Below are positions 1 through 64,000 of a stretch of DNA of 64,000 nucleotides, piece by piece. The notes beneath the pieces were generated by a model. It searched no databases. It was given only the letters and a program-made list of their open reading frames with translations, and was not told the DNA's origin. Origin of the DNA: Lactobacillus taiwanensis DSM 21401. Lineage in GTDB: Bacteria > Bacillota > Bacilli > Lactobacillales > Lactobacillaceae. The stretch lies in assembly GCF_001436695.1 (NCBI RefSeq), contig NZ_AYZG01000001.1, forward strand, positions 1 through 64,000, read 5' to 3'. Within the stretch, counting starts at the first letter, position 1, and each line of letters starts with the position of its first letter. Made by a program: the position numbers and the translations under genes.

Positions 1-65
1 TTAGTTGCTTGATTCTTTTTCAAAACTATTCATCAACAGGATTTGACAAACAGCCCAAATTTATA

Positions 66-98
66 TTAAAAAAGATGCAACTTGATAGCTGCATCTTA
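66..98 (-). terminator. Intrinsic terminator of the histidine phosphatase gene
   Basis: On the minus strand an 8-bp stem (AAGATGCA / TGCATCTT) with a 10-nt loop is followed by a run of T. The stem begins within the stop codon of the upstream gene. Confidence 0.8.
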
Positions 99-785
99 TA
101 AATTTGGTATATCAGTATTTTTAACACCGTAATTAATTATTCTAAATTTTCCATTATCATCAATAATTCCTCGCGTAACACTTCCGTTATCTGGAAATGG
201 AATATCATGATCATGACTAGTTTGATCCCAATACTTAATTCCTAAAGTTTTAATAAAGTCACCATGAGAAACTATTAAGACTCTTCCGACCCCCTTAGTT
301 TCTTCAGCTAATTGACTAATTGCCTGATTCATTCGATTATCTAAAGCTTCTGCATCTTCTGCTAAATGACGTGGGTCAGCTTTTTTAGTAGCTTCACGAA
401 AATCATGAATTCCTAAAGTCTGAATAATTTTTACCACATCACTTGTAGGCTCCATTCCGCCGGCCTTGGCAACCTTTTTCCAAGTTTCATCAATATCGTC
501 ACCCTCAAAAGTACCGAAAAATACTTCACGAAATGCTGGGAACTTCTTAATCTTTCCTATTTCTGAAACCTCATTTGCATTCGCAATTAAGTGAACTGTA
601 TCAATGGCTCTCTTCAAATCAGAACTATACATTTTATCAAAGTGAACCTGAGATAGATTCGATGCAGTTACTTTTAAATCATTAATTCCTTTTACAGTTA
701 ATGGTGAATCTGCCCAACCTTGAACCTTATTCAATTGATTGAACATCGTTTCCCCATGTCTTACTAAATAAACTTCAGTAGCCAT
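96..785 (-). CDS. Histidine phosphatase (phosphoglycerate mutase-like) family protein
   Basis: This 229-residue protein starts with the RHG signature LVRHGET (residues 7-13), which holds the phospho-accepting histidine of the histidine phosphatase superfamily. A second catalytic histidine is in VSHGDF (about 174-179). These proteins remove phosphate from small substrates through a phosphohistidine intermediate. The substrate cannot be told from sequence, and the protein is probably cytosolic since no signal or membrane segment is seen. An AGAGGG ribosome-binding site precedes the ATG. The gene is single, ends in its own terminator, and is divergent from the DJ-1 family gene. It is a GpmB/CobC-type phosphatase rather than the glycolytic mutase, because the sequence departs from GpmA outside the motifs. 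Confidence 0.85.
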   Translation of the reverse strand: MATEVYLVRHGETMFNQLNKVQGWADSPLTVKGINDLKVTASNLSQVHFDKMYSSDLKRAIDTVHLIANANEVSEIGKIKKFPAFREVFFGTFEGDDIDETWKKVAKAGGMEPTSDVVKIIQTLGIHDFREATKKADPRHLAEDAEALDNRMNQAISQLAEETKGVGRVLIVSHGDFIKTLGIKYWDQTSHDHDIPFPDNGSVTRGIIDDNGKFRIINYGVKNTDIPNL

Positions 786-1055
786 CTTTTTACCCTCTTT
801 TCTTAAATTGTTTCACAAATTCTGTCTCAATTATCTCAATGTTAACAGAATACTGCGTTAATTCAAGTATTTTAAAAAACACTACTATATTTAGTGTTTC
901 ACAATTTTTCCTAATACAATATCTTTCGCTAATTTTTCCTCTATATTTATATACGCATTTTCTTGATTCTTTTTTAATCTTCAAATTAAAAAATATTATT
1001 TTAATGCGTTAAAATAAAAAATGTATAGTACTTAATAAAAAAGGAGGACTTTTAA

Positions 1056-1640
1056 ATGACAAAAGTAGCTGTTGTCTTCGCAGATGGCTGTGAAGAAGTT
1101 GAAGGCCTTAGCGTTGTTGACGTATTACGTCGATTAAATATTGATTGTGATATGGTCGGTTTAGATAAAAAAGAAATTAATGGTGACCACCATATTTTAC
1201 TTACTTGTGATAAAGTTGTGGATGATTCACTTCTTGATTATGACTTAGTTGCCTTCCCTGGCGGAAGAACTGGCGCTTTGAACTTGAGAAATAACAAAAA
1301 GCTCGCTGACTTAATGATTCAAAGAAATAAAAATGGTAAATGGGATGCTGCAATGTGTGCTGCTCCAATTGCTTTAGGACACTATGGCTTACTTGAAGGA
1401 GCTAACTACACTTGTTATCCAGGTTTTGAAAAACAAATCGAAGAAGAATGTCCAAATGGCCACTTCAGCACTGATATTACTGTTGTGGATAAAGAACACA
1501 AAATCATTACTAGCCGCGGACCTGCTACTGCTTGGGCCTACGCCTACACTATTGCTCGTACCTTAGGCTATGATACTAAAGAATTAGAAAAAGCTATGCT
1601 TTACGATTACTTAGCTAAGAATATTGATCAAAGTCTCTAA
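1056..1640 (+). CDS. DJ-1/PfpI (ThiJ/YajL) family protein
   Basis: This 194-residue protein has the flavodoxin-like DJ-1 fold signature. An acidic residue lies in the first loop (Glu16, in CEEVEG), a glycine-rich AFPGGRTG is at about 66-73, and the nucleophile elbow AAMCAAP carries Cys101. Members act as deglycases, glyoxalases, chaperones or oxidative-stress sensors; which applies here cannot be read from sequence. A strong AAGGAGG site lies 8 bases before the ATG. The gene is monocistronic, with a terminator right after it. The reading frame at 1384-1566 on the same strand is a shadow of this gene. Confidence 0.88.
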   Translation: MTKVAVVFADGCEEVEGLSVVDVLRRLNIDCDMVGLDKKEINGDHHILLTCDKVVDDSLLDYDLVAFPGGRTGALNLRNNKKLADLMIQRNKNGKWDAAMCAAPIALGHYGLLEGANYTCYPGFEKQIEEECPNGHFSTDITVVDKEHKIITSRGPATAWAYAYTIARTLGYDTKELEKAMLYDYLAKNIDQSL

Positions 1641-1652
1641 TTATTTTTATCG

Positions 1653-1689
1653 AAAAAGAGATCAGATTTTAATGTCTGATCTCTTTTTT
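1653..1689 (+). terminator. Intrinsic terminator of the DJ-1 family gene
   Basis: A 14-bp stem, AAAAAGAGATCAGA pairing with TCTGATCTCTTTTT, is followed by T residues just after the stop codon. The A tract on the left arm could let it also work in the other direction. Confidence 0.88.
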
Positions 1690-1876
1690 CGTATATAACA
1701 GTTAAAATAATAAGATAACTTTTAATTCATACCTAAATTAAAAGTACGTGTAGCTAATAGCAAACTTACGGTCTTTTCTCAGCATTGCGTCTACACTTAT
1801 AATTACAATTAATTTTTCTCTAAGCACTTACTATATTTAGTATAACATATTTTATTTTAAATTAAACCATTAGGAA

Positions 1877-2743
1877 CTATAATCGCGCAATTTGATAACC
1901 ATTTCTTAAAAAGTGTTCCATCTCTTCTGGTTCTCTTCCAGTTAGCCTATGAAAATCATCAGACGTCGCACTCAGCAAGCCTTTAGCACCACCTGCATAC
2001 ATTGAAGCAAGTTCTACTCCATCACCTTCATCAGCATAAATTTTAGCAAATTCATCGGTTGTCACTGGTGCATAACCGATTTGATGATCTGTAATTCGAG
2101 ACATAATATAAGATAGCTCAACCATATTATAATTTTTATCCATACTTAAAAGATATGTTTGTCCCTGATCTCTCATCACTGGTTGCATAGCTAAACAAGC
2201 AATTGCATGTGCACTATCATTACGAGTTATAAATGATAATGGCTTAGCTCCAACCGGATAAATAATATTCTTACGTTGAATCAACTCATCTAAGTCCGGA
2301 ACTAATGGATCGGCATAAAGACTATTTTTTACAATGCTATATTCAATTCCTGAGCTAGCAAGTCTTCTTGGTACATATGCATAAAATGGGGACATCACAA
2401 ATGGATTATTCTCTTGATCTGCGAAAAAACTTACAAAAATCAATTTAGATTTAGCTTCTTTTACAACTTGTAAAACATTTTCAAATTCTGTAATTCTTTT
2501 CTGCAAGTTATAAGTAATGCTTGGAATATAAATCACCAAGTCAATACCAGAAACGGCCTTTTGAAGGGTATCTAAATCAAAATAGTCCAGCTTTACTTTT
2601 TCAACATCTAAATCGTCAAACTTATTTGACTTTTTTAAATTATGAATTCCAACTCGAATATTATTTTCAGGCGTCATATTTCGAAGCCAACGGGTTATCT
2701 TTTCGCCTAAATTACCTGTCGCTCCAGTAATTAAATATTTCAT
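1877..2743 (-). CDS. NmrA-like/atypical SDR NAD(P)-binding protein
   Basis: This 288-residue Rossmann-fold protein opens with MKYLITGATGNLG, the glycine-rich dinucleotide-binding loop of atypical short-chain dehydrogenases (NmrA/QOR2 type). An acidic or basic cofactor-discriminating strand follows (about 32-55), then a DLVIYIPS strand near 85. The classical YxxxK pair is not evident, as is usual for NmrA-type members, which may be NAD(P)H-dependent reductases or redox sensors. It stands alone between AT-rich spacers. The substrate is unknown. Confidence 0.8.
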   Translation of the reverse strand: MKYLITGATGNLGEKITRWLRNMTPENNIRVGIHNLKKSNKFDDLDVEKVKLDYFDLDTLQKAVSGIDLVIYIPSITYNLQKRITEFENVLQVVKEAKSKLIFVSFFADQENNPFVMSPFYAYVPRRLASSGIEYSIVKNSLYADPLVPDLDELIQRKNIIYPVGAKPLSFITRNDSAHAIACLAMQPVMRDQGQTYLLSMDKNYNMVELSYIMSRITDHQIGYAPVTTDEFAKIYADEGDGVELASMYAGGAKGLLSATSDDFHRLTGREPEEMEHFLRNGYQIARL

Positions 2744-3049
2744 ATAAATAATATAGAACCTTTCTTAAAATTAACTTTCTACATTATTATAGTTCAAAGC
2801 TCTCACAAATTCTTAAGATGGGTTTAAATATCTAAAGTTACTTTTTATCAACTAAGTCTTTTCTCTTCATTTCCAAAATTTATAGCGCAATGATACTACT
2901 TCAAATAAAAATCCAAATTCAAAAATCGATCTTAGCCAATTCCACTCAATTTTATTACGCAAGAGTGCACCACAAAGAAATACGAAGCCCACAAAATATG
3001 CAGCATATAAATTTTCTTTTAAATCTTGGTACTTTTTATACTCTTACTT
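2744..3049. other. Intergenic stretch with a possible decayed reading frame
   Basis: No gene with a proper start is visible. The minus strand carries an open frame without ATG at 2867-3043, listed separately. The plus-strand frame at 2890-3102 overlaps the real minus-strand gene at 3050-3601 and is judged a shadow. Confidence 0.5.
2867..3043 (-). pseudogene. Possible remnant of a small membrane protein
   Basis: Directly downstream of the membrane protein gene at 3050-3601, and in the same frame after two stop codons, about 58 codons remain open. They encode an aromatic, hydrophobic peptide including AAYFVGFVFLCGALLRNK and LRSIFEFGFLFEVV, typical of membrane segments. There is no ATG and no ribosome-binding site. 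It could be a decayed distal gene, or the tail of a gene that lost its 5' part. The composition argues for former coding; this is inference only. Confidence 0.3.
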
Positions 3050-3601
3050 TTAATCGTTTAACGAATCCTCTATTTCTCGTTTATTTTCCAAAACTAAAGT
3101 AAATCCGAATACTAACTCGATTATTATCATCAGACTAGCCAAAACTACCAAAGAAGACGTTAGTCCAATAAATAAAGCTAAAAATGAAATAACTATCGAA
3201 AATATTAAATATGATTTTGATTTGTATAGCCAACTATAAGGTAATAGGTGCGCTCCAAAAATAATAGCAATAACCATTACCATCTTGTTTGGAATTGCTG
3301 AATAAATCCACATGGCAATCAACAAATATAAAATTTGATTTGATGAGAGTAAAACTCCTAAAACAGTTAAGGGATTATCCTTATTCTGAAAATCAATTTT
3401 TAATAATTTAGACATCAAAAATGCAATTGGTAATAACAATGCTGTGCACATAAATGTAAATAAATTCTTAGTAAGAAGAGGCATTGAAGAAAGATTAACT
3501 AGCAAAATCCCTATCCAAATTATTACTGAAGTGAAAATAAAGTGTAGCCCGCGCTTTTGTTTAATAATGCAATCGTTTCTTAAAGCATCAAGGTTATTCA
3601 T
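3050..3601 (-). CDS. Polytopic membrane protein of unknown function (DUF7010-like)
   Basis: This 183-residue protein begins with a short polar N-terminus containing KQKRGLHFIF. It then shows five or six hydrophobic stretches (roughly residues 20-38, 44-62, 80-103, 105-121, 130-148, 150-170) and ends in a charged tail. It resembles small integral membrane proteins annotated as DUF7010 in lactobacilli and bacilli, but that match is from memory. No catalytic motif is seen. It stands alone, with the MBL-fold gene upstream on the same strand. Confidence 0.6.
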   Translation of the reverse strand: MNNLDALRNDCIIKQKRGLHFIFTSVIIWIGILLVNLSSMPLLTKNLFTFMCTALLLPIAFLMSKLLKIDFQNKDNPLTVLGVLLSSNQILYLLIAMWIYSAIPNKMVMVIAIIFGAHLLPYSWLYKSKSYLIFSIVISFLALFIGLTSSLVVLASLMIIIELVFGFTLVLENKREIEDSLND

Positions 3602-3664
3602 ATAGCTTTCCTCGTTTTAATCTTAATATTTGTTTTTTATCATATAATATTATTTTTATTTAGT

Positions 3665-4278
3665 CTATACTCTTTTTATTTGTGACCAATCAGAAATAAT
3701 TTCATCTGCATAATGAGCAAAATGAACTTTTTTACATTTGCATATTTCAATTTTTCCCAGCTTTTTGTTAAAACAGGATTATCGTATAAGGCTACCTGTT
3801 CAATAGGATATAAGTCACCAACAAAAGCTTCACCATTATCTAAAATATAAGAAACTGAACAATTACTATGACCAGGCGTACCTAATATTTCCCCATCTAT
3901 ACCACATTTCTTTAAAAATTTTCTACTTTTAGTAATAGGTAATACTAACACTTGTTTATCTTTTATGGGCTCAAATTCACTATTTCTTTGTCTTTCAAAA
4001 ATATAATCTGACTGATGAATATATTTTAGCTGAGAGTCTAACACAACTAATTTAATACCATAATCAGCAAGAACTTGTGCTAATCTCATATGATCAGGAT
4101 GATAGTGTGTTATAAACAAATAATCAATGTTTTGAAGTTTTAAGTCATATTCACCTAATTTCTTAAAAAATCTAGATAATGTACCCACCCAATCCGTATC
4201 GATTAAAATTGTTTTCTTTGTACCCTGAATCAGATAACACTTCGTGTTGCCATACTTGATTTTAATGACTTTAACCAT
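3665..4278 (-). pseudogene. MBL-fold metallo-hydrolase with a frameshift near the 3' end
   Basis: The frame from 4278 encodes a metallo-beta-lactamase fold. It has the zinc motif THYHPDH (about residues 56-62), GTPGHSN (third ligand region) and the aspartate in FVGDLYP. Read straight through, it stops at 3676 after 200 residues with an atypical tail (ILLIMQMKLFLIGHK) lacking the last zinc-ligand histidine. Moving back one base in the A-run at 3727-3733 gives VHFAHYADEIISDWSQIKRV, ending at 3665. This restores a family-typical FAHY and gives about 204 residues. The run reads A AAA AAG in frame, a classical -1 slippery heptamer. It may be a one-base deletion, a sequencing error or real recoding. 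It probably lay directly downstream of rpsI before the element inserted. Confidence 0.7.
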
Positions 4279-4475
4279 TATTAAATCTCCAAATCAAACT
4301 ATATTAATTAGCTCTAAAATTAAACAATAAGGCTTAATTTTTTCTTTGTCTATATTTTTTTGACTATTTATTAAAACTACTATAATATTTATATTTTTTA
4401 TTTTATAGTTCAAATATTCATTAGAAAGCAAAAAGACACCTCTTGCGAGATGTCTTTTCGTATAAACGTAATATA
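4279..4475. other. Original chromosomal spacer downstream of rpsI
   Basis: An AT-rich stretch without a reading frame holds the upstream region of the MBL-fold gene and, at 4431-4458, the terminator that must originally have ended the rplM-rpsI transcript. No gene is seen. Confidence 0.6.
4431..4458 (-). terminator. Displaced rpsI terminator, now downstream of the element
   Basis: On the minus strand a 12-bp stem (AAAAGACATCTC with GAGGTGTCTTTT, one G-U pair) closes a GCAA tetraloop and ends in T residues. It lies 17 bp beyond the left copy of the 21-bp att repeat, as expected for the native terminator of rpsI. It now also serves as the first clear terminator after the Schlafen gene. Confidence 0.8.
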
Positions 4476-4496
4476 TAAATATTAACGCTTTGAGAA
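4476..4496 (+). repeat. Left att core (21-bp direct repeat)
   Basis: Identical to 14604-14624 and containing TTAACGCTTTGAGAA, which on the minus strand is the end of rpsI (codons for FSKR and stop). Flanking bases differ on both sides, so this is the exact repeat limit. Confidence 0.92.
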
Positions 4497-4626
4497 CTTG
4501 TAGCTAGCAAAACTGGAACAATTATCCATTTTCAATAATTAATATCCATTCGATTCCATACTATTTTTGAATTAATTCACCATATAATGGAAGAAAACGG
4601 AATAAAATTCTTTAACTTGGAAAGCA

Positions 4627-4645
4627 TTGTGACCAATTGTAACCA
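4627..4645 (+). promoter_or_regulatory. Putative integrase arm-binding sites, left end
   Basis: TTGTGACCA and TTGTAACCA lie 10 bp apart, about 130 bp inside the left core. The right end has the same arrangement and orientation at 14543-14561. A 10-bp period on one face of the helix at both ends suggests arm-type sites for the integrase N-terminal domain. Confidence 0.6.
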
Positions 4646-4667
4646 ATTTAGGTCGATTATCTTACTT

Positions 4668-4698
4668 AACTTCATCCTTAGTTGGATGGAGTTTTTTT
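4668..4698 (+). terminator. Plus-strand terminator inside the left end of the element
   Basis: A 10-bp stem AACTTCATCC/GGATGGAGTT (one G-U pair) with a 6-nt loop runs into seven T. In the integrated state no plus-strand gene lies upstream of it. In the excised circle it lies about 300 bp downstream of int and would end that transcript. Confidence 0.7.
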
Positions 4699-4870
4699 GA
4701 TATAAAACAATTAAGAAATAGGTTTACAATATAATTCTTTCTATAAAGTAATTGATCAATAAGTTCAAACGCTTGCCTAAAATTCAATTATTTAACACCT
4801 CGTACTTGCGAGTTATTGCCAGTTCTATCAATGAAATTTTTGTCCTCTATTTTCTTGTCTAACACCATTT

Positions 4871-6076
4871 TTATCTTTCTTTACTAACTTTTGATTGAAT
4901 AAACCTTTTTATATAATCTGCAGTATTTTGTTCTGTACACATTTGCTCAACCGCATTAATAAACTGCGGTAGCTGTGCCCTATTCAATTCTGCCTCGAGT
5001 TTAGCTTTTGCGTATTTTAATTGGTCTGATGAAGGTCTCACAAAACTTCTAACGGTATCAAGATCTTCTTCAAGCAACTTACATATTTGTTCCTTCTGAA
5101 TTTCGTCTTTAAAAATTACTATATTTTTTAATAAAGTATCTTTCTGAAAAGCATCAGGACTAATACCTCTTTCTCTATTATTTAAGAAAAATTGTTCTAT
5201 TTCAAAATCTAATGAGTCCGTCAATAAGTACTGAAAATATAATGGCTTGTCACTCAAAGGATTCAAAGAACCTATATTGGGCGCCACTGTTAAAAATCTT
5301 ATTCCATCAAGCCAAACAACCATAATTTCTTCCAATATCTGTCCGTGATACATGAGTTTTAAAGTATCCCAATTAATCGTAATTCTTGTCTGATTGAGAG
5401 AATATGATTCTACAATATTACGTCCCTCATCATTGTTCTCTAGATACATGCAGTAATCAGGGTCAAATATATATCTAAAACCAACTTTATCAGTTTCAAA
5501 GTATTCCCAGTTATCTATTTCACGTAATCTAGCCTTATATATTTCTCTCGGAGGTAAATCTAAATGAAGTCTTTTCTTCCAAAGCCTTTCAACTTGAAAA
5601 TCTGTTGCAGTTCCATTAATAGGCGTTTCAATATTATTTAACCTACAAAAAATTTGACCTGGTCTAATAACATTCTTACATTGTTTTGGATGATACTCCT
5701 CATTTAAAAACACAGGAACATCATCACTATTCTTAACAATAATTACATCTATTTCATGATTATCTATTTTTAAACTTTTAACCTTAGTATTAGGAACAGA
5801 GTGATTAGCAATTGGTAAATCATTTATATATTGAGTTAATTTATCGGTAGTGAGTCTATTTTTATCACCATCTACACCTACAACTTTAAGATCAGAATCT
5901 CTAACTCCAATTATCAGATAACAATCCTCATGATGGGTTGTATTAACAAAAGCAAAGATATCTTTTATCATTTCATCTCGGTGATGTTTGTCATACCATT
6001 CTAGCTTAAAATCATGGTATACATCTTCATCTACTTTTATAAGACTATTGATCTTTTTTTCAAAATCTGTCATCAC
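4871..6076 (-). CDS. Schlafen/AlbA_2-domain protein paired with an MmeI-like enzyme
   Basis: This 401-residue protein has an N-terminal AlbA_2 (Schlafen, PF04326-type) domain, about residues 8-155. Visible landmarks are EDVYHDFKLEW, a helix with DIFAFVNTTH, and the strand YLIIGVRD. The middle (about 160-330) is not recognised. The C-terminal 60 residues are strongly helical and charged. AlbA_2 domains are linked to nucleic-acid binding, and some Schlafen proteins cleave RNA. The ATG overlaps the stop of the restriction-modification gene by 4 bp (6073-6076), so the two are probably translationally coupled. It is the last gene of the HTH-MmeI-Schlafen operon, and no terminator follows inside the element. 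A defence or toxin role is inferred from context. Confidence 0.75.
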   Translation of the reverse strand: MMTDFEKKINSLIKVDEDVYHDFKLEWYDKHHRDEMIKDIFAFVNTTHHEDCYLIIGVRDSDLKVVGVDGDKNRLTTDKLTQYINDLPIANHSVPNTKVKSLKIDNHEIDVIIVKNSDDVPVFLNEEYHPKQCKNVIRPGQIFCRLNNIETPINGTATDFQVERLWKKRLHLDLPPREIYKARLREIDNWEYFETDKVGFRYIFDPDYCMYLENNDEGRNIVESYSLNQTRITINWDTLKLMYHGQILEEIMVVWLDGIRFLTVAPNIGSLNPLSDKPLYFQYLLTDSLDFEIEQFFLNNRERGISPDAFQKDTLLKNIVIFKDEIQKEQICKLLEEDLDTVRSFVRPSSDQLKYAKAKLEAELNRAQLPQFINAVEQMCTEQNTADYIKRFIQSKVSKER

Positions 6077-8844
6077 TTTTCCTCAGCTATCAATTTTTCA
6101 TACATCTTAAACAAGTGAGCAACAGCATCACTTTCTGTAGTTCCCTTAACAGGTAACCCATAGGCTTCCATCACTGCACGATCATTATCTTGATGCGCCT
6201 TAAGCAATTCTCTTGGCATAGTTAACGGATCATAGAGATCTGCTAGAGAACTATCTGGATATAATGCACGTGCATCTAAGATAGCTTGAGCTGTTTTTTC
6301 AATTTTTTCTTTTTGCTTTTCCGTTGGAGAAGGCCATGGAAAATTATTATAAACAATTCTTGCAGAATAAGCATAATCACTTTTCATTCTTCCAGCCACC
6401 GTTCTCATCCATGCCATATGCATATTAGATTCTAATATTCCAAAGTCATATAAACTAGCATCCGGTAAAATTTGTGAATTAGTATTTGCAATAACATCTT
6501 TACTGACAAAAGCCATTGGAATATATTTTCTCTGCTGTGACGATACAACAGGAATCATTAAATAATCTACATTTGGTTGTCTATCTTCAGTAAATAAAGC
6601 CGGCATATCAGACCAACTTTGTGTACTTTTCTTTTTGCTTGCTAATCGACTAGCTTGTACCCTCTTTAAACGTTCCAATACTAATGGCATCTTTTTTAAT
6701 TCGGCTGGGCGACAATCTTTTAACCATAAACAATATCTATATCTATTATTTATTAGATCACTAGCACCCATATATCTTTTTATGTAAGCTTCTGTAATAG
6801 GTTCTTGAGTAATTAGTTCACTTTTTTCTATATCATTTAATATAAGATTCCCGCCATCTGTAGGTTGACTCCCTTTTCGTATAATTTTTCTGTCAGCTTT
6901 TATAGGCCTACTTCTAGAAGTAACAATTATATTTGGCGCAGATATTAAGTATGGACTAATATTATCTACCTTATTGACTAATTGTCCATCAAATATCAAC
7001 TTTGTAGACCGTTTAAGATATGAAAAGCCTATAATTACACAATGCACATGAGCTTGAGTCTTGGCCTCACTATTCCATACAAATGATCTATAAGCATAAT
7101 TAATATTTATTTTATTTTTCAACATAATACTCCAAAGTATTGGTACCTGTTGGCCTTGTGTTATTGAATTTGTAGATACAAAGCTAGTTTCTATTTTTGC
7201 ATCTTTCATATACATCATTGCTTTATAATACCAGCCAGATACATAATCTATCCCCTTTAACTTTTTAGATAAATGTGAAATATCTTCTTTTTGATCTTCG
7301 GATTCATATTTTGTTCCTATAAAAGGAGGATTCCCCATAACGTAGTGACAAGCATAGTTTGGAAGAACATCGTTCCAATATATTCTTAGTGCATTACCTT
7401 CATGAATATTTGTATATGTCTTTAATGGTAAGAAATCCCAATCGGCATAGAAAATATCTTTAGTTTCTTCTAGCATCTGACTTTCGGCAATCCATAAAGC
7501 AGTCTTTGCAACAGATACAGCAAAGTCATTAATTTCAATCCCATAAAATTGTTGAATAGATACCTTAATAATATCTTGAGCCTGTCCAACATCAAGAGAA
7601 GGATTAGGATAAATTAGCTTAATAGCATCATTTTCCAATCGCCTCAATTGTAAATATGTTTCAGTTAAGAAATTGCCCGAGCCACAAGCAGGATCAAAGA
7701 ATGTTAGATTAGCTAATTTATCTTGAAATGCACTAGCCTTCTTCTTTAATTTTGCCGGTTGCTTGACCTTCTTTATTTCATTCAATTCATCCTTCAATTC
7801 ATCTAAGAATAATGGATCAATTACCTTATGAATATTTTCTATAGAAGTATAATGCATCCCTCCTTGACGTCTAGTATCTGGGTTCAATGTTGATTCAAAT
7901 ACTGCACCAAAGATAGTAGGACTAATTTCAGACCAATCAAATTCATCACTTGCTTTGCTAAGTAATAAATCTCTCAATTCATCAGTAAATGGCGGAATCT
8001 CAATATTTTCATCTGAAAACATCCCACCATTAACATATGGAAATTGGGCTAATTTAGGTTCATCATCTTCAAGATATGGATCACGATCTTTAATTTTTGT
8101 ATCCAGTACTTTGAAAAGGTTAATCAAAGCTTTACGCATATGTCTGGCATCAAATTCTTCAAGATAATCATGAAACATATTCTTTTTACCGAAAATGCCA
8201 GCATCTTCAGCATACAAACAAAATACGATCCTTACACAAAGTTGGTTAATACTCTTTTGAGAATGTTCACTATCTGGATTTTTGTATTGATCTAAAAGTT
8301 CATCATAAATTTGACCAACTAGTTCACCCGCACTTAAGGAAACCTGTTTTTCTTTTTCTAGATGTTCATTACTCTTATCTACTAAGAATTCAAGTTGATA
8401 ATAGCTAGTTTCAAGGTCTTTTAATTCAATCTTCACCGGTTCTGAATTAGGATGTTCCATATCATAGATACGAAATTCTCTAAAGTTACAAGTAACAATC
8501 CAACGTGGTCGGCGTGAATATGGTAATGCAGCAGAATATCTTTGAGCCTGTTGAAAGGGTGTTAATAACCTTCCATCTGATTGTTTAATTGCCTTATCTA
8601 AATCCTTATTACTTCCTTTTTGTTCAATCATCACATGTGTTTGCTCAATGTAGCCATCAATAAAACTATCGTGTGATAATTTTACTTTTTCTTCAAACTT
8701 AATGAAGTTTTCTGGATTTTCAACACCTAAAACTTCACGCAACAAAGACAGCCAAAATGATTGACTGTCTTGTTTTTCTCTTCCACGATCTTTCCAATCT
8801 TGTATAAATTGTTTTGCATTTCTTTTTTGAGTTGTTACATCCAT
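6073..8844 (-). CDS. MmeI-like (type IIL) restriction endonuclease-methyltransferase fusion
   Basis: This 923-residue single-chain enzyme follows the MmeI/YeeA layout. A PD-(D/E)xK nuclease is near the N-terminus (Asp63, then Glu74-Gln-Lys76). A helical spacer spans about 150-370. A gamma-class N6-adenine methyltransferase has SAM motif I (FDPACGSGNF, 383-392) and catalytic motif IV NPPF (505-508). A target-recognition region lies at about 620-800, with a C-terminal helical part. Type IIL enzymes methylate one strand of an asymmetric site and cut about 20 bp away. The length matches MmeI (919). All key residues are present, so it looks active; specificity is not predictable here. It lies 23 bp after the HTH gene and overlaps the Schlafen gene. 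Confidence 0.88.
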   Translation of the reverse strand: MDVTTQKRNAKQFIQDWKDRGREKQDSQSFWLSLLREVLGVENPENFIKFEEKVKLSHDSFIDGYIEQTHVMIEQKGSNKDLDKAIKQSDGRLLTPFQQAQRYSAALPYSRRPRWIVTCNFREFRIYDMEHPNSEPVKIELKDLETSYYQLEFLVDKSNEHLEKEKQVSLSAGELVGQIYDELLDQYKNPDSEHSQKSINQLCVRIVFCLYAEDAGIFGKKNMFHDYLEEFDARHMRKALINLFKVLDTKIKDRDPYLEDDEPKLAQFPYVNGGMFSDENIEIPPFTDELRDLLLSKASDEFDWSEISPTIFGAVFESTLNPDTRRQGGMHYTSIENIHKVIDPLFLDELKDELNEIKKVKQPAKLKKKASAFQDKLANLTFFDPACGSGNFLTETYLQLRRLENDAIKLIYPNPSLDVGQAQDIIKVSIQQFYGIEINDFAVSVAKTALWIAESQMLEETKDIFYADWDFLPLKTYTNIHEGNALRIYWNDVLPNYACHYVMGNPPFIGTKYESEDQKEDISHLSKKLKGIDYVSGWYYKAMMYMKDAKIETSFVSTNSITQGQQVPILWSIMLKNKININYAYRSFVWNSEAKTQAHVHCVIIGFSYLKRSTKLIFDGQLVNKVDNISPYLISAPNIIVTSRSRPIKADRKIIRKGSQPTDGGNLILNDIEKSELITQEPITEAYIKRYMGASDLINNRYRYCLWLKDCRPAELKKMPLVLERLKRVQASRLASKKKSTQSWSDMPALFTEDRQPNVDYLMIPVVSSQQRKYIPMAFVSKDVIANTNSQILPDASLYDFGILESNMHMAWMRTVAGRMKSDYAYSARIVYNNFPWPSPTEKQKEKIEKTAQAILDARALYPDSSLADLYDPLTMPRELLKAHQDNDRAVMEAYGLPVKGTTESDAVAHLFKMYEKLIAEEK

Positions 8845-8867
8845 ACTGAAACTTTCTTTTTTAAATT

Positions 8868-9830
8868 CTATTTTCTTTTTCCAAATAAATCGTTATTTTC
8901 CAGCATTACTTTAGATGAACTTTTATAAAAAGTTTCATCCTCACTAATTCCCAATTTCGCCAATTCATTTAAATAAAATTCATCCAATTTTCCTACCCAC
9001 TCAATCAACAAATTTATTGCTGTATTAAAGCATAATATATTTTCATCTGTAGTGTCATTAAAAAGATACATTCTAAAATAATTATAATTGTAATTGTTAA
9101 CTTTCGACCTATCTTCATTCAACAAAAATTCCAAGTCAGGTCTTAAATTTTCAAAGCTTTTACTTAGTAAATCGAACATAAAATTTGGTGGAAATAAATA
9201 TAAATTATTTTTTTCATTCGTCATATGAAGATTGGTATCAGAATATTCAAAAAACGTGTATGGAGGTTGTGGTCTGGTTAGTATCTCATAACTATGACTT
9301 TCATCAATCTTTCCTTCTATTAATCTGTTTAGTGTAATTTTATTAAAAATATCTTTTCTATCCTCTTCGGTACGAATTATTAAAGATATTAAATAATCTA
9401 AATTTAGGTAATTTTTTGACCTATTATTACTGGATATTACAAAACCAATATTATACATATTTAGTGAAATATTTTTATCACCAATATCGAATGTTTTAAT
9501 GAAATCAGCAATATAATTGTAAACTTTCATTAAATATTCAGTAGCATTAGCAGGTATAAGAAAAAGGCTTTCAATATAATCAATTACACAAATTTTGCAT
9601 AAAGCTTCTCTAATTATTGGCTCTTTGGGTCGATTTCCCCTTCTCCAACTAAAAATATTTGAATTACCACTCTTCATTTCTGAAGTATCAATTGGTATCG
9701 CAAATTCTTTAGGAATCATTTGATTCATTTTACGCGCCATATCATTTTGTGAATCTGAATGACCTCGAAGATATTCATTTATAAATCTTGGAAAATTATT
9801 ATTTGGTATTGGATACTTAGGTTTAGGCAT
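8868..9830 (-). CDS. HTH protein leading the restriction/Schlafen operon
   Basis: This 320-residue protein has an N-terminal XRE-like helix-turn-helix pattern, about residues 25-80: DMARKMNQM, then NIFSWRRGNRPKEPIIREAL. The remaining 240 residues are helical, rich in Asn and aromatic residues, and not recognised. It is first in a three-gene minus-strand operon and divergent from the mobility module, with only 127 bp between. It could therefore regulate both. A very strong GGAGGAGG site precedes its ATG. It is longer than restriction controller proteins (about 80-100 residues), so a sensor or effector role for the C-terminal part is possible. Function is unproven. Confidence 0.6.
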   Translation of the reverse strand: MPKPKYPIPNNNFPRFINEYLRGHSDSQNDMARKMNQMIPKEFAIPIDTSEMKSGNSNIFSWRRGNRPKEPIIREALCKICVIDYIESLFLIPANATEYLMKVYNYIADFIKTFDIGDKNISLNMYNIGFVISSNNRSKNYLNLDYLISLIIRTEEDRKDIFNKITLNRLIEGKIDESHSYEILTRPQPPYTFFEYSDTNLHMTNEKNNLYLFPPNFMFDLLSKSFENLRPDLEFLLNEDRSKVNNYNYNYFRMYLFNDTTDENILCFNTAINLLIEWVGKLDEFYLNELAKLGISEDETFYKSSSKVMLENNDLFGKRK

Positions 9831-9957
9831 ATTAATAAACCTCCTCCGTCAAAAGTTGTGATTATAAAGATGTACGTGTAAAAGAACCTCTTTCAAATTA
9901 AAGTAGATAGTGAAGATGAGCTGATCTTAAAAAAATACTAGAAAGAAGTTTTCAACA
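9831..9957. promoter_or_regulatory. Divergent control region of the element
   Basis: The 127-bp spacer separates the minus-strand HTH-RM-Schlafen operon from the plus-strand mobility module. On the minus strand a TATAAT -10 is seen near 9863-9868 without a good -35. Both operons must start here. No clear palindromic operator was found by eye. Confidence 0.45.
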
Positions 9958-10269
9958 ATGAAAATTAAACGTAATTCAGGTTATTCAGAACCTACAGCTA
10001 AATTATACATTGATTCTCATGAATCAATCTATTCTTTATCAAATGAACTCATTGCCCAAGTAAAATGGGTAGATCAAAAGCCTACAGATGAAATCATCGG
10101 CTATCAAGCTTGGTTTATTGGGGAGAATACTGAACCTTTTAAAGTGAAATTCACAGATAGAATTTCACTTCCTCCTAAGTTCACTAAAGTTAAATTTCAG
10201 ACCCTAGAAGCGTGTGAAGTTGGTAATAACGTATACTTTCGAGCAAAAGGAATTGAGGTACAAAAATGA
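9958..10269 (+). CDS. Small unknown protein at the start of the mobility module
   Basis: This 103-residue, soluble-looking protein has many short beta-strand patterns (AKLYIDSH, QVKWVD, VKFQTLEA, VYFRAKGIEV). It has no recognised motif. It overlaps the start of the FtsK-like gene by 4 bp (10266-10269), so they are probably coupled. Its position matches the small accessory genes (such as Tn916 orf22/orf23) found before the FtsK-like gene in Gram-positive conjugative and mobilizable elements. A relaxosome accessory role is possible but not shown. Confidence 0.6.
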   Translation: MKIKRNSGYSEPTAKLYIDSHESIYSLSNELIAQVKWVDQKPTDEIIGYQAWFIGENTEPFKVKFTDRISLPPKFTKVKFQTLEACEVGNNVYFRAKGIEVQK

Positions 10270-11348
10270 TAAGAGATATAGAAGATATCCCTCGCTATTT
10301 GACTCAATGCCTTAACATGTCATTGGATCTGGCAGGAGAAACTAGCTATACAAATAGCTTTAAGGTGAAAATATTGAAAAATGGTTTTTTGTTTATTCCA
10401 AGATTACCAGCTAGCTATATTTTAGATACTGATTTATATCAACGTATTTATAAAATAGCGAATGCTTCTCTTTATCCCTACAAATCTTTATTAAAGCAAT
10501 CTACGATGTATTTAGTAGAAACAGATGAATATGATTTTGGCAGCAAAAGAGCCTTCTACTATCCATGGACAAATGTAAGCAGAAGGCTTCAAATAACCGA
10601 TATGAAATCATACCTTAACTCTAATACTAATAAATATATAGATATCATGCAAAATGTTTCTATTAATTATGATAAAGCAACTTCAATTTTGATAGCAGGA
10701 AATTCAGGAGCTGGTAAATCTTATGCCTTAACTTACTTTTTGACAATTCTTCATCTAAAAAATATATCCGATCTGTATATCATTGATCCTAAGTGTGATG
10801 TGCCAGCTCGGTGGTCACACATATACGGTTTAGATAGTAGAACGATATTTCCAACTGAGGAGATGTCTAATAGTGATTTTGTGAGTCGGTGTAGCGATAT
10901 ACTCTCAAAATTAGTTAAAATTATTTATCAACGCCAAAGGATCTTGTACCAAGACCCTCATCATGAATTTAAACATATAACTATATGTATAGATGAGGTA
11001 TTGGCTTTAACTGACGGCCTACCAAAGAAAATAAAAGATAGCTTTTTCTCCTTACTGTCTCAAATTTCTTTACTTGGTAGAGCTACACGAGTTCATCTAC
11101 TTTTAGTAAGTCAGCGCTTTTCAAATGATGCGTTACCCATTGCCGTAAGAGAACAGGCCAACGTTTGCTTGCAACTTGGTAATATCAACAAGAAAACAAC
11201 TCAATTTCTATTTGATATTGATCCAGACGGTATTCTTATCCCTACAGGAAAAGGTACAGGTCTCTTTCAAATCACAGATAATGAACATCCTTTTCAGGTG
11301 TTGCCATTATTAACGCCTACATACAGTTTGAAAGAAGGTATACTATGA
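10266..11348 (+). CDS. FtsK/SpoIIIE-type DNA-translocating ATPase (TcpA-like coupling protein)
   Basis: This 360-residue protein has a Walker A loop GNSGAGKS (145-152), a Walker B strand ITICIDE (238-244) and a sensor-like LLLVSQR near 283-289, in the order of FtsK/HerA ATPases. No membrane segment is seen, while the next gene (4-bp overlap, 11345-11348) encodes a two-TM protein that could anchor it. In Tn916-like and mobilizable elements such proteins bring relaxase-bound DNA to the mating channel, or help relaxase access the origin. Its place directly before the Rep/relaxase gene supports that role. Confidence 0.8.
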   Translation: MIRDIEDIPRYLTQCLNMSLDLAGETSYTNSFKVKILKNGFLFIPRLPASYILDTDLYQRIYKIANASLYPYKSLLKQSTMYLVETDEYDFGSKRAFYYPWTNVSRRLQITDMKSYLNSNTNKYIDIMQNVSINYDKATSILIAGNSGAGKSYALTYFLTILHLKNISDLYIIDPKCDVPARWSHIYGLDSRTIFPTEEMSNSDFVSRCSDILSKLVKIIYQRQRILYQDPHHEFKHITICIDEVLALTDGLPKKIKDSFFSLLSQISLLGRATRVHLLLVSQRFSNDALPIAVREQANVCLQLGNINKKTTQFLFDIDPDGILIPTGKGTGLFQITDNEHPFQVLPLLTPTYSLKEGIL

Positions 11349-11878
11349 GCCCGATATCCAATACATATAAACCAGCACCAATAAAATTTTATTTACCACT
11401 AGTATTAGTATTCAGTACAAGTTTACTGATTATAATCAATTGGTTTATTTATAAGTTAAAAGGTCTTATTCTGCAACATCTCGTAATAGCTACCTTTCTG
11501 TTATTAGTAATAAGCATGGTATTTATTTTTTACCAAATTATAACTAAAGAATTTATTTCTTATATAAAATCTTTGATTTTAACAAAGAATATTCGTCAAA
11601 TGCTAGTCATTCCTGCAGAGACTAATAATTACACAGGACAGACCAAAATAAATAATGTCAATAATATTTATAATTCCTGCTTAAAATACACTTATGCAGA
11701 ATATAAAGAAAATAAATTGTATATTTGTTTGCGCATTCCCAATAATCTAACAGCATCTAAACTACTTGAAGATAGGATGCAAAAACTGTGGGAAGCAATT
11801 GATAGTAGTCAGAAGGAATATTCATTTTCAAATTTAGAAAGACAGGGACATTACTATATCCGATCAGGAAGAAAATAA
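11345..11878 (+). CDS. Two-transmembrane protein between the coupling ATPase and Rep
   Basis: This 177-residue protein has hydrophobic segments at about 13-33 and 40-63 and a soluble C-terminal part with YIRSGRK at the end. No domain is recognised. It overlaps the FtsK-like gene by 4 bp. It may be the membrane anchor of the coupling ATPase; this is inference from gene order. A long stem-loop follows right after the stop. Confidence 0.6.
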   Translation: MSPISNTYKPAPIKFYLPLVLVFSTSLLIIINWFIYKLKGLILQHLVIATFLLLVISMVFIFYQIITKEFISYIKSLILTKNIRQMLVIPAETNNYTGQTKINNVNNIYNSCLKYTYAEYKENKLYICLRIPNNLTASKLLEDRMQKLWEAIDSSQKEYSFSNLERQGHYYIRSGRK

Positions 11879-11881
11879 AAT

Positions 11882-11948
11882 AGTGCGAGTGCCGTAGCCC
11901 GCGTGCCCTGTCAAGGGAAAACGCGGAAGCGTAGGCACTCGCACTTTT
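11882..11948 (+). terminator. Long three-tier stem-loop before rep (terminator and/or origin)
   Basis: A perfect 12-bp stem (AGTGCGAGTGCC / GGCACTCGCACT, 11882-11893 and 11934-11945) encloses a 5-bp stem (CGCGT/ACGCG) and a 4-bp hairpin (CCCT-GTCA-AGGG). TTTTATT follows. The T run fits a terminator for the ftsK operon. The bulged multi-tier form also fits single-strand or transfer origins of rolling-circle elements. Confidence 0.6.
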
Positions 11949-11954
11949 ATTCAA

Positions 11955-12045
11955 GTATCCCGTGTAAAAATGCAATGTATCCCTATCATACTGGGGCTGA
12001 GAGCTTGTTATCAGCCCCGACAACTAATTGTGTAAAACGTGTAAA
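11955..12045 (+). other. Candidate replication/transfer origin upstream of rep
   Basis: Two copies of GTATCCC lie 22 bp apart (11955-11961, 11977-11983). An 8-bp hairpin GGGGCTGA / TCAGCCCC (11993-12000, 12011-12018) has a 10-nt loop GAGCTTGTTA. Three copies of GTGTAAA are also present (11962, 12030, 12039). Iterons plus a hairpin with a single-stranded loop, just upstream of an HUH Rep gene, match the bind/nick layout of rolling-circle origins. The nick site itself is not recognised. Confidence 0.4.
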
Positions 12046-12063
12046 GGAAGGGGAAAACAAAAT

Positions 12064-13164
12064 GTGAAAAAGGCAATTAGAGCCAGACAATTCATGTACA
12101 CTCAGGATCTTAACCATTTACCATTTAAAAAAGAAGATTTAAAGACAATATTAGAAAAATCCTCTGCCGAAGAATGGGCCTACATACTTCATAATAAAGA
12201 TATTGACAAAGATGGAAAAACTATCAGACCTCATTTTCATGTAGTTCTGAAGTTTAAGGATGCAAAAACAATTTCTCGTATTGCTAAATTATTCAATGAC
12301 AAACAAGAATATATTGAAGTTTGGAGAAACACGATTGGTAATGCATATAGTTACCTAATTCATGAAACTAGGAATGCCAAAGATAAGCACCACTATAGTC
12401 CTACTGAAGTTATATCATCCTTTGATTTTGAAACGAGAATCAAACAGATTAGGAAAAAAGTTGCTAAACCATCTAAGAAAGATATAGACGACTTAATAGA
12501 CGATTATTCTAACGAAATTTTGACAAAAACTGAACTTCAAGAAAAAATTGGAGTTCTTGAAATGGCAAAACACAAAACTTTATTAGATCATATTGAGGAC
12601 ATCTTAGCCTATAAAAAGCATCAACAATTTCTCCAAGACTTTAAAGGACAAAAATGCACAACTTATTGGATTTATGGAGAATCAGGGATTGGTAAAACAA
12701 AAATGGTTCGTGAAATTCTTGAGCAACTTCATCCAAATAATTTTGTAATTCTCGGTTCACAACGTGACCACTTTCAGGAATACCGTGGAGAAGAATTTAT
12801 AGTCATCAATGATTTACGTCCCCGTGACTATGAATACGGTCAATTGCTGACTCTACTTGATCCTTGGGAAATAGATAAGATGGCACCTGCAAGGTATCAT
12901 GACAAATATCTCAATGCACGTGCAGTTTATATCACTACTCCATATAGTCCTATAGCCTTTTACCAAGGAGCAAACATAGTAAATGGTTTAATAGATTCAT
13001 TTGAACAATTAAATAGGAGAATCATTACGCTACATTTAACAGAAGATAATTACGATGAGATGAAAGCTGATCTAATAAAAGAGGACCAGATAGCCGAAGC
13101 AATTTGGAAAATAAAAAAGCAAAAAAATACCAGTCATACTGATAGTGAGAAAAATAATGATTAG
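12064..13164 (+). CDS. HUH endonuclease-helicase Rep protein / putative relaxase
   Basis: With the GTG at 12064 as start, the product has 366 residues. AAAGGAAGGGG lies 10 bases upstream; the open frame reaches back to a TTG at 12028, but the site itself lies inside that extension. The N-terminal HUH nuclease has PHFHVVLKF (His57, His59) and Tyr95/Tyr97 in AYSYLIH, like Rep_2 (PF01719). The C-terminal part has Walker A GESGIGKT (205-212) and FIVIND (245-250), a superfamily-3-type helicase related to PF00910. This nuclease-helicase fusion is the plan of CRESS-DNA virus and some plasmid Reps. It is also used as relaxase by certain streptococcal mobilizable elements. It probably nicks the origin of the excised circle. 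Confidence 0.82.
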   Translation: MKKAIRARQFMYTQDLNHLPFKKEDLKTILEKSSAEEWAYILHNKDIDKDGKTIRPHFHVVLKFKDAKTISRIAKLFNDKQEYIEVWRNTIGNAYSYLIHETRNAKDKHHYSPTEVISSFDFETRIKQIRKKVAKPSKKDIDDLIDDYSNEILTKTELQEKIGVLEMAKHKTLLDHIEDILAYKKHQQFLQDFKGQKCTTYWIYGESGIGKTKMVREILEQLHPNNFVILGSQRDHFQEYRGEEFIVINDLRPRDYEYGQLLTLLDPWEIDKMAPARYHDKYLNARAVYITTPYSPIAFYQGANIVNGLIDSFEQLNRRIITLHLTEDNYDEMKADLIKEDQIAEAIWKIKKQKNTSHTDSEKNND

Positions 13165-13222
13165 CAACTGGTAATATATTTAATTCCACTTTTGTTTCTT
13201 AGATAATTTTAGGAGAAACTTT

Positions 13223-13411
13223 ATGGCTAAATTACTTACTCGTGAAGAAGCTTCAAAGTACATCGGTATCGATCCGAAAACTTTTGATAAAGTTTTTCGT
13301 GCTAATCCTGACTTTAAAAGATTTCCACTAAGTGACCATAGCGAGCGTTTTACTATCGAAAGTATTGAAGACTTCATAAAACAAAAAGAAACAACTTTAA
13401 AGAAAATTTGA
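13223..13411 (+). CDS. xis: Excisionase (helix-turn-helix, MerR/Xis-like)
   Basis: This 62-residue basic protein begins LLTREEASKYIGIDPKTFDK, the pattern of excisionase/HTH_17 DNA-binding domains, where an N-terminal winged helix-turn-helix binds near the att site. AGGAG precedes the ATG by 6 bases. It sits between rep and int, the usual place for the directionality factor. A hairpin terminator separates it from int, so the two may be expressed unequally. The opposite-strand frame at 13180-13377 is a shadow. Confidence 0.8.
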   Translation: MAKLLTREEASKYIGIDPKTFDKVFRANPDFKRFPLSDHSERFTIESIEDFIKQKETTLKKI

Positions 13412-13414
13412 TTG

Positions 13415-13468
13415 AAGGTCGACCATCTGCTACATTAAATCTAGTAAGATGATCGACCTTTTATTTTT
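13415..13468 (+). terminator. Terminator/attenuator between xis and int
   Basis: A 14-bp stem, AAGGTCGACCATCT with AGATGATCGACCTT (one G-U type mismatch), closes an 18-nt loop and runs into TTATTTTT. It lies inside the 5' extension of the int open frame, which supports the downstream start of int. Antitermination or a second promoter would be needed to express int. Confidence 0.8.
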
Positions 13469-13487
13469 GAAAGGACGATTTAAATAT

Positions 13488-14540
13488 ATGGCAACTATTG
13501 AAGAACGTGGCTCTTCCTACAGAGCTAGAGTAACAATTTATCAACATGGAAAGCGTGATTATTTAACCAAAACATTTAAAACAGAAAATGAAGCTAAAGT
13601 TTGGGGTACTACTCTAGAACTTGAAAAAGCAAAAGGTAAAGCTATTGCTCATCAAAATACACTTTTTAAGGATTTTTATTACTTATATGTGCATACCATC
13701 AAAATTAATGATGTTAGAAAAGCTACATTCAATAATTATGTAAAAGCTGGATTAGTAATTAATAATCTCTTTCCTACTGCCAAACTAGGAAAACTAGATG
13801 ATGTACAAATGCAAAAAATTTTAGATAAGTATGGAGAAACACATTCTAAAAAGACTGTAGTTGAATTATTAAAGAAAATTAGGACAGCTCTTCGTTATGC
13901 TTACGCAAAAGGATACATTTATAATGACTTTGCTAGTCTGCTTAAAGCTCATGGTAAGGAATTACCTAAACGTAATAAAGCTTTATCAATGTCTGATTTA
14001 ACTAAGTTAAAACATTATTTACTTGAACATACAGACGATGAATTTAACCTAATGGTTTTACTTGAAATTAGTACTGGTTTACGACGTGGTGAAATTTTGG
14101 GTATCAAACCAGAAGATGTGCATTATGATGGCCAATATTACTGCGTTGAAGTAAGAAGGTCAATAAGTCCGACTACTGACGACACTAAATTAAAAACTAA
14201 ACATTCTAGACGTAGTGTAACTATTCCAAAAGATGTTTATGACCTATTAAAAACAATACCAAGTAAAGATTCGGGCTACCTATTTGATTGGTTTAGTTTC
14301 AAGCAATCTGAGCTACTTAAAAAATTACTCAAAAAAATAGGTATCCCCTCAACCACATTTCATGGTTTAAGAGATACCCACGCTTCTTTTTTATTCAGTA
14401 ATAATATTCCTTTATCCTATGTTAGCAGAAGATTAGGACATGATTCAATCTTAACTACTGAAAAATATTATTTAGAATTAATGCCAGAAAAAAAGCACTC
14501 GCAAGATGCGAATGCCTTAAATCTATTGGCTTCCCTATAG
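13488..14540 (+). CDS. int: Tyrosine site-specific integrase targeting rpsI
   Basis: From the ATG at 13488 the protein has 350 residues. An AAAGGA site lies 13 bases upstream, and the longer frame from 13449 would run through the terminator stem. An AP2-like arm-binding N-terminus (SYRARVTIYQHGKRDYLTKT) is followed by a SAM-like core-binding domain (about 55-150). The catalytic domain carries Arg199 (TGLRRGE), His292 and Arg295 (FHGLRDTH), His318 (RLGHDS) and nucleophile Tyr327 (TTEKYY), the full R-H-R-H-Y set. It lies 63 bp from the right att core and is convergent with rpsI. It catalyses integration and, with the excisionase, excision. Confidence 0.93.
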   Translation: MATIEERGSSYRARVTIYQHGKRDYLTKTFKTENEAKVWGTTLELEKAKGKAIAHQNTLFKDFYYLYVHTIKINDVRKATFNNYVKAGLVINNLFPTAKLGKLDDVQMQKILDKYGETHSKKTVVELLKKIRTALRYAYAKGYIYNDFASLLKAHGKELPKRNKALSMSDLTKLKHYLLEHTDDEFNLMVLLEISTGLRRGEILGIKPEDVHYDGQYYCVEVRRSISPTTDDTKLKTKHSRRSVTIPKDVYDLLKTIPSKDSGYLFDWFSFKQSELLKKLLKKIGIPSTTFHGLRDTHASFLFSNNIPLSYVSRRLGHDSILTTEKYYLELMPEKKHSQDANALNLLASL

Positions 14541-14542
14541 TA

Positions 14543-14561
14543 TTGTGACCATAGGTGACCA
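14543..14561 (+). promoter_or_regulatory. Putative integrase arm-binding sites, right end
   Basis: TTGTGACCA and AGGTGACCA lie 10 bp apart, 43 bp from the right att core, in the same orientation as the pair at 4627-4645. Confidence 0.6.
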
Positions 14562-14603
14562 TTTGAAGTCTCGAAAACGTTGATATAACAACATTTCTGA
14601 TAG

Positions 14604-14624
14604 TAAATATTAACGCTTTGAGAA
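14604..14624 (+). repeat. Right att core overlapping the rpsI stop
   Basis: Perfect copy of 4476-4496. On the minus strand it covers the codons for the last residues (FSKR), the TAA stop and six further bases, so integration leaves the S9 protein intact. Confidence 0.92.
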
Positions 14625-15005
14625 TTGTGAAGCTTTGCGGGCTTTCTTCAAACCTGGCTTCTTTCTTTCCTTCATTCTTGGGTCACGAGTTAACATGCCA
14701 GCCTTCTTAAGTGGACCACGGAAATCTGGGTCAACTTCAAGAAGTGCACGTGCAATACCTAAACGAATTGCACCAGCTTGTCCTGAGAAACCACCACCGT
14801 TAACATTAACTTCAATGTTGTATTGACCTTCAGTTTCAGTTAATGCTAATGGTTGCTTCATATCTTGAACCAAGTTAGGGTATGGAATGTACTTAGTTAC
14901 GTCTTCTTTGTTAATGGTAATTTGACCATTGCCTGGTACTAAACGTACGCGGGCAACAGAATCTTTACGACGACCAGTTCCAGCGTAAGCTGCTTGTTGT
15001 GCCAT
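14610..15005 (-). CDS. rpsI: 30S ribosomal protein S9
   Basis: This 131-residue S9 protein has [19 protein letters not shown] at the start and the conserved basic tail ending SKR, which reaches the P-site tRNA in the 30S subunit. It is cotranscribed with rplM (13-bp gap). Its last codons form the att core of the integrated element, and the reading frame is preserved. Its native terminator now lies 10 kb away, at 4431-4458. Confidence 0.97.
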
Positions 15006-15018
15006 TATTTAAAACCTC

Positions 15019-15462
15019 CTAGATTAATTCGTTGATGTCTAACTTTTCAGGCTTTTGTGCTGCGTGTTCGTGGTCTTCACCAGCGTAAACATGCATCTTC
15101 ATGAATTCTTGGTGACCAAGAGTATTCTTTGGCAACATGCCTTTTACAGATAATTCAACTAATCTTACTGGGTTCTTAGCTAATAATTCACCGGCAGGAG
15201 TAGCTCTTAAACCGCCACGGTAATCTGAGTGGTGGTAGTAGATCTTATCAGTTGCTTTTTTACCAGTCAACTTCAATTTACCTGCGTTAACAACAATAAC
15301 ATAATCACCAGTATCAACATTTGGTGTATATTGAGGCTTATTCTTACCTCTTAAAATTGATGCTACAGCAGTTGATAAACGACCAAGTGAAACATCAGTC
15401 GCATCGATAACATACCACTTACGTTTAATATCACTAGTTTTAGCTAATGGGGTAGTACGCAC
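15019..15462 (-). CDS. rplM: 50S ribosomal protein L13
   Basis: This L13 protein has 147 residues when started at the GTG at 15462, beginning (V/M)[16 protein letters not shown], which matches the usual length. GGAGG lies 8 bases upstream. The open frame extends to 15495 but the extra 11 residues lie over the ribosome-binding site. L13 is an early 50S assembly protein binding 23S rRNA. A dedicated promoter and leader precede it. Confidence 0.96.
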
Positions 15463-15475
15463 TTTAAATTCCTCC

Positions 15476-15535
15476 GTTTTTCTTCTGTTTGACAAACAAT
15501 AAGTTTCCGGGGCCTATCGTGGACAAACATACGTA
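15476..15535 (-). ncRNA. Candidate L13 leader RNA
   Basis: The transcribed leader between the rplM promoter and the start codon contains GTCCACGATAGGCCCCGG and a TTTGTCAAA hairpin. Firmicutes carry an autoregulatory L13 leader (Rfam L13_leader) in this position. The assignment rests on place and remembered consensus; an Rfam covariance search would settle it. Confidence 0.5.
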
Positions 15536-15568
15536 TACTAATTTACGTCGTTTTGTCCAAAAAGTCAA
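15520..15568 (-). promoter_or_regulatory. rplM-rpsI promoter with overlapping inverted repeat
   Basis: On the minus strand TTGACT (15563-15568), 17 bp, TAAATT (15540-15545) forms a sigma-A promoter overlapping the end of truA. TGGACAAA (15520-15527) and TTTGTCCA (15552-15559) form a perfect 8-bp inverted repeat spanning the promoter. Confidence 0.7.
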
Positions 15569-16356
15569 TCTTTTTTAAGGTCTAATCGATATTTTTTAGG
15601 AACATCTTCATAAAAAACATGCTGTAAATATAAACCACTTGCAGGTGCCGTTGTTCTAACTTCTTGACGATCTTTGGCCGCCAAAACTCGTGGTATATCA
15701 TCTACTGGCCGTTTCTTATTGCCAATTTCCAATAACGTACCAACTAAGATCCTCACCATATTATATAAAAAGCCATTTCCAATAAAGTCAAAAATAATTT
15801 TTTTATTATCTGGATCAGAAGTGATATTTACGTAATAAATTGTTCGAACTTTATCAACAATTTGTCCACCACTTGCTGCAAAACTAGTAAAATCATGTTC
15901 CCCGATCAAGTCTTTAGCAGCTTTTTGCATTAGTTGAATGTTTAAAGGATATGGATAATGTCCCGTATAAAAACGATTAAAAGGATCAGTAAAACGATGT
16001 TGATCTACAATATAGCGATACCATTTTCCTTTAGTTGAATATTGCACATGAAAATTGGAATCTACAATTTCACTATCAAAAAACACTGTATCAATCGGCA
16101 TGAGTGCATTTAAAGCTAGCATCATATTCTTAGCAGGGATCTTTTTCCCAGGATAGTCAAAATGTATTACTTGTCCTTTTGCATGAACTCCAGCGTCTGT
16201 TCGTCCAGAACCATGTACAACTACTCTTTTTCCCTTAGTCATCTTTTTCAGTGCTTCTTCTATTACTCCCTGCACTGTTCGTTCATTTGGCTGAATTTGA
16301 AAACCATGAAAAAGATGCCCATCGTATGCCATTGTTAATTTATATCTTGTCGTCAT
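15565..16356 (-). CDS. truA: tRNA pseudouridine(38-40) synthase TruA
   Basis: This 263-residue protein contains the catalytic motif [13 protein letters not shown] with Asp54, diagnostic of TruA, which isomerises uridines 38-40 in the anticodon arm of many tRNAs. The length is typical. It follows ecfT by 3 bp in the conserved Firmicutes order ecfA1-ecfA2-ecfT-truA-rplM-rpsI. Confidence 0.95.
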
Positions 16357-16359
16357 TGT

Positions 16360-17157
16360 TTAATATGTCCTTGTAAGCAATAAAATTAGTGTTAAGAGCG
16401 TGAAATAGCCCAAGTTAATCCAATCATACTTTGACCACTTTAAAACGCGATAACGTGTCCTTTTTGCCCCTTCTCGGTAGCCTCTTGCTTCCATTGCGGT
16501 TGCCAAATCAATTGCGATTGTTAAAGAACCAATGAATAATGGAATTAAAATTGGAATAATTGAATGAATTCTTTTAATTAATCCTCCACTGTTAAAATCA
16601 GCTCCTCGCGCTCTCTGCGCATTCATAATTCTAACAGCTTGATCTAATAATATGGGTACAAATCTAAGAGCAATGGACATTACAAGAGCAATCTGAGCAA
16701 CTGGCACTTTTAAGTAACCTAATGGCTTTAAAATCCATTCCATTCCATCGGCAATCTCCAAAGACGTTGTAGTTAAAGTAAGAACAGTAGAAATTAAAAT
16801 AATCATTACAAAACGAATGAAAATAAAAATAGAATTTTGAATACCATATTCACTAATATTCAAAATTCCCCAGTGCCAATATATTTTTCCACCAGTAGTA
16901 AAAAACAATTGTAAAACTGATGTAAAAAGAATCAACCAAATTAAAGGTTTGACACCATCCCAAAAAACTTTTGGTTTTAACTTCGTAGCCCAAACTGCAA
17001 GTAGAGTAAAAATAGATAAGAACAAGTAAGATAACCAATTATTAGCCAAGAAAATAATGACAATGAATAAAAATGTAGCAATTATCTTTCCCCTTGGATC
17101 CATTTTATAAATAATTGAATCACCCGGAATATAACGTCCAATAATTATTTTGCTCAT
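16360..17157 (-). CDS. ecfT: ECF transporter transmembrane component EcfT
   Basis: This 265-residue protein has about six hydrophobic segments and the two Ala-Arg-Gly signatures that couple EcfT to the ATPases: ARG at 183-185 (QRARGAD) and 224-226 (MEARGYREG). It is the shared transmembrane scaffold of group II energy-coupling-factor transporters and works with different substrate-binding S components encoded elsewhere, for vitamins and transition metals. It overlaps ecfA2 by one base. Confidence 0.95.
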   Translation of the reverse strand: MSKIIIGRYIPGDSIIYKMDPRGKIIATFLFIVIIFLANNWLSYLFLSIFTLLAVWATKLKPKVFWDGVKPLIWLILFTSVLQLFFTTGGKIYWHWGILNISEYGIQNSIFIFIRFVMIILISTVLTLTTTSLEIADGMEWILKPLGYLKVPVAQIALVMSIALRFVPILLDQAVRIMNAQRARGADFNSGGLIKRIHSIIPILIPLFIGSLTIAIDLATAMEARGYREGAKRTRYRVLKWSKYDWINLGYFTLLTLILLLTRTY

Positions 17158-18020
17158 TAATTTCCTCCCTTCGCTCTTAACTCTTTTGAAATCTCTTCTA
17201 CTAGCGATTCAACAGTAAGTGGCATCGATGAAAAATGAAAACCAACTTTTTGCAAACTACGAGCTAACTTACTCGGGGCGGGTTCATCTAAATAATGCTT
17301 TTTTACCCAATCGGCATCTGAAAAAACTTCTTTTGGACTAGCATGTTTAATCATGTGCCCTTGTTCTAGGACCAACATGTCATCCGCATATTTACTTATA
17401 TCGTCCATATTATGAGAAATTAGAATCACTGTATGTCCCAGTTTTTGATAATTTTTAAAGATGTCAAATATCTGCTTTTGGCCTTCTGGATCTAATCCAG
17501 CAGCTGGTTCGTCTAGACATAAGATATCTGGTTCATAAGCCATTACTCCAGCAATCGCTACTCGTCGCATTTGTCCTCCAGAAAGTTCAAACGGAGATTT
17601 ACTCATAGTTTCCTCTGGGAGACCTACTTTTTCAATCCAGCGTATAGCTTGCTCTTTAGCTTTTTCTTCTGAAAAGCCAAAATTAAGCGATCCAAACATT
17701 ACATCTTTAAGAACAGTTTCTTCAAAAAGCTGATTTTCTGGAAACTGAAAAACCAAACCAACTTTTTTTCTTATTTCTTTTAATACTTTATTTGGTGTAT
17801 CAACAGTAATAGTTTGATTAGCAATAGTAATACTCCCCTTACTCGGCAGTAATAATCCATCAAAATGCTGCATCAATGTCGATTTGCCACTACCAGTATG
17901 ACCCGCAATTGCTACAAAAGATCCATCTTTTATTTCAAAAGATATGTTACTTAATCCCTGAGTTTGAAAAGGGGTTCCGGGAGCATAGACGTAATCTACA
18001 TTTTTAAATTTAATTGACAC
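17157..18020 (-). CDS. ecfA2: ECF transporter ATPase EcfA2
   Basis: This 287-residue ABC ATPase has Walker A GHTGSGKS (40-47), signature LSGGQ (146-150) and Walker B ILCLDEP (166-172). The C-terminal extension, about 225-287, is typical of EcfA proteins. It forms a heterodimer with EcfA1 beneath EcfT. It starts inside the 3' end of ecfA1 (25-bp overlap), so coupled translation is likely. Confidence 0.95.
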   Translation of the reverse strand: MSIKFKNVDYVYAPGTPFQTQGLSNISFEIKDGSFVAIAGHTGSGKSTLMQHFDGLLLPSKGSITIANQTITVDTPNKVLKEIRKKVGLVFQFPENQLFEETVLKDVMFGSLNFGFSEEKAKEQAIRWIEKVGLPEETMSKSPFELSGGQMRRVAIAGVMAYEPDILCLDEPAAGLDPEGQKQIFDIFKNYQKLGHTVILISHNMDDISKYADDMLVLEQGHMIKHASPKEVFSDADWVKKHYLDEPAPSKLARSLQKVGFHFSSMPLTVESLVEEISKELRAKGGN

Positions 18021-18844
18021 AAATAGTTCACCAACTTTTTTTCATTATCAATTTCTTGAGGAACAGATATTCCCCGCTTTATAAGTTTGTTTTTAACCTT
18101 ATAAAATAATGGTAGTTCTAAACCAGCACTTTTAATTAAAGATTCATCTTTAAAAATCTCTATTGGTGAGCCACTAGCAAGAAGGGTTCCCTGGTTTAAA
18201 ACAAGTATTTGATCTGCTTGAGACGCCTCATTAATATCATGCGTAATCGAAAATATAGTCAACCCATTTTCTTTTTGTACTTTTTTAATGAGGGCTAGAA
18301 TCTTATCTTTCCCTGCTGGATCCAGCATACTAGTTGACTCATCTAAAATAATTAATTTCGGACCAATTGCTAAAATTCCTGCAATAGCTACTCTTTGTTT
18401 TTGACCACCAGATAAATATTGTGGCTCACTTTTTTGAAATTTTAACATTCCTACCTGATTAATTACATCATGAACAATGGTTTGCATTTTTAATCTTGGA
18501 ACTTGTCTATTTTCTAAGCCAAATGCTACATCATCTTCAACAGTTGCTCCCACGAATTGATTATCAGGATTTTGAAATACAATACCTACCTTATCTCTAA
18601 TATCCCACATCGTCTTTTCATTAAGAGTAATTCCATCAATTTGGATTAAAGTTTCAGAGTTTTCATCAGGTAAAAGGATTCCGTCTAACAGACGAGCAAT
18701 TGTCGACTTCCCACTACCATTATGACCAACTAAGGTTGTCCATGAACCTTTTGGAATATTAAAGCTAACGTCGTTTACAGCTGGATGTTTTGTGTCCTTA
18801 TAAGTAAAGGAAAGATGCTGAACCGTTACTATATTATCTTTCAT
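17996..18844 (-). CDS. ecfA1: ECF transporter ATPase EcfA1
   Basis: This is the first ATPase of the ECF module, with 282 residues from the ATG at 18844 (MKDNIVTV). A GTG three codons upstream is an alternative start. Walker A GHNGSGKS is at 40-47, signature LSGGQ at 144-148 and Walker B LIILDES at 164-170. The Ser in place of Pro after the Walker B Glu is common in EcfA1. It is separated from rplQ by a terminator at 18901-18931, so it probably has its own promoter. Confidence 0.94.
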   Translation of the reverse strand: MKDNIVTVQHLSFTYKDTKHPAVNDVSFNIPKGSWTTLVGHNGSGKSTIARLLDGILLPDENSETLIQIDGITLNEKTMWDIRDKVGIVFQNPDNQFVGATVEDDVAFGLENRQVPRLKMQTIVHDVINQVGMLKFQKSEPQYLSGGQKQRVAIAGILAIGPKLIILDESTSMLDPAGKDKILALIKKVQKENGLTIFSITHDINEASQADQILVLNQGTLLASGSPIEIFKDESLIKSAGLELPLFYKVKNKLIKRGISVPQEIDNEKKLVNYLCQLNLKM

Positions 18845-18900
18845 AAATATCACTACTCTTTTTCTGTATATGCCATTGTATCAATTATAAAAAAAGAGCA

Positions 18901-18931
18901 AAAAAAAATCATCCACAAAGAGGGATGATTT
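18901..18931 (-). terminator. Terminator between rplQ and ecfA1
   Basis: On the minus strand AAATCATCC pairs with GGATGATTT around an 8-nt loop and is followed by a long T tract. It should end, or partly end, the alpha operon after rplQ. Confidence 0.85.
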
Positions 18932-18949
18932 AACATCTAAGCTAGACTA

Positions 18950-19022
18950 GGCAAAAGCCACCATCATCACGCTTATTCTCGCTTTTGTGAAAGATTTATA
19001 AAATAATATTAAATTAACGTTA
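18950..19022 (-). other. Structured non-coding stretch after rplQ
   Basis: Just downstream of rplQ the minus strand can form CAAAAGC...GCTTTTG (18981-18987 with 18952-18958, 22-nt loop), then CTAGTCTAG, before the terminator. No open frame is seen. It may be a 3'-UTR structure or a small RNA. Confidence 0.35.
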
Positions 19023-19406
19023 TTAAACTAATTCAATGATTACCATTGGAGCAGCATCACCCTTACGTGGGTTAGCTAACTTATACATTCTAGTGTATCC
19101 ACCATTACGATCTTTGTAACGAGGTGCAATATCACTGAAAAGTTTTTGAAGTGCTGATTTTACAACAACTGCATCTTTTTCTTCGTGAATATCAGCGATT
19201 TCATTACGAACAAAAGCAGCAGCCTTTCTTCTAGCACTTAAATCACCGCGTTTACCTAAAGTAATCATTTTTTCGGTAGTTTTACGGATTTCTTTAGCAC
19301 GGGTTTCAGTAGTAACAATGCGTTCGTTCATGATCAATTGGGTAGTCATTTCTCTAAGCATTGCTTTTCTGTGTGCACTATCGCGACCTAATTTACGGTA
19401 TGCCAT
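19023..19406 (-). CDS. rplQ: 50S ribosomal protein L17
   Basis: This 127-residue L17 protein begins [18 protein letters not shown], the conserved N-terminus of the family, and ends MVIIELV. It binds 23S rRNA near the exit tunnel. It is the last gene of the alpha operon, 26 bp after rpoA. Confidence 0.97.
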
Positions 19407-19432
19407 GAGTTTTCCCTCCTTATTATTCCAAC

Positions 19433-20371
19433 TTAGTCATCTTGACGAAGTGATAGACCAAGGTCGGCAAGTTTATTCTTTACTTCTTCTAATGACTTAC
19501 GTCCTAAGTTACGTACACGCATCATATCTGCTTCAGATTTATCAGTTAATTCTTGAACAGTATTAATTCCTGCACGTTTCAAGCAGTTATAGGAACGAAC
19601 AGATAGATCAAGCTCTTCGATCGTCATCTCAAGCTTCTTCTCGTTCTTATCGTCCTCTTTTTCTACCATTACATCATCAAACTGCGCATCCATATCAGTA
19701 GACATAAATACTTTGAAGTGTTCTACAAGAATCTTCGCAGCGAAACTAAGGGCATCATTAGGTGTGATTGAACCATCAGTCCAAATTTCTAAAGTTAATT
19801 TGTCATAATCGTCTCTTTTACCAACACGAGCACTTTCAACTTGGTAGTTAACTTTTTTGATTGGTGAAAAGAGTGAATCAACGGGGATGACACCAATAGG
19901 CATGTCATCTGTCTTGTTTTCACTTGCGGGAACATAACCACGACCAGATTTGATCGCAACGTTCATATGCAAATGGCCACCATCAGCAATACTACAAATA
20001 TATTGATCTGGATTTAAGACCTCAATATCAGAGTCGACCTTTAAATCGGCAGCAGTTACGATTGCTGGACCAGTTACATCGATTTCAGCAATTTTTTCTT
20101 CATCTGAGAGTGACTTTAATTCTAGTTTCTTCAAATTAAGAATAATTTTCGTGACGTCTTCTCTTACGCCAGGAATTGTTGAAAATTCATGCAATACTCC
20201 ATCAATCTGAATGTAAGAAAGTGCCGTCCCTGGAATAGAAGTAAGTAAAACTCGACGGAGTGAGTTACCTAAAGTAGTCCCGAAACCGCGTTCCAGTGGT
20301 TCGACAACAAACTTACCGTATGCCTCCTCTTGGTCTACTACGGTAATATTTGGTTTTTCAAATTCAATCAT
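19433..20371 (-). CDS. rpoA: RNA polymerase subunit alpha
   Basis: This 312-residue alpha subunit has an N-terminal dimerisation and assembly domain (about 1-230, with [20 protein letters not shown] near 27-46). A charged linker ([10 protein letters not shown]) leads to a C-terminal domain (about 245-312) with the helix-hairpin-helix [12 protein letters not shown] that contacts UP elements and activators. It lies between rpsK and rplQ, as in other Firmicutes. Confidence 0.98.
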
Positions 20372-20416
20372 TACTGGGCCCCTTTCAAAACGTAATGTCC
20401 TGCACGCAGGAATAAA

Positions 20417-20806
20417 CTAGACACGACGACGTTTTGGTGGTCTGGAACCGTTGTGCGGCACTGGAGTAACGTCGCGAATTGCAGTAATTTCAAGACCTGC
20501 AGCTTGAAGTGCTCTAATAGCAGCTTCACGACCTGCACCAGGTCCCTTAACTGAAACTTCAACATGCTTCATGCCTTGATCCATTGCAGATTTTGCAGCT
20601 GCTTCTGCAGCCATTTGAGCAGCAAATGGTGTAGACTTACGACTACCCTTGAAACCTAAAGCACCAGCGGAAGACCATGCGACTGCGTTACCTTGTACAT
20701 CAGTAATCATGACCAAGGTATTGTTAAACGTAGAATGAATATGAGCAACGCCGCTTTCAACATGCTTCTTTACACGGCGTTTACGTGCTGTTTTCTTTGC
20801 AGCCAT
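20417..20806 (-). CDS. rpsK: 30S ribosomal protein S11
   Basis: This 129-residue S11 protein has [15 protein letters not shown] and the C-terminal [16 protein letters not shown]. It forms the platform of the 30S subunit near the mRNA exit. It follows rpsM in the alpha operon. The frame at 20371-20565 on the same strand is a shadow. Confidence 0.97.
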
Positions 20807-20830
20807 TAACTTAACCTCCTATTTAATAAA

Positions 20831-21178
20831 TTATTTTCTCTTTGAACCCTTACGAGTACGAGCATTGTTCTTGGTATTTTGACCACGAACAGGCAAGCCA
20901 CGACGGTGACGAATACCACGGTATGAACCGATTTCAACTAAACGCTTAATGTTAAGACTAACTTCACGACGAAGATCACCTTCAACACGGTATTTATCTA
21001 CTTCGCTACGTAATTTTTCTTGATCTTCTGGAGTCAAGTCATTAGTACGAACATCTTCAGAAATACCAGCATCTTTACAAATCTTTTTTGCAGTTGGTTC
21101 ACCAATACCATAGATATAAGTTAATGCGACTACAACTCTTTTATTTCTGGGTAAGTCAACACCAGCAATACGTGCCAT
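20831..21178 (-). CDS. rpsM: 30S ribosomal protein S13
   Basis: This 115-residue S13 protein begins [19 protein letters not shown] and ends in the basic tail [11 protein letters not shown] that touches P-site tRNA. An AGGAGG site precedes the ATG. It lies between rpmJ and rpsK. Confidence 0.97.
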
Positions 21179-21211
21179 TAAATTGCACCTCCTAATAAAA
21201 ATATATAACTA

Positions 21212-21328
21212 TTAACCTTGACGTTGTTTGTGCTTAGGGTTTGCAGAGCAAATCACCATAACACGACCATGTCTTTTGATAATCTTGCAATGTTCACACA
21301 TTGGTTTAACAGATGGTCTAACTTTCAT
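21212..21328 (-). CDS. rpmJ: 50S ribosomal protein L36
   Basis: A 38-residue gene translated by eye: it begins [16 protein letters not shown] and ends KHKQRQG. The zinc ligands Cys11, Cys14, Cys27 and His32 are present, so this is the zinc-binding (C+) form. GGAGG lies shortly before the ATG. It lies between infA and rpsM, as in other Firmicutes. Confidence 0.96.
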
Positions 21329-21342
21329 GTTTGCCTCCGTAA

Positions 21343-21564
21343 TTACTTAATAAAACGATACGTAATCCTACCCTTAGTTAAATCATATGGTGATAATTCA
21401 ACTGTTACTCTATCACCAGGTAAAATTCTAATGTAGTGCATTCTAATTTTACCAGATACATGAGCTAAAATAGTTGCACCATTTTCTAATTCAACTTTAA
21501 ACATAGCATTAGGCAAGGTATCAACTACCTTACCTTCAACTTCGATGACATCTTCTTTTGCCAA
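21343..21564 (-). CDS. infA: Translation initiation factor IF-1
   Basis: This 73-residue OB-fold protein begins [20 protein letters not shown] and contains [19 protein letters not shown], diagnostic of IF-1, which occupies the 30S A site during initiation. A separate promoter (21604-21631) lies between adk and this gene. Confidence 0.97.
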
Positions 21565-21603
21565 AATTGTTCCTCCACATGAACAAATAAGTCACACTTA
21601 GGC

Positions 21604-21631
21604 ATTATAACACGGAACGTAAAAAAAACAA
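21604..21631 (-). promoter_or_regulatory. Internal promoter for infA-rpmJ and the alpha operon
   Basis: On the minus strand TTGTTT (21626-21631), 16 bp, and a perfect TATAAT (21604-21609) lie in the 74-bp gap after adk. Confidence 0.6.
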
Positions 21632-21638
21632 TAACTGA

Positions 21639-22292
21639 CTAATCTTTACTTAAAATTTTGTCAATGTCTTCAAATACTTTTTCCGGAGTTTGTTCACCGT
21701 TAACAGTTGAAAGAATTCCCTTTTCTTCATAAAAATCACGAAGTGGAGTATTCATCTTCTTGTTAACTTCTAAGCGATTTTTAACAACTTCTGGCTTGTC
21801 ATCCTCGCGTTGGAAAAATTCATGTCCACCGCAACGATCACAAGTACCTTCTACCTTAGTTGGATTTGAAATTTTGTTATAAGTTGCACCACAATTTTTA
21901 CAAATGTAGCGTGCTGATAAACGTTTTATTAAAACATCTTCATCAACATCAATTGCAATTACATTAGTTAACGGTTTATCTAACCGCTTAGTTATATCTT
22001 CAAGAAGTTCAGCTTGAACAGTGGTTCTTGGAAATCCATCTAAAATAAAACCGTTCTTAGTATCAGGTTGCTTAAGACGTTCTTCAACTAACTTAGCTGT
22101 AACTTCATCTGGAACTAAATTACCTTTGTCAATATAACTTTTAGCTTCTAAACCAACTGGAGTTTCATTAGCCATAGCCTCTCTAAACATATCGCCAGTA
22201 GAAATATGAGCTAAATGATACTTATCCACAATGCTTTCAGAAGCTGTTCCTTTGCCCGCACCAGGCAAACCTAAAAGAATTAAATTAATCAT
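21639..22292 (-). CDS. adk: Adenylate kinase
   Basis: This 217-residue enzyme has the P-loop GLPGAGKGT (8-16), the NMP site DGFPRT (85-90) and a LID domain with four zinc-binding cysteines (131, 134, 151, 154), as in Gram-positive adenylate kinases. It makes two ADP from ATP and AMP. It follows secY by 12 bp in the spc operon. Confidence 0.97.
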
Positions 22293-22304
22293 TTTTATCC
22301 TTAC

Positions 22305-23600
22305 TTATCTAATAAATCCAACGTATTCGCGCTTCATTAGTAACCCATCAACCTGACGAGCTAATTCTAAAACCACACCAATGACGATTAAAAGACTTGT
22401 TCCACCTAGTCCAATTGAACTTGGAAGACCAAAAATATTCGTAGCAAGTTGTGGCAATAGGGCTACAAGTCCTAAAAATACCGCACCTACTGTAGATAAT
22501 CTAATCAAAATTTTAGATACATATTTCTGTGTATCTTTTCCTGGCCAAACGCTAGGAATATAGGCTCCTTGCTTTTGCAAGTTCTCAGCCAACTTTTCTG
22601 GATTTACTTGAACAAAGGCATAGAAGAAAGTGAACAAAATAATTAATAGTGTATAAATTAATGCACCTGGTGTGGTTTGTAAACTAAAAATTTGATTACA
22701 AATCTTAAACCATTGTTCATTTCCATGAGATCTTTGGAAAGCCATCAAAATTGTAGCTGGTGTAATAATAAAGGAACTGGCAAAAATAACTGGAATAACT
22801 CCAGAAACGTTAACCTTTAATGGTAGGAAACTTTCGGAGCCACTTGTTGCTGCTCTACGAGTATATTGTATAGGTACTCGTAAATCAGCCTGTTGAAACC
22901 ATGTAACAAATTGAGTTACTAGTAAAATGGCAATAATGATCGCGATGAAGAACAATATCCCTTGCCAACGATCGCTAGCACTATTATTTATAATGAAATC
23001 TTTAAACAATTGATAAATTCCATTCGGAAGGCGAGAAATGATTCCTGCAAAAATAATTACAGATACTCCATTTCCCAATCCCTTATCAGTGATTTCATCA
23101 CCTAGCCAGGTCAAAAGCATTGTCCCAGCCGTCATAATAATGGCAATCTCAATATAAGTTTGAGGAGTTTGTGTTTTAACCAAACCCATTTCAGTTAAAA
23201 CATTAAAACCAAGAGTAATACCAAGACTTTGAACGAAGGCAACTACTAAAGTAAGATAGCGTGTTACCTGATTTGTTTTTCGTCTTCCGACTTCTCCTTG
23301 CTTTCCCCATTCAACTAATTTAGGAACAATATCCATTTGGAGTAATTGGATAACAATCTGAGCAGTAATGTAAGGTGAAACACCAAGTGAAAAAATAGAA
23401 TATGTATCTAGTCCACCACCACTTACTGTATCCAACATTGGGACCAAACCAGTTTGTGCAACCTGTGTAATAGCTTTTGCATTAACACCCGGAACTGTAA
23501 TATTAGCCCCGATACGATAAAGCAATAGGATAAAGAGAGTGAAAAAGATTTTTGATCTAATATCTTTATCCTTAAAGGCGTTCTTCAAGGTCGAGAACAT
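22305..23600 (-). CDS. secY: Protein translocase subunit SecY
   Basis: This 431-residue membrane protein has ten predicted transmembrane segments and conserved SecY stretches such as LLYRIGANITVPGV near the N-terminus and GIIPVIFASS-like SGVIPVIFASSF in the middle. It forms the protein-conducting channel with SecE and SecG. Its start overlaps the rplO stop by one base. Confidence 0.97.
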   Translation of the reverse strand: MFSTLKNAFKDKDIRSKIFFTLFILLLYRIGANITVPGVNAKAITQVAQTGLVPMLDTVSGGGLDTYSIFSLGVSPYITAQIVIQLLQMDIVPKLVEWGKQGEVGRRKTNQVTRYLTLVVAFVQSLGITLGFNVLTEMGLVKTQTPQTYIEIAIIMTAGTMLLTWLGDEITDKGLGNGVSVIIFAGIISRLPNGIYQLFKDFIINNSASDRWQGILFFIAIIIAILLVTQFVTWFQQADLRVPIQYTRRAATSGSESFLPLKVNVSGVIPVIFASSFIITPATILMAFQRSHGNEQWFKICNQIFSLQTTPGALIYTLLIILFTFFYAFVQVNPEKLAENLQKQGAYIPSVWPGKDTQKYVSKILIRLSTVGAVFLGLVALLPQLATNIFGLPSSIGLGGTSLLIVIGVVLELARQVDGLLMKREYVGFIR

Positions 23601-24040
23601 TAGATCACCTCAACAGTTCCGCCAGCGGCTTCAACAGCTTTTTTAGCAGCTTCTGAGGCTTTATTAACTTTTACAGTTAACTTAACCTTTAATTCACCGT
23701 TAGCTAACAACTTAACTCCTGCAAGTTCTTTTTTAACTAAACCTGATGATTTTAATGTATCGATAGTTACTTCACTACCATCATCAAATCTATTTAAATC
23801 ATTTAAATTAATAATAGCGTATTCTTTGCGGTTAACATTCTTAAAACCACGCTTAGGCATTCTTCTGAATAATGGCATTTGACCACCTTCGAAACCTAAA
23901 CGAGTCTTACCACCAGTACGAGCTAATTGACCTTTTTGTCCGCGACCAGCAGTTTTTCCGTAACCACTAGAAGTACCACGACCAACACGCTTTCTGTTGC
24001 GACGTGAACCTTCATTTGGTTTTAATTCATTAAGCTTCAT
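23600..24040 (-). CDS. rplO: 50S ribosomal protein L15
   Basis: This 146-residue L15 protein has the glycine-rich arginine N-terminal region ([20 protein letters not shown]) and an alanine-rich C-terminal domain. It binds 23S rRNA late in 50S assembly. It lies between rpmD and secY in the spc operon. Confidence 0.97.
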
Positions 24041-24065
24041 TAATTGGCACCTCCTTGGATTCTAA

Positions 24066-24248
24066 TTACTTATTAACCTCTTCAACTGAGATCAGGTGAG
24101 CAATCTTCAATAAAGCGCCACGAGTTGCAGCGTTGTCTGGAAGAACAACAGTGCTATTTACCTTACCAAGACCAAGAGCTTTAACAATTTTTCTTTGTTT
24201 TGGAAGACGGTGTGCGACGCTTTTAATTAAGGTAACTTTTAAATCCAT
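24066..24248 (-). CDS. rpmD: 50S ribosomal protein L30
   Basis: This 60-residue L30 protein begins [20 protein letters not shown] and ends in an acidic helix. It lies between rpsE and rplO, its normal place. Confidence 0.96.
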
Positions 24249-24260
24249 TATTTAATCTCC

Positions 24261-24785
24261 TTAATCTTCTAAGCTTTTTGCTGACTCACGAAGCTTCAAA
24301 ACATCTTCACGAGTCTTTAATTTACTCAAACCGTCCATAGTAGCACGGATAACGTTGATTGGTGTATTTGAACCAAGTGATTTAGAAGTAACGTCTGAAA
24401 TACCAGCTAAATCCATGATAATACGAACAGCACCACCAGCAGCAACACCAGAACCAGCTTCAGCAGGCTTCAACATAATGTTACCAGAACCGTAATGGCC
24501 CATAACTTCATGTGGAATAGTAGTACCAACAGTAGGTACCTTAATCATTCTCTTCTTACCAGCTTCAACAGCCTTGCGGATAGCTTCTGGGACTTCTTGA
24601 GCCTTACCAGTACCAAAACCTACATGACCTTTTCTATCGCCGACGATTACAACAGCAGCAAATCTCATGCGACGACCACCCTTAACAACCTTGGTGATCC
24701 GGTTAATTGCTACTAATTGATCTTCAATATCGTCTTTTTTACGATCTTTACGAGAATCTCTACGAGAATCGTTGCGGTTTGCCAT
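24261..24785 (-). CDS. rpsE: 30S ribosomal protein S5
   Basis: This 174-residue S5 protein has the double-stranded RNA-binding-like N-terminal domain with [20 protein letters not shown], followed by the C-terminal domain with [16 protein letters not shown]. It contributes to decoding accuracy and mRNA entry. It sits between rplR and rpmD. Confidence 0.97.
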
Positions 24786-24802
24786 TAGTTAATTCTCCTT
24801 TC

Positions 24803-25162
24803 CTAGAATTCTAATCCGTTTTCACGTGCTGCATCAGCAAGAGCTTGTATACGACCGTGGTATAAGTAACCACTTCTATCAAATACAACACTCTTGATAT
24901 TTTTCTTAGCAGCAGTTTCAGCCAAAGCTTTACCTACTTCAGCAGCTTGTTCCATCTTAGAACCTTCAGCTGAAATATTTTTATCATTTGTTGAGGCACT
25001 TGCAAGCGTTACACCCTCTACATCATCAATTAATTGAGCGTAGATGTTTTTGTTTGAACGGAAAACACTTAAGCGTGGGCGCTCAGCAGTACCAGAAATC
25101 TTTCCACGAATACGTTTATGACGCTTTAAGCGTAATTTGTTTTTATCTGGTTTAGAAATCAC
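24803..25162 (-). CDS. rplR: 50S ribosomal protein L18
   Basis: This 119-residue L18 protein has the basic start [19 protein letters not shown] and the family signature [18 protein letters not shown]. It ends [20 protein letters not shown]. It binds 5S rRNA and, with L5, builds the central protuberance. It sits between rplF and rpsE. Confidence 0.97.
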
Positions 25163-25189
25163 AATTTCACCTCAAAAATTTTCTATTTA

Positions 25190-25720
25190 TTATTTACCAG
25201 TCTTACCTTCCTTGCGACGTACATATTCATCTTCGTAACGAATACCTTTACCCTTATAAGGTTCTGGTGGACGAACATCACGAATTTCTGCCGCAAATTG
25301 ACCAACAACTTGTTTTGAAATACCTTCAACTTCAATTGAAGTTGCTGATGGAGTCTTAACAGTAATACCTTCTGGTGCTTCAAATACAACTGGGTGAGAG
25401 TAACCAACATTTAATGTTAATTTCTTACCTTGTGCAACTGCACGGTATCCAACACCAACCAAAGTTAACTTCTTAACATATCCATCAGTTACCCCTTCAA
25501 TCATGGAAGCAAGATTTGCTCTTTCAGTACCATGAAGAGCTTTGTCAGCTTCACTTGAACGGCTAAAATGAATTTCTCCATCTTTTTGTTCAAAGGTAAT
25601 GCGTGGATCAAAGTATCTAGTAAGTTCACCTTTTGGTCCCTTAACAGTGATATCGTCACCATTCTTGGTAACTGTGACCTTTTCAGGAACCTCGATGACC
25701 TTTAAACCAATTCGGCTCAT
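25190..25720 (-). CDS. rplF: 50S ribosomal protein L6
   Basis: This 176-residue L6 protein has two repeated alpha/beta domains and the signature [20 protein letters not shown] near the C-terminus. It lies near the sarcin-ricin loop. The frame at 25183-25410 is a shadow. Confidence 0.97.
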
Positions 25721-25744
25721 TAATAGTTCTCCTTTCTGTCAAAA

Positions 25745-26143
25745 TTACCAAACGTAAGCAATAACTTCGCCGCCGACGTTCTTTTCTCTAGCTTCTTTAT
25801 CAGTAATCACACCTGCAGAAGTAGAAATGATAGCAATACCAAGACCATTAAGAACTTTTGGTAAGTTTTCTGCACTTACATAGTTTCTTAAACCAGGCTT
25901 AGAAATACGCTTTAAACCTGAAATAACACGTTCATTATTAGGACCATATTTCAAGAAAATCTTGATCATACCTTGTTTGTTGTCATCTTCAACTTGGTAA
26001 TCGCGAATAAAGCCTTCGTTCTTTAAGATTTCACTAAGTGATTTCTTCATTGATGATGCAGGAATCTCAACAGAACTGTGTTTTGCCATATTAGCATTTC
26101 TAATTCTAGTCAAGTAATCTGCAATAGGATCTGTCATGACCAT
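25745..26143 (-). CDS. rpsH: 30S ribosomal protein S8
   Basis: This 132-residue S8 protein begins with [18 protein letters not shown] and ends GGEVIAYVW, a family signature. It is a primary 16S rRNA-binding protein, and in some bacteria it represses its own operon. It follows rpsZ in the spc operon. Confidence 0.97.
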
Positions 26144-26167
26144 TTAATTTGCCTCCTTTACCGTTAA

Positions 26168-26353
26168 TTACCAACTTGCCTTTTTAACACCAGGAATTTG
26201 ACCCTTGTGTGCTAAGTCTTTTAAGCAAATACGGCATAATTTGAACTTGCGGTAAACAGAGTGTGGACGGCCACATCTCTCGCAACGAGTGTATTCACGA
26301 GATGAAAACTTAGCAGGACGATGATTTCTGACGATTTGTGATGTTTTAGCCAT
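26168..26353 (-). CDS. rpsZ: 30S ribosomal protein S14 type Z
   Basis: This 61-residue form of S14 carries a zinc ribbon (Cys24, Cys27, Cys40, Cys43), so it is the zinc-dependent variant. Many Firmicutes also hold a zinc-free paralogue elsewhere for zinc limitation; none is in this window. It sits between rplE and rpsH. Confidence 0.97.
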
Positions 26354-26367
26354 TAATGTCCTCCAAA

Positions 26368-26910
26368 TTATTTAGCAAAAGGCATACCAAACTCAGTAAG
26401 AAGTTCACGAGCTTCTTCATCTGTGTTGGCAGTAGTTACAATAACAACGTCCAAACCTCTAACACGGTTTACCTTGTCGTAGTCAATTTCTGGGAAAATT
26501 AATTGTTCTCTGATACCTAAAGTGTAGTTACCACGACCATCGAATGATCTTGAACTAATTCCACGGAAATCACGAACTCGAGGAAGAGAAACGTTGATCA
26601 ACTTGTACAAGAAATCGTACATTCTATCTCCTCTAAGAGTAACCTTAGCACCAATAGACATACCTTCACGTAAACGGAAGTTTGCGATTGATTTCTTAGC
26701 TTTAGTAATCAAAGGCTTTTGGCCTGAGATTAAAGTTAATTCTTCTACAGCTTCATCAAGATTTTTCGCATTAGAAACTGCATCACCGACACCCATGTTT
26801 AACACAATTTTTTCAATTTTAGGAATTTCCATAACTGAATTGTAGTTAAACTTTTTGTTCATAGCTGGTGCGATTTCATTTGAATATTTTTCTACTAAAC
26901 TGTTTGCCAT
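26368..26910 (-). CDS. rplE: 50S ribosomal protein L5
   Basis: This 180-residue L5 protein has the signature [19 protein letters not shown] and ends [18 protein letters not shown]. It binds 5S rRNA in the central protuberance and contacts P-site tRNA. It sits between rplX and rpsZ. Confidence 0.97.
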
Positions 26911-26924
26911 ATTCGTCCTCCCTC

Positions 26925-27164
26925 CTATTTATCGTTATTTTCTTTTTTAGCAATAACTTTTACATTAGATGCATGGATAGAACCTTCTTTTTCTACCACA
27001 CCACCATTAGCGTTGGCTTGTGAAGGTTTCTCATGCTTTTTGATCTTATTAACACCTTTGACAACGATACGGTTAGTCTTGGCGTTGACTGAAAGTACAG
27101 TGCCTTCTTTGCCTTTATCTTTACCGGCAATAACTTTTACTTTGTCACCTGTTTTAACAAACAT
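26925..27164 (-). CDS. rplX: 50S ribosomal protein L24
   Basis: This 79-residue protein starts with a KOW motif ([19 protein letters not shown]), the rRNA-binding core of L24, an assembly initiator of the 50S subunit. It is shorter than the 100-plus residue form of many bacteria, which is usual for lactobacilli. Confidence 0.96.
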
Positions 27165-27184
27165 CAGTGCACCTCCCTAAAAAA

Positions 27185-27553
27185 TTATAAGACTTCAGGA
27201 GCAAGAGATACGATCTTCATGAAATCGTGCTCACGCAGTTCACGGGCAACTGGCCCAAAAATACGAGTTCCACGAGGACTCTTATCAGCATTAATTACAA
27301 CTGCTGCATTTTCGTCGAACTTGATGTATGAACCATCTTCACGGCGTGCACCTGATTTTGTTCTAACAATAACTGCTTTTACAACATCACCTTTTTTGAC
27401 AACGCCACCTGGTGTTGCTTGTTTAACAGCAGCAACTACGATATCACCAATATTACCGGTCTTACGCTTAGAACCACCTAAAATCTTGATAACTAGGAGT
27501 TCTCTTGCACCGGAGTTGTCAGCAACCTTTAAACGGCTTTCGTGTTGGATCAC
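27185..27553 (-). CDS. rplN: 50S ribosomal protein L14
   Basis: This 122-residue L14 protein begins [20 protein letters not shown] and ends [18 protein letters not shown]. It sits at the subunit interface and binds the silencing factor RsfS. It lies between rpsQ and rplX. The opposite-strand frame at 27219-27575 is a shadow. Confidence 0.97.
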
Positions 27554-27586
27554 TAGTTTATCCTCCCCTCAATAAAATCCGCGTAA

Positions 27587-27853
27587 TTAAATTGACTTCT
27601 TAACAATCTTAGTTAGACGGTAACGCTTCGCATGTGATAATGGACGGGTTTCCATGATACGAACAGTATCGCCAATCTTAGCTTCGTTGTTTTCATCATG
27701 AGCGTAATACTTCTTTGAGTACTTAATACGCTTCTTATAAACAGGGTGGTTCTTGTAAGTATCTACAACAACTGTAATAGTCTTATCCATCTTGTCAGAA
27801 ACAACTCGACCTTGGTATACGTGACGATTATTTCTTTCGTTAGTTTCGCTCAA
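27587..27853 (-). CDS. rpsQ: 30S ribosomal protein S17
   Basis: This 88-residue OB-fold protein has the S17 signature [20 protein letters not shown] and begins with [16 protein letters not shown]. It is a primary binder of 16S rRNA. It lies between rpmC and rplN. Confidence 0.97.
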
Positions 27854-27875
27854 GTTAATAACTCCCTTCCGTTAA

Positions 27876-28085
27876 CTAATTCTTGCTCAATTCTTTTTCG
27901 CTAAGAATTGTCTTAATTCTAGCAATATTCTTGCGGACTTGTCTCAAGCGAGCGGTGTTCTCTAATTGACCCGTTGCTTGTTGGAAACGCAAATTAAAAA
28001 GTTCTTCTTTATATTGCTTTTCCTTTTCTAACATTTGATCAGTGGTTAATGCTCTGATATCTTTAGCCTTCATTAGATTCGCCAC
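27876..28085 (-). CDS. rpmC: 50S ribosomal protein L29
   Basis: This 69-residue helical protein has the L29 signature [20 protein letters not shown]. It sits by the polypeptide exit tunnel. Its start overlaps the rplP stop by 23 bp, so translation is probably coupled. Confidence 0.96.
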
Positions 28086-28500
28086 CTACTTCCGAACTCT
28101 TCTTAACAAACTTAGTCTTAATTGGAAGCTTGTTTGAAGCAAGTCTTAAAGCTTCACGAGCAACGTCTTCTGAAACGCCCCCGATTTCAAACATAATCTT
28201 GCCTCTTTTGACAACAGCTACCCAACCAGCTGGTGCACCTTTACCGGAACCCATACGAACACCAACACCTTTTGCAGTGTAGGACTTTTGTGGGAAGATT
28301 CTAATCCAAACACGGCCACCACGCTTCATGAAACGAGTCATAGCAACACGAGCGGCTTCGATTTGTCTATTAGTAATCCAGTGAGATTCAACAGCTTCTA
28401 AACCATATTCACCAAATGCAATGGTCTTTCCACCTTTGGCTTCACCACGCATTTTACCGCGAAATTCACGACGGTGCTTTACACGCTTAGGTACTAACAC
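28063..28500 (-). CDS. rplP: 50S ribosomal protein L16
   Basis: This 145-residue L16 protein begins [19 protein letters not shown] and has [18 protein letters not shown]. It organises the A-site tRNA elbow and is a late assembly protein. It starts 2 bp after rpsC and overlaps rpmC. Confidence 0.97.
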
Positions 28501-28502
28501 TA

Positions 28503-29171
28503 TTAGTTTCCTCCCTTCGCTTTCTTAGAAGGTTTGTTTTTACGTTGTGGCAAAATTTCACCACGGTTAATCCAAACCTTAACACCAATTTGACCATAAG
28601 TAGTTGCAGCTTCTACCCAAGCATAATCAATATCTGCTCTTAAAGTATGAAGTGGGACACTACCTTCAGTATGCCATTCTCTTCTTGCCATATCAGCACC
28701 ATTCAAACGACCAGCGGTTTGAACTTTGATACCTTTAGCACCAGAACGCATAGATCTTTGAGTTGCTTGACGAGTTGCACGTCTAAATGCAATTCTTGCT
28801 TCAAGTTGACGAGCAATACCTTCACCAACTAATTTAGCATCTAAATCAGGCTTCTTAATTTCAACAATATTAATGTGAACGTTTTTCTTAGTTAAAGCGC
28901 TAAGTTGTTTTCTCAATGCTTCAACTTCTTTACCACCTTTACCAATAACCATACCTGGCTTAGCAGTGTGGATAGAAATGTTAATTCTGTTTGCAGCACG
29001 TTCAATTTCCACAGTGGAAACAGATGCATCAGCTAACTTTTCAGAGATGAACTTTCTAATACGTAAATCTTCATTTAAAGTGTCAGCGTAGTTTTTGTCT
29101 GCATACCACTTTGCTTCCCAATCACGGTTAACACCGAGACGGAAACCATTTGGGTTAATCTTTTGACCCAT
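28503..29171 (-). CDS. rpsC: 30S ribosomal protein S3
   Basis: This 222-residue S3 protein has an N-terminal KH domain with the [15 protein letters not shown] loop and a C-terminal domain with [12 protein letters not shown]. It forms part of the mRNA entry helicase with S4 and S5. It lies between rplV and rplP. Confidence 0.97.
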
Positions 29172-29185
29172 TAAATTTACCTCCC

Positions 29186-29539
29186 TTAATCGTTCTTCTC
29201 AGATACTACAACTACTACGTGGCTAGTTCTCTTGTTAATTGGAGAAGCCATACCTTTAGCACGTGGACGGAATCTCTTTAAAGTTGCACCTTCGTTAACG
29301 TATGCTTCAGATACGTAAAGATTTGCACTTTCAAGATCGTAGTTGTGTTCAGCATTTGCAATAGCTGACTTCAAAACTTTTTCAACGATTGGGGAAGCAG
29401 CTCTTGGCGTAAATTGTAAAATTGCGAGAGCTTCTGCAACACTCTTTCCACGAATAAGGTCTACTACCAAACGGGCTTTTCTAGGAGCGATGCGAACTGT
29501 TCTTGCTTCAGCTTTAGCTGAACTAATTTGTTCTGCCAT
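29186..29539 (-). CDS. rplV: 50S ribosomal protein L22
   Basis: This 117-residue L22 protein has the tunnel-lining beta-hairpin (about 80-105, [18 protein letters not shown]), where macrolide resistance changes occur. The hairpin here looks wild type. It lies between rpsS and rpsC. Confidence 0.97.
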
Positions 29540-29559
29540 TTAGATGTCTCTCCTTCCTA

Positions 29560-29847
29560 TTATTTACCTACTGTAGTAGTGGCCTTATCAGCGACCTTGT
29601 GACCGCGGAAAGTTCTAGTAGGTACAAATTCACCTAACTTATGACCAACCATATCTTCAGTAATGTATACTGGCACATGTTTTCTTCCATCGTAAACAGC
29701 TATTGTGAAACCAACAAAGGAAGGGAAAATAGTTGAACGACGAGACCATGTTTTAATTACTTGCTTCTTTTCGGAACCTTCTTGGGCTTCGATCTTCTTT
29801 AAAAGGCTTGCATCAGCAAAAGGACCTTTTTTAATACTACGGCTCAT
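29560..29847 (-). CDS. rpsS: 30S ribosomal protein S19
   Basis: This 95-residue S19 protein begins [20 protein letters not shown] and has the signature [16 protein letters not shown]. It lies in the 30S head next to S13. Its gene is between rplB and rplV. Confidence 0.97.
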
Positions 29848-29868
29848 TAATTAACCTCCTTCGTTTAA

Positions 29869-30705
29869 TTACTTGTTACCTTTACGGTGACGAATAATAA
29901 GTTTTTCACTTCTAGCCTTAGAGTTTCTAGTCTTAATACCACGAGACTTCTTACCCCATGGAGTCATAGGTTGTGGACGACCAACTGGAGCCTTACCTTC
30001 ACCACCACCATGTGGGTGATCGTTAGGGTTCATTACGGAACCACGAGATTGTGGACGCTTACCCAACCAACGCTTACGACCAGCTTTACCTAATTGAATT
30101 AATGAGTGTTGTTCATTACCAACAGAACCAATAGTAGCACGGCAAGTTGATAAAATTTTACGAACTTCACCACTTTGAAGTCTAACTAAAGTGTATTTAC
30201 CATCATTACCAAGAACTTGGGCAACAGTACCTGCACTTCTTACTAATTGACCACCTTTACCAGGTTTTAATTCAATATTGTGAATTTCAGTACCAGCTGG
30301 AATAGCAGATAATGGTAATGCATTACCTGGTTTAATATCAGCATTTGGACCAGATTCAACAACAGTACCAACTTCTAAACCTTTAGGTGCTAAAATGTAA
30401 GCCTTAACACCATCAGTGTAATGAAGAAGAGCAATGTTAGCAGTTCTGTTTGGATCGTATTCGATAGCTTTAACAACTGCTTTTACATCGTCCTTGTTAC
30501 GCTTGAAGTCAATGATACGGTATTTTTGTTTGTGACCACCACCACGGTGTCTAACAGTAATATGACCGTATGAATTACGACCAGCAGTATGACTTTGAGA
30601 TTCAAGTAAAGTCTTTTCAGGCTTTTTCTTGGTAATTTCAGCAAAGTCGGAAGAAGTCATATTACGTCTGCCGTTTGTAGTTGGCTTATATTTGATAATT
30701 GCCAA
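29869..30705 (-). CDS. rplB: 50S ribosomal protein L2
   Basis: This 278-residue L2 protein has conserved His230 and His232 in [12 protein letters not shown], close to the peptidyl-transferase centre and needed for subunit joining. The length is typical. It lies between rplW and rpsS. Confidence 0.98.
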
Positions 30706-30724
30706 TTGACTGACCTCCTATTTA

Positions 30725-31021
30725 CTAATTTTCTTTATTATCATTGAAGATCTTAATATCATTAGAATCTTCAGTTAAAGTAACGATTGCTTTTCTACGG
30801 CGAGCAGTCTTACCAGTGTAACGACCAACTCTCTTTTCTTTACCGCGAACATTCATAATGTTGACATTTTTAACTTTTACATCAAAAATTTCTTCAATAG
30901 CATTACGAACTTGAGTCTTGGTAGCTGATACAAGCACATCAAAAGTATACTTCTTATCATCCATTAAATTCATGGATTTTTCGGTAACTACAGGCCGTAA
31001 GATGATATCACGTGCATCCAT
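30725..31021 (-). CDS. rplW: 50S ribosomal protein L23
   Basis: This 98-residue L23 protein begins [20 protein letters not shown]. It is the docking site for trigger factor and the signal recognition particle at the tunnel exit. Its start overlaps the rplD stop by one base. Confidence 0.97.
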
Positions 31022-31638
31022 TATGCCAAAACCTCCTCAATTCTCTTAATAGCGTCTTGAGTTAATACAAGTTTTTGGTAGTCAACCGCATCAACAACAT
31101 TTAAGCCATTAACAGGTACAACTTTCACTTTTGGAAGATTCTTACCTGATAATTGAACATTCTTATCATCAGACACAACTAAAACCTTGCCAGAAACATT
31201 AGCATTATTTAAGATAGCCTTTAATTCTTTAGTCTTAGGTGCTTCTAAAGTTAATTGATCAAGAATGATTAAATCTTTGTCAGCAACTTTTTGGGAAAGA
31301 ACTGACTTCATAGCTAAACGACGTGCTTTACGAGGCATATCCATCTTGTATGAACGAGGAGTTGGGCCAAATACAGTACCACCACCACGCCATTGTGGAG
31401 CTCTAATAGAACCTTGACGAGCACGACCAGTACCTTTTTGTCTCCAAGGCTTCTTACCACCGCCACGAACAGCTGATCTATTCTTTACAGCAGAAGTACC
31501 TTGACGCTTACCAGCTCTTTGTCTAATGATAGCATCAAAAACAACACTTTCATTAGGTTCAATACCGAAGATTTCTTCATTTAAATCTACATTACCTGCA
31601 GACTTACCTTTTTGATCGATAATTTCTAAATTAGCCAT
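31021..31638 (-). CDS. rplD: 50S ribosomal protein L4
   Basis: This 205-residue L4 protein has the tunnel loop at about 61-86 ([20 protein letters not shown]), which looks wild type for macrolide binding. In some bacteria L4 represses the S10 operon through its leader. It lies between rplC and rplW. Confidence 0.97.
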
Positions 31639-31652
31639 TATAGTCCTCCTTC

Positions 31653-32282
31653 CTATTTAGCAGCTTTAGCAGCAGATTTTACAAAAATTAATGAGTTCTT
31701 TGCACCTGGAACATTACCCTTAATTAAAAGTACGTTCTTTTCAGGTACAACTTTTTCAATTACTAAGTTTTGTACGGTAACTTTCTTGCCACCCATGTGA
31801 CCAGGTAACTTCTTACCCTTAGGTACACGATTAATGATTGAACCCATTGAACCTGGGATTCTGTGGTATCTAGAACCGTGGGTTTCTGGACCTCTTGATT
31901 GGCCCCAACGCTTGATGTTACCTTGAGTACCATGACCTCTTGTAGTTCCAGTAACGTTCACTACGTCACCTTCACTAAATGAGTCCACCGTGATTTCTGA
32001 GCCGACTTCGTAATCCTTAAGCTCGACATCGCGGATTTCCCGAATGAAGCGCTTAGGTGAAGTCTTTGCTTTTGCAGCATGACCTTTGGCAGGTTTGTTG
32101 CTCAATACTTCACGCATATCTTGGTAACCTACTTGAACTGCTTCGTAACCGTCTGATTCGTTAGTTTTAACTTGTAAAACAACGTTAGGGGTTGCTTCAA
32201 TAACAGTTACAGGAACCAAGATACCGTTTTTAGTGAAGATTTGAGTCATACCGACCTTTCTTCCTAAGATTCCTTTGGTCAT
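31653..32282 (-). CDS. rplC: 50S ribosomal protein L3
   Basis: This 209-residue L3 protein begins [20 protein letters not shown]. Its central loop [17 protein letters not shown] reaches the peptidyl-transferase centre. It starts 50S assembly together with L24. It follows rpsJ. Confidence 0.97.
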
Positions 32283-32308
32283 GATTACACCTCCATATAT
32301 GTTTTAAA

Positions 32309-32617
32309 TTATAATTTAATCTCGATATCAACGCCGCTTGGTAAATCAAGCTTCATTAATGAATCAACAGTCTTAGGTGTTGGATTCAAAATATCAATTA
32401 AACGCTTGTGTGTACGGATTTCAAATTGTTCACGTGAATCTTTGTTCTTGTGTGGTGAACGTAAAACAGTGAATAAAGTTCTTTCCGTAGGTAGTGGAAC
32501 AGGACCAGAAATTTGTGCTCCTGTTCTTTCAGCAGTAGCTACGATCTTAGCAGCTGATTCATCGAGAATACCATGTTCGTATGACTTTAATCTAATACGA
32601 ATTTGTTGACTTGCCAT
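32309..32617 (-). CDS. rpsJ: 30S ribosomal protein S10
   Basis: This 102-residue S10 protein has the signature [20 protein letters not shown]. It is also the NusE partner of NusB in antitermination. It is the first gene of the S10-spc-alpha cluster, behind a strong promoter and a structured leader of about 150 nt. Confidence 0.98.
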
Positions 32618-32774
32618 CTAATAACCTCCTTCGTCTTCTTTAAAAGATGACTAGCTCGGCAAAAATTACCGACTCACCTCTGTGGCAATGCAGCCTGGTG
32701 TGCCGCAACCTTTTGCGTCAAAGCATTGCTTCTGTGCATGGAGTATACCCCTCCAATATTTTCGCACGTTTACT
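32618..32774 (-). ncRNA. Structured 5' leader of the S10 operon
   Basis: The leader can form GCAATGC/GCATTGC (32723-32729 with 32685-32691) enclosing CGCAA-CCTT-TTGCG, and nearer rpsJ a TCGG...CCGA hairpin (32656-32672). No T-run attenuator is seen. It may be a ribosomal-protein autoregulatory element; no known family is assigned with confidence. Confidence 0.45.
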
Positions 32775-32803
32775 ATTGTACTGTGTCTTTCCTTAAATAT
32801 CAA
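32775..32803 (-). promoter_or_regulatory. S10 operon sigma-A promoter
   Basis: On the minus strand TTGATA (32798-32803), 17 bp, TACAAT (32775-32780): near-consensus spacing and boxes upstream of rpsJ. Confidence 0.8.
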
Positions 32804-32835
32804 GCTTTCTCGACATTTTATTTTATTTTTTTGCA

Positions 32836-32866
32836 AAAAAAGAGATATCTTTTGATATCTCTTTTT
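32836..32866 (-). terminator. Terminator of the str operon after fusA
   Basis: AAAAAGAGATATC-AAAA-GATATCTCTTTTT, a 13-bp stem with T run, lies just after the fusA stop. Confidence 0.92.
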
Positions 32867-32885
32867 ATTACTATCTATTTAAATA

Positions 32886-34982
32886 TTATTCAGCGTCTTC
32901 TCCACCACGTTTTTTGATGATTTCTGCTTGAATAGATTTAGGGGTTGGTGAGTAGTGATCAAATACCATTGTAAATGTACCACGGCCTTGAGTTGATGAA
33001 CGTAAAGTAGTTGCATAACCAAACATTTCTGAAAGTGGAACAAATGAATTGATTACCTTAGCACCAGCTCTGTCTTCCATACCTTCCATAGAACCACGAC
33101 GTGCTGTAATTGATCCCATTACATCACCTAAGTATTCTTCTGGAGTAGTTACTTGAACTTTCATAATAGGTTCAAGAATAACGGCACCAGCCTTAGAAGC
33201 AGCGTTTCTCAAAGCAAGAGAAGCTGCAACCTTGAAGGCAGCTTCTGATGAGTCAACTTCGTGGTAGCTACCATCGTATAACTTAGCCTTGACATCAATT
33301 AATGGGTAACCTGCAAGAACACCATTCTTCATAGCTTCTTGTAAACCTTGGTCAACTGAAGGGATAAATTCACGAGGAACGACACCACCAACGATAGCGT
33401 CTTCGAATTCGTAACCTTTACCTTCTTCGTTTGGAGTAAATTCAATCCAAACGTCACCATATTGACCTTTACCACCAGATTGACGAACGAATTTACCTTG
33501 TGCTTTAGCTTCTTTAGTGAAGGTTTCACGGTAAGCAACTTGAGGTTCACCAATAGTTGCTTCAACGTTAAATTCACGTTTCATACGTTCAACCATGATA
33601 TCCAAGTGTAATTCACCCATACCAGAAATCAAAGTTTGACCAGTTTCTGGGTTAGTTTCTGCACGGAAAGTTGGATCTTCTTCAGTAAGTTTTTGTAAAG
33701 CAACATCCATCTTATCACGGTCAGCTTTTGACTTAGGTTCAACAGATACTTGAATAACTGGATCTGGAACTTGTAAGCTTTCCAAAATAAGTGGGTGATC
33801 TGGATCAGTTAAAGAATCACCAGTAGTAGTGTTCTTCAAACCAATGGCACCAGCAATATCACCTGAGAATACTTCTGGAATTTCAGTTCTTGAGTTAGCG
33901 TGCATTTGAAGTAAACGACCAACACGTTCACGAGCATTCTTTGATGCGTTTAATACGTAAGAACCAGATTGAAGTGAACCAGTGTAAACACGGATGAAAG
34001 TTAAACGTCCAACGAATGGATCAGTCGCAATCTTAAATGCTAAAGCTGCAAATGGCTTCTTATCGTCAGCCATAAGTTCAACCTCATCACCAGTCTTAGG
34101 ATCATGAGCAACATAAGGTTTTACGTCAAGTGGAGATGGTAAGTAATCAATAACACCATCAAGCATCATTTGAACACCCTTGTTCTTAAATGCTGAACCA
34201 GCATAAACTGGGAAGAATTCTAAGTTTAAAGTAGCCTTACGGATAGCTGCTTTTAATTCATCATTAGAGATTTCTTCTCCACCAAGGTACTTATCCATAA
34301 TACCGTCATCAACATCAGCAACAGCTTCAATTAATTCGTTACGACGCTTTAAAGCTTCTTCCTTGTATTCATCAGGAACAGGAATAGTATCCCATTTTGA
34401 ACCAAGCTTATCTTCATCGTAAACATCAGCTACCATGTTAATTAAGTCAATAACACCTTCAAAAGTATCTGCTGAACCAATAGGCATTTGAACAGCTTGT
34501 GCATTTGCGTTCAAGCGTTCATGTAATGACTTAACTGACTTATCAAAGTCGGCACCGATCTTGTCCATCTTGTTAACGAAAACAATACGAGGAACACCGT
34601 AAGTTTCAGCTTGACGCCAAACATTTTCAGTTTGTGGCTCAACACCAGCTTGAGCATCAAGAACAGTTACGGCACCATCAAGAACACGGAGTGAACGTTC
34701 TACTTCGATAGTGAAGTCAACGTGTCCTGGGGTATCAATAATGTTAATTCTGTAATCCTTCCATTGAGCAGTAGTAGCTGCGGAAGTAATAGTGATACCA
34801 CGTTCTTTTTCTTCGTCCATCCAGTCCATTTGTGAGTCACCTTCGTGAGTTTCACCAATTTTGTGGATCTTACCAGTATAGTACAAAATACGTTCAGTAG
34901 TAGTAGTTTTACCGGCATCGATGTGGGCCATGATACCAATGTTACGTGTCTTATCCAAAGGGAATTCACGTTTGTTAGCCAT
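32886..34982 (-). CDS. fusA: Elongation factor G
   Basis: This 698-residue translational GTPase has the G1 loop AHIDAGKT (19-26), the G4 motif NKMD and all five EF-G domains by length. It drives ribosomal translocation and, with RRF, recycling. It is the last gene of rpsL-rpsG-fusA and ends in a strong terminator. Several shadow frames lie within it. Confidence 0.98.
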
Positions 34983-35011
34983 AAGATTAATCTCCTTTTA
35001 CAAACTAACGA

Positions 35012-35482
35012 TTAGAAGCGGTAGTGAGCAAATGCACGGTTTGCTTCTGCCATTCTGTGGACGTCTTCACGTTTCTTAACTGCTGAACCAGTGTTGTTAG
35101 CAGCATCCATAATTTCGTTTGCAAGACGTTCATCCATAGTATGTTCATTACGTAAACGTGCGTATGAAACAAGCCATCTTAAGCCAAGAGTAGTTCTTCT
35201 TTCTGGACGAACTTCAACTGGGATTTGGTAGTTAGAACCACCGATACGGCGAGCTTTAACTTCCAAAACTGGCATAACATTGTTCATTGCTTCTTCAAAA
35301 ACTTCAACTGGTTCCTTACCAGTCTTATCTTGAATAATACCAAAAGCATCGTAAAGAATTGAAGATGCCTTTGCTTTCTTACCATCAATCATTAAGTGGT
35401 TAATTAACTTAGTAACCAATTTAGAGTTGTAAACTGGATCTGCTAAAACATCTCTCTTAGCAATATTACCTTTTCTAGGCAT
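35012..35482 (-). CDS. rpsG: 30S ribosomal protein S7
   Basis: This 156-residue S7 protein begins [23 protein letters not shown] and ends [13 protein letters not shown], the family pattern. It starts folding of the 30S head. It lies between rpsL and fusA. Confidence 0.98.
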
Positions 35483-35505
35483 TAGTAGTCCCTCCTATTA
35501 ACTGT

Positions 35506-35913
35506 TTAACCCTTCTTAGCACCGTACTTAGAACGGCCTTGTTTTCTACCATCAACACCTGCAGTATCCAAAGCACCACGGATGATGTGGTAACGAACAC
35601 CAGGAAGGTCCTTTACACGACCACCACGAATTAAAACAACGGAGTGTTCTTGTAAGTTGTGACCAATACCGGGGATGTAAGCAGTAACTTCAATTAAGTT
35701 TGAAAGACGAACACGAGCGTACTTACGTAAAGCTGAGTTAGGCTTCTTAGGTGTCATAGTACCTACACGTGTTGCAACTCCACGCATTTGAGGTGCTGGG
35801 TTGTAGTTCATCTTTTTCTTCATGCTGTTGTAAGCATAGTTTAAAGCTGGTGAATCAGATTTAGTCGTCTTTGAGTGACGGCCCTTTCTAACCAATTGGT
35901 TAATTGTTGGCAT
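35506..35913 (-). CDS. rpsL: 30S ribosomal protein S12
   Basis: This 135-residue S12 protein has the decoding loop [11 protein letters not shown] (Lys56 and Lys57 match E. coli Lys42/43) and [11 protein letters not shown], both wild type, so no streptomycin-resistance change is seen. It is first in the str operon, with its own promoter. Confidence 0.98.
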
Positions 35914-35998
35914 TAAAATTTCCTCCTAAAATTGTTCACACATCCGGGAGTTTCTTTTCTGGCCTCACGGACATCATGTTTTTAATAGCACAATGGCT

Positions 35999-36027
35999 AG
36001 TTTAACACGATTTTTTGATTACGTAAA
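35999..36027 (-). promoter_or_regulatory. str operon promoter
   Basis: On the minus strand TTTACG (36022-36027), 17 bp, TAAACT (35999-36004), about 86 bp before the rpsL start. Confidence 0.6.
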
Positions 36028-36079
36028 CAATTAAAAAAATTTTTTTGATTTTGCGTATATAAATATTGGAGGTTAAATC

Positions 36080-36751
36080 ATGTCAAAGTTTTATATTTAT
36101 TTGTTTAATTTTATTATTGGCAGTATTATCGGATCTCATCTATTAGTAGTGGTACAGCGTTTTGAAACAGAAAACTTTATATCTTCAACATCTCACTGCG
36201 ATAGTTGCAAAATTCCACTTACCCTTCTTAATCAAATCCCTATCTTTTCTTTTATAAAGTATAAGGGACACTGTTTTTTCTGTAAAACTACAATTCCTAT
36301 CGAAACGTTTTATTGCGAACTTCTAGGGGGAATCGCATTTTTACCATTAAATCCCTATACTGATCAATTCTCCTATTTATTAGTTACTTTCATTTTTTTA
36401 ATCAGCATTTTTGATTATTTTGATCAATCTTTTCCCTTATCAACAATTCTGCCATTAATTTGGATTATAACTTTTTCTTCTCCAAAGTTAAGCTATGATT
36501 TTATAGAATGGATGTTAATTATAATAGTAATTTCAGTTTTTTTATTAATGAATTTAAAAAATAAGCTTGGACTCGGAGATACACTTATTTTTATTATTCT
36601 TATTTTTTATTACAACTTTTATATTGCACAATATATTTTCCTTATAGCTTCTATTTTCTTATTTCTTCTCTATGTAATAAATCATGAAAAACGGCCTCTG
36701 CCTTTTATTCCCTTTATATTTTTAAGTATCACTTTTTATAATTTTGTTTAA
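36080..36751 (+). CDS. comC: Type IV prepilin peptidase (ComC-like)
   Basis: This 223-residue membrane protein has two CxxC pairs in the N-terminal cytosolic domain (Cys40/43 and Cys65/68). About six membrane segments follow. The two catalytic aspartates of the GxGD aspartyl protease family are Asp112 or Asp115 (FDYFDQ) and Asp167 (GLGD). It would cleave and may N-methylate the leader of ComG-type pseudopilins for DNA uptake. It is the only plus-strand gene in this region, lies alone between two essential operons, and shares a terminator with rpoC. A TTGGAGG site precedes the ATG. Confidence 0.88.
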   Translation: MSKFYIYLFNFIIGSIIGSHLLVVVQRFETENFISSTSHCDSCKIPLTLLNQIPIFSFIKYKGHCFFCKTTIPIETFYCELLGGIAFLPLNPYTDQFSYLLVTFIFLISIFDYFDQSFPLSTILPLIWIITFSSPKLSYDFIEWMLIIIVISVFLLMNLKNKLGLGDTLIFIILIFYYNFYIAQYIFLIASIFLFLLYVINHEKRPLPFIPFIFLSITFYNFV

Positions 36752-36758
36752 ACACACA

Positions 36759-36794
36759 AAAAAAGCCTATTCACAAGAGCGAATAGGCTTTTTT
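36759..36794. terminator. Bidirectional terminator between comC and rpoC
   Basis: A perfect 14-bp stem AAAAAAGCCTATTC/GAATAGGCTTTTTT with T runs on both strands serves convergent comC (plus) and rpoC (minus). Confidence 0.93.
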
Positions 36795-36824
36795 AACACA
36801 AATGTTTAAGTTATGAAAGGAGTA

Positions 36825-39800
36825 TTAATCAGCTGAACCGTTATCCTTTTCTGCATCAGCAGCTGCTAATTTCTTTTCAATATCAGCTATAGAATATACT
36901 GATTTTTTCTTTTCATCTTCAGGAACATCAACTTTAGGTTCCATTTCACGGTAAACTGGCATACCAGTACCTGCAGGAATAATCTTACCAATAATAACAT
37001 TTTCCTTAAGACCAAGTAATGGATCGTTCTTGCCGCGAATAGAAGCATCAGTAAGAACACGAGTAGTTTCCTGGAATGAAGCTGCAGATAAGAAACTGTT
37101 AGTTTCAAGGGCAGCCTTGGTAATACCAAGAATTACACTTTGTGCAGTTGCAGGAATACCACCAGAAATAATTACTTCACGGTTTCTTGCCTTAAATTCA
37201 CCAATATCCATTAATTCACCTGGTAAGATATCAGTTTCACCTGGGTCAAGAATACGAACCTTTTGAAGCATTTGACGTGCCATAACTTCAACGTGTTTGT
37301 CGGCAATTTCTACACCCTGCATTCTATAAGCCTTTTGAATTTCACTTAGAATGTATTTTTCGGTAGTCAATGCATCACGTACACGAATCAATTCCTTAGG
37401 ATCGATAGAACCAAGGGTTAACTTATCTCCACGTACAACATGATCTCCTTCAGCAACTGCTACTGAAGCAGTATATGGTACGTCATAAGTACGAGTATCA
37501 GTTTGTCCCTTAACGGTAATTTGACGAGTGTGTTCGGCTGGATCTTCTTCAATTGAAGTTATTTCACCAGTTACTTCAGAAATTGTAGCACGTCCCTTAG
37601 GATTACGTGCTTCGAACAATTCTTGAACACGTGGAAGACCTTGAGTGATATCTGCAGCACCAGCAACACCACCGTTGTGGAAGTTACGCATAGTTAACTG
37701 AGTACCAGGTTCACCGATAGATTGTGCGGCAACAGTACCAACAGCTTCACCAACTTCAACGTCGTCACCAGTAGCAAGGTTCATACCATAGCACTTCTTA
37801 CATACACCATGTTGAGTGTTGCAAGTAAATACGGAACGAATTGTTACCTCAGTAACACCAGCATCTACGATCTTGTGAGCCATATCTTCGTCCATTAAGA
37901 CATCAGCTGGACAAATTACTTCATGAGTTTCTGGATCGTAAACACTCTTAGAAGTGTAGCGACCAACCAAACGGTCAAATAATGGTTCAATCATTTCATC
38001 GCCTTCAGTAATTGCGTGAACAGTTAAACCACGATCAGTGCCACAATCTTCTTCACGAATAATGACATCCTGAGCTACGTCTACCAAACGACGAGTTAAG
38101 TAACCAGAGTTGGCAGTCTTCAAGGCGGTATCCGTCATACCCTTACGAGCACCGTGAGTGGACATGAACATTTCCAAAACAGACAAACCTTCACGGAAGT
38201 TCGAAGTAACAGGAATTTCCATCATTCCTCCGTTAGGAGCGGCCATCAAACCACGCATACCAGCAAGCTGGGTAAAGTTAGAAATGTTACCACGAGCACC
38301 AGAATCGGCCATAATTGTAATTGGGTTTCTTGGTGCATGAATTTGAGCAATTTCATTTTGAACAATGTCTTTACAATTATTCCAAATACTAATTACTCGA
38401 TCATGTCTTTCTTCATCAGTGATTAAACCACGACGATATTGTTTAGACACAACATCAACTTTCTTACGAGCTTCAGCAACGATGTCATCCTTATCAGTGA
38501 TTGTCGGAATATCTTCAACACCAATAGTTAAACCAGAAGTTGTACATACGGTGTAACCTAATTCCTTTAAATCATCCAAGAAGTCTGAAGTTCTTTGAAC
38601 CTTGTAATCCTTATAGATCTGTGCAATAGAATCTGACAAGAAGCCCTTCTTAAAGGCTTGTCCAAGTTTCATATTATCAAGCTTCTCATGAATATCTTCA
38701 CCTGGTTGCAAGAAGTATCTCTCATCAAGCGGATGAGTAAGATTTTCTTGAGTAGGATCGTTAATGTAGAAAAAGTCCTTAGGAAAAATTTGATTGAAGA
38801 CTAACTTACCATAAGTAGTCACAAAAATTCCATGTTCATAACCTTTTGGCCATGGCTTTTCAGGCATTGAATCAGCTGCCAAACCGATACGAGTATGGTA
38901 GTGAATATCACCATTTGCATAAGCAATAGCTGCTTCTGCTGGTGAATCAAAAATCATCCCTTCACCTTCACGACCACGTTCAGCTTGAGTTAACCAATAG
39001 TTACCTAAAACGATATCCTGTGAAGGAGTAACGATTGGTTTACCATCTTTAGGAGCAAGGATATGGTGAGCAGCTAACATAAGTAAGCGAGATTCTGCTA
39101 CAGCTTCATCAGACAATGGAACGTGAATAGCCATCTGGTCCCCATCAAAGTCGGCATTGTAAGCTTCACAAGCAAGTGGGTGAAGACGAATTGACTTACC
39201 ATTTACCAAAACTGGTTCAAATGCTTGAATACCTAGACGGTGAAGAGTAGGGGCACGATTCAAAAGAACTGGTCTTTCCTTAATAACATCTTCTAAGATG
39301 TCCCAGATATCATCATCTTCGCGATCAATCTTACGCTTAGCATTCTTAATATTAGATGCTAAACCGCGTTTTACTAATTCATGCATTACAAATGGCTTAA
39401 ATAATTCCAGAGCCATTGGACGTGGTACACCACATTGATAAAATTTCAATTTAGGTGAAACATCAATAACTGAACGACCTGAGTAGTCAACACGTTTACC
39501 AAGTAAGTTTTGGCGGAAACGTCCCTGCTTACCTTTCAACATGTGAGAAAGAGACTTAAGTGGACGGTTACCTGGTCCGACCACTGGACGGCCACGTCTA
39601 CCGTTATCGATTAATGCATCAACAGCTTCTTGAAGCATACGCTTTTCATTTTGAACAATAATTCTTGGTGCATTTAAATCTAACAATCTCTTCAAACGGT
39701 TGTTACGGTTAATTACACGTCTATATAAATCGTTCAAATCAGAAGTAGCAAAACGTCCACCGTCAAGTTGAACCATTGGTCTTAAGTCTGGCGGAATAAC

Positions 39801-40496
39801 TGGAATACAATCCATCACCATCCATGATGGCTTATTACCAGAGTTCTTAAATGCATCTAAGATATCTAATCTTCTGATAGCACGAGTTCTCTTTTGACCA
39901 GTAGCAGTCTTTAATTCTTCTTTTAAATCATGAACTTCCTTATCAATATCTACTTGTTCAAGAAGTTCTTTTACAGCTTCGGCACCCATTTTAGCTTCAA
40001 AACGGTTGCCAAATTTTGCTTTCTTTTCACGATATTCAGCTTCTGTAAGAAGTTGCTTATCTTCAAGATCGGTATCACCTGCGTCAATTACAATATATGC
40101 AGCAAAATAAATTACTTCTTCAAGAGCACGAGGTGAAATATCTAAAACTAATCCCATACGAGATGGAATACCTTTGAAATACCAGATATGTGAAACTGGT
40201 GCAGCCAATTCAATGTGGCCCATGCGTTCTCTTCTAACTTTAGCAGAAGTTACTTCTACACCACATCGATCACAAACAATACCGCGATAGCGAATACCCT
40301 TGTACTTACCACAAGCACAAGACCAGTCTTTAGTTGGTCCGAAAATTCTCTCATCGAACAAACCATCTTTTTCTGGTTTCAAAGTACGATAGTTGATAGT
40401 TTCTGGCTTTTTAACTTCGCCATAAGACCAACTTCTGATCTTGTTTGGAGAAGCCAAACCAATTTGCATACTTTCAAACTTATTTACGTCGATCAA
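36825..40496 (-). CDS. rpoC: RNA polymerase subunit beta'
   Basis: This 1223-residue subunit has the N-terminal zinc site (Cys60, 62, 75, 78) and the catalytic motif NADFDGD (447-453), whose three aspartates hold the active-site magnesium. A second zinc site lies in the C-terminal third (CGT...[11 protein letters not shown]). The length is usual for lactobacilli. It follows rpoB by 17 bp. Confidence 0.98.
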
Positions 40497-40513
40497 AAGT
40501 TTAACCTCCTAGA

Positions 40514-43500
40514 TTACTTAGAAACCTTATCATCAGATGAAGTTGAAGAATCACTCTGATCTACAGGTTCAGCTGATTTATCATCTTTCTTTGCAGCTTC
40601 TTCGGCCAACTTCTTCTTTTCTTGTTGTTCAGCAAGCTTAGATAAAGTATCAATGTTGAAGTGATCATTAGAATCATCATCCATGTCACGTAATTCAATT
40701 TCCTTATGATCCATATCTAAGACTTTGATATCCAAACCTAAGGATTGAAGTTCCTTAACAAGAACTCTAAATGATTCTGGAACACCTGGTTTTGGAATTC
40801 TTTCGCCCTTGACAATAGCTTCATATGCCTTAACACGACCAACAACGTCATCTGACTTGTAAGTCAAGATTTCTTGCAATGTGTATGCAGCACCATAAGC
40901 TTCAAGAGCCCAAACTTCCATTTCACCGAAACGCTGTCCACCAAATTGTGCTTTACCACCAAGTGGTTGTTGAGTAACAAGTGAGTAAGGCCCGATTGAA
41001 CGTGCGTGGATCTTATCGTCAACCATGTGAGTCAACTTCAAGTAGTACATGATACCTACTGAAACACGGTTGTGGAATGGTTCACCAGTACGTCCATCGT
41101 AAAGAACAGTCTTTCCGTCTTTACCAATACCAGCTTCACGAACCATCTCCCACATATCATCTTCAGAAGCACCATCAAATACTGGAGTAGCAACATGAAT
41201 ACCTAATTGCTTAGCAGCAATACCTAAGTGTAATTCAAGAACCTGTCCAATGTTCATACGTGAAGGCACACCCATTGGGTTCAAACAAATGTCTACTGGA
41301 CGACCATCTGGTAAGTATGGCATATCTTCTTCAGGACAAACTAAGGCAATAGTACCTTTGTTTCCGTGGCGACCAGACATCTTGTCACCAACCTGAATTT
41401 TACGCTTTTGAACAATGTAGACACGAACCATCTTATTTACACCAGGTGGTAATTCATCTCCTGCTTCACGAGTGAAGACTTGTACGTTTTGAACAATACC
41501 GCCACCACCATGTGGTACACGCAAGGAAGTATCACGAACTTCACGAGCCTTTTCACCAAAGATTGCGTGAAGCAAACGTTCTTCAGCAGATAATTCAGTA
41601 ACACCCTTAGGAGTTACTTTACCAACTAAGATATCACCATCTTGAACTTCGGCACCAATACGTACGATACCTTCTTCGTCAAGATCTTTAAGTGCATCTT
41701 CACCAACGTTTGGAATTTCACGTGTGATTTCTTCAGGTCCAAGTTTAGTATCACGAGCTTCTGATTCATAATCTTCAATATGGATAGAAGTGTAGACATC
41801 ATCTTTAACCATACGTTCAGAAATCATTACGGCATCTTCATAGTTATACATGTTCCAGGTTAAAAAGGCAATAATTGGGTTCTGACCTAAAGCCAGTTCA
41901 CCATTTTCCATTGCTGGACCGTCAGCAATAACTTCATCAGCTACTACTCGCTCGCCTTGCTTAACAGCTGGAGTTTGGTTGTAGTTCTTAGTTGCATTTG
42001 ACCGACGGAATTTTTCAAGAACATACTTATCTAAAGTATCGTCGTCTCTTCTAATTCTAATTTCGTTTGCATCAACATATTCAACTACACCAGGAGCCTT
42101 AGCTACTAATGCATCTCCAGAGTCGTGAGCAGCACGATATTCCATACCAGTACCAACGATTGGTGCATGTGGATTAATCAATGGAACAGCTTGACGTTGG
42201 TGGTTAGCACCCATCAAAGCACGGTTAGAGTCATCGTTTTCAAGGAAAGGAATACATGCAGAAGTAACTGAAACTACCTGTTTAGGAATAACGTCCATGT
42301 AGTCAATCTTATCGGGTGTAACTTCAAGGTTATCTTCCTTGTGACGGGCTAAAACAATTTTATCTTTGAATGAGCCGTCTTCGTTTAATGGAGCGTTGGC
42401 ACCAGCAATGATGTAATTATCTTCAACATCAGCAGTTAAGTAATCAATCTTGTCAGTAACCTTATGAGTATCCCAAGAAACACGACGATACGGAGTTTCA
42501 ATAAAACCGTACTTATTAACAATAGCATAAGTTGCTAATGAGTTAATCAAACCAATGTTAGGTCCTTCGGGTGTTTCAATAGGACATAAACGACCATAGT
42601 GAGTATAGTGCACATCACGAACTTCATAACCAGCACGGTCACGAGACAAACCACCAGGTCCTAAAGCAGACATACGACGCTTGTGAGTTAACTCACCAAG
42701 TGGGTTGTTTTGGTCCATGAACTGTGACAACTGTGAGGAACCAAAGAATTCCTTAACTGAAGCAACAACAGGACGAATGTTAATTAATTGTTGTGGTGTA
42801 ACAGTAGAAATATCTTGAATAGACATTCTTTCACGTACAACACGTTCCATTCTTGCTAAACCTATTCTAAATTGATTTTGAAGTAATTCACCAACACGAC
42901 GAATACGACGGTTACCCAAGTGATCGATATCATCAGTAGTTCCAATATTGTCTTGAAGATCAAAGAAGTAGTTAATTGATGCCAATACATCAGCTGGGGT
43001 TAAGTGCTTAACATCATCAGCAATATGACCATTAGACATTAATTTAACGACACGTTCAGGATCCACTTTAGAATATACTTTAATTTCCTGAACTGTTACT
43101 GGATCAGACAATACCCCTTCTTTTGAAGGTTCATAAGTTACCATCTTAAAGTCATCACGATCTAAGTAAGGAGATAACTTATCAAGTACTTCATGAGTTA
43201 CTACATCGCCCTTCTTAGCAATGATTTCACCAGTATCAGGATCAGCTAAAGTTTCAGCCAAAGTTTGTCTTAATAAACGATTCTTTAAAGAAAGCTTCTT
43301 ATTGATCTTATAACGACCAACTGGAGCTAAATCATATCTTTTTGGATCGAAGAATCTAGCATATAAAAGTGAACGAGATGAATCAGTTGTCTTAGGTTCA
43401 CCTGGACGTAATCTTTCGTAAATATCTTTTAATGCTTCTGCAACACGAGAATCAGCAGGGTTCTTGTGGATATCTTTTTCTAAAGTGAAACGAAGAGAAT

Positions 43501-44152
43501 CACTTTCGCCAAACATATCAGCAACTTCACTGTCAGATCCAAATCCTAAAGCACGGATTAAAACAGTTAAAGGAAGTTTACGAGTACGATCGATACGAAC
43601 ATAAGCTAAATCTTTAGCATCAGTTTCATATTCAAGCCATGCACCACGGTTAGGAATAACTGTAGCACCAAAAATTTGACGGCCATTTTTATCAAAATCT
43701 GAATGATAGTAAACACCAGGAGATCTAACCAACTGAGAAACAATAACTCTCTCAGCACCATTAATAACGAAAGTACCTGAATCTGTCATTAATGGAAATT
43801 CTCCAAAGAAGACATCTTGAGTCTTAATTTCTCCAGTTTCATGGTTAGTTAACTTCAAAGTTACATGAAGTGGAGCAGAATAATTAGCATCATGATCACG
43901 TGCTTCTTCAAGAGTGTATTTTGGTTTCAAAAGTTTGTAGTCAACAAACTCTAAAGAAAGTTTTCCTGAAAAGTCTGAAATCGGCATAATGTCATCAAAC
44001 ATTTCACGAATACCTTCATTAAGAAACCACTTGTAAGATTGCGTTTGTACATCAGTCAAGTTAGGCAACTTCAATACTTCTTTAATTCGAGAGAAGCTAC
44101 GTCTTGTCCGGTGACTACCGTAGTTCACAGCGTGTCCTAACAAAGAAAACAT
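40514..44152 (-). CDS. rpoB: RNA polymerase subunit beta
   Basis: This 1212-residue beta subunit carries the rifampicin pocket, with [20 protein letters not shown] and LSALGPGGL-like MSALGPGGL, all wild type. It ends in an extra charged tail of about 50 residues rich in Lys, Asp and Ser, common in lactobacilli. It is transcribed from a strong promoter behind clpC through an attenuator-like leader. Confidence 0.98.
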
Positions 44153-44318
44153 CCTTTCTTATACAAGAATCTAAATTATTACATTTGTGTTACAAATTGC
44201 AAAAAGACAAAATTTGGGTACAAAAAAACAAAAACAACATAAAAGTCGTTTTTGTTTTATCATCTCGCTGGACAATAGATCAGCGAAATCCTGAATTTCA
44301 GCCTTTTAAACGTTTAGT
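44153..44318 (-). ncRNA. rpoB leader (Lacto-rpoB-like) with attenuator
   Basis: The leader holds TCGCTG/CAGCGA hairpin (about 44263-44284), then a perfect 11-bp terminator-like stem AAAACAAAAAC/GTTTTTGTTTT with T run (44222-44258), and a GGATG start region. A Lacto-rpoB RNA motif is known upstream of rpoB in Lactobacillales; place and structure fit. Confidence 0.6.
44222..44258 (-). terminator. Attenuator/terminator in the rpoB leader
   Basis: An 11-bp stem with 12-nt loop and seven T on the minus strand lies about 70 nt before the rpoB start. It would also stop read-through from clpC. Confidence 0.7.
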
Positions 44319-44347
44319 ATTTTACACTTATATTACTAATTTGTCAA
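44319..44347 (-). promoter_or_regulatory. rpoBC promoter
   Basis: Near-perfect sigma-A promoter on the minus strand: TTGACA (44342-44347), 17 bp, TAAAAT (44319-44324). The -35 box starts six bases after the clpC stop. Confidence 0.85.
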
Positions 44348-44352
44348 AAAAA

Positions 44353-46821
44353 CTAATTTTCAACTAGAGACTTACTATCACCAACAATTGTAAACTTCAA
44401 TTTTCCTTGACGTGCACCAATCTTTACGGTTTGACCTGCCTTAACTTTCTCGCTAATCAAATCTTCAGCAATTACATCTTCAAGTTCATGTTGGATTGCA
44501 CGACGTAAAGGACGTGCTCCCATTTCGGGATCAAAACCGTCTTTAGCTAAAACATCTAAGGCTGCTGGTGATATTTTCAACGTGATATCTTTTCTAGCTA
44601 ATCTATCAACTAAATGGCTTGTCATTAAACTAACAATTTCACGCAATTGTTCCTTAGTTAAACTATCAAAGACAACAGTTTCGTCAATTCTATTTAAAAA
44701 CTCTGGTCTAAAGAATTGCTTAACAGCTGCTGAAACTTTTTCTTGTTGAATCTTATTCTTATCTTCATTATCAGCCGCAAATCCAACCGTCTTATCTTCT
44801 TGCAAGCTGCGTGATCCTAGGTTAGAAGTCATAATAATAATTGTATTTCTAAAGTCAACTTTTCTTCCCTTAGAATCAGTTAAAAATCCTTCGTCTAAAA
44901 CTTGCAAAAGTAAATTAAAGACATCCGGGTGAGCTTTTTCAACTTCATCTAGTAAAATTACTGAATAAGGATTACGTCTTACTCTTTCTGAAAGTTGACC
45001 ACCTTCTTCATAGCCAACATAACCAGGTGCAGAGCCGATTAATTTGCTAGTCGCAACTTGATCCATGTATTCAGACATATCTACACGAATAATGTTGCGT
45101 TCTGAACCAAATACTGCTGCCGCTAAAGCTTTAGCTAATTCTGTCTTACCCACTCCAGTAGGGCCTAAGAATAAGAAAGATCCAATTGGCCGATTTTCAT
45201 CTTTAATACCGCTTCTACTACGTCTGATTGCACGACTTACTGCACCAATTGCTTTATCTTGTCCAATTACTCGTTCATGTAAAATACTTTCTAAGTGGGC
45301 TAAACGTTTAGTTTCGCTCTTCTTCATTCGAGTTACTGGCACGCCAGTCCATTCAGATACAATTTGGGCAATTTTATTTGAATCAACAATTGCTTTCTTA
45401 GAGTTCTTATTTTCAACCTTTTCAACTAATTTATCTCGACTTTTTGTAAGTTTGCTTTCTTCATCACGTAACTTAGCAGCTTTAACAAAGTTTTGATTCT
45501 CAGCAGCTTGTTCTTTTTGATGAATCACATCATTAATTTGAGTATCTAGCTTAGTTAATCGAGGATCCACCTTACCAATGGCTTGAATTTTTTCAGCTGC
45601 ACTAGCTTCATCAATCAAATCAATTGCCTTATCTGGCAAGAACCGATTTGCAATATATCTAGTTGAAAACTCTACGGCATCCTTAATTGCTTCATCTTCA
45701 ATTTTTACATTGTGGAACTTTTCATATTTTGGTCTTAAGCCTTTTAAAATATCCACAGTTTCTTCTTTTGAAGGTTCACCAATCTTTACCTGTTGAAAAC
45801 GTCTTGCCAAAGCTTGATCTTTTTCAATGTACTTTTGATATTCGTCAAAAGTAGTTGCACCAATCATCTGAATGTCACCACGAGCTAAAGATGGTTTCAA
45901 AATATTTGAAGCATCAATTGCACCTTCTGCTCCGCCAGCACCAATCAACGTATGCATTTCATCTACAAACAAAATAACTGAACCATCACGTTGAATTTCT
46001 TTTAAAATTTTCTTCATTCTATCTTCAAATTCACCGCGATATTTCGTTCCGGCAATTAAGCTTCCCATATCTAAAGCCATTACACGTTTCTTAGCTAAAT
46101 TGTCAGGAACTTCTCGATTCACAATAGCCGAAGCAATTCCTTGGGCTACCGCTGTTTTACCAACTCCGGGTTCCCCTACTAAAACTGGATTATTTTTAGT
46201 TCTTCGAGATAAAATTTGAATTACTCGTTTTATCTCCTTATCTCTCCCAATTACCGGATCAATTGCACCTTCACGTGCTCGTTTATTCAAATTGACACTT
46301 ACTTTATCTAAATTAGGCGTTAGAGACTTACCCTTTTTATTTCCAGTTGAAGATGACATCCCCAAAGTATTATTTTCTTGTCCAGCGTCATCCATAAAAC
46401 TGTCATTTATATCTTGACTTAAATCACGTGGGTCTATACCAATGTTCTTTAAAATCAAGCTTGCTAAAATTTGATCGCTGGCTAGTAAACCTAACAAAAT
46501 ATGTTTTGTTTCAATTTGAGGTGTCCCTAGTTCGTCAGATTTTTGTTTAGCAAAGTTTAAAACTAAGCTTAGACGTGGGGACATTTCCATATATGTAGCT
46601 TTGGGACTTGAACCATAGCCTGTATATCTCTCAATTTCTTCTCGCACTAAGGTTGGTGTTACATTTCTTTCACGCAAAAGCTTACCAGCATCTCCGTTAG
46701 CTTCAATTACTAAAGCAAGCAAAACATGCTCCGTTCCAATAATTCGATGGTGAAAGTTTCGTGCTTGCTCTTTAGCAATTTCAAGAACATTCTTTGCACT
46801 ATCACTATATGATTTTTCCAT
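44353..46821 (-). CDS. clpC: Clp protease ATP-binding subunit ClpC
   Basis: This 822-residue Hsp100 protein has the double Clp_N repeat (1-145), a first AAA+ domain (GEPGVGKTA and VIGRDKEI), an M-domain with a UVR-like coiled coil, and a second AAA+ domain (GPTGVGKTE). A ClpB_D2 C-terminal region follows. It unfolds substrates for ClpP. The promoter region holds a palindrome, listed separately. No CtsR-type repeat was seen. No terminator lies before the rpoBC promoter. Confidence 0.95.
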
Positions 46822-46873
46822 TTTGCACCGCCTTATTTTTTTAAGATCATACTACAATCTTTAGACAAATATC

Positions 46874-46898
46874 TTACACTTACAATTAGTAAATGTAA
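46874..46898 (-). promoter_or_regulatory. Operator-like palindrome before clpC
   Basis: TTACATTTAC-TAATT-GTAAGTGTAA, 9 of 10 positions symmetric, overlaps a possible promoter TTTACA-17-TAAGAT on the minus strand. Confidence 0.45.
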
Positions 46899-46929
46899 AC
46901 TATTTGATATTTCATAAACATTATATACA

Positions 46930-46966
46930 AAAAAGTTCGTCTTTCTAAACTTAAGACGAACTTTTT
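46930..46966 (-). terminator. Terminator after tRNA-Pro
   Basis: A 14-bp stem AAAAAGTTCGTCTT/AAGACGAACTTTTT with T run lies downstream of tRNA-Pro on the minus strand. Confidence 0.85.
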
Positions 46967-46983
46967 AATAAAATAATATTCAA

Positions 46984-47057
<74 letters not shown>

Positions 47058-47065
47058 AATAACAA

Positions 47066-47093
47066 AAAAGACTCACACTTCGGTGAGTCTTTT
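47066..47093 (-). terminator. Hairpin terminator between tRNA-Gly and tRNA-Pro
   Basis: An 11-bp stem (AAAAGACTCAC/GTGAGTCTTTT) with T run lies between the two tRNA genes, reading in their direction. Confidence 0.75.
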
Positions 47094-47100
47094 ATACTGG

Positions 47101-47172
47101 AGCGGAAGACGGGATTCGAACCCGCGACCCCCACCATGGCAAGGTGATGTTCTACCACTGAACTACTTCCGC
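47101..47172 (-). tRNA. tRNA-Gly (anticodon GCC)
   Basis: A 72-nt cloverleaf on the minus strand with GCGGAAG acceptor and GGTTCGAATCC T-arm. The anticodon loop TTGCCAT gives anticodon GCC for GGC/GGU. CCA is not encoded. The protein frame at 46886-47179 is a shadow across both tRNAs. Confidence 0.96.
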
Positions 47173-47184
47173 AGTACATTTATT

Positions 47185-47212
47185 AGTATAGCAAAACATC
47201 ATCTTATTGCAA
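47185..47212 (-). promoter_or_regulatory. tRNA-Gly promoter
   Basis: On the minus strand TTGCAA (47207-47212), 16 bp, TATACT (47185-47190), 12 bp before the tRNA 5' end. Confidence 0.65.
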
Positions 47213-47234
47213 GTGTTTTTTGAAAAAATTTCAA

Positions 47235-47268
47235 AAAAATAGATCATCATTAATGATGATCTATTTTT
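47235..47268 (-). terminator. lysS terminator
   Basis: A perfect 34-nt palindrome (AAAAATAGATCATCAT and its complement) with T run follows the lysS stop. Confidence 0.9.
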
Positions 47269-47273
47269 CAACT

Positions 47274-49837
<2,564 letters not shown>

Positions 49838-49895
49838 ACTTGCTCATCCTTTCAAATACCTAATATCATAGCAAAACTATTCATTACACACCACT

Positions 49896-50771
49896 TTAAT
49901 TTGCTTTCTTAAGTACATCTTTTAATTCATCTTCAGTAAAGTGATACTTTTCTTTACAAAAACGACAAATAAGTTCAGCACCATGATCTTTTTCAATCAT
50001 TTTCTTTAATTGCTCTGGTTTTAAAGTAGCTAAAATTTTACTGTACTTTTCTTTTGAACAATCACATGCAAAAGATACATTTTCCTTATCCAAAATTTTA
50101 CAATCAGTACCTAAAATTCTTTCTGCCAGATTTTCAGGAGTCATACCATCTAAAAACAAAGTTGAAAGATTAGGCAAAGCCTTGATTCTCTTTTCAACTT
50201 GAGCTAATTGTTCATCACTAGCACCTGGTAAAGCCTGTAATACAAAACCTCCAGCAGCTCCAATGCTATTATTAGGCTCAACAAAAACAGAAAGACCAAC
50301 AGCTGACGGAATTTGTTCTGATTTTGCTAAATAATATGTAAAATCTTCTGCAATCTCTCCACTTACAATTGGTACTTGACCTGTATAAGGTTGTTTTAAT
50401 CCTTGATCTTTAGTTACTTCAAGCCATCCTTCGCCAACAGCCTTAGCTACATCAATATGACCATCTTTTTTAGGAGGAAGTGCAATATGCGGATTTTGAA
50501 CATAACCCTTGATCGTTAAATCAGCCTTTGCAGTTACTACCGTAGCTCCTACAGGTCCATTTCCAAGTAATCTTACTGTCAATTCATCTTTATCCTTCAG
50601 CAATGCAGCTGATAAAAGAAGACCACCAATTAAAGTTCGTCCTAATACAGCTGATGATGCACTCCAAGTGTCATGTCTTTTTTGTGCTTCACTTACTAAG
50701 TTTTTAGCATTTACAGTAATTAATCTTAAATTTTTAGTTTTATCGATCGCCTTAACTAAATAATCGCTCAT
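49896..50771 (-). CDS. hslO: Redox-regulated chaperone Hsp33
   Basis: This 291-residue protein has the C-terminal zinc redox switch CDC (236/238) and CRFC (269/272), and the N-terminal dimer domain starting MSDYLVKAID. Oxidation releases zinc and turns on its holdase activity. It lies upstream of dusB. Confidence 0.95.
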   Translation of the reverse strand: MSDYLVKAIDKTKNLRLITVNAKNLVSEAQKRHDTWSASSAVLGRTLIGGLLLSAALLKDKDELTVRLLGNGPVGATVVTAKADLTIKGYVQNPHIALPPKKDGHIDVAKAVGEGWLEVTKDQGLKQPYTGQVPIVSGEIAEDFTYYLAKSEQIPSAVGLSVFVEPNNSIGAAGGFVLQALPGASDEQLAQVEKRIKALPNLSTLFLDGMTPENLAERILGTDCKILDKENVSFACDCSKEKYSKILATLKPEQLKKMIEKDHGAELICRFCKEKYHFTEDELKDVLKKAN

Positions 50772-50783
50772 TTTCTCCTCCTA

Positions 50784-50816
50784 AAAAATAAAGCCTATAA
50801 AATATAGACTTTATTC
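50784..50816 (-). terminator. Terminator after the first yfhO paralogue
   Basis: A 13-bp stem AATAAAGTCTATA/TATAGGCTTTATT (one G-U) with T run on the minus strand, between yfhO and hslO. Confidence 0.8.
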
Positions 50817-50821
50817 TTTGA

Positions 50822-53464
50822 CTAATACCTTTTCTTTTTTAAATACAAATTAAATATAACTAGTAGGATTATACCTATAATACTTGTTAAAGCTCCAATA
50901 AGCAATCCAGGGGTTTGATATCTCAAAACTACTGAATGCTTGCCTGGTTTCATCTTCAAGCCAATAAATACACCTAAAGTTCGATTAATTTTAACGTCTT
51001 TTCCATCAACTTCTGCTCTCCAGCCGTTGCTATAAGGAATTGTAGTTACCAAATTCTCATCCTTTGATATTTTTACTCTTCCAGCTAAATAGTCGTTATT
51101 AAATTTAGATAATTTTAAGGCCTGAGATTTATTAACTTTTGAAAGCTTTGCTTCTAATAAATTCGAATTAATATTAACTAAGCGTGGTAAATTCATTCTT
51201 AATGAACGTTTATCGCCATCTAGAACTAACTTAATTTGCACTTGTCCGTCCTGATCAGCTTGAACACCAACTAATTGTTTAACTTGAGGCTGGAGACGCA
51301 CATCCTTTTTATCAACAACTAAGCTTAAGTCGTTTTTAACTTTTCCGACTTGTCTTGCATGATAAGTAGTCAGTGGATCCGCAAAGCCCATCAAATCTTT
51401 ATCTAGCATTACATATGCAGCTTCTCGCGGTTTTAAACCAGTATAAGTAAAAATGACGCTTCCAGCTTTATCAGACGTTCTAGTAATTTCAATTTTATTA
51501 TTCTTTTGTTCTACGCTAGCATTTTCTGATTTAGTTTTAGTCTTCTTTTTACTATAAGTTAAAACGTCTCCCCGAGTTTCGGTTAAAGAATTTAAAACTA
51601 AATTTTGATTATAAATTGGATTATCTTGTTTAAATTTTAAATTATTTGATAAGTTACCGGCAAAAGCAATTGGCAGACTTTGAGTTTGATAAACCGTATA
51701 CTGCTTCCTTCTTAGTAAAACACGATTATTTTTCAAATCATCTCTTAAACCATAACTAATATATTCAGGAGAAATACTTTGACTAGCTAAAGAACTATTG
51801 ATAAAAGTACCAACATTTAAGATCGCATCAGTGACAACTGTGCCAGTTTTATAAAAATAATAATAACCATATGCAGATAAACCTAAGTTAGCATATAATG
51901 CACTGATTCTAGGATCATTGTTAGAAGAAAAAATTTCTACACCTTTATAATCAAATGCATAACTTTCACCGCGATCATTATTTAAAAAATAATTTTTAGC
52001 AATTCTTTGCTTTTTAATACTTGCTGGTAAAGAATTAAATAATTGTTGATTTTCTGTGATATAGCTAGAGTAAACATTACTTTTCATTCCCATTCGACTC
52101 AAAGCCAAATATCCACTACCAGCTATTTCAATTACGCCAATCATTACCAAAATAAAGCGGATTGCCTTATTACCAGCAAAGTATAAGAGAATACTAAAAA
52201 TAACTATTAAACTCAATGAAATTAATAGATAACTATCGAAATTTCCATAGTGTTTTCTCAGGATAACAACTATTAATCCAAGTGCTAAATAAATTCCAGC
52301 AGCCCAGATCAACTGTCTTTTACTTAGATCTAAATTTGTTAATTCCTTAGCTGCTAAAAGCAAAATCCAAAAAATAATAATAAAGCTAAAGCGATATGGA
52401 AAACCAACTGGTTTTTGACCCCCATGCCAGAAAAGATAGATCTTTGTTTGTATTAAGCTAAGTACAAAAACAAGGCCAATTACTAAATTAATAATTCTTT
52501 CTCTACGCGAATTTTTGTTATCAATAAAATATAAAATAAAAACAATAATTGCTAGCGTTCCAACAAATAAAAGCGGCGACCCATTGAAAGAATTTTTCAT
52601 AAACAAAGCAGAGATACTTTTAGCTGCTGAAGAAATAGGACTTAATCTAAAGCCTTCGTTAATAGTATGTTCTGTTAACTTATTATTAGCTAAATTCATC
52701 CATGTTGGTAATGTAATAACTGCACTCATCAAGCCACTGATTAATGAACTAAGTGCAAATTCCACTACTTGTCTAATAAAAATCTTTTTTTCTCTAAAAT
52801 AATTGATTGTATAAGCTAGAAAGGCAAGTACCATGAAAATACATATCATGTAGCCAATATAGTAATTAAAAATAATTGCACAGGCTAGCAAGATAGTATA
52901 AAGAATCCATTTTCTCTTTGTTATACCCCTAAGTAAGGAATAAATAAGTAATGGAAGTAAAATTACACCATCAAGCCACATTAAGTTTGCTGCATAACCA
53001 ATAGAATACGCACTTAACCCATAAATAATACCAAGTAGAATTGAGTAGATTTGATTTTTGAATTTAAAAAGTTTCAAAATCAAAAAAGTAAATGCAGCAC
53101 TGGCTAACCCTAACTTAATAACAATTATTACGTAGAGAGCTATATTGATTTGACTTGCTGGAAATAGCAAAATAATTAAATTAAATGGACTTGCAAGATA
53201 ATAACCAATATTACCTGCCATATCCGCACCTAATCCATTAGAAAAACTAAATTGTAAACTACTCCAGTTTCCTAAAAGCAAGTGGCGAAGATATTGAAAA
53301 AATGACAAATATTCATCAGGTAAATCTCCGCCCCATAACACACCACCAAAAAATGGATTAGCATGTGCCAAGGTTGATATAATTCCAAAAATTATGATGG
53401 TAATTACAAAACTAATACTGCTTAGCTTTATAACCTTCTTATTTTCTTTGCTCAAATATTTCAT
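50822..53464 (-). CDS. yfhO: YfhO-family membrane glycosyltransferase-like protein (copy 1)
   Basis: From the ATG at 53464 the product has 880 residues (MKYLSKENKK), matching the start of copy 2. The frame extends to 53506 but crosses a hairpin. It has 12 or more transmembrane segments in the N-terminal 500 residues, a large outside domain, and a last segment near the C-terminus (GLLIGALTSIIGIILLVI). YfhO proteins are GT-C-like and glycosylate (lipo)teichoic acids in Bacillus and Listeria relatives. The target here is inferred. Confidence 0.85.
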   Translation of the reverse strand: MKYLSKENKKVIKLSSISFVITIIIFGIISTLAHANPFFGGVLWGGDLPDEYLSFFQYLRHLLLGNWSSLQFSFSNGLGADMAGNIGYYLASPFNLIILLFPASQINIALYVIIVIKLGLASAAFTFLILKLFKFKNQIYSILLGIIYGLSAYSIGYAANLMWLDGVILLPLLIYSLLRGITKRKWILYTILLACAIIFNYYIGYMICIFMVLAFLAYTINYFREKKIFIRQVVEFALSSLISGLMSAVITLPTWMNLANNKLTEHTINEGFRLSPISSAAKSISALFMKNSFNGSPLLFVGTLAIIVFILYFIDNKNSRRERIINLVIGLVFVLSLIQTKIYLFWHGGQKPVGFPYRFSFIIIFWILLLAAKELTNLDLSKRQLIWAAGIYLALGLIVVILRKHYGNFDSYLLISLSLIVIFSILLYFAGNKAIRFILVMIGVIEIAGSGYLALSRMGMKSNVYSSYITENQQLFNSLPASIKKQRIAKNYFLNNDRGESYAFDYKGVEIFSSNNDPRISALYANLGLSAYGYYYFYKTGTVVTDAILNVGTFINSSLASQSISPEYISYGLRDDLKNNRVLLRRKQYTVYQTQSLPIAFAGNLSNNLKFKQDNPIYNQNLVLNSLTETRGDVLTYSKKKTKTKSENASVEQKNNKIEITRTSDKAGSVIFTYTGLKPREAAYVMLDKDLMGFADPLTTYHARQVGKVKNDLSLVVDKKDVRLQPQVKQLVGVQADQDGQVQIKLVLDGDKRSLRMNLPRLVNINSNLLEAKLSKVNKSQALKLSKFNNDYLAGRVKISKDENLVTTIPYSNGWRAEVDGKDVKINRTLGVFIGLKMKPGKHSVVLRYQTPGLLIGALTSIIGIILLVIFNLYLKKKRY

Positions 53465-53481
53465 TCTTAGCCTTACTCCCA

Positions 53482-53520
53482 AATACACCCCTCTAAAAAC
53501 AAACATTAGAGGGGTGTATT
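53482..53520 (-). terminator. Hairpin between the two yfhO copies
   Basis: A 15-bp perfect stem AATACACCCCTCTAA/TTAGAGGGGTGTATT with a 9-nt loop. The T run is short, so termination may be partial. Confidence 0.6.
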
Positions 53521-53522
53521 AC

Positions 53523-56204
53523 TTATTTATTCTCATTACTTGATTTATCAGCTTGTTTGTTTTTCTTTAAATACCAAGTATAAATTACTAAAGAAATTAT
53601 TCCTACAATGCTTATTAAAGCACCGATCAGTAAACCTGGTGTCTTATATCTTAACGTCACTTGATGTACACCTGGCTTCATCTTTAAGCCAATAAACACC
53701 TTTAAAGTACGATTAATTTTAACAGGTTTGCCATCAACTTCTGCTTTCCAACCTTTACTGTAAGGAATCGTAGTTACCAAGCTTTCATTTTTATCAATTT
53801 TTATATTTCCAGCCACATAACTATCTCTAAAGGCAGAAAACTCCATTCGTCTGTTATTAGCCTTATTTACCTTATTAGTTAAAGCTGATTGATTAATACT
53901 TACAAAACGTGGATACTTGAAGTCAACTCGGTTTGCTCTTCCATCCAAAGTCATTTTAATTGTAAGTTTTCCATCTTTATCTGCCTGAACACCAATAAGT
54001 TGATCAGTGTATTGTTGTAGATGAATATTTTTACCATTAATAGCTACTGTGAATGGAAGTCTATAATCTGGATTCTGCTTCAATTGATAACTATCTAAAA
54101 CAATAATTTGATCCATTAAGTTTTTACTGAACCTAATATATCCAACCTGTTTTGGTTTCAAATTATCGTATGTAAAAGTCATTGTACCTGGTTTATCTTG
54201 AGTGATCCTCTCTGATTTAAACTTTCCCTTAGCAAATTTAAGTTTAATATTATTAGACTCTATTTTTGCTTGTTTTGAACTATAGCTTAAAACATCTTCC
54301 TTAGTTTGAGTCAAAGAATTAAGAACCAGATTTTGATTATAAACTGGATTTTCTTCCTTAAACTTCAACTTATTAGATAAGCCTCCAGCAAATGCAAATG
54401 GCAAAGTCTCATTTCGATATACAGTTTTATTTCCTTGCTTTAAGATAACTGGATGGTTTTTCAAATCGTTTCTTAAACCATAGCTAACATATTCTGGAGA
54501 AATACTTTGATTAGTTAAAGAACTATCAATAAATACCTTTACATTAAAAATAGCATCTGTAACTACACTACCAGTTTGATAATAATAAAAGTAACGAAAA
54601 GTTGAAAAACCAAGATCAGTCATCAAAGAACTAATTCTAGAATCGTTATTTGAAGAAAACTCTTCCATACCGCGATAGCCGAAAGTATATCCTTCACCGC
54701 GGTCATTGTTCAACTCATAATTCTTAGCAAGGCGTCCCGACTTATCAGAAGCAGGTATTCTTGAAATGATTTCTTGATTTTCAGAAACATAAGCTGGATA
54801 AGCATTACTCTTCATTCCCAAGTGATTCAAGCCAATATAAGCATTGCCCGCGATTTCAATTAATCCTACTAAAAGTAAAGTTACGCGAACAAATCTTTTA
54901 TCTGAAAAATAAACTAAGATTCCAAAAATAATTACTATTAAAACAGCAACCCAAGCATAAATATTCCACGGTCCAATTCGACGTCGAATATAAACAGCAG
55001 CTAAACTTACTAATAAATATATTCCAGCTGCAACAAGCCTTTCCTTTTTATTCTCGTTTTTATATTCACTTAAATTCGATAATTCTTTAGCGGCTAAAAG
55101 CAAGATCCAAAATACAATAATAAAGCCAAAGCGATATGGATAAGCAATAGTCTGTTGACCACCATGCCAGAGCAAGTACACCTTAGGCACAGTAATGCTT
55201 AATACAAAGATAAATCCAATAACTAAATTAGTAATTCTTTCTTTAATTGAATTATGTGAATCAATAAAGTAAAGAACAAACACAATTAAAGCTAACGTTC
55301 CTACAAAAATTGGCGCCCAATCATTATAAGTATCACCAATAAACAGCCTTGATATAGCTTTCCCACCACTTATTAAAGTCTTAATTTCAAAATTAGAATT
55401 GAAGTCAGCCTGAGATAGTTTATTGCTAGAAAGGTTAAGAAAAGTCGGCAAAATAACTACTGCACTAATTAACCCACTGATAATAGAACTAATTGCGAAT
55501 CCAATAAATTGATGAATAAATAACTTACGATTTGTAAAACTATTAACTGTATATGCAAAAAATAGAATTACTAAAAAGATACATATCATGTATCCAATGT
55601 AGTAATTAAAAATAATTCCACAAGCAAGTAAAATGCTGTAGGCAAGCCATTTATTAGTCTTAATTCCTCTCACTAAGGCATAAGCTATCAATGGAAGTAG
55701 GACTAAACCATCAAGCCACATTACGTTTCCAGCATAAGCTACAGAATAACCACTTAAACCATACGCAATTCCTAAAAAGATAGGATAAGCTTGATAATTA
55801 AACTTAAACCACTTTAAAGTCAACCAAGTAAAAGTGCCACTCATTAATCCTAATTTAATTAGAATTATGACGTATACTGCTACATTCATTTTGCTTGCAG
55901 GGAAAAGAAAAATAACAAAATTCAATGGACTAAGTAGATAATAACCAATATTTCCAGCCATATCTCCACCTAAACCATTTAAGAAAGTAAATCCTGCACT
56001 ACTCCAATTGCCAACCATTAAATGTCGATAATACTGAAAAAAGGATAAGTATTGATTTGGTAAATCTCCACTATATAGAACTCCACCTAAGATTGGATTA
56101 CAATCCGTTAAAGTAGATAAAAGGAAAAAGAGCACTACTGTTGTTAAACAACTTATTACGCTTAACTTTAAAATCTTTTTGTCTTTTTTACTTAAATATT
56201 TCAT
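53523..56204 (-). CDS. yfhO: YfhO-family membrane glycosyltransferase-like protein (copy 2)
   Basis: This 893-residue paralogue of the gene at 50822-53464 is alike along its whole length (start MKYLSKKDKKILKLS, shared GGVLxxGDLPxxYLSFFQY, TIPYSKGWKAEVDGK, C-terminal membrane anchor). It adds a hydrophilic tail KKNKQADKSSNENK. It probably acts in cell-envelope polymer glycosylation. It lies between ftsH and copy 1, and both have their own terminators. Confidence 0.85.
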   Translation of the reverse strand: MKYLSKKDKKILKLSVISCLTTVVLFFLLSTLTDCNPILGGVLYSGDLPNQYLSFFQYYRHLMVGNWSSAGFTFLNGLGGDMAGNIGYYLLSPLNFVIFLFPASKMNVAVYVIILIKLGLMSGTFTWLTLKWFKFNYQAYPIFLGIAYGLSGYSVAYAGNVMWLDGLVLLPLIAYALVRGIKTNKWLAYSILLACGIIFNYYIGYMICIFLVILFFAYTVNSFTNRKLFIHQFIGFAISSIISGLISAVVILPTFLNLSSNKLSQADFNSNFEIKTLISGGKAISRLFIGDTYNDWAPIFVGTLALIVFVLYFIDSHNSIKERITNLVIGFIFVLSITVPKVYLLWHGGQQTIAYPYRFGFIIVFWILLLAAKELSNLSEYKNENKKERLVAAGIYLLVSLAAVYIRRRIGPWNIYAWVAVLIVIIFGILVYFSDKRFVRVTLLLVGLIEIAGNAYIGLNHLGMKSNAYPAYVSENQEIISRIPASDKSGRLAKNYELNNDRGEGYTFGYRGMEEFSSNNDSRISSLMTDLGFSTFRYFYYYQTGSVVTDAIFNVKVFIDSSLTNQSISPEYVSYGLRNDLKNHPVILKQGNKTVYRNETLPFAFAGGLSNKLKFKEENPVYNQNLVLNSLTQTKEDVLSYSSKQAKIESNNIKLKFAKGKFKSERITQDKPGTMTFTYDNLKPKQVGYIRFSKNLMDQIIVLDSYQLKQNPDYRLPFTVAINGKNIHLQQYTDQLIGVQADKDGKLTIKMTLDGRANRVDFKYPRFVSINQSALTNKVNKANNRRMEFSAFRDSYVAGNIKIDKNESLVTTIPYSKGWKAEVDGKPVKINRTLKVFIGLKMKPGVHQVTLRYKTPGLLIGALISIVGIISLVIYTWYLKKNKQADKSSNENK

Positions 56205-56218
56205 TCTTACTTAATACC

Positions 56219-56264
56219 AAAAAACTCCTTTCTAAAATCTGTAATTTCAGTATTAGAAAGGAGT
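56219..56264 (-). terminator. ftsH terminator
   Basis: A 12-bp stem ACTCCTTTCTAA/TTAGAAAGGAGT followed by six T on the minus strand, after the ftsH stop. Confidence 0.85.
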
Positions 56265-56292
56265 ATATAAACATTACTCTTGCAATAAATCC

Positions 56293-58419
56293 TTACTTAT
56301 CCTTGTCTTCATCTGAATTATCTTTATCAGAATCTTTATGTTCAGATGGTGGATTAAGTGGAATATCGTCAATATTCTTATGATCATCAGGAAGTGGATG
56401 AATATCTTCTTTATCATCCTTGCTTTCAGTTTCTTCTCTTTGTTGATCCTTCTTTTCCATTGCAGCCTTAGCTTCTTCATAAGTTGAAGCCTTAGATTCA
56501 CTTGGAAATTCATTTTCATCATTTTCAGGCATCTTACCAGTCTTGAATAATGAAAGAATTTGTTTTTCGTTCAAAGTTTCATACTTAAGAAGTGCTTCTG
56601 CAATAATCTTATGCGTCTCCCGGTGACTCTTAATGATATCAATAGCTTGTTTGTGACCTTCATCAAGAATTTCCTTAACTGCTTCGTCAATCTTAGCAGC
56701 TGTGGCTTCACTATATGGTTTAGTGCCGTATGGTGATTGCATACTTGGAGATTCAAGTTCAGTCATACCAACATCAGTCATACCATATTGAGTAACCATC
56801 CCACGAGCAATGTTAGTAGCTTGTTCAAAGTCATTTGAAGCACCAGTTGATTTATCACCAACAACTACTTCTTCACCTGCACGACCACCCATTAAACCTG
56901 CAACTTGTTCCATTAATTGCTTCTTAGTGATGATATTTTCATCTTCCTTTGGAAGCATAATGTTGTATCCGCCAGCACGACCTCTAGGTACAATAGTAAC
57001 TTTACGAACAGTTCTAGAATCACTAAGGACTAATCCAACAATTGCGTGCCCTGCTTCATGGTAGGCAACACGTTTTCTTTCTTCTGGAGAAATAACAGTG
57101 TCTTTCTTAGCAGGTCCGGCAATAACTCTGTCTTCAGCTTCATCAATATCAGATGCAGTAATTTCAGTCTTATTACGACGAGCAGCAACTAAAGCAGCTT
57201 CGTTTAAAACATTTTCAAGATCAGCACCAACAAAGCCCGGAGTTTGACGTGCCACTTCCTTTAAGTCAACGTCTGAGGCTAAAGGCTTATTCTTAGCATG
57301 AACCTTTAAAATAGCCTCACGACCTTTAACATCTGGACGACCAACTAAAACTTTACGGTCAAAACGTCCAGGACGAAGAAGTGCAGGATCAAGAACATCA
57401 GAACGGTTAGTAGCTGCCATAACAATGACACCTTCATCACCTTCGAAACCGTCCATTTCAACCAACAATTGGTTCAAAGTTTGTTCTCTTTCATCGTGGC
57501 CACCGCTAACACCGTTGCCACGCTTACGTCCAACAGCATCAATTTCATCGATGAAAATGATACTTGGAGCATTCTTCTTAGCTGTTTCAAATAAGTCACG
57601 TACACGAGAAGCACCGACACCAACAAACATTTCTACAAAGTCTGAACCAGAGATTGAATAGAATGGTACGCCAGCTTCTCCAGCAACTGCACGTGCAAGC
57701 AAGGTCTTTCCAGTACCAGGAGGGCCCTCAAGGAGCACACCAGCCGGAATTCTAGCACCTAGTTTAGTATATTTTGATGGATTCTTTAAAAATTCAACAA
57801 TTTCAACTAGTTCTTGCTTTTCTTCTTCTTCACCAGCTACATCTGAAAATCTAACCTTGTTCTTGCTTGGATCTTGTGGTTTAACATGAGACTTACCAAA
57901 GTTCATCATGCCTCCACCACGGCCTTGTCCACCTTGATTCATCATCATCCAAAGCATGACAATGAAAATCAAAGTTGGAACAAGCATTACAATCGTAGAG
58001 ATCCAAGTTCCAGATTGAGATTCCCCTTGTCCAGAAATAGATGCCCCACTCTTTTGGGCAAGATCTGAAACTGTCTTAACCATTGAGTCATTTTGAAGCA
58101 TCGTAGTACTGAATCGGGTTACTTCATTACTACTTTGTGAACTTGGAATTAGTCCAAATCCAGTATTATTTTGATTATTTGACTTTTGAGCTTTCTTATA
58201 AGATCCAGTAACCGTATATACACCATTAGATGGTTGTATATTGATACTCTTGACTTTACCCGCCTTTAAATCCTTTACTAATTGAGAATAACGGATATTT
58301 TCTGTGGAACCATTACTACCTGAGCCACCCATGGCCCAATTGATTCCAGCCAAGAGGATCACGAATACTATGATATAGAAAAGACCGTTAGAAAGCAGTC
58401 TATTTCTTCTATTTTTCAT
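56293..58419 (-). CDS. ftsH: ATP-dependent zinc metalloprotease FtsH
   Basis: This 708-residue membrane protease has two N-terminal transmembrane segments (12-30 and about 141-160) flanking an outside domain. The AAA+ module has Walker A GPPGTGKT (232-239), and the zinc site is HEAGH (454-458). A long acidic tail (about 630-708, rich in Glu, Asp and Lys) is common in lactobacilli. It degrades damaged and regulatory membrane proteins. A possible extended -10 TGGTAAAAT (58459-58467) lies before it. Confidence 0.97.
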
Positions 58420-58502
58420 CTATAAACCTCCGCGACACTTCTTGGAATTACTCCAACGATTTTACCACAAAATCCACTTTTACCATAGGACTTTGCATAA
58501 AC

Positions 58503-59798
58503 TTAAGAATAAACATATACATTATAGCGAGCAAAATCTGAATTATATTCTTGATTTTGATAAACATTTTCAACATAAACTGGCTCTTTGTCCTGCCAAA
58601 TAGTTAAGCAATATGGACGCAATATCAGAGGAATACCATTTTCTGCAAACTTTTTCTTAGCTTTTGTTTGCTTTCCATTAGCTAACTTTAGCTTATCACC
58701 TTGTGATAAATTTCCAACTTCTAAAAGTCCCATCTTTTTTCCATAAAAATATCCAACTTGCTTCTGTGATTTTTTATAGAGTGAAATTAAATATTTTTTT
58801 CCGTTTATACAGAATTCTTCGTCTAACTTTATCAATTTTCTATTATGATCAATCCCTGGCAATTTACTCTTATTGATTACATAATAATAATTTTGATAAA
58901 AAATCAGCTGAAAACCATCTTTATTATAAGTTGCACTCTGATTTAAATAAATTTCAGTAAAGTGAACATGCCGATGCCACTTTTTATAAATTAGATAATC
59001 AAAGAAAGCTGGCAATTGATTGTCACTTAGTTTTTTCAAGTCTTTTATTTGACCTCGTAACCAATTTTTAAAATCAACCGGCATCATAATACTTTCAAAC
59101 AAACTATTTTGACAGTCGGACAACAAATCCATTTCCTTGCTGAAACGATATGCATTATCAACTAAATGGTCTGTTTCTTGCTTTAACAAAGGAACAACAT
59201 GATGTCTAAGCCTATTTCTTAAAGTATCATCTTCAAAATTAGTTTCATCCTCGATAAAACTTAAATTGTTTTGCTTATCATAATTTAAAAGTTCAACTTT
59301 TGAATATTTAATCAAAGGTCTTAGCAACTGCATTGAGCCGAGTCTTCCAACAATTTGAAGACTATTCATTTCAGCTGCATCTCCCGAGCGAATAAACTTT
59401 AATAAAATATTTTCAATTAAATCATCACCATGGTGAGCCGTCATCAAATAATCAATTTGATATTTTTTACCAACATCCTTCAAAAATGTATATCGATATT
59501 CTCGAGCTTTCGCTTCAATACCTGCTTGAGGATGTAACTCATTTGGCCATTTTTTCTCTACCAATTTTATATCAAAAGTCACTGCTAATTTCTTTAGCAA
59601 TTCACTTTCTAAATAACTGTCACTTCTTAAACAATGATCTAAATGAGCAACAATTAATTGTTCTGAAGGATCAGGCAAAAAATTAACCAACATATGAAGT
59701 AAAGCAACCGAATCTGGGCCGCCACTTGCTGCCAATAAAACTTTTTTATTTTTTATTTCAATCTTATTTTCAGTAAAAAAATTTGTAAATTTTGTCAT
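58503..59798 (-). CDS. tilS: tRNA(Ile)-lysidine synthetase TilS
   Basis: This 431-residue N-type ATP pyrophosphatase has the PP-loop ASGGPDSVALLH (24-35) and the TilS landmarks RSDSYLE and AHHGDDLIENILL. It changes C34 of tRNA-Ile(CAU) to lysidine so it reads AUA. A C-terminal TilS-C domain follows. The hpt gene often found between tilS and ftsH is absent. Confidence 0.94.
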   Translation of the reverse strand: MTKFTNFFTENKIEIKNKKVLLAASGGPDSVALLHMLVNFLPDPSEQLIVAHLDHCLRSDSYLESELLKKLAVTFDIKLVEKKWPNELHPQAGIEAKAREYRYTFLKDVGKKYQIDYLMTAHHGDDLIENILLKFIRSGDAAEMNSLQIVGRLGSMQLLRPLIKYSKVELLNYDKQNNLSFIEDETNFEDDTLRNRLRHHVVPLLKQETDHLVDNAYRFSKEMDLLSDCQNSLFESIMMPVDFKNWLRGQIKDLKKLSDNQLPAFFDYLIYKKWHRHVHFTEIYLNQSATYNKDGFQLIFYQNYYYVINKSKLPGIDHNRKLIKLDEEFCINGKKYLISLYKKSQKQVGYFYGKKMGLLEVGNLSQGDKLKLANGKQTKAKKKFAENGIPLILRPYCLTIWQDKEPVYVENVYQNQEYNSDFARYNVYVYS

Positions 59799-59822
59799 TG
59801 TTAAATAAAAAAGTGACCACTA

Positions 59823-60176
59823 TTAGTCACTCAACTCAATTGAATTCTTTAAATCTGCTATTTTCTTATTTGCGTCTTCCACTAAACTTACTAATGGAGC
59901 AAAATCTTTACTCTCTTTAAATTCATTAGTTGGATCAATTAAATCTGGATTATTTACCTGGCTTAGTGACAATGAAATTTTTCCTTGGTGATTATTAATA
60001 ATAACCACCCGTACTTCATCTCCAATATTGTATTTATTTTTGGCACTCTCCCATTTATCACCAAAGTCTTTATAAAAAATCAGACCGTGATGATGGTGGG
60101 GAAGTGTAACAAAAAAGCCAAGTTTAGTAATATTGTTAATTTTAGCGTTTAATCTTAATCCAATTGGAAATTTCAC
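59823..60176 (-). CDS. S1-domain RNA-binding protein (YabR-like)
   Basis: This 117-residue protein has one S1 OB-fold domain (about 4-75: IGLRLNAKINNITKLGFFVTL then GKISLSLSQVN) and a helical C-terminal tail. A HHHH stretch lies in the second strand loop. YabR-type proteins bind RNA or ribosomes. It overlaps the divIC stop by one base. Confidence 0.8.
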   Translation of the reverse strand: MKFPIGLRLNAKINNITKLGFFVTLPHHHHGLIFYKDFGDKWESAKNKYNIGDEVRVVIINNHQGKISLSLSQVNNPDLIDPTNEFKESKDFAPLVSLVEDANKKIADLKNSIELSD

Positions 60177-60553
60177 TAATAATCCTCCTCTTTTTCAGGA
60201 AGAGTATAAATTGATTCACCAGATTTAGAATAATAAAACTTATAACGAATTACTTTAGCCACATAGTCAGGATCTTTTAAGTCAGCAACCTGCGCTTTTA
60301 ATTTCTTATTAGTTTTGTTAACTTGATTTAACTCCGTCTTATTTGCTTGAATCTGGTTATTAATTCGACCAGTCTGGACATGAACCATAATTAATTGTAG
60401 CCCAAAAATTAAAAATGCAATTGCAAAACAAGCAATAATTCGATTTTTCCTTACACGATGAACTTCTTTTTCTTTCCTAGCGGCTTTGCGTCGCAGGCGC
60501 GCTAAACGTTCTTCATCGCTTAAGGCATTATAAAGTCGTGGCCCTCTTTGCAT
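60176..60553 (-). CDS. divIC: Cell division protein DivIC (FtsB-like)
   Basis: This 125-residue bitopic protein has a basic cytosolic N-terminus, one membrane segment (about 39-58) and an outside coiled coil (65-95). A C-terminal DPDYVAKVIRYKFYYSKSGE motif follows, typical of DivIC. It works with DivIB and FtsL in the divisome. Confidence 0.9.
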   Translation of the reverse strand: MQRGPRLYNALSDEERLARLRRKAARKEKEVHRVRKNRIIACFAIAFLIFGLQLIMVHVQTGRINNQIQANKTELNQVNKTNKKLKAQVADLKDPDYVAKVIRYKFYYSKSGESIYTLPEKEEDY

Positions 60554-60641
60554 ACACGTGTCCCTGCCTTTTCGTCATTATTCTAAATCTTAATTATATC
60601 ACCACTTATTATTAATATAACACCTTACTCTTCCATTGTCA

Positions 60642-60884
60642 TTAATCAATTAGCTCATACAAATCGCTTGCTTCCGCCTTCTTGGTTGTTTCTCTTAAGT
60701 CAAGTACTCGCGCTTTGATTTGTTTAGTACCGAATCCGATTTCAATAACATCGCCTAATTTTACATCATAGCTAGACTTTACCACGCGATCATTAACTTT
60801 TACTCTTCCTTGATCGGCCATTTCTTTAGCGACAGTACGTCTTTTAACTAATCTGGATACTTTTAAAAATTTATCGATTCTCAT
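60642..60884 (-). CDS. rqcP: S4-domain RNA-binding protein RqcP (YabO)
   Basis: This 80-residue protein begins MRIDKFLKVSRLVKRRTVAKE, an S4 RNA-binding domain. RqcP acts with RqcH in ribosome-associated quality control, adding alanine tails. It lies 9 bp after mfd. Confidence 0.88.
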   Translation of the reverse strand: MRIDKFLKVSRLVKRRTVAKEMADQGRVKVNDRVVKSSYDVKLGDVIEIGFGTKQIKARVLDLRETTKKAEASDLYELID

Positions 60885-60893
60885 TATGTTCTC

Positions 60894-63800
60894 CTATCTT
60901 TGAACAATATCACTAGCTGCTTCTAAAAATGTATGCAACTCCTTAAATAATTGTCTTGTACTCATATTCTTCTCAAGCTCAAGCATTACATTTAGTCTCT
61001 TTTCCGGATCCATATTAATCCTTGCTCGAAGTGACACATGTTCTAAAGCCTTAAAAATATTTGGCCCTTCTAATTCTTCGCTTGCTCGATTATTAAAAAT
61101 AACCTGCAATTTATCATCCGCTTTTTGAGTAATAGATATTACTTGGGCTAAATCGGCATCTGCCTTAACTGTAGATACATTTAACAAATTCTCTACTGGC
61201 AGTGGATAATCTCCAAAACGATCAATTAATTCATCCGCAATATTATCTGCTTCTTTTTGATCATTAATGCCTTTAATCTTTTTATAGAACTCAATTTTCT
61301 GTTCTTGATCAGAAATATACTCGTCTGGAATATAGGCTTCTAAATTAAATTGAACTTCTGCGTTAGACTTAACAGCAACTTTTTTACCTTTTCGTTTCTT
61401 GATTGCATCATCAAGCATCTGAGCATACAAATCATATCCAACACTGTCAATAAAGCCATGTTGCTGTTTCCCAAGCATATTACCGGCTCCTCGAATTGAT
61501 AAATCTCTCATTGCAATCTTAAAGCCAGAACCCAATTCTGTGAAATCACGGATTGCACTAAGTCTTTTTTCACAAATCTCCGTTAAAACCTTCTTAGGCT
61601 GATATAAGAAGTATGCATATGCTAATCGCGCACTTCGTCCAATTCGCCCACGTAGTTGATAAAGCTGACTCAATCCATAGTGGTCAGCATCTTCAACAAT
61701 CATCGTGTTGACATTCGGCATATCAACCCCAGTTTCAATAATAGTAGTTGTAACTAAGATATCAAACTCGTTCTTTGAAAAGCGATACATAATATCTTCC
61801 ATCTGATTTTCACTCATTCGACCATGAATGTATTCGATTTTAGCTTCTGGAATTAGTTCCTCTAAACGACTAACTACTTTATCAATATCATCAATTCGAT
61901 TATGCAGGAAAAATACCTGGCCATTACGTTTCATTTCTCTTAAAACTGCTTCGCGTACTATACTTGGCATCTCTTCCATGACGTAAGTTTGAATTGGATA
62001 TCTATTAGTTGGCGGGGTTTCCATAACTGAAAGATCTCTTACCCCAACCATTGACATATGAAGAGTACGTGGAATTGGTGTGGCTGTCAAAGTTAAAACA
62101 TCAATATTAGCTTTTAATTCCTTTAGTCGCTCCTTGTGTTTAACACCAAAGCGCTGTTCCTCATCTACTATTAGCAAACCAAGATCTTTAAATTTCACAT
62201 CTTTTGATAGTAAGCGGTGCGTACCAACTACCATATCAATTTTTCCATTTTTCACGCCTTCAATTATTTCTTTAACTTCTGCTGGAGTTTGGAAACGTGA
62301 TAAAAGCGCGCAGTTTACTGGAAAATCTTTAAATCGATCCTGCATATTTTCAAAGTGCTGCTGGGCCAAAATAGTGGTTGGAGCTAAGAAAGCTACCTGC
62401 TTTCCATCGCGCATTGCTTTAAAAGCAGCCCGAAGAGCAACCTCTGTTTTACCAAAACCAACATCTCCTACTAATAAACGATCCATTGGTTTTGGTCGTT
62501 CCATATCAGCCTTAATTTCTCGAATAGAACGGAGTTGGTCTGGTGTTTCTGGATATGGGAAAGCATCTTCAAATTCTTTTTGTAAATCATCATCAGGTCT
62601 AAAGGCAAATCCTTTTTCTGACTCACGTTTTGCGTATAATTCAATTAAATCATCAGCAATATCTTCAACTTTTGATTGAACACGTTTTTTTGTTTTTGCC
62701 CATTCTGAACTTCCGAGTTTATTGATATGTGGAACTCTTCCTTCAGAAGCTACATATTTTTGAACTAGGCCTAATTGATCAGCTGGAACAAATAACTGGT
62801 CATGATGTTGATAAGTAATAGTAATATAATCGCGCTTTTTACCATCTGACTCTAAAGTTTTTATTCCTTCAAACCGTCCAATACCATGATTAACATGAAC
62901 AACGTAATCTCCGGGCTTTAGTTCATTATAGTTTCGCAAACGCTGAGCATTTTCCAGAGTTTTAATTCTCTTTCGATGATGTGGTCTTTGATTAAAGAGT
63001 TCACGTTCAGTTAAATAAACCAAATCTAAACTAGGAATAGCAAATCCATGTGCAAAATCGCCTACAGTTATCTGTGCCTTACTTTCTATAATTTGATCTG
63101 ATTTAACAATTGGAATATCTACACCGTAATCAACTAAATTTTGAGCAATCTGTTTCGCACGCGTTTCTGAATCAGCCTGCAAAATAACCGTGCTTTTCTC
63201 ATTAGCAAAACGTGTTAACTCACTTTTAATCAACGGCATTTGACTAAAAAATTGCTGAACTTCACGTGTAGTAAAGTTAAGAATTTGTTCAAATTTTAAA
63301 CGACCCATTCCCTTTTGAAAAAGCGAGAATAATACTTGTGCCTGTTTCGCTCTTTGAATTACTCGTTCAAAATTATAACGCAATTTTTGACTGTTCAGCA
63401 TTGCACCTGATTTTATTTCTTCAGATATAAATGCTTCATTTTGAGCATCAACATCAGCAACATTCTTCTTAATTGTCTGCCAATCATCAAATAAAAGAAG
63501 TCCATCTTTATTCAAATAGTCGATTAAATTAAATGATTTAGGAAGTAAGTAGTCAATTAAAAATGCATAGTTTTCGGGAAGACCGTTGGCTTGTAATAAA
63601 TCAATCGCCTTTACAAAATGATTTTTTACACTTTCTTCATCGGCAATCGATTCTTTCATGTCTAGCTTGATCTTTTCTGCAGCTTCATGAAGGTTATGAT
63701 CTGAGAATACTCTATCTAATGCTGGCCCGATTGAAATACTTTCTCTTTCTTCTAAACTCCTTTGAGTTGCTGCATCAAATTCTTTTACTGTGTCAACTTC

Positions 63801-64000
63801 ATCACCGAAAAATTCAACACGAACCGGATTCTCTTGATCCAAAGGATAAATATCAAGAATATCTCCTCGACGTGCAAATTCTCCAGGCCGGGCTACAATG
63901 CTCTCTCTTCGATATCCAGCATGTATTAGCCAAGTTGTCAATTTATCTAGATCAAATTCAGCTTCTGGCTTAAATACCTGTTTTGTCTTAATGAAGTCTC
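60894..64000 (-). CDS. mfd: Transcription-repair coupling factor Mfd, 5' end outside the window
   Basis: The frame is open to the window edge, so the product here (about 1035 residues) lacks roughly 130 N-terminal residues compared with Mfd near 1160. Visible are RPGEFARRGDILDIYPL, the CarD-like RNA-polymerase-interaction domain (PGDYVVHVNHGIGRFEGI), the RecG-type helicase (GDVGFGKTEVA, VDEEQRFG, LTLTATPIPRTLHM) and the C-terminal TRCF domain. It removes stalled RNA polymerase and recruits UvrA. A TTG at 63941 is not the start. Confidence 0.95.
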   Translation of the reverse strand, partial: DFIKTKQVFKPEAEFDLDKLTTWLIHAGYRRESIVARPGEFARRGDILDIYPLDQENPVRVEFFGDEVDTVKEFDAATQRSLEERESISIGPALDRVFSDHNLHEAAEKIKLDMKESIADEESVKNHFVKAIDLLQANGLPENYAFLIDYLLPKSFNLIDYLNKDGLLLFDDWQTIKKNVADVDAQNEAFISEEIKSGAMLNSQKLRYNFERVIQRAKQAQVLFSLFQKGMGRLKFEQILNFTTREVQQFFSQMPLIKSELTRFANEKSTVILQADSETRAKQIAQNLVDYGVDIPIVKSDQIIESKAQITVGDFAHGFAIPSLDLVYLTERELFNQRPHHRKRIKTLENAQRLRNYNELKPGDYVVHVNHGIGRFEGIKTLESDGKKRDYITITYQHHDQLFVPADQLGLVQKYVASEGRVPHINKLGSSEWAKTKKRVQSKVEDIADDLIELYAKRESEKGFAFRPDDDLQKEFEDAFPYPETPDQLRSIREIKADMERPKPMDRLLVGDVGFGKTEVALRAAFKAMRDGKQVAFLAPTTILAQQHFENMQDRFKDFPVNCALLSRFQTPAEVKEIIEGVKNGKIDMVVGTHRLLSKDVKFKDLGLLIVDEEQRFGVKHKERLKELKANIDVLTLTATPIPRTLHMSMVGVRDLSVMETPPTNRYPIQTYVMEEMPSIVREAVLREMKRNGQVFFLHNRIDDIDKVVSRLEELIPEAKIEYIHGRMSENQMEDIMYRFSKNEFDILVTTTIIETGVDMPNVNTMIVEDADHYGLSQLYQLRGRIGRSARLAYAYFLYQPKKVLTEICEKRLSAIRDFTELGSGFKIAMRDLSIRGAGNMLGKQQHGFIDSVGYDLYAQMLDDAIKKRKGKKVAVKSNAEVQFNLEAYIPDEYISDQEQKIEFYKKIKGINDQKEADNIADELIDRFGDYPLPVENLLNVSTVKADADLAQVISITQKADDKLQVIFNNRASEELEGPNIFKALEHVSLRARINMDPEKRLNVMLELEKNMSTRQLFKELHTFLEAASDIVQR

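What the first reader, a model, noticed from the sequence alone, without database searches (positions are those of the whole stretch)
4871..9830. Three-gene operon of HTH protein, MmeI-like enzyme and Schlafen-domain protein: candidate undescribed defence system
The sequence shows a tight operon: 23 bp between the HTH gene and the type IIL enzyme, and a 4-bp overlap between the enzyme and an AlbA_2/Schlafen protein. MmeI-type enzymes normally work alone, since nuclease, methylase and specificity are in one chain. A coupled Schlafen partner and a 320-residue HTH leader suggest a layered response, for example DNA cleavage plus an RNA-targeting or abortive arm. The cargo sits on a mobile element, as defence systems often do. 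Schlafen and type IIL families are established; the combined function is my inference.
Basis: partly seen in the sequence, partly recalled or inferred. Interest (0 to 1): 0.8.

Follow-up and report, generated by a model that had tools for sequence, protein, structure and literature searches.

The report
Mobile restriction enzyme with Schlafen partner
A small mobile element in a lactic-acid-type bacterium carries a one-piece restriction enzyme overlapping a Schlafen-like gene that probably cuts RNA, which looks like DNA cutting with a suicide back-up, while the third gene thought to belong to the set is simply part of the element.

Summary
The three ORFs, the 23-bp gap and the 4-bp overlap are real. 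They are cargo of a 10.1-kb integrative mobilizable element (IME) in the 3' end of rpsI, bounded by 21-bp direct repeats. The 'three-gene system' is not real: the 320-aa leader has no detectable HTH domain, and its two relatives found sit in related elements without the other two genes. The middle gene is a full-length, motif-intact MmeI-type (type IIL) enzyme. The last is a SLFN_AlbA_2 protein of PADLOC candidate family PDC-S50 with conserved Schlafen acidic residues. MmeI>Schlafen in overlapping order recurs in one relative (MmeI 69%, Schlafen 50% identical), but a sister enzyme lacks it and 0 of 30 other MmeI-like loci examined in the order sample have it adjacent. The Schlafen family instead recurs beside many restriction systems (IIL, ISP, II, III, C5): 8 of 23 genomes have a DNA methylase within 5 kb, 0.34 expected under random placement. 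Best reading: a plug-in RNase backing up restriction, analogous to PrrC or BREX-linked Schlafens. The coupling is inferred. New variant of a known kind.

The parts
4476..4496 (.). left att repeat (21-bp direct repeat, copy of the rpsI 3' end)
   Evidence: exact repeat of 14604-14624; same core exact at L165:4844-4864 and with 3 mismatches at L149:6424-6444
4871..6076 (-). Schlafen/AlbA_2 protein, 401 aa, PADLOC family PDC-S50; predicted RNase with acidic residues E17, D22, D60
   Evidence: conservation; PDB profile matches; weak fold match to the SLFN13 N-domain
6073..8844 (-). type IIL (MmeI-like) restriction-modification enzyme, 923 aa: nuclease (D63/E74/K76), spacer, adenine MTase (DPACGSGNF, GNPPF), TRD, C-terminal domain
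8868..9830 (-). 320-aa protein of unknown family; element gene, not part of the restriction unit; possible regulator (inference)
9958..10269 (+). 103-aa element gene, divergent from the 320-aa gene by 127 bp
   Evidence: relatives beside the 320-aa gene's relatives in L147 and L148
10266..11348 (+). FtsK/SpoIIIE-related protein, likely TcpA-type coupling protein
   Evidence: PF01580, 24.4 bits against a cut-off of 24; TcpA described in PMC5357655 (passages)
11345..11878 (+). 177-aa element gene of unknown function
   Evidence: relatives in L148, L149, L165
12028..13164 (+). rolling-circle Rep/relaxase, Rep_OBD + RNA_helicase domains (Rel_PF01719-PF00910)
   Evidence: class described in PMC5357655 (passages)
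13449..14540 (+). tyrosine integrase
   Evidence: PF00589 E 6e-16; 90% identical copy beside rpsI in G286
14604..14624 (.). right att repeat, overlapping the 3' end of rpsI (rpsI CDS 14610-15005, - strand)

Best explanation
The locus is a two-gene anti-phage cargo on an rpsI-integrated IME. A single-chain type IIL enzyme methylates one DNA site and cuts DNA that lacks the mark. A Schlafen-family nuclease is translated from the overlapping start behind it and probably acts as a second layer: an RNase (most likely on tRNA or rRNA) kept idle while restriction works and released when the enzyme is inhibited or bypassed, so that the infected cell stops translating. This would be the logic of PrrC in EcoprrI (recalled). 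The 320-aa gene ahead of it is an element gene, perhaps a regulator. Shown: domains, intact motifs, overlap, recurrence in one diverged relative, recurrent association of the Schlafen family with several restriction systems, element boundaries. Inferred: nuclease activity, RNA as target, gating by the restriction enzyme, abortive outcome.
For: All MmeI domains and motifs are intact. The Schlafen protein keeps E17, D22 and K24 (32 of 35 each) and D60 (28 D + 6 E of 35), which in the profile alignments fall on the E, E/D-F-K and G-V-x-D columns of SLFN14 and CbCash. Mutating the corresponding triad of SLFN13 (E205, E210, D248) reduced or abolished its nuclease activity (PMC5862951, passages). 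The overlapping MmeI>Schlafen order recurs in L001 although the enzymes are only 69% and the Schlafens 50% identical, and the two Schlafens are sisters (100/97). DNA methylases lie within 5 kb of PDC-S50 genes in 8 of 23 genomes, 0.34 expected; partners seen include IIL, ISP, type II, type III, C5 and Eco57I+DEAD systems. Schlafen RNases are reported as BREX-linked back-up effectors (PMC12839542, passages).
Against: The sister enzyme in G286, on the same kind of element, has no Schlafen gene, and 0 of 30 other MmeI-like loci examined have one adjacent, so the enzyme does not need it. 15 of 23 genomes with PDC-S50 have no methylase within 10 kb, so the Schlafen gene can stand alone. The expectation assumes random placement and does not allow for clustering of defence genes in islands, and PDC families were themselves picked by embedding in defence systems. 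The structure model is only moderate (mean pLDDT 61), the catalytic N-terminal domain is its poor part (blocks 30-54), and no PDB match reaches E 0.001. No activity of any part was measured.
Confidence: 0.5

Rival explanations
1. Neighbours without a joint mechanism: the type IIL enzyme and a stand-alone Schlafen defence gene share a promoter and a cargo slot on a defence-carrying IME, each acting alone.
For: Enzyme found without an adjacent Schlafen gene at 30 of 30 other loci examined; Schlafen without a methylase within 10 kb in 15 of 23 genomes; related rpsI elements carry other cargo: MmeI without Schlafen in G286, type ISP in G798, an apparently split IIG in G799; co-occurrence in genomes at chance (my count).
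Against: Translational overlap in two diverged loci (window, L001) and close same-strand spacing to several different restriction enzymes are more than shared cargo requires.
Confidence: 0.33
2. The Schlafen-type protein is a regulator or DNA-binding accessory of restriction rather than a nuclease effector.
For: Plasmid records label its relatives as ATP-binding, RNA-binding-domain or DNA-binding proteins; its C-terminal region has no assigned fold.
Against: The acidic residues that match the SLFN catalytic triad are among the best conserved in 35 proteins.
Confidence: 0.1
3. The three genes act together as one new defence system led by an HTH sensor.
For: Same strand and 23-bp spacing.
Against: Both relatives of the 320-aa protein sit in related elements without the other two genes; no HTH match; the enzyme in G286 is preceded by an unrelated 324-aa gene.
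Confidence: 0.05

Closest known systems
Type IIL restriction enzyme MmeI (PDB 5hr4)
   Same: All five Pfam domains, collinear over residues 7-919, nuclease and methylase motifs
   Different: Overlaps a Schlafen gene; target site unknown
PADLOC candidate PDC-S50 (Payne et al. 2024 preprint; not held; seen only as a citation in PMC12988326)
   Same: Near full-length match, E 5e-105
   Different: No paper of the library holds the term 'PDC-S50', so no function is known to me
Schlafen RNases as back-up effectors of BREX (PMC12839542, passages)
   Same: Schlafen nuclease encoded beside a methylation-based defence
   Different: [quoted passage not shown] here an unassigned ~220-aa C-terminal region, and the partner is a one-gene type IIL enzyme
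PrrC/EcoprrI (PrrC as a suicidal tRNase is mentioned in PMC5862951, passages; guarding by a type I enzyme is recalled)
   Same: RNase gene coupled to a restriction system, proposed abortive back-up
   Different: Unrelated nuclease (recalled); guarding not shown here
rpsI IMEs of streptococci, class IME_4 (PMC5357655, PMC5704250; passages)
   Same: Tyrosine integrase, rpsI 3' end, PF01719-PF00910 relaxase, TcpA in some
   Different: Lactobacillus-like host (inferred); cargo is IIL + Schlafen

Membership tests
Type IIL (MmeI-like) restriction enzyme | Nuclease, MTase, TRD and C-terminal domains in one chain | tested here: met
Type IIL (MmeI-like) restriction enzyme | Nuclease D..ExK and MTase motifs intact | tested here: met
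   D63, E74, K76, DPACGSGNF, GNPPF
Type IIL (MmeI-like) restriction enzyme | Cleavage about 20 bases from a site methylated on one strand (recalled) | not testable with these tools
   needs enzyme assay and methylome
PDC-S50 | Match to PADLOC model PDLC05032 over its length | tested here: met
   E 5e-105, profile 1-380 of 387
Schlafen RNase superfamily | SLFN_AlbA_2 domain | tested here: met
   45.8 bits, cut-off 25.3
Schlafen RNase superfamily | Three-carboxylate catalytic site | tested here: met
   E17/D22/D60 conserved; same columns as SLFN14 and CbCash in profile alignments of E 0.13 and 2e-4
Schlafen RNase superfamily | Fold | tested here: inconclusive
   best Foldseek hit SLFN13 N-domain, E 0.036; model mean pLDDT 61, catalytic domain below 55
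Schlafen RNase superfamily | RNA cleavage | not testable with these tools
   needs assay
rpsI-type IME (class IME_4) | Tyrosine integrase, PF01719-PF00910 relaxase, att repeats in rpsI, TcpA in some | tested here: met
   the TcpA assignment rests on a PF01580 match just over its cut-off; transfer was not tested
Three-gene conserved defence system | Same three families in the same order in other genomes | tested here: not met
   320-aa family found in 3 of 395 genomes, 2 of them without the other two genes

The most novel reading that the evidence does not exclude
PDC-S50 Schlafens are a plug-in suicide module that unrelated restriction systems (IIL, ISP, II, III) have recruited independently: a general guard that senses the state of the restriction enzyme or of cut DNA and then destroys tRNA, a Schlafen counterpart of PrrC that is not tied to one restriction type.
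Probability: 0.25. Interest if true: 0.72.

Novelty: new variant of a known kind. Interest (0 to 1): 0.42.

Why it matters
A mammalian Schlafen (SLFN13) is a tRNA/rRNA-cutting enzyme (PMC5862951, passages), and prokaryotic relatives are only now being tied to phage defence (citation in PMC12839542). A compact two-gene pair (one DNA-cutting chain, one Schlafen) on a 10-kb element would be a simple system in which to test whether a Schlafen is held in check by restriction. The recurrence beside several kinds of restriction enzyme makes the guard idea testable across partners.

Tried and rejected
Three-gene system: rejected on the neighbourhoods of the 320-aa gene's relatives. HTH label: no family match, single-sequence model useless (pLDDT 33); no relatives in plasmids, phages or viral contigs. 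MmeI-specific partnership: rejected on counts. Fold of the C-terminal region of the Schlafen protein: modelled better than the rest but no significant PDB match. Viral contigs with the single Schlafen protein gave no relative; with an alignment of 21, 17 relatives. Papers: 'PDC-S50' 0 papers; 'type IIL' + restriction + Schlafen 0 papers; of the 8 papers none holds both Schlafen and MmeI; some searches gave listings only (in 47 and 80 capped: 30 of 6,146 and 20 of 149 shown), so absence from print is not claimed beyond these searches. Three wanted papers (two preprints, one journal article) were not held.

Rows dropped or kept: for I left out by hand matches that looked like housekeeping methylases (frames of about 280, 340-360 and 385-415 aa, weak RumA-type hits) and a few fragments; the G088 methylase counted as near is broken by stops, so 7 of 23 without it. 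The 23 genomes are those with PDC-S50 matches of about 100 bits or more (21 of 395 in the order sample; 2 of 398 in the phylum sample besides G000); the weaker AlbA_2 matches were left out. In 5 of the 23 (G204, G244, G250, G291, G316) the Schlafen gene is itself broken or split. Contigs were used as held, and fragmented genomes can only lose neighbours. In one search, proteins under 340 aa (L088-L091, L093) and loci without a phmmer match (L097, L099, L102-L104) are not among the 35; one search dropped four distant ones (L096, L098, L100, L101). The 30 MmeI-like loci come (16 fetched with some kb on each side where the contig allowed, 14 with about 1.5 kb); one search lists 39 genomes with a match, some only fragments, and matches without a locus were not examined. 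Neighbours were named only where I scanned them or where phmmer matched my reference proteins.

Full report
Observation. The enzyme matches the five MmeI domains, a PADLOC type IIG family and solved MmeI along nearly its whole length, with nuclease and methylase motifs in place. The downstream gene is a SLFN_AlbA_2 protein that matches PADLOC's candidate PDC-S50 almost end to end. The upstream 320-aa protein matches no family in Pfam, PADLOC or NCBIfam up to E 1.

Element. A 21-base sequence at the 3' end of rpsI (14604-14624) is repeated exactly at 4476-4496, giving a 10.1-kb element. It holds a tyrosine integrase, a Rep_OBD+RNA_helicase protein and an FtsK-related protein. This is the layout of class IME_4 (Rel_PF01719-PF00910, tyrosine integrase, sometimes TcpA), of which rpsI examples are listed for streptococci (PMC5357655 and PMC5704250, passages). 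Close relatives of the integrase sit beside rpsI in three other genomes of the genus sample of 61 (G286 90%, G798 79%, G799 71%, the last broken). Their cargo differs: an MmeI-like enzyme 72% identical without Schlafen in G286, a type ISP enzyme in G798, and what looks like a type IIG enzyme in two pieces in G799, whose element has also lost genes. So this slot carries interchangeable restriction enzymes.

The 320-aa gene. Its family was found in 3 of 395 genomes of the order sample: the window's, G009 (75%) and G263 (33%). In G009 and G263 it lies divergent from relatives of the element's 103-aa and FtsK genes, 112 and 138 bases away against 127 here. In G009 the FtsK relative is split over two frames. 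Neither genome has a match to the enzyme or to PDC-S50. Beside the G009 copy lie a cadmium-resistance and an ArsR gene. In G286 the gene ahead of the enzyme is unrelated. It is therefore an element gene, and the HTH label is by eye only.

Is the Schlafen gene a partner of MmeI? In the order sample, 39 of 395 genomes have MmeI-like matches and 33 of 395 have PDC-S50 matches, many of them weak. Four genomes have both (G000, G217, G300, G316; in G300 and G316 the MmeI match is only a fragment), where chance gives 3.3 (my arithmetic). In G217 the two genes are 13 kb apart. Among 30 MmeI-like loci other than the window none has an adjacent PDC-S50 gene within the stretch examined. Against this, searching from the Schlafen side gave three more adjacent pairs: L001 (enzyme then Schlafen, overlapping), L095 (enzyme, 53 bases, Schlafen, then a GmrSD gene) and L002 (Schlafen, 74 bases, then a distant MmeI-like enzyme), plus plasmid L067 where three annotated genes lie between. 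Trees place the enzymes of the window, L001 and G286 together (100/100), with L001 and G286 as sisters (100/99), and the Schlafens of the window and L001 as sisters (100/97), while the L095 Schlafen lies elsewhere. The simplest history is an old pair in the window/L001/G286 group, lost in G286, and separate pairings in L095 and L002; L001 is a 4.9-kb contig, so what lay ahead of its enzyme is not known.

Is the Schlafen gene a partner of restriction in general? Yes, by position. Of 23 genomes with strong PDC-S50 matches, a DNA methylase lies within 2 kb in 5 (0.16 expected), within 5 kb in 8 (0.34 expected), within 10 kb in 8 (0.63 expected) and within 20 kb in 12 (1.19 expected) (from; filters told under Tried and rejected; the expectation assumes random placement). 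Neighbours include type ISP (L074), type III (L080, L083), Eco57I methylase plus DEAD helicase with a PDC-S31 gene (L084), a type II methylase/nuclease pair (L066), a C5 methylase (L076), AbiH (L094) and an AbiC/AbiP-like protein (L072). Others have no defence gene that I recognised, for example L069, L073 and L077. Of 17 viral-contig relatives, two have methylase-like neighbours (L171, L174). No relative was found in 50,697 phage records; 24 of 72,556 plasmid records have one. Since PDC families come from a guilt-by-embedding screen (PMC12988326, passages), part of this association is how the family was chosen; the counts come from genomes sampled without regard to it.

Is it a nuclease? In 35 aligned proteins E17, D22 and K24 are kept in 32 each, N45 and G57 in all, and D60 is D in 28 and E in 6. 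A profile of 21 members aligns these to the same columns of SLFN14 (E 0.13) and of a protein named CbCash (E 2e-4) in the PDB. For SLFN13, mutating the matching triad reduced or abolished nuclease activity (PMC5862951, passages). A model from four sequences has mean pLDDT 61; its catalytic domain is the poor part (blocks of 30-54), and its best PDB match is the SLFN13 N-domain at E 0.036, so the fold evidence is weak by itself. The C-terminal 220 residues are modelled better (mostly 64-90, with dips to 42-56) but match nothing with confidence.

Mechanism. The enzyme should mark one site and cut unmarked DNA. The Schlafen protein most likely cuts RNA and acts when the first line fails. Published parallels are Schlafen RNases closely linked to BREX and related systems in at least 1017 taxa, proposed there as suicidal back-up effectors (PMC12839542, passages), and, from recall, PrrC held in check by a type I enzyme. 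That the type IIL enzyme itself gates the Schlafen is my inference. The main rival is two independent defence genes sharing a cargo slot, which the swapping of cargo and the absence in G286 favour.

Verdict. A real and tidy pair, but not a three-gene system, not MmeI-specific and not undescribed in its parts. In the listings and passages that I saw there was no description of a Schlafen with a type IIL enzyme; two preprints that could hold one were not available. New variant of a known kind.

Noticed in passing
L162, L120, L121, L122, L127, L163, L164, L002: A second MmeI-like group (about 35-39% identical to the window enzyme) has operon partners: a ~240-aa PDC-S32-type gene overlapping its end and/or a ~640-aa DEAD-box helicase (7 of 30 order-sample loci plus L002). 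It looks like a separate multi-gene defence system.
   Followed up: partly
L149, L165, L166 and window 4476-14624: rpsI IMEs in one genus carry different one-chain restriction enzymes (IIL, ISP, apparently split IIG) in the same slot, each behind a different small gene: a cargo-swapping defence element.
   Followed up: partly
L083:9425-10603 and L084:9251-10231: Schlafen genes that lead restriction operons are followed by a 326-392-aa gene (PDC-S31-like in L084, no match in L083) before the methylase.
   Followed up: partly
L067:6941-9102 and L068:6282-8281: PDC-S50 gene overlapping a DUF5677 gene on two plasmids: a possible second kind of Schlafen pair.
   Followed up: no
L149:7045-7449: In G286 the MmeI-like enzyme overlaps by one base a 134-aa gene of unknown family where the window has the Schlafen gene.
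   Followed up: partly
window 3676-4278: 200-aa metallo-beta-lactamase-fold protein just outside the left att repeat (PF00753).
   Followed up: no
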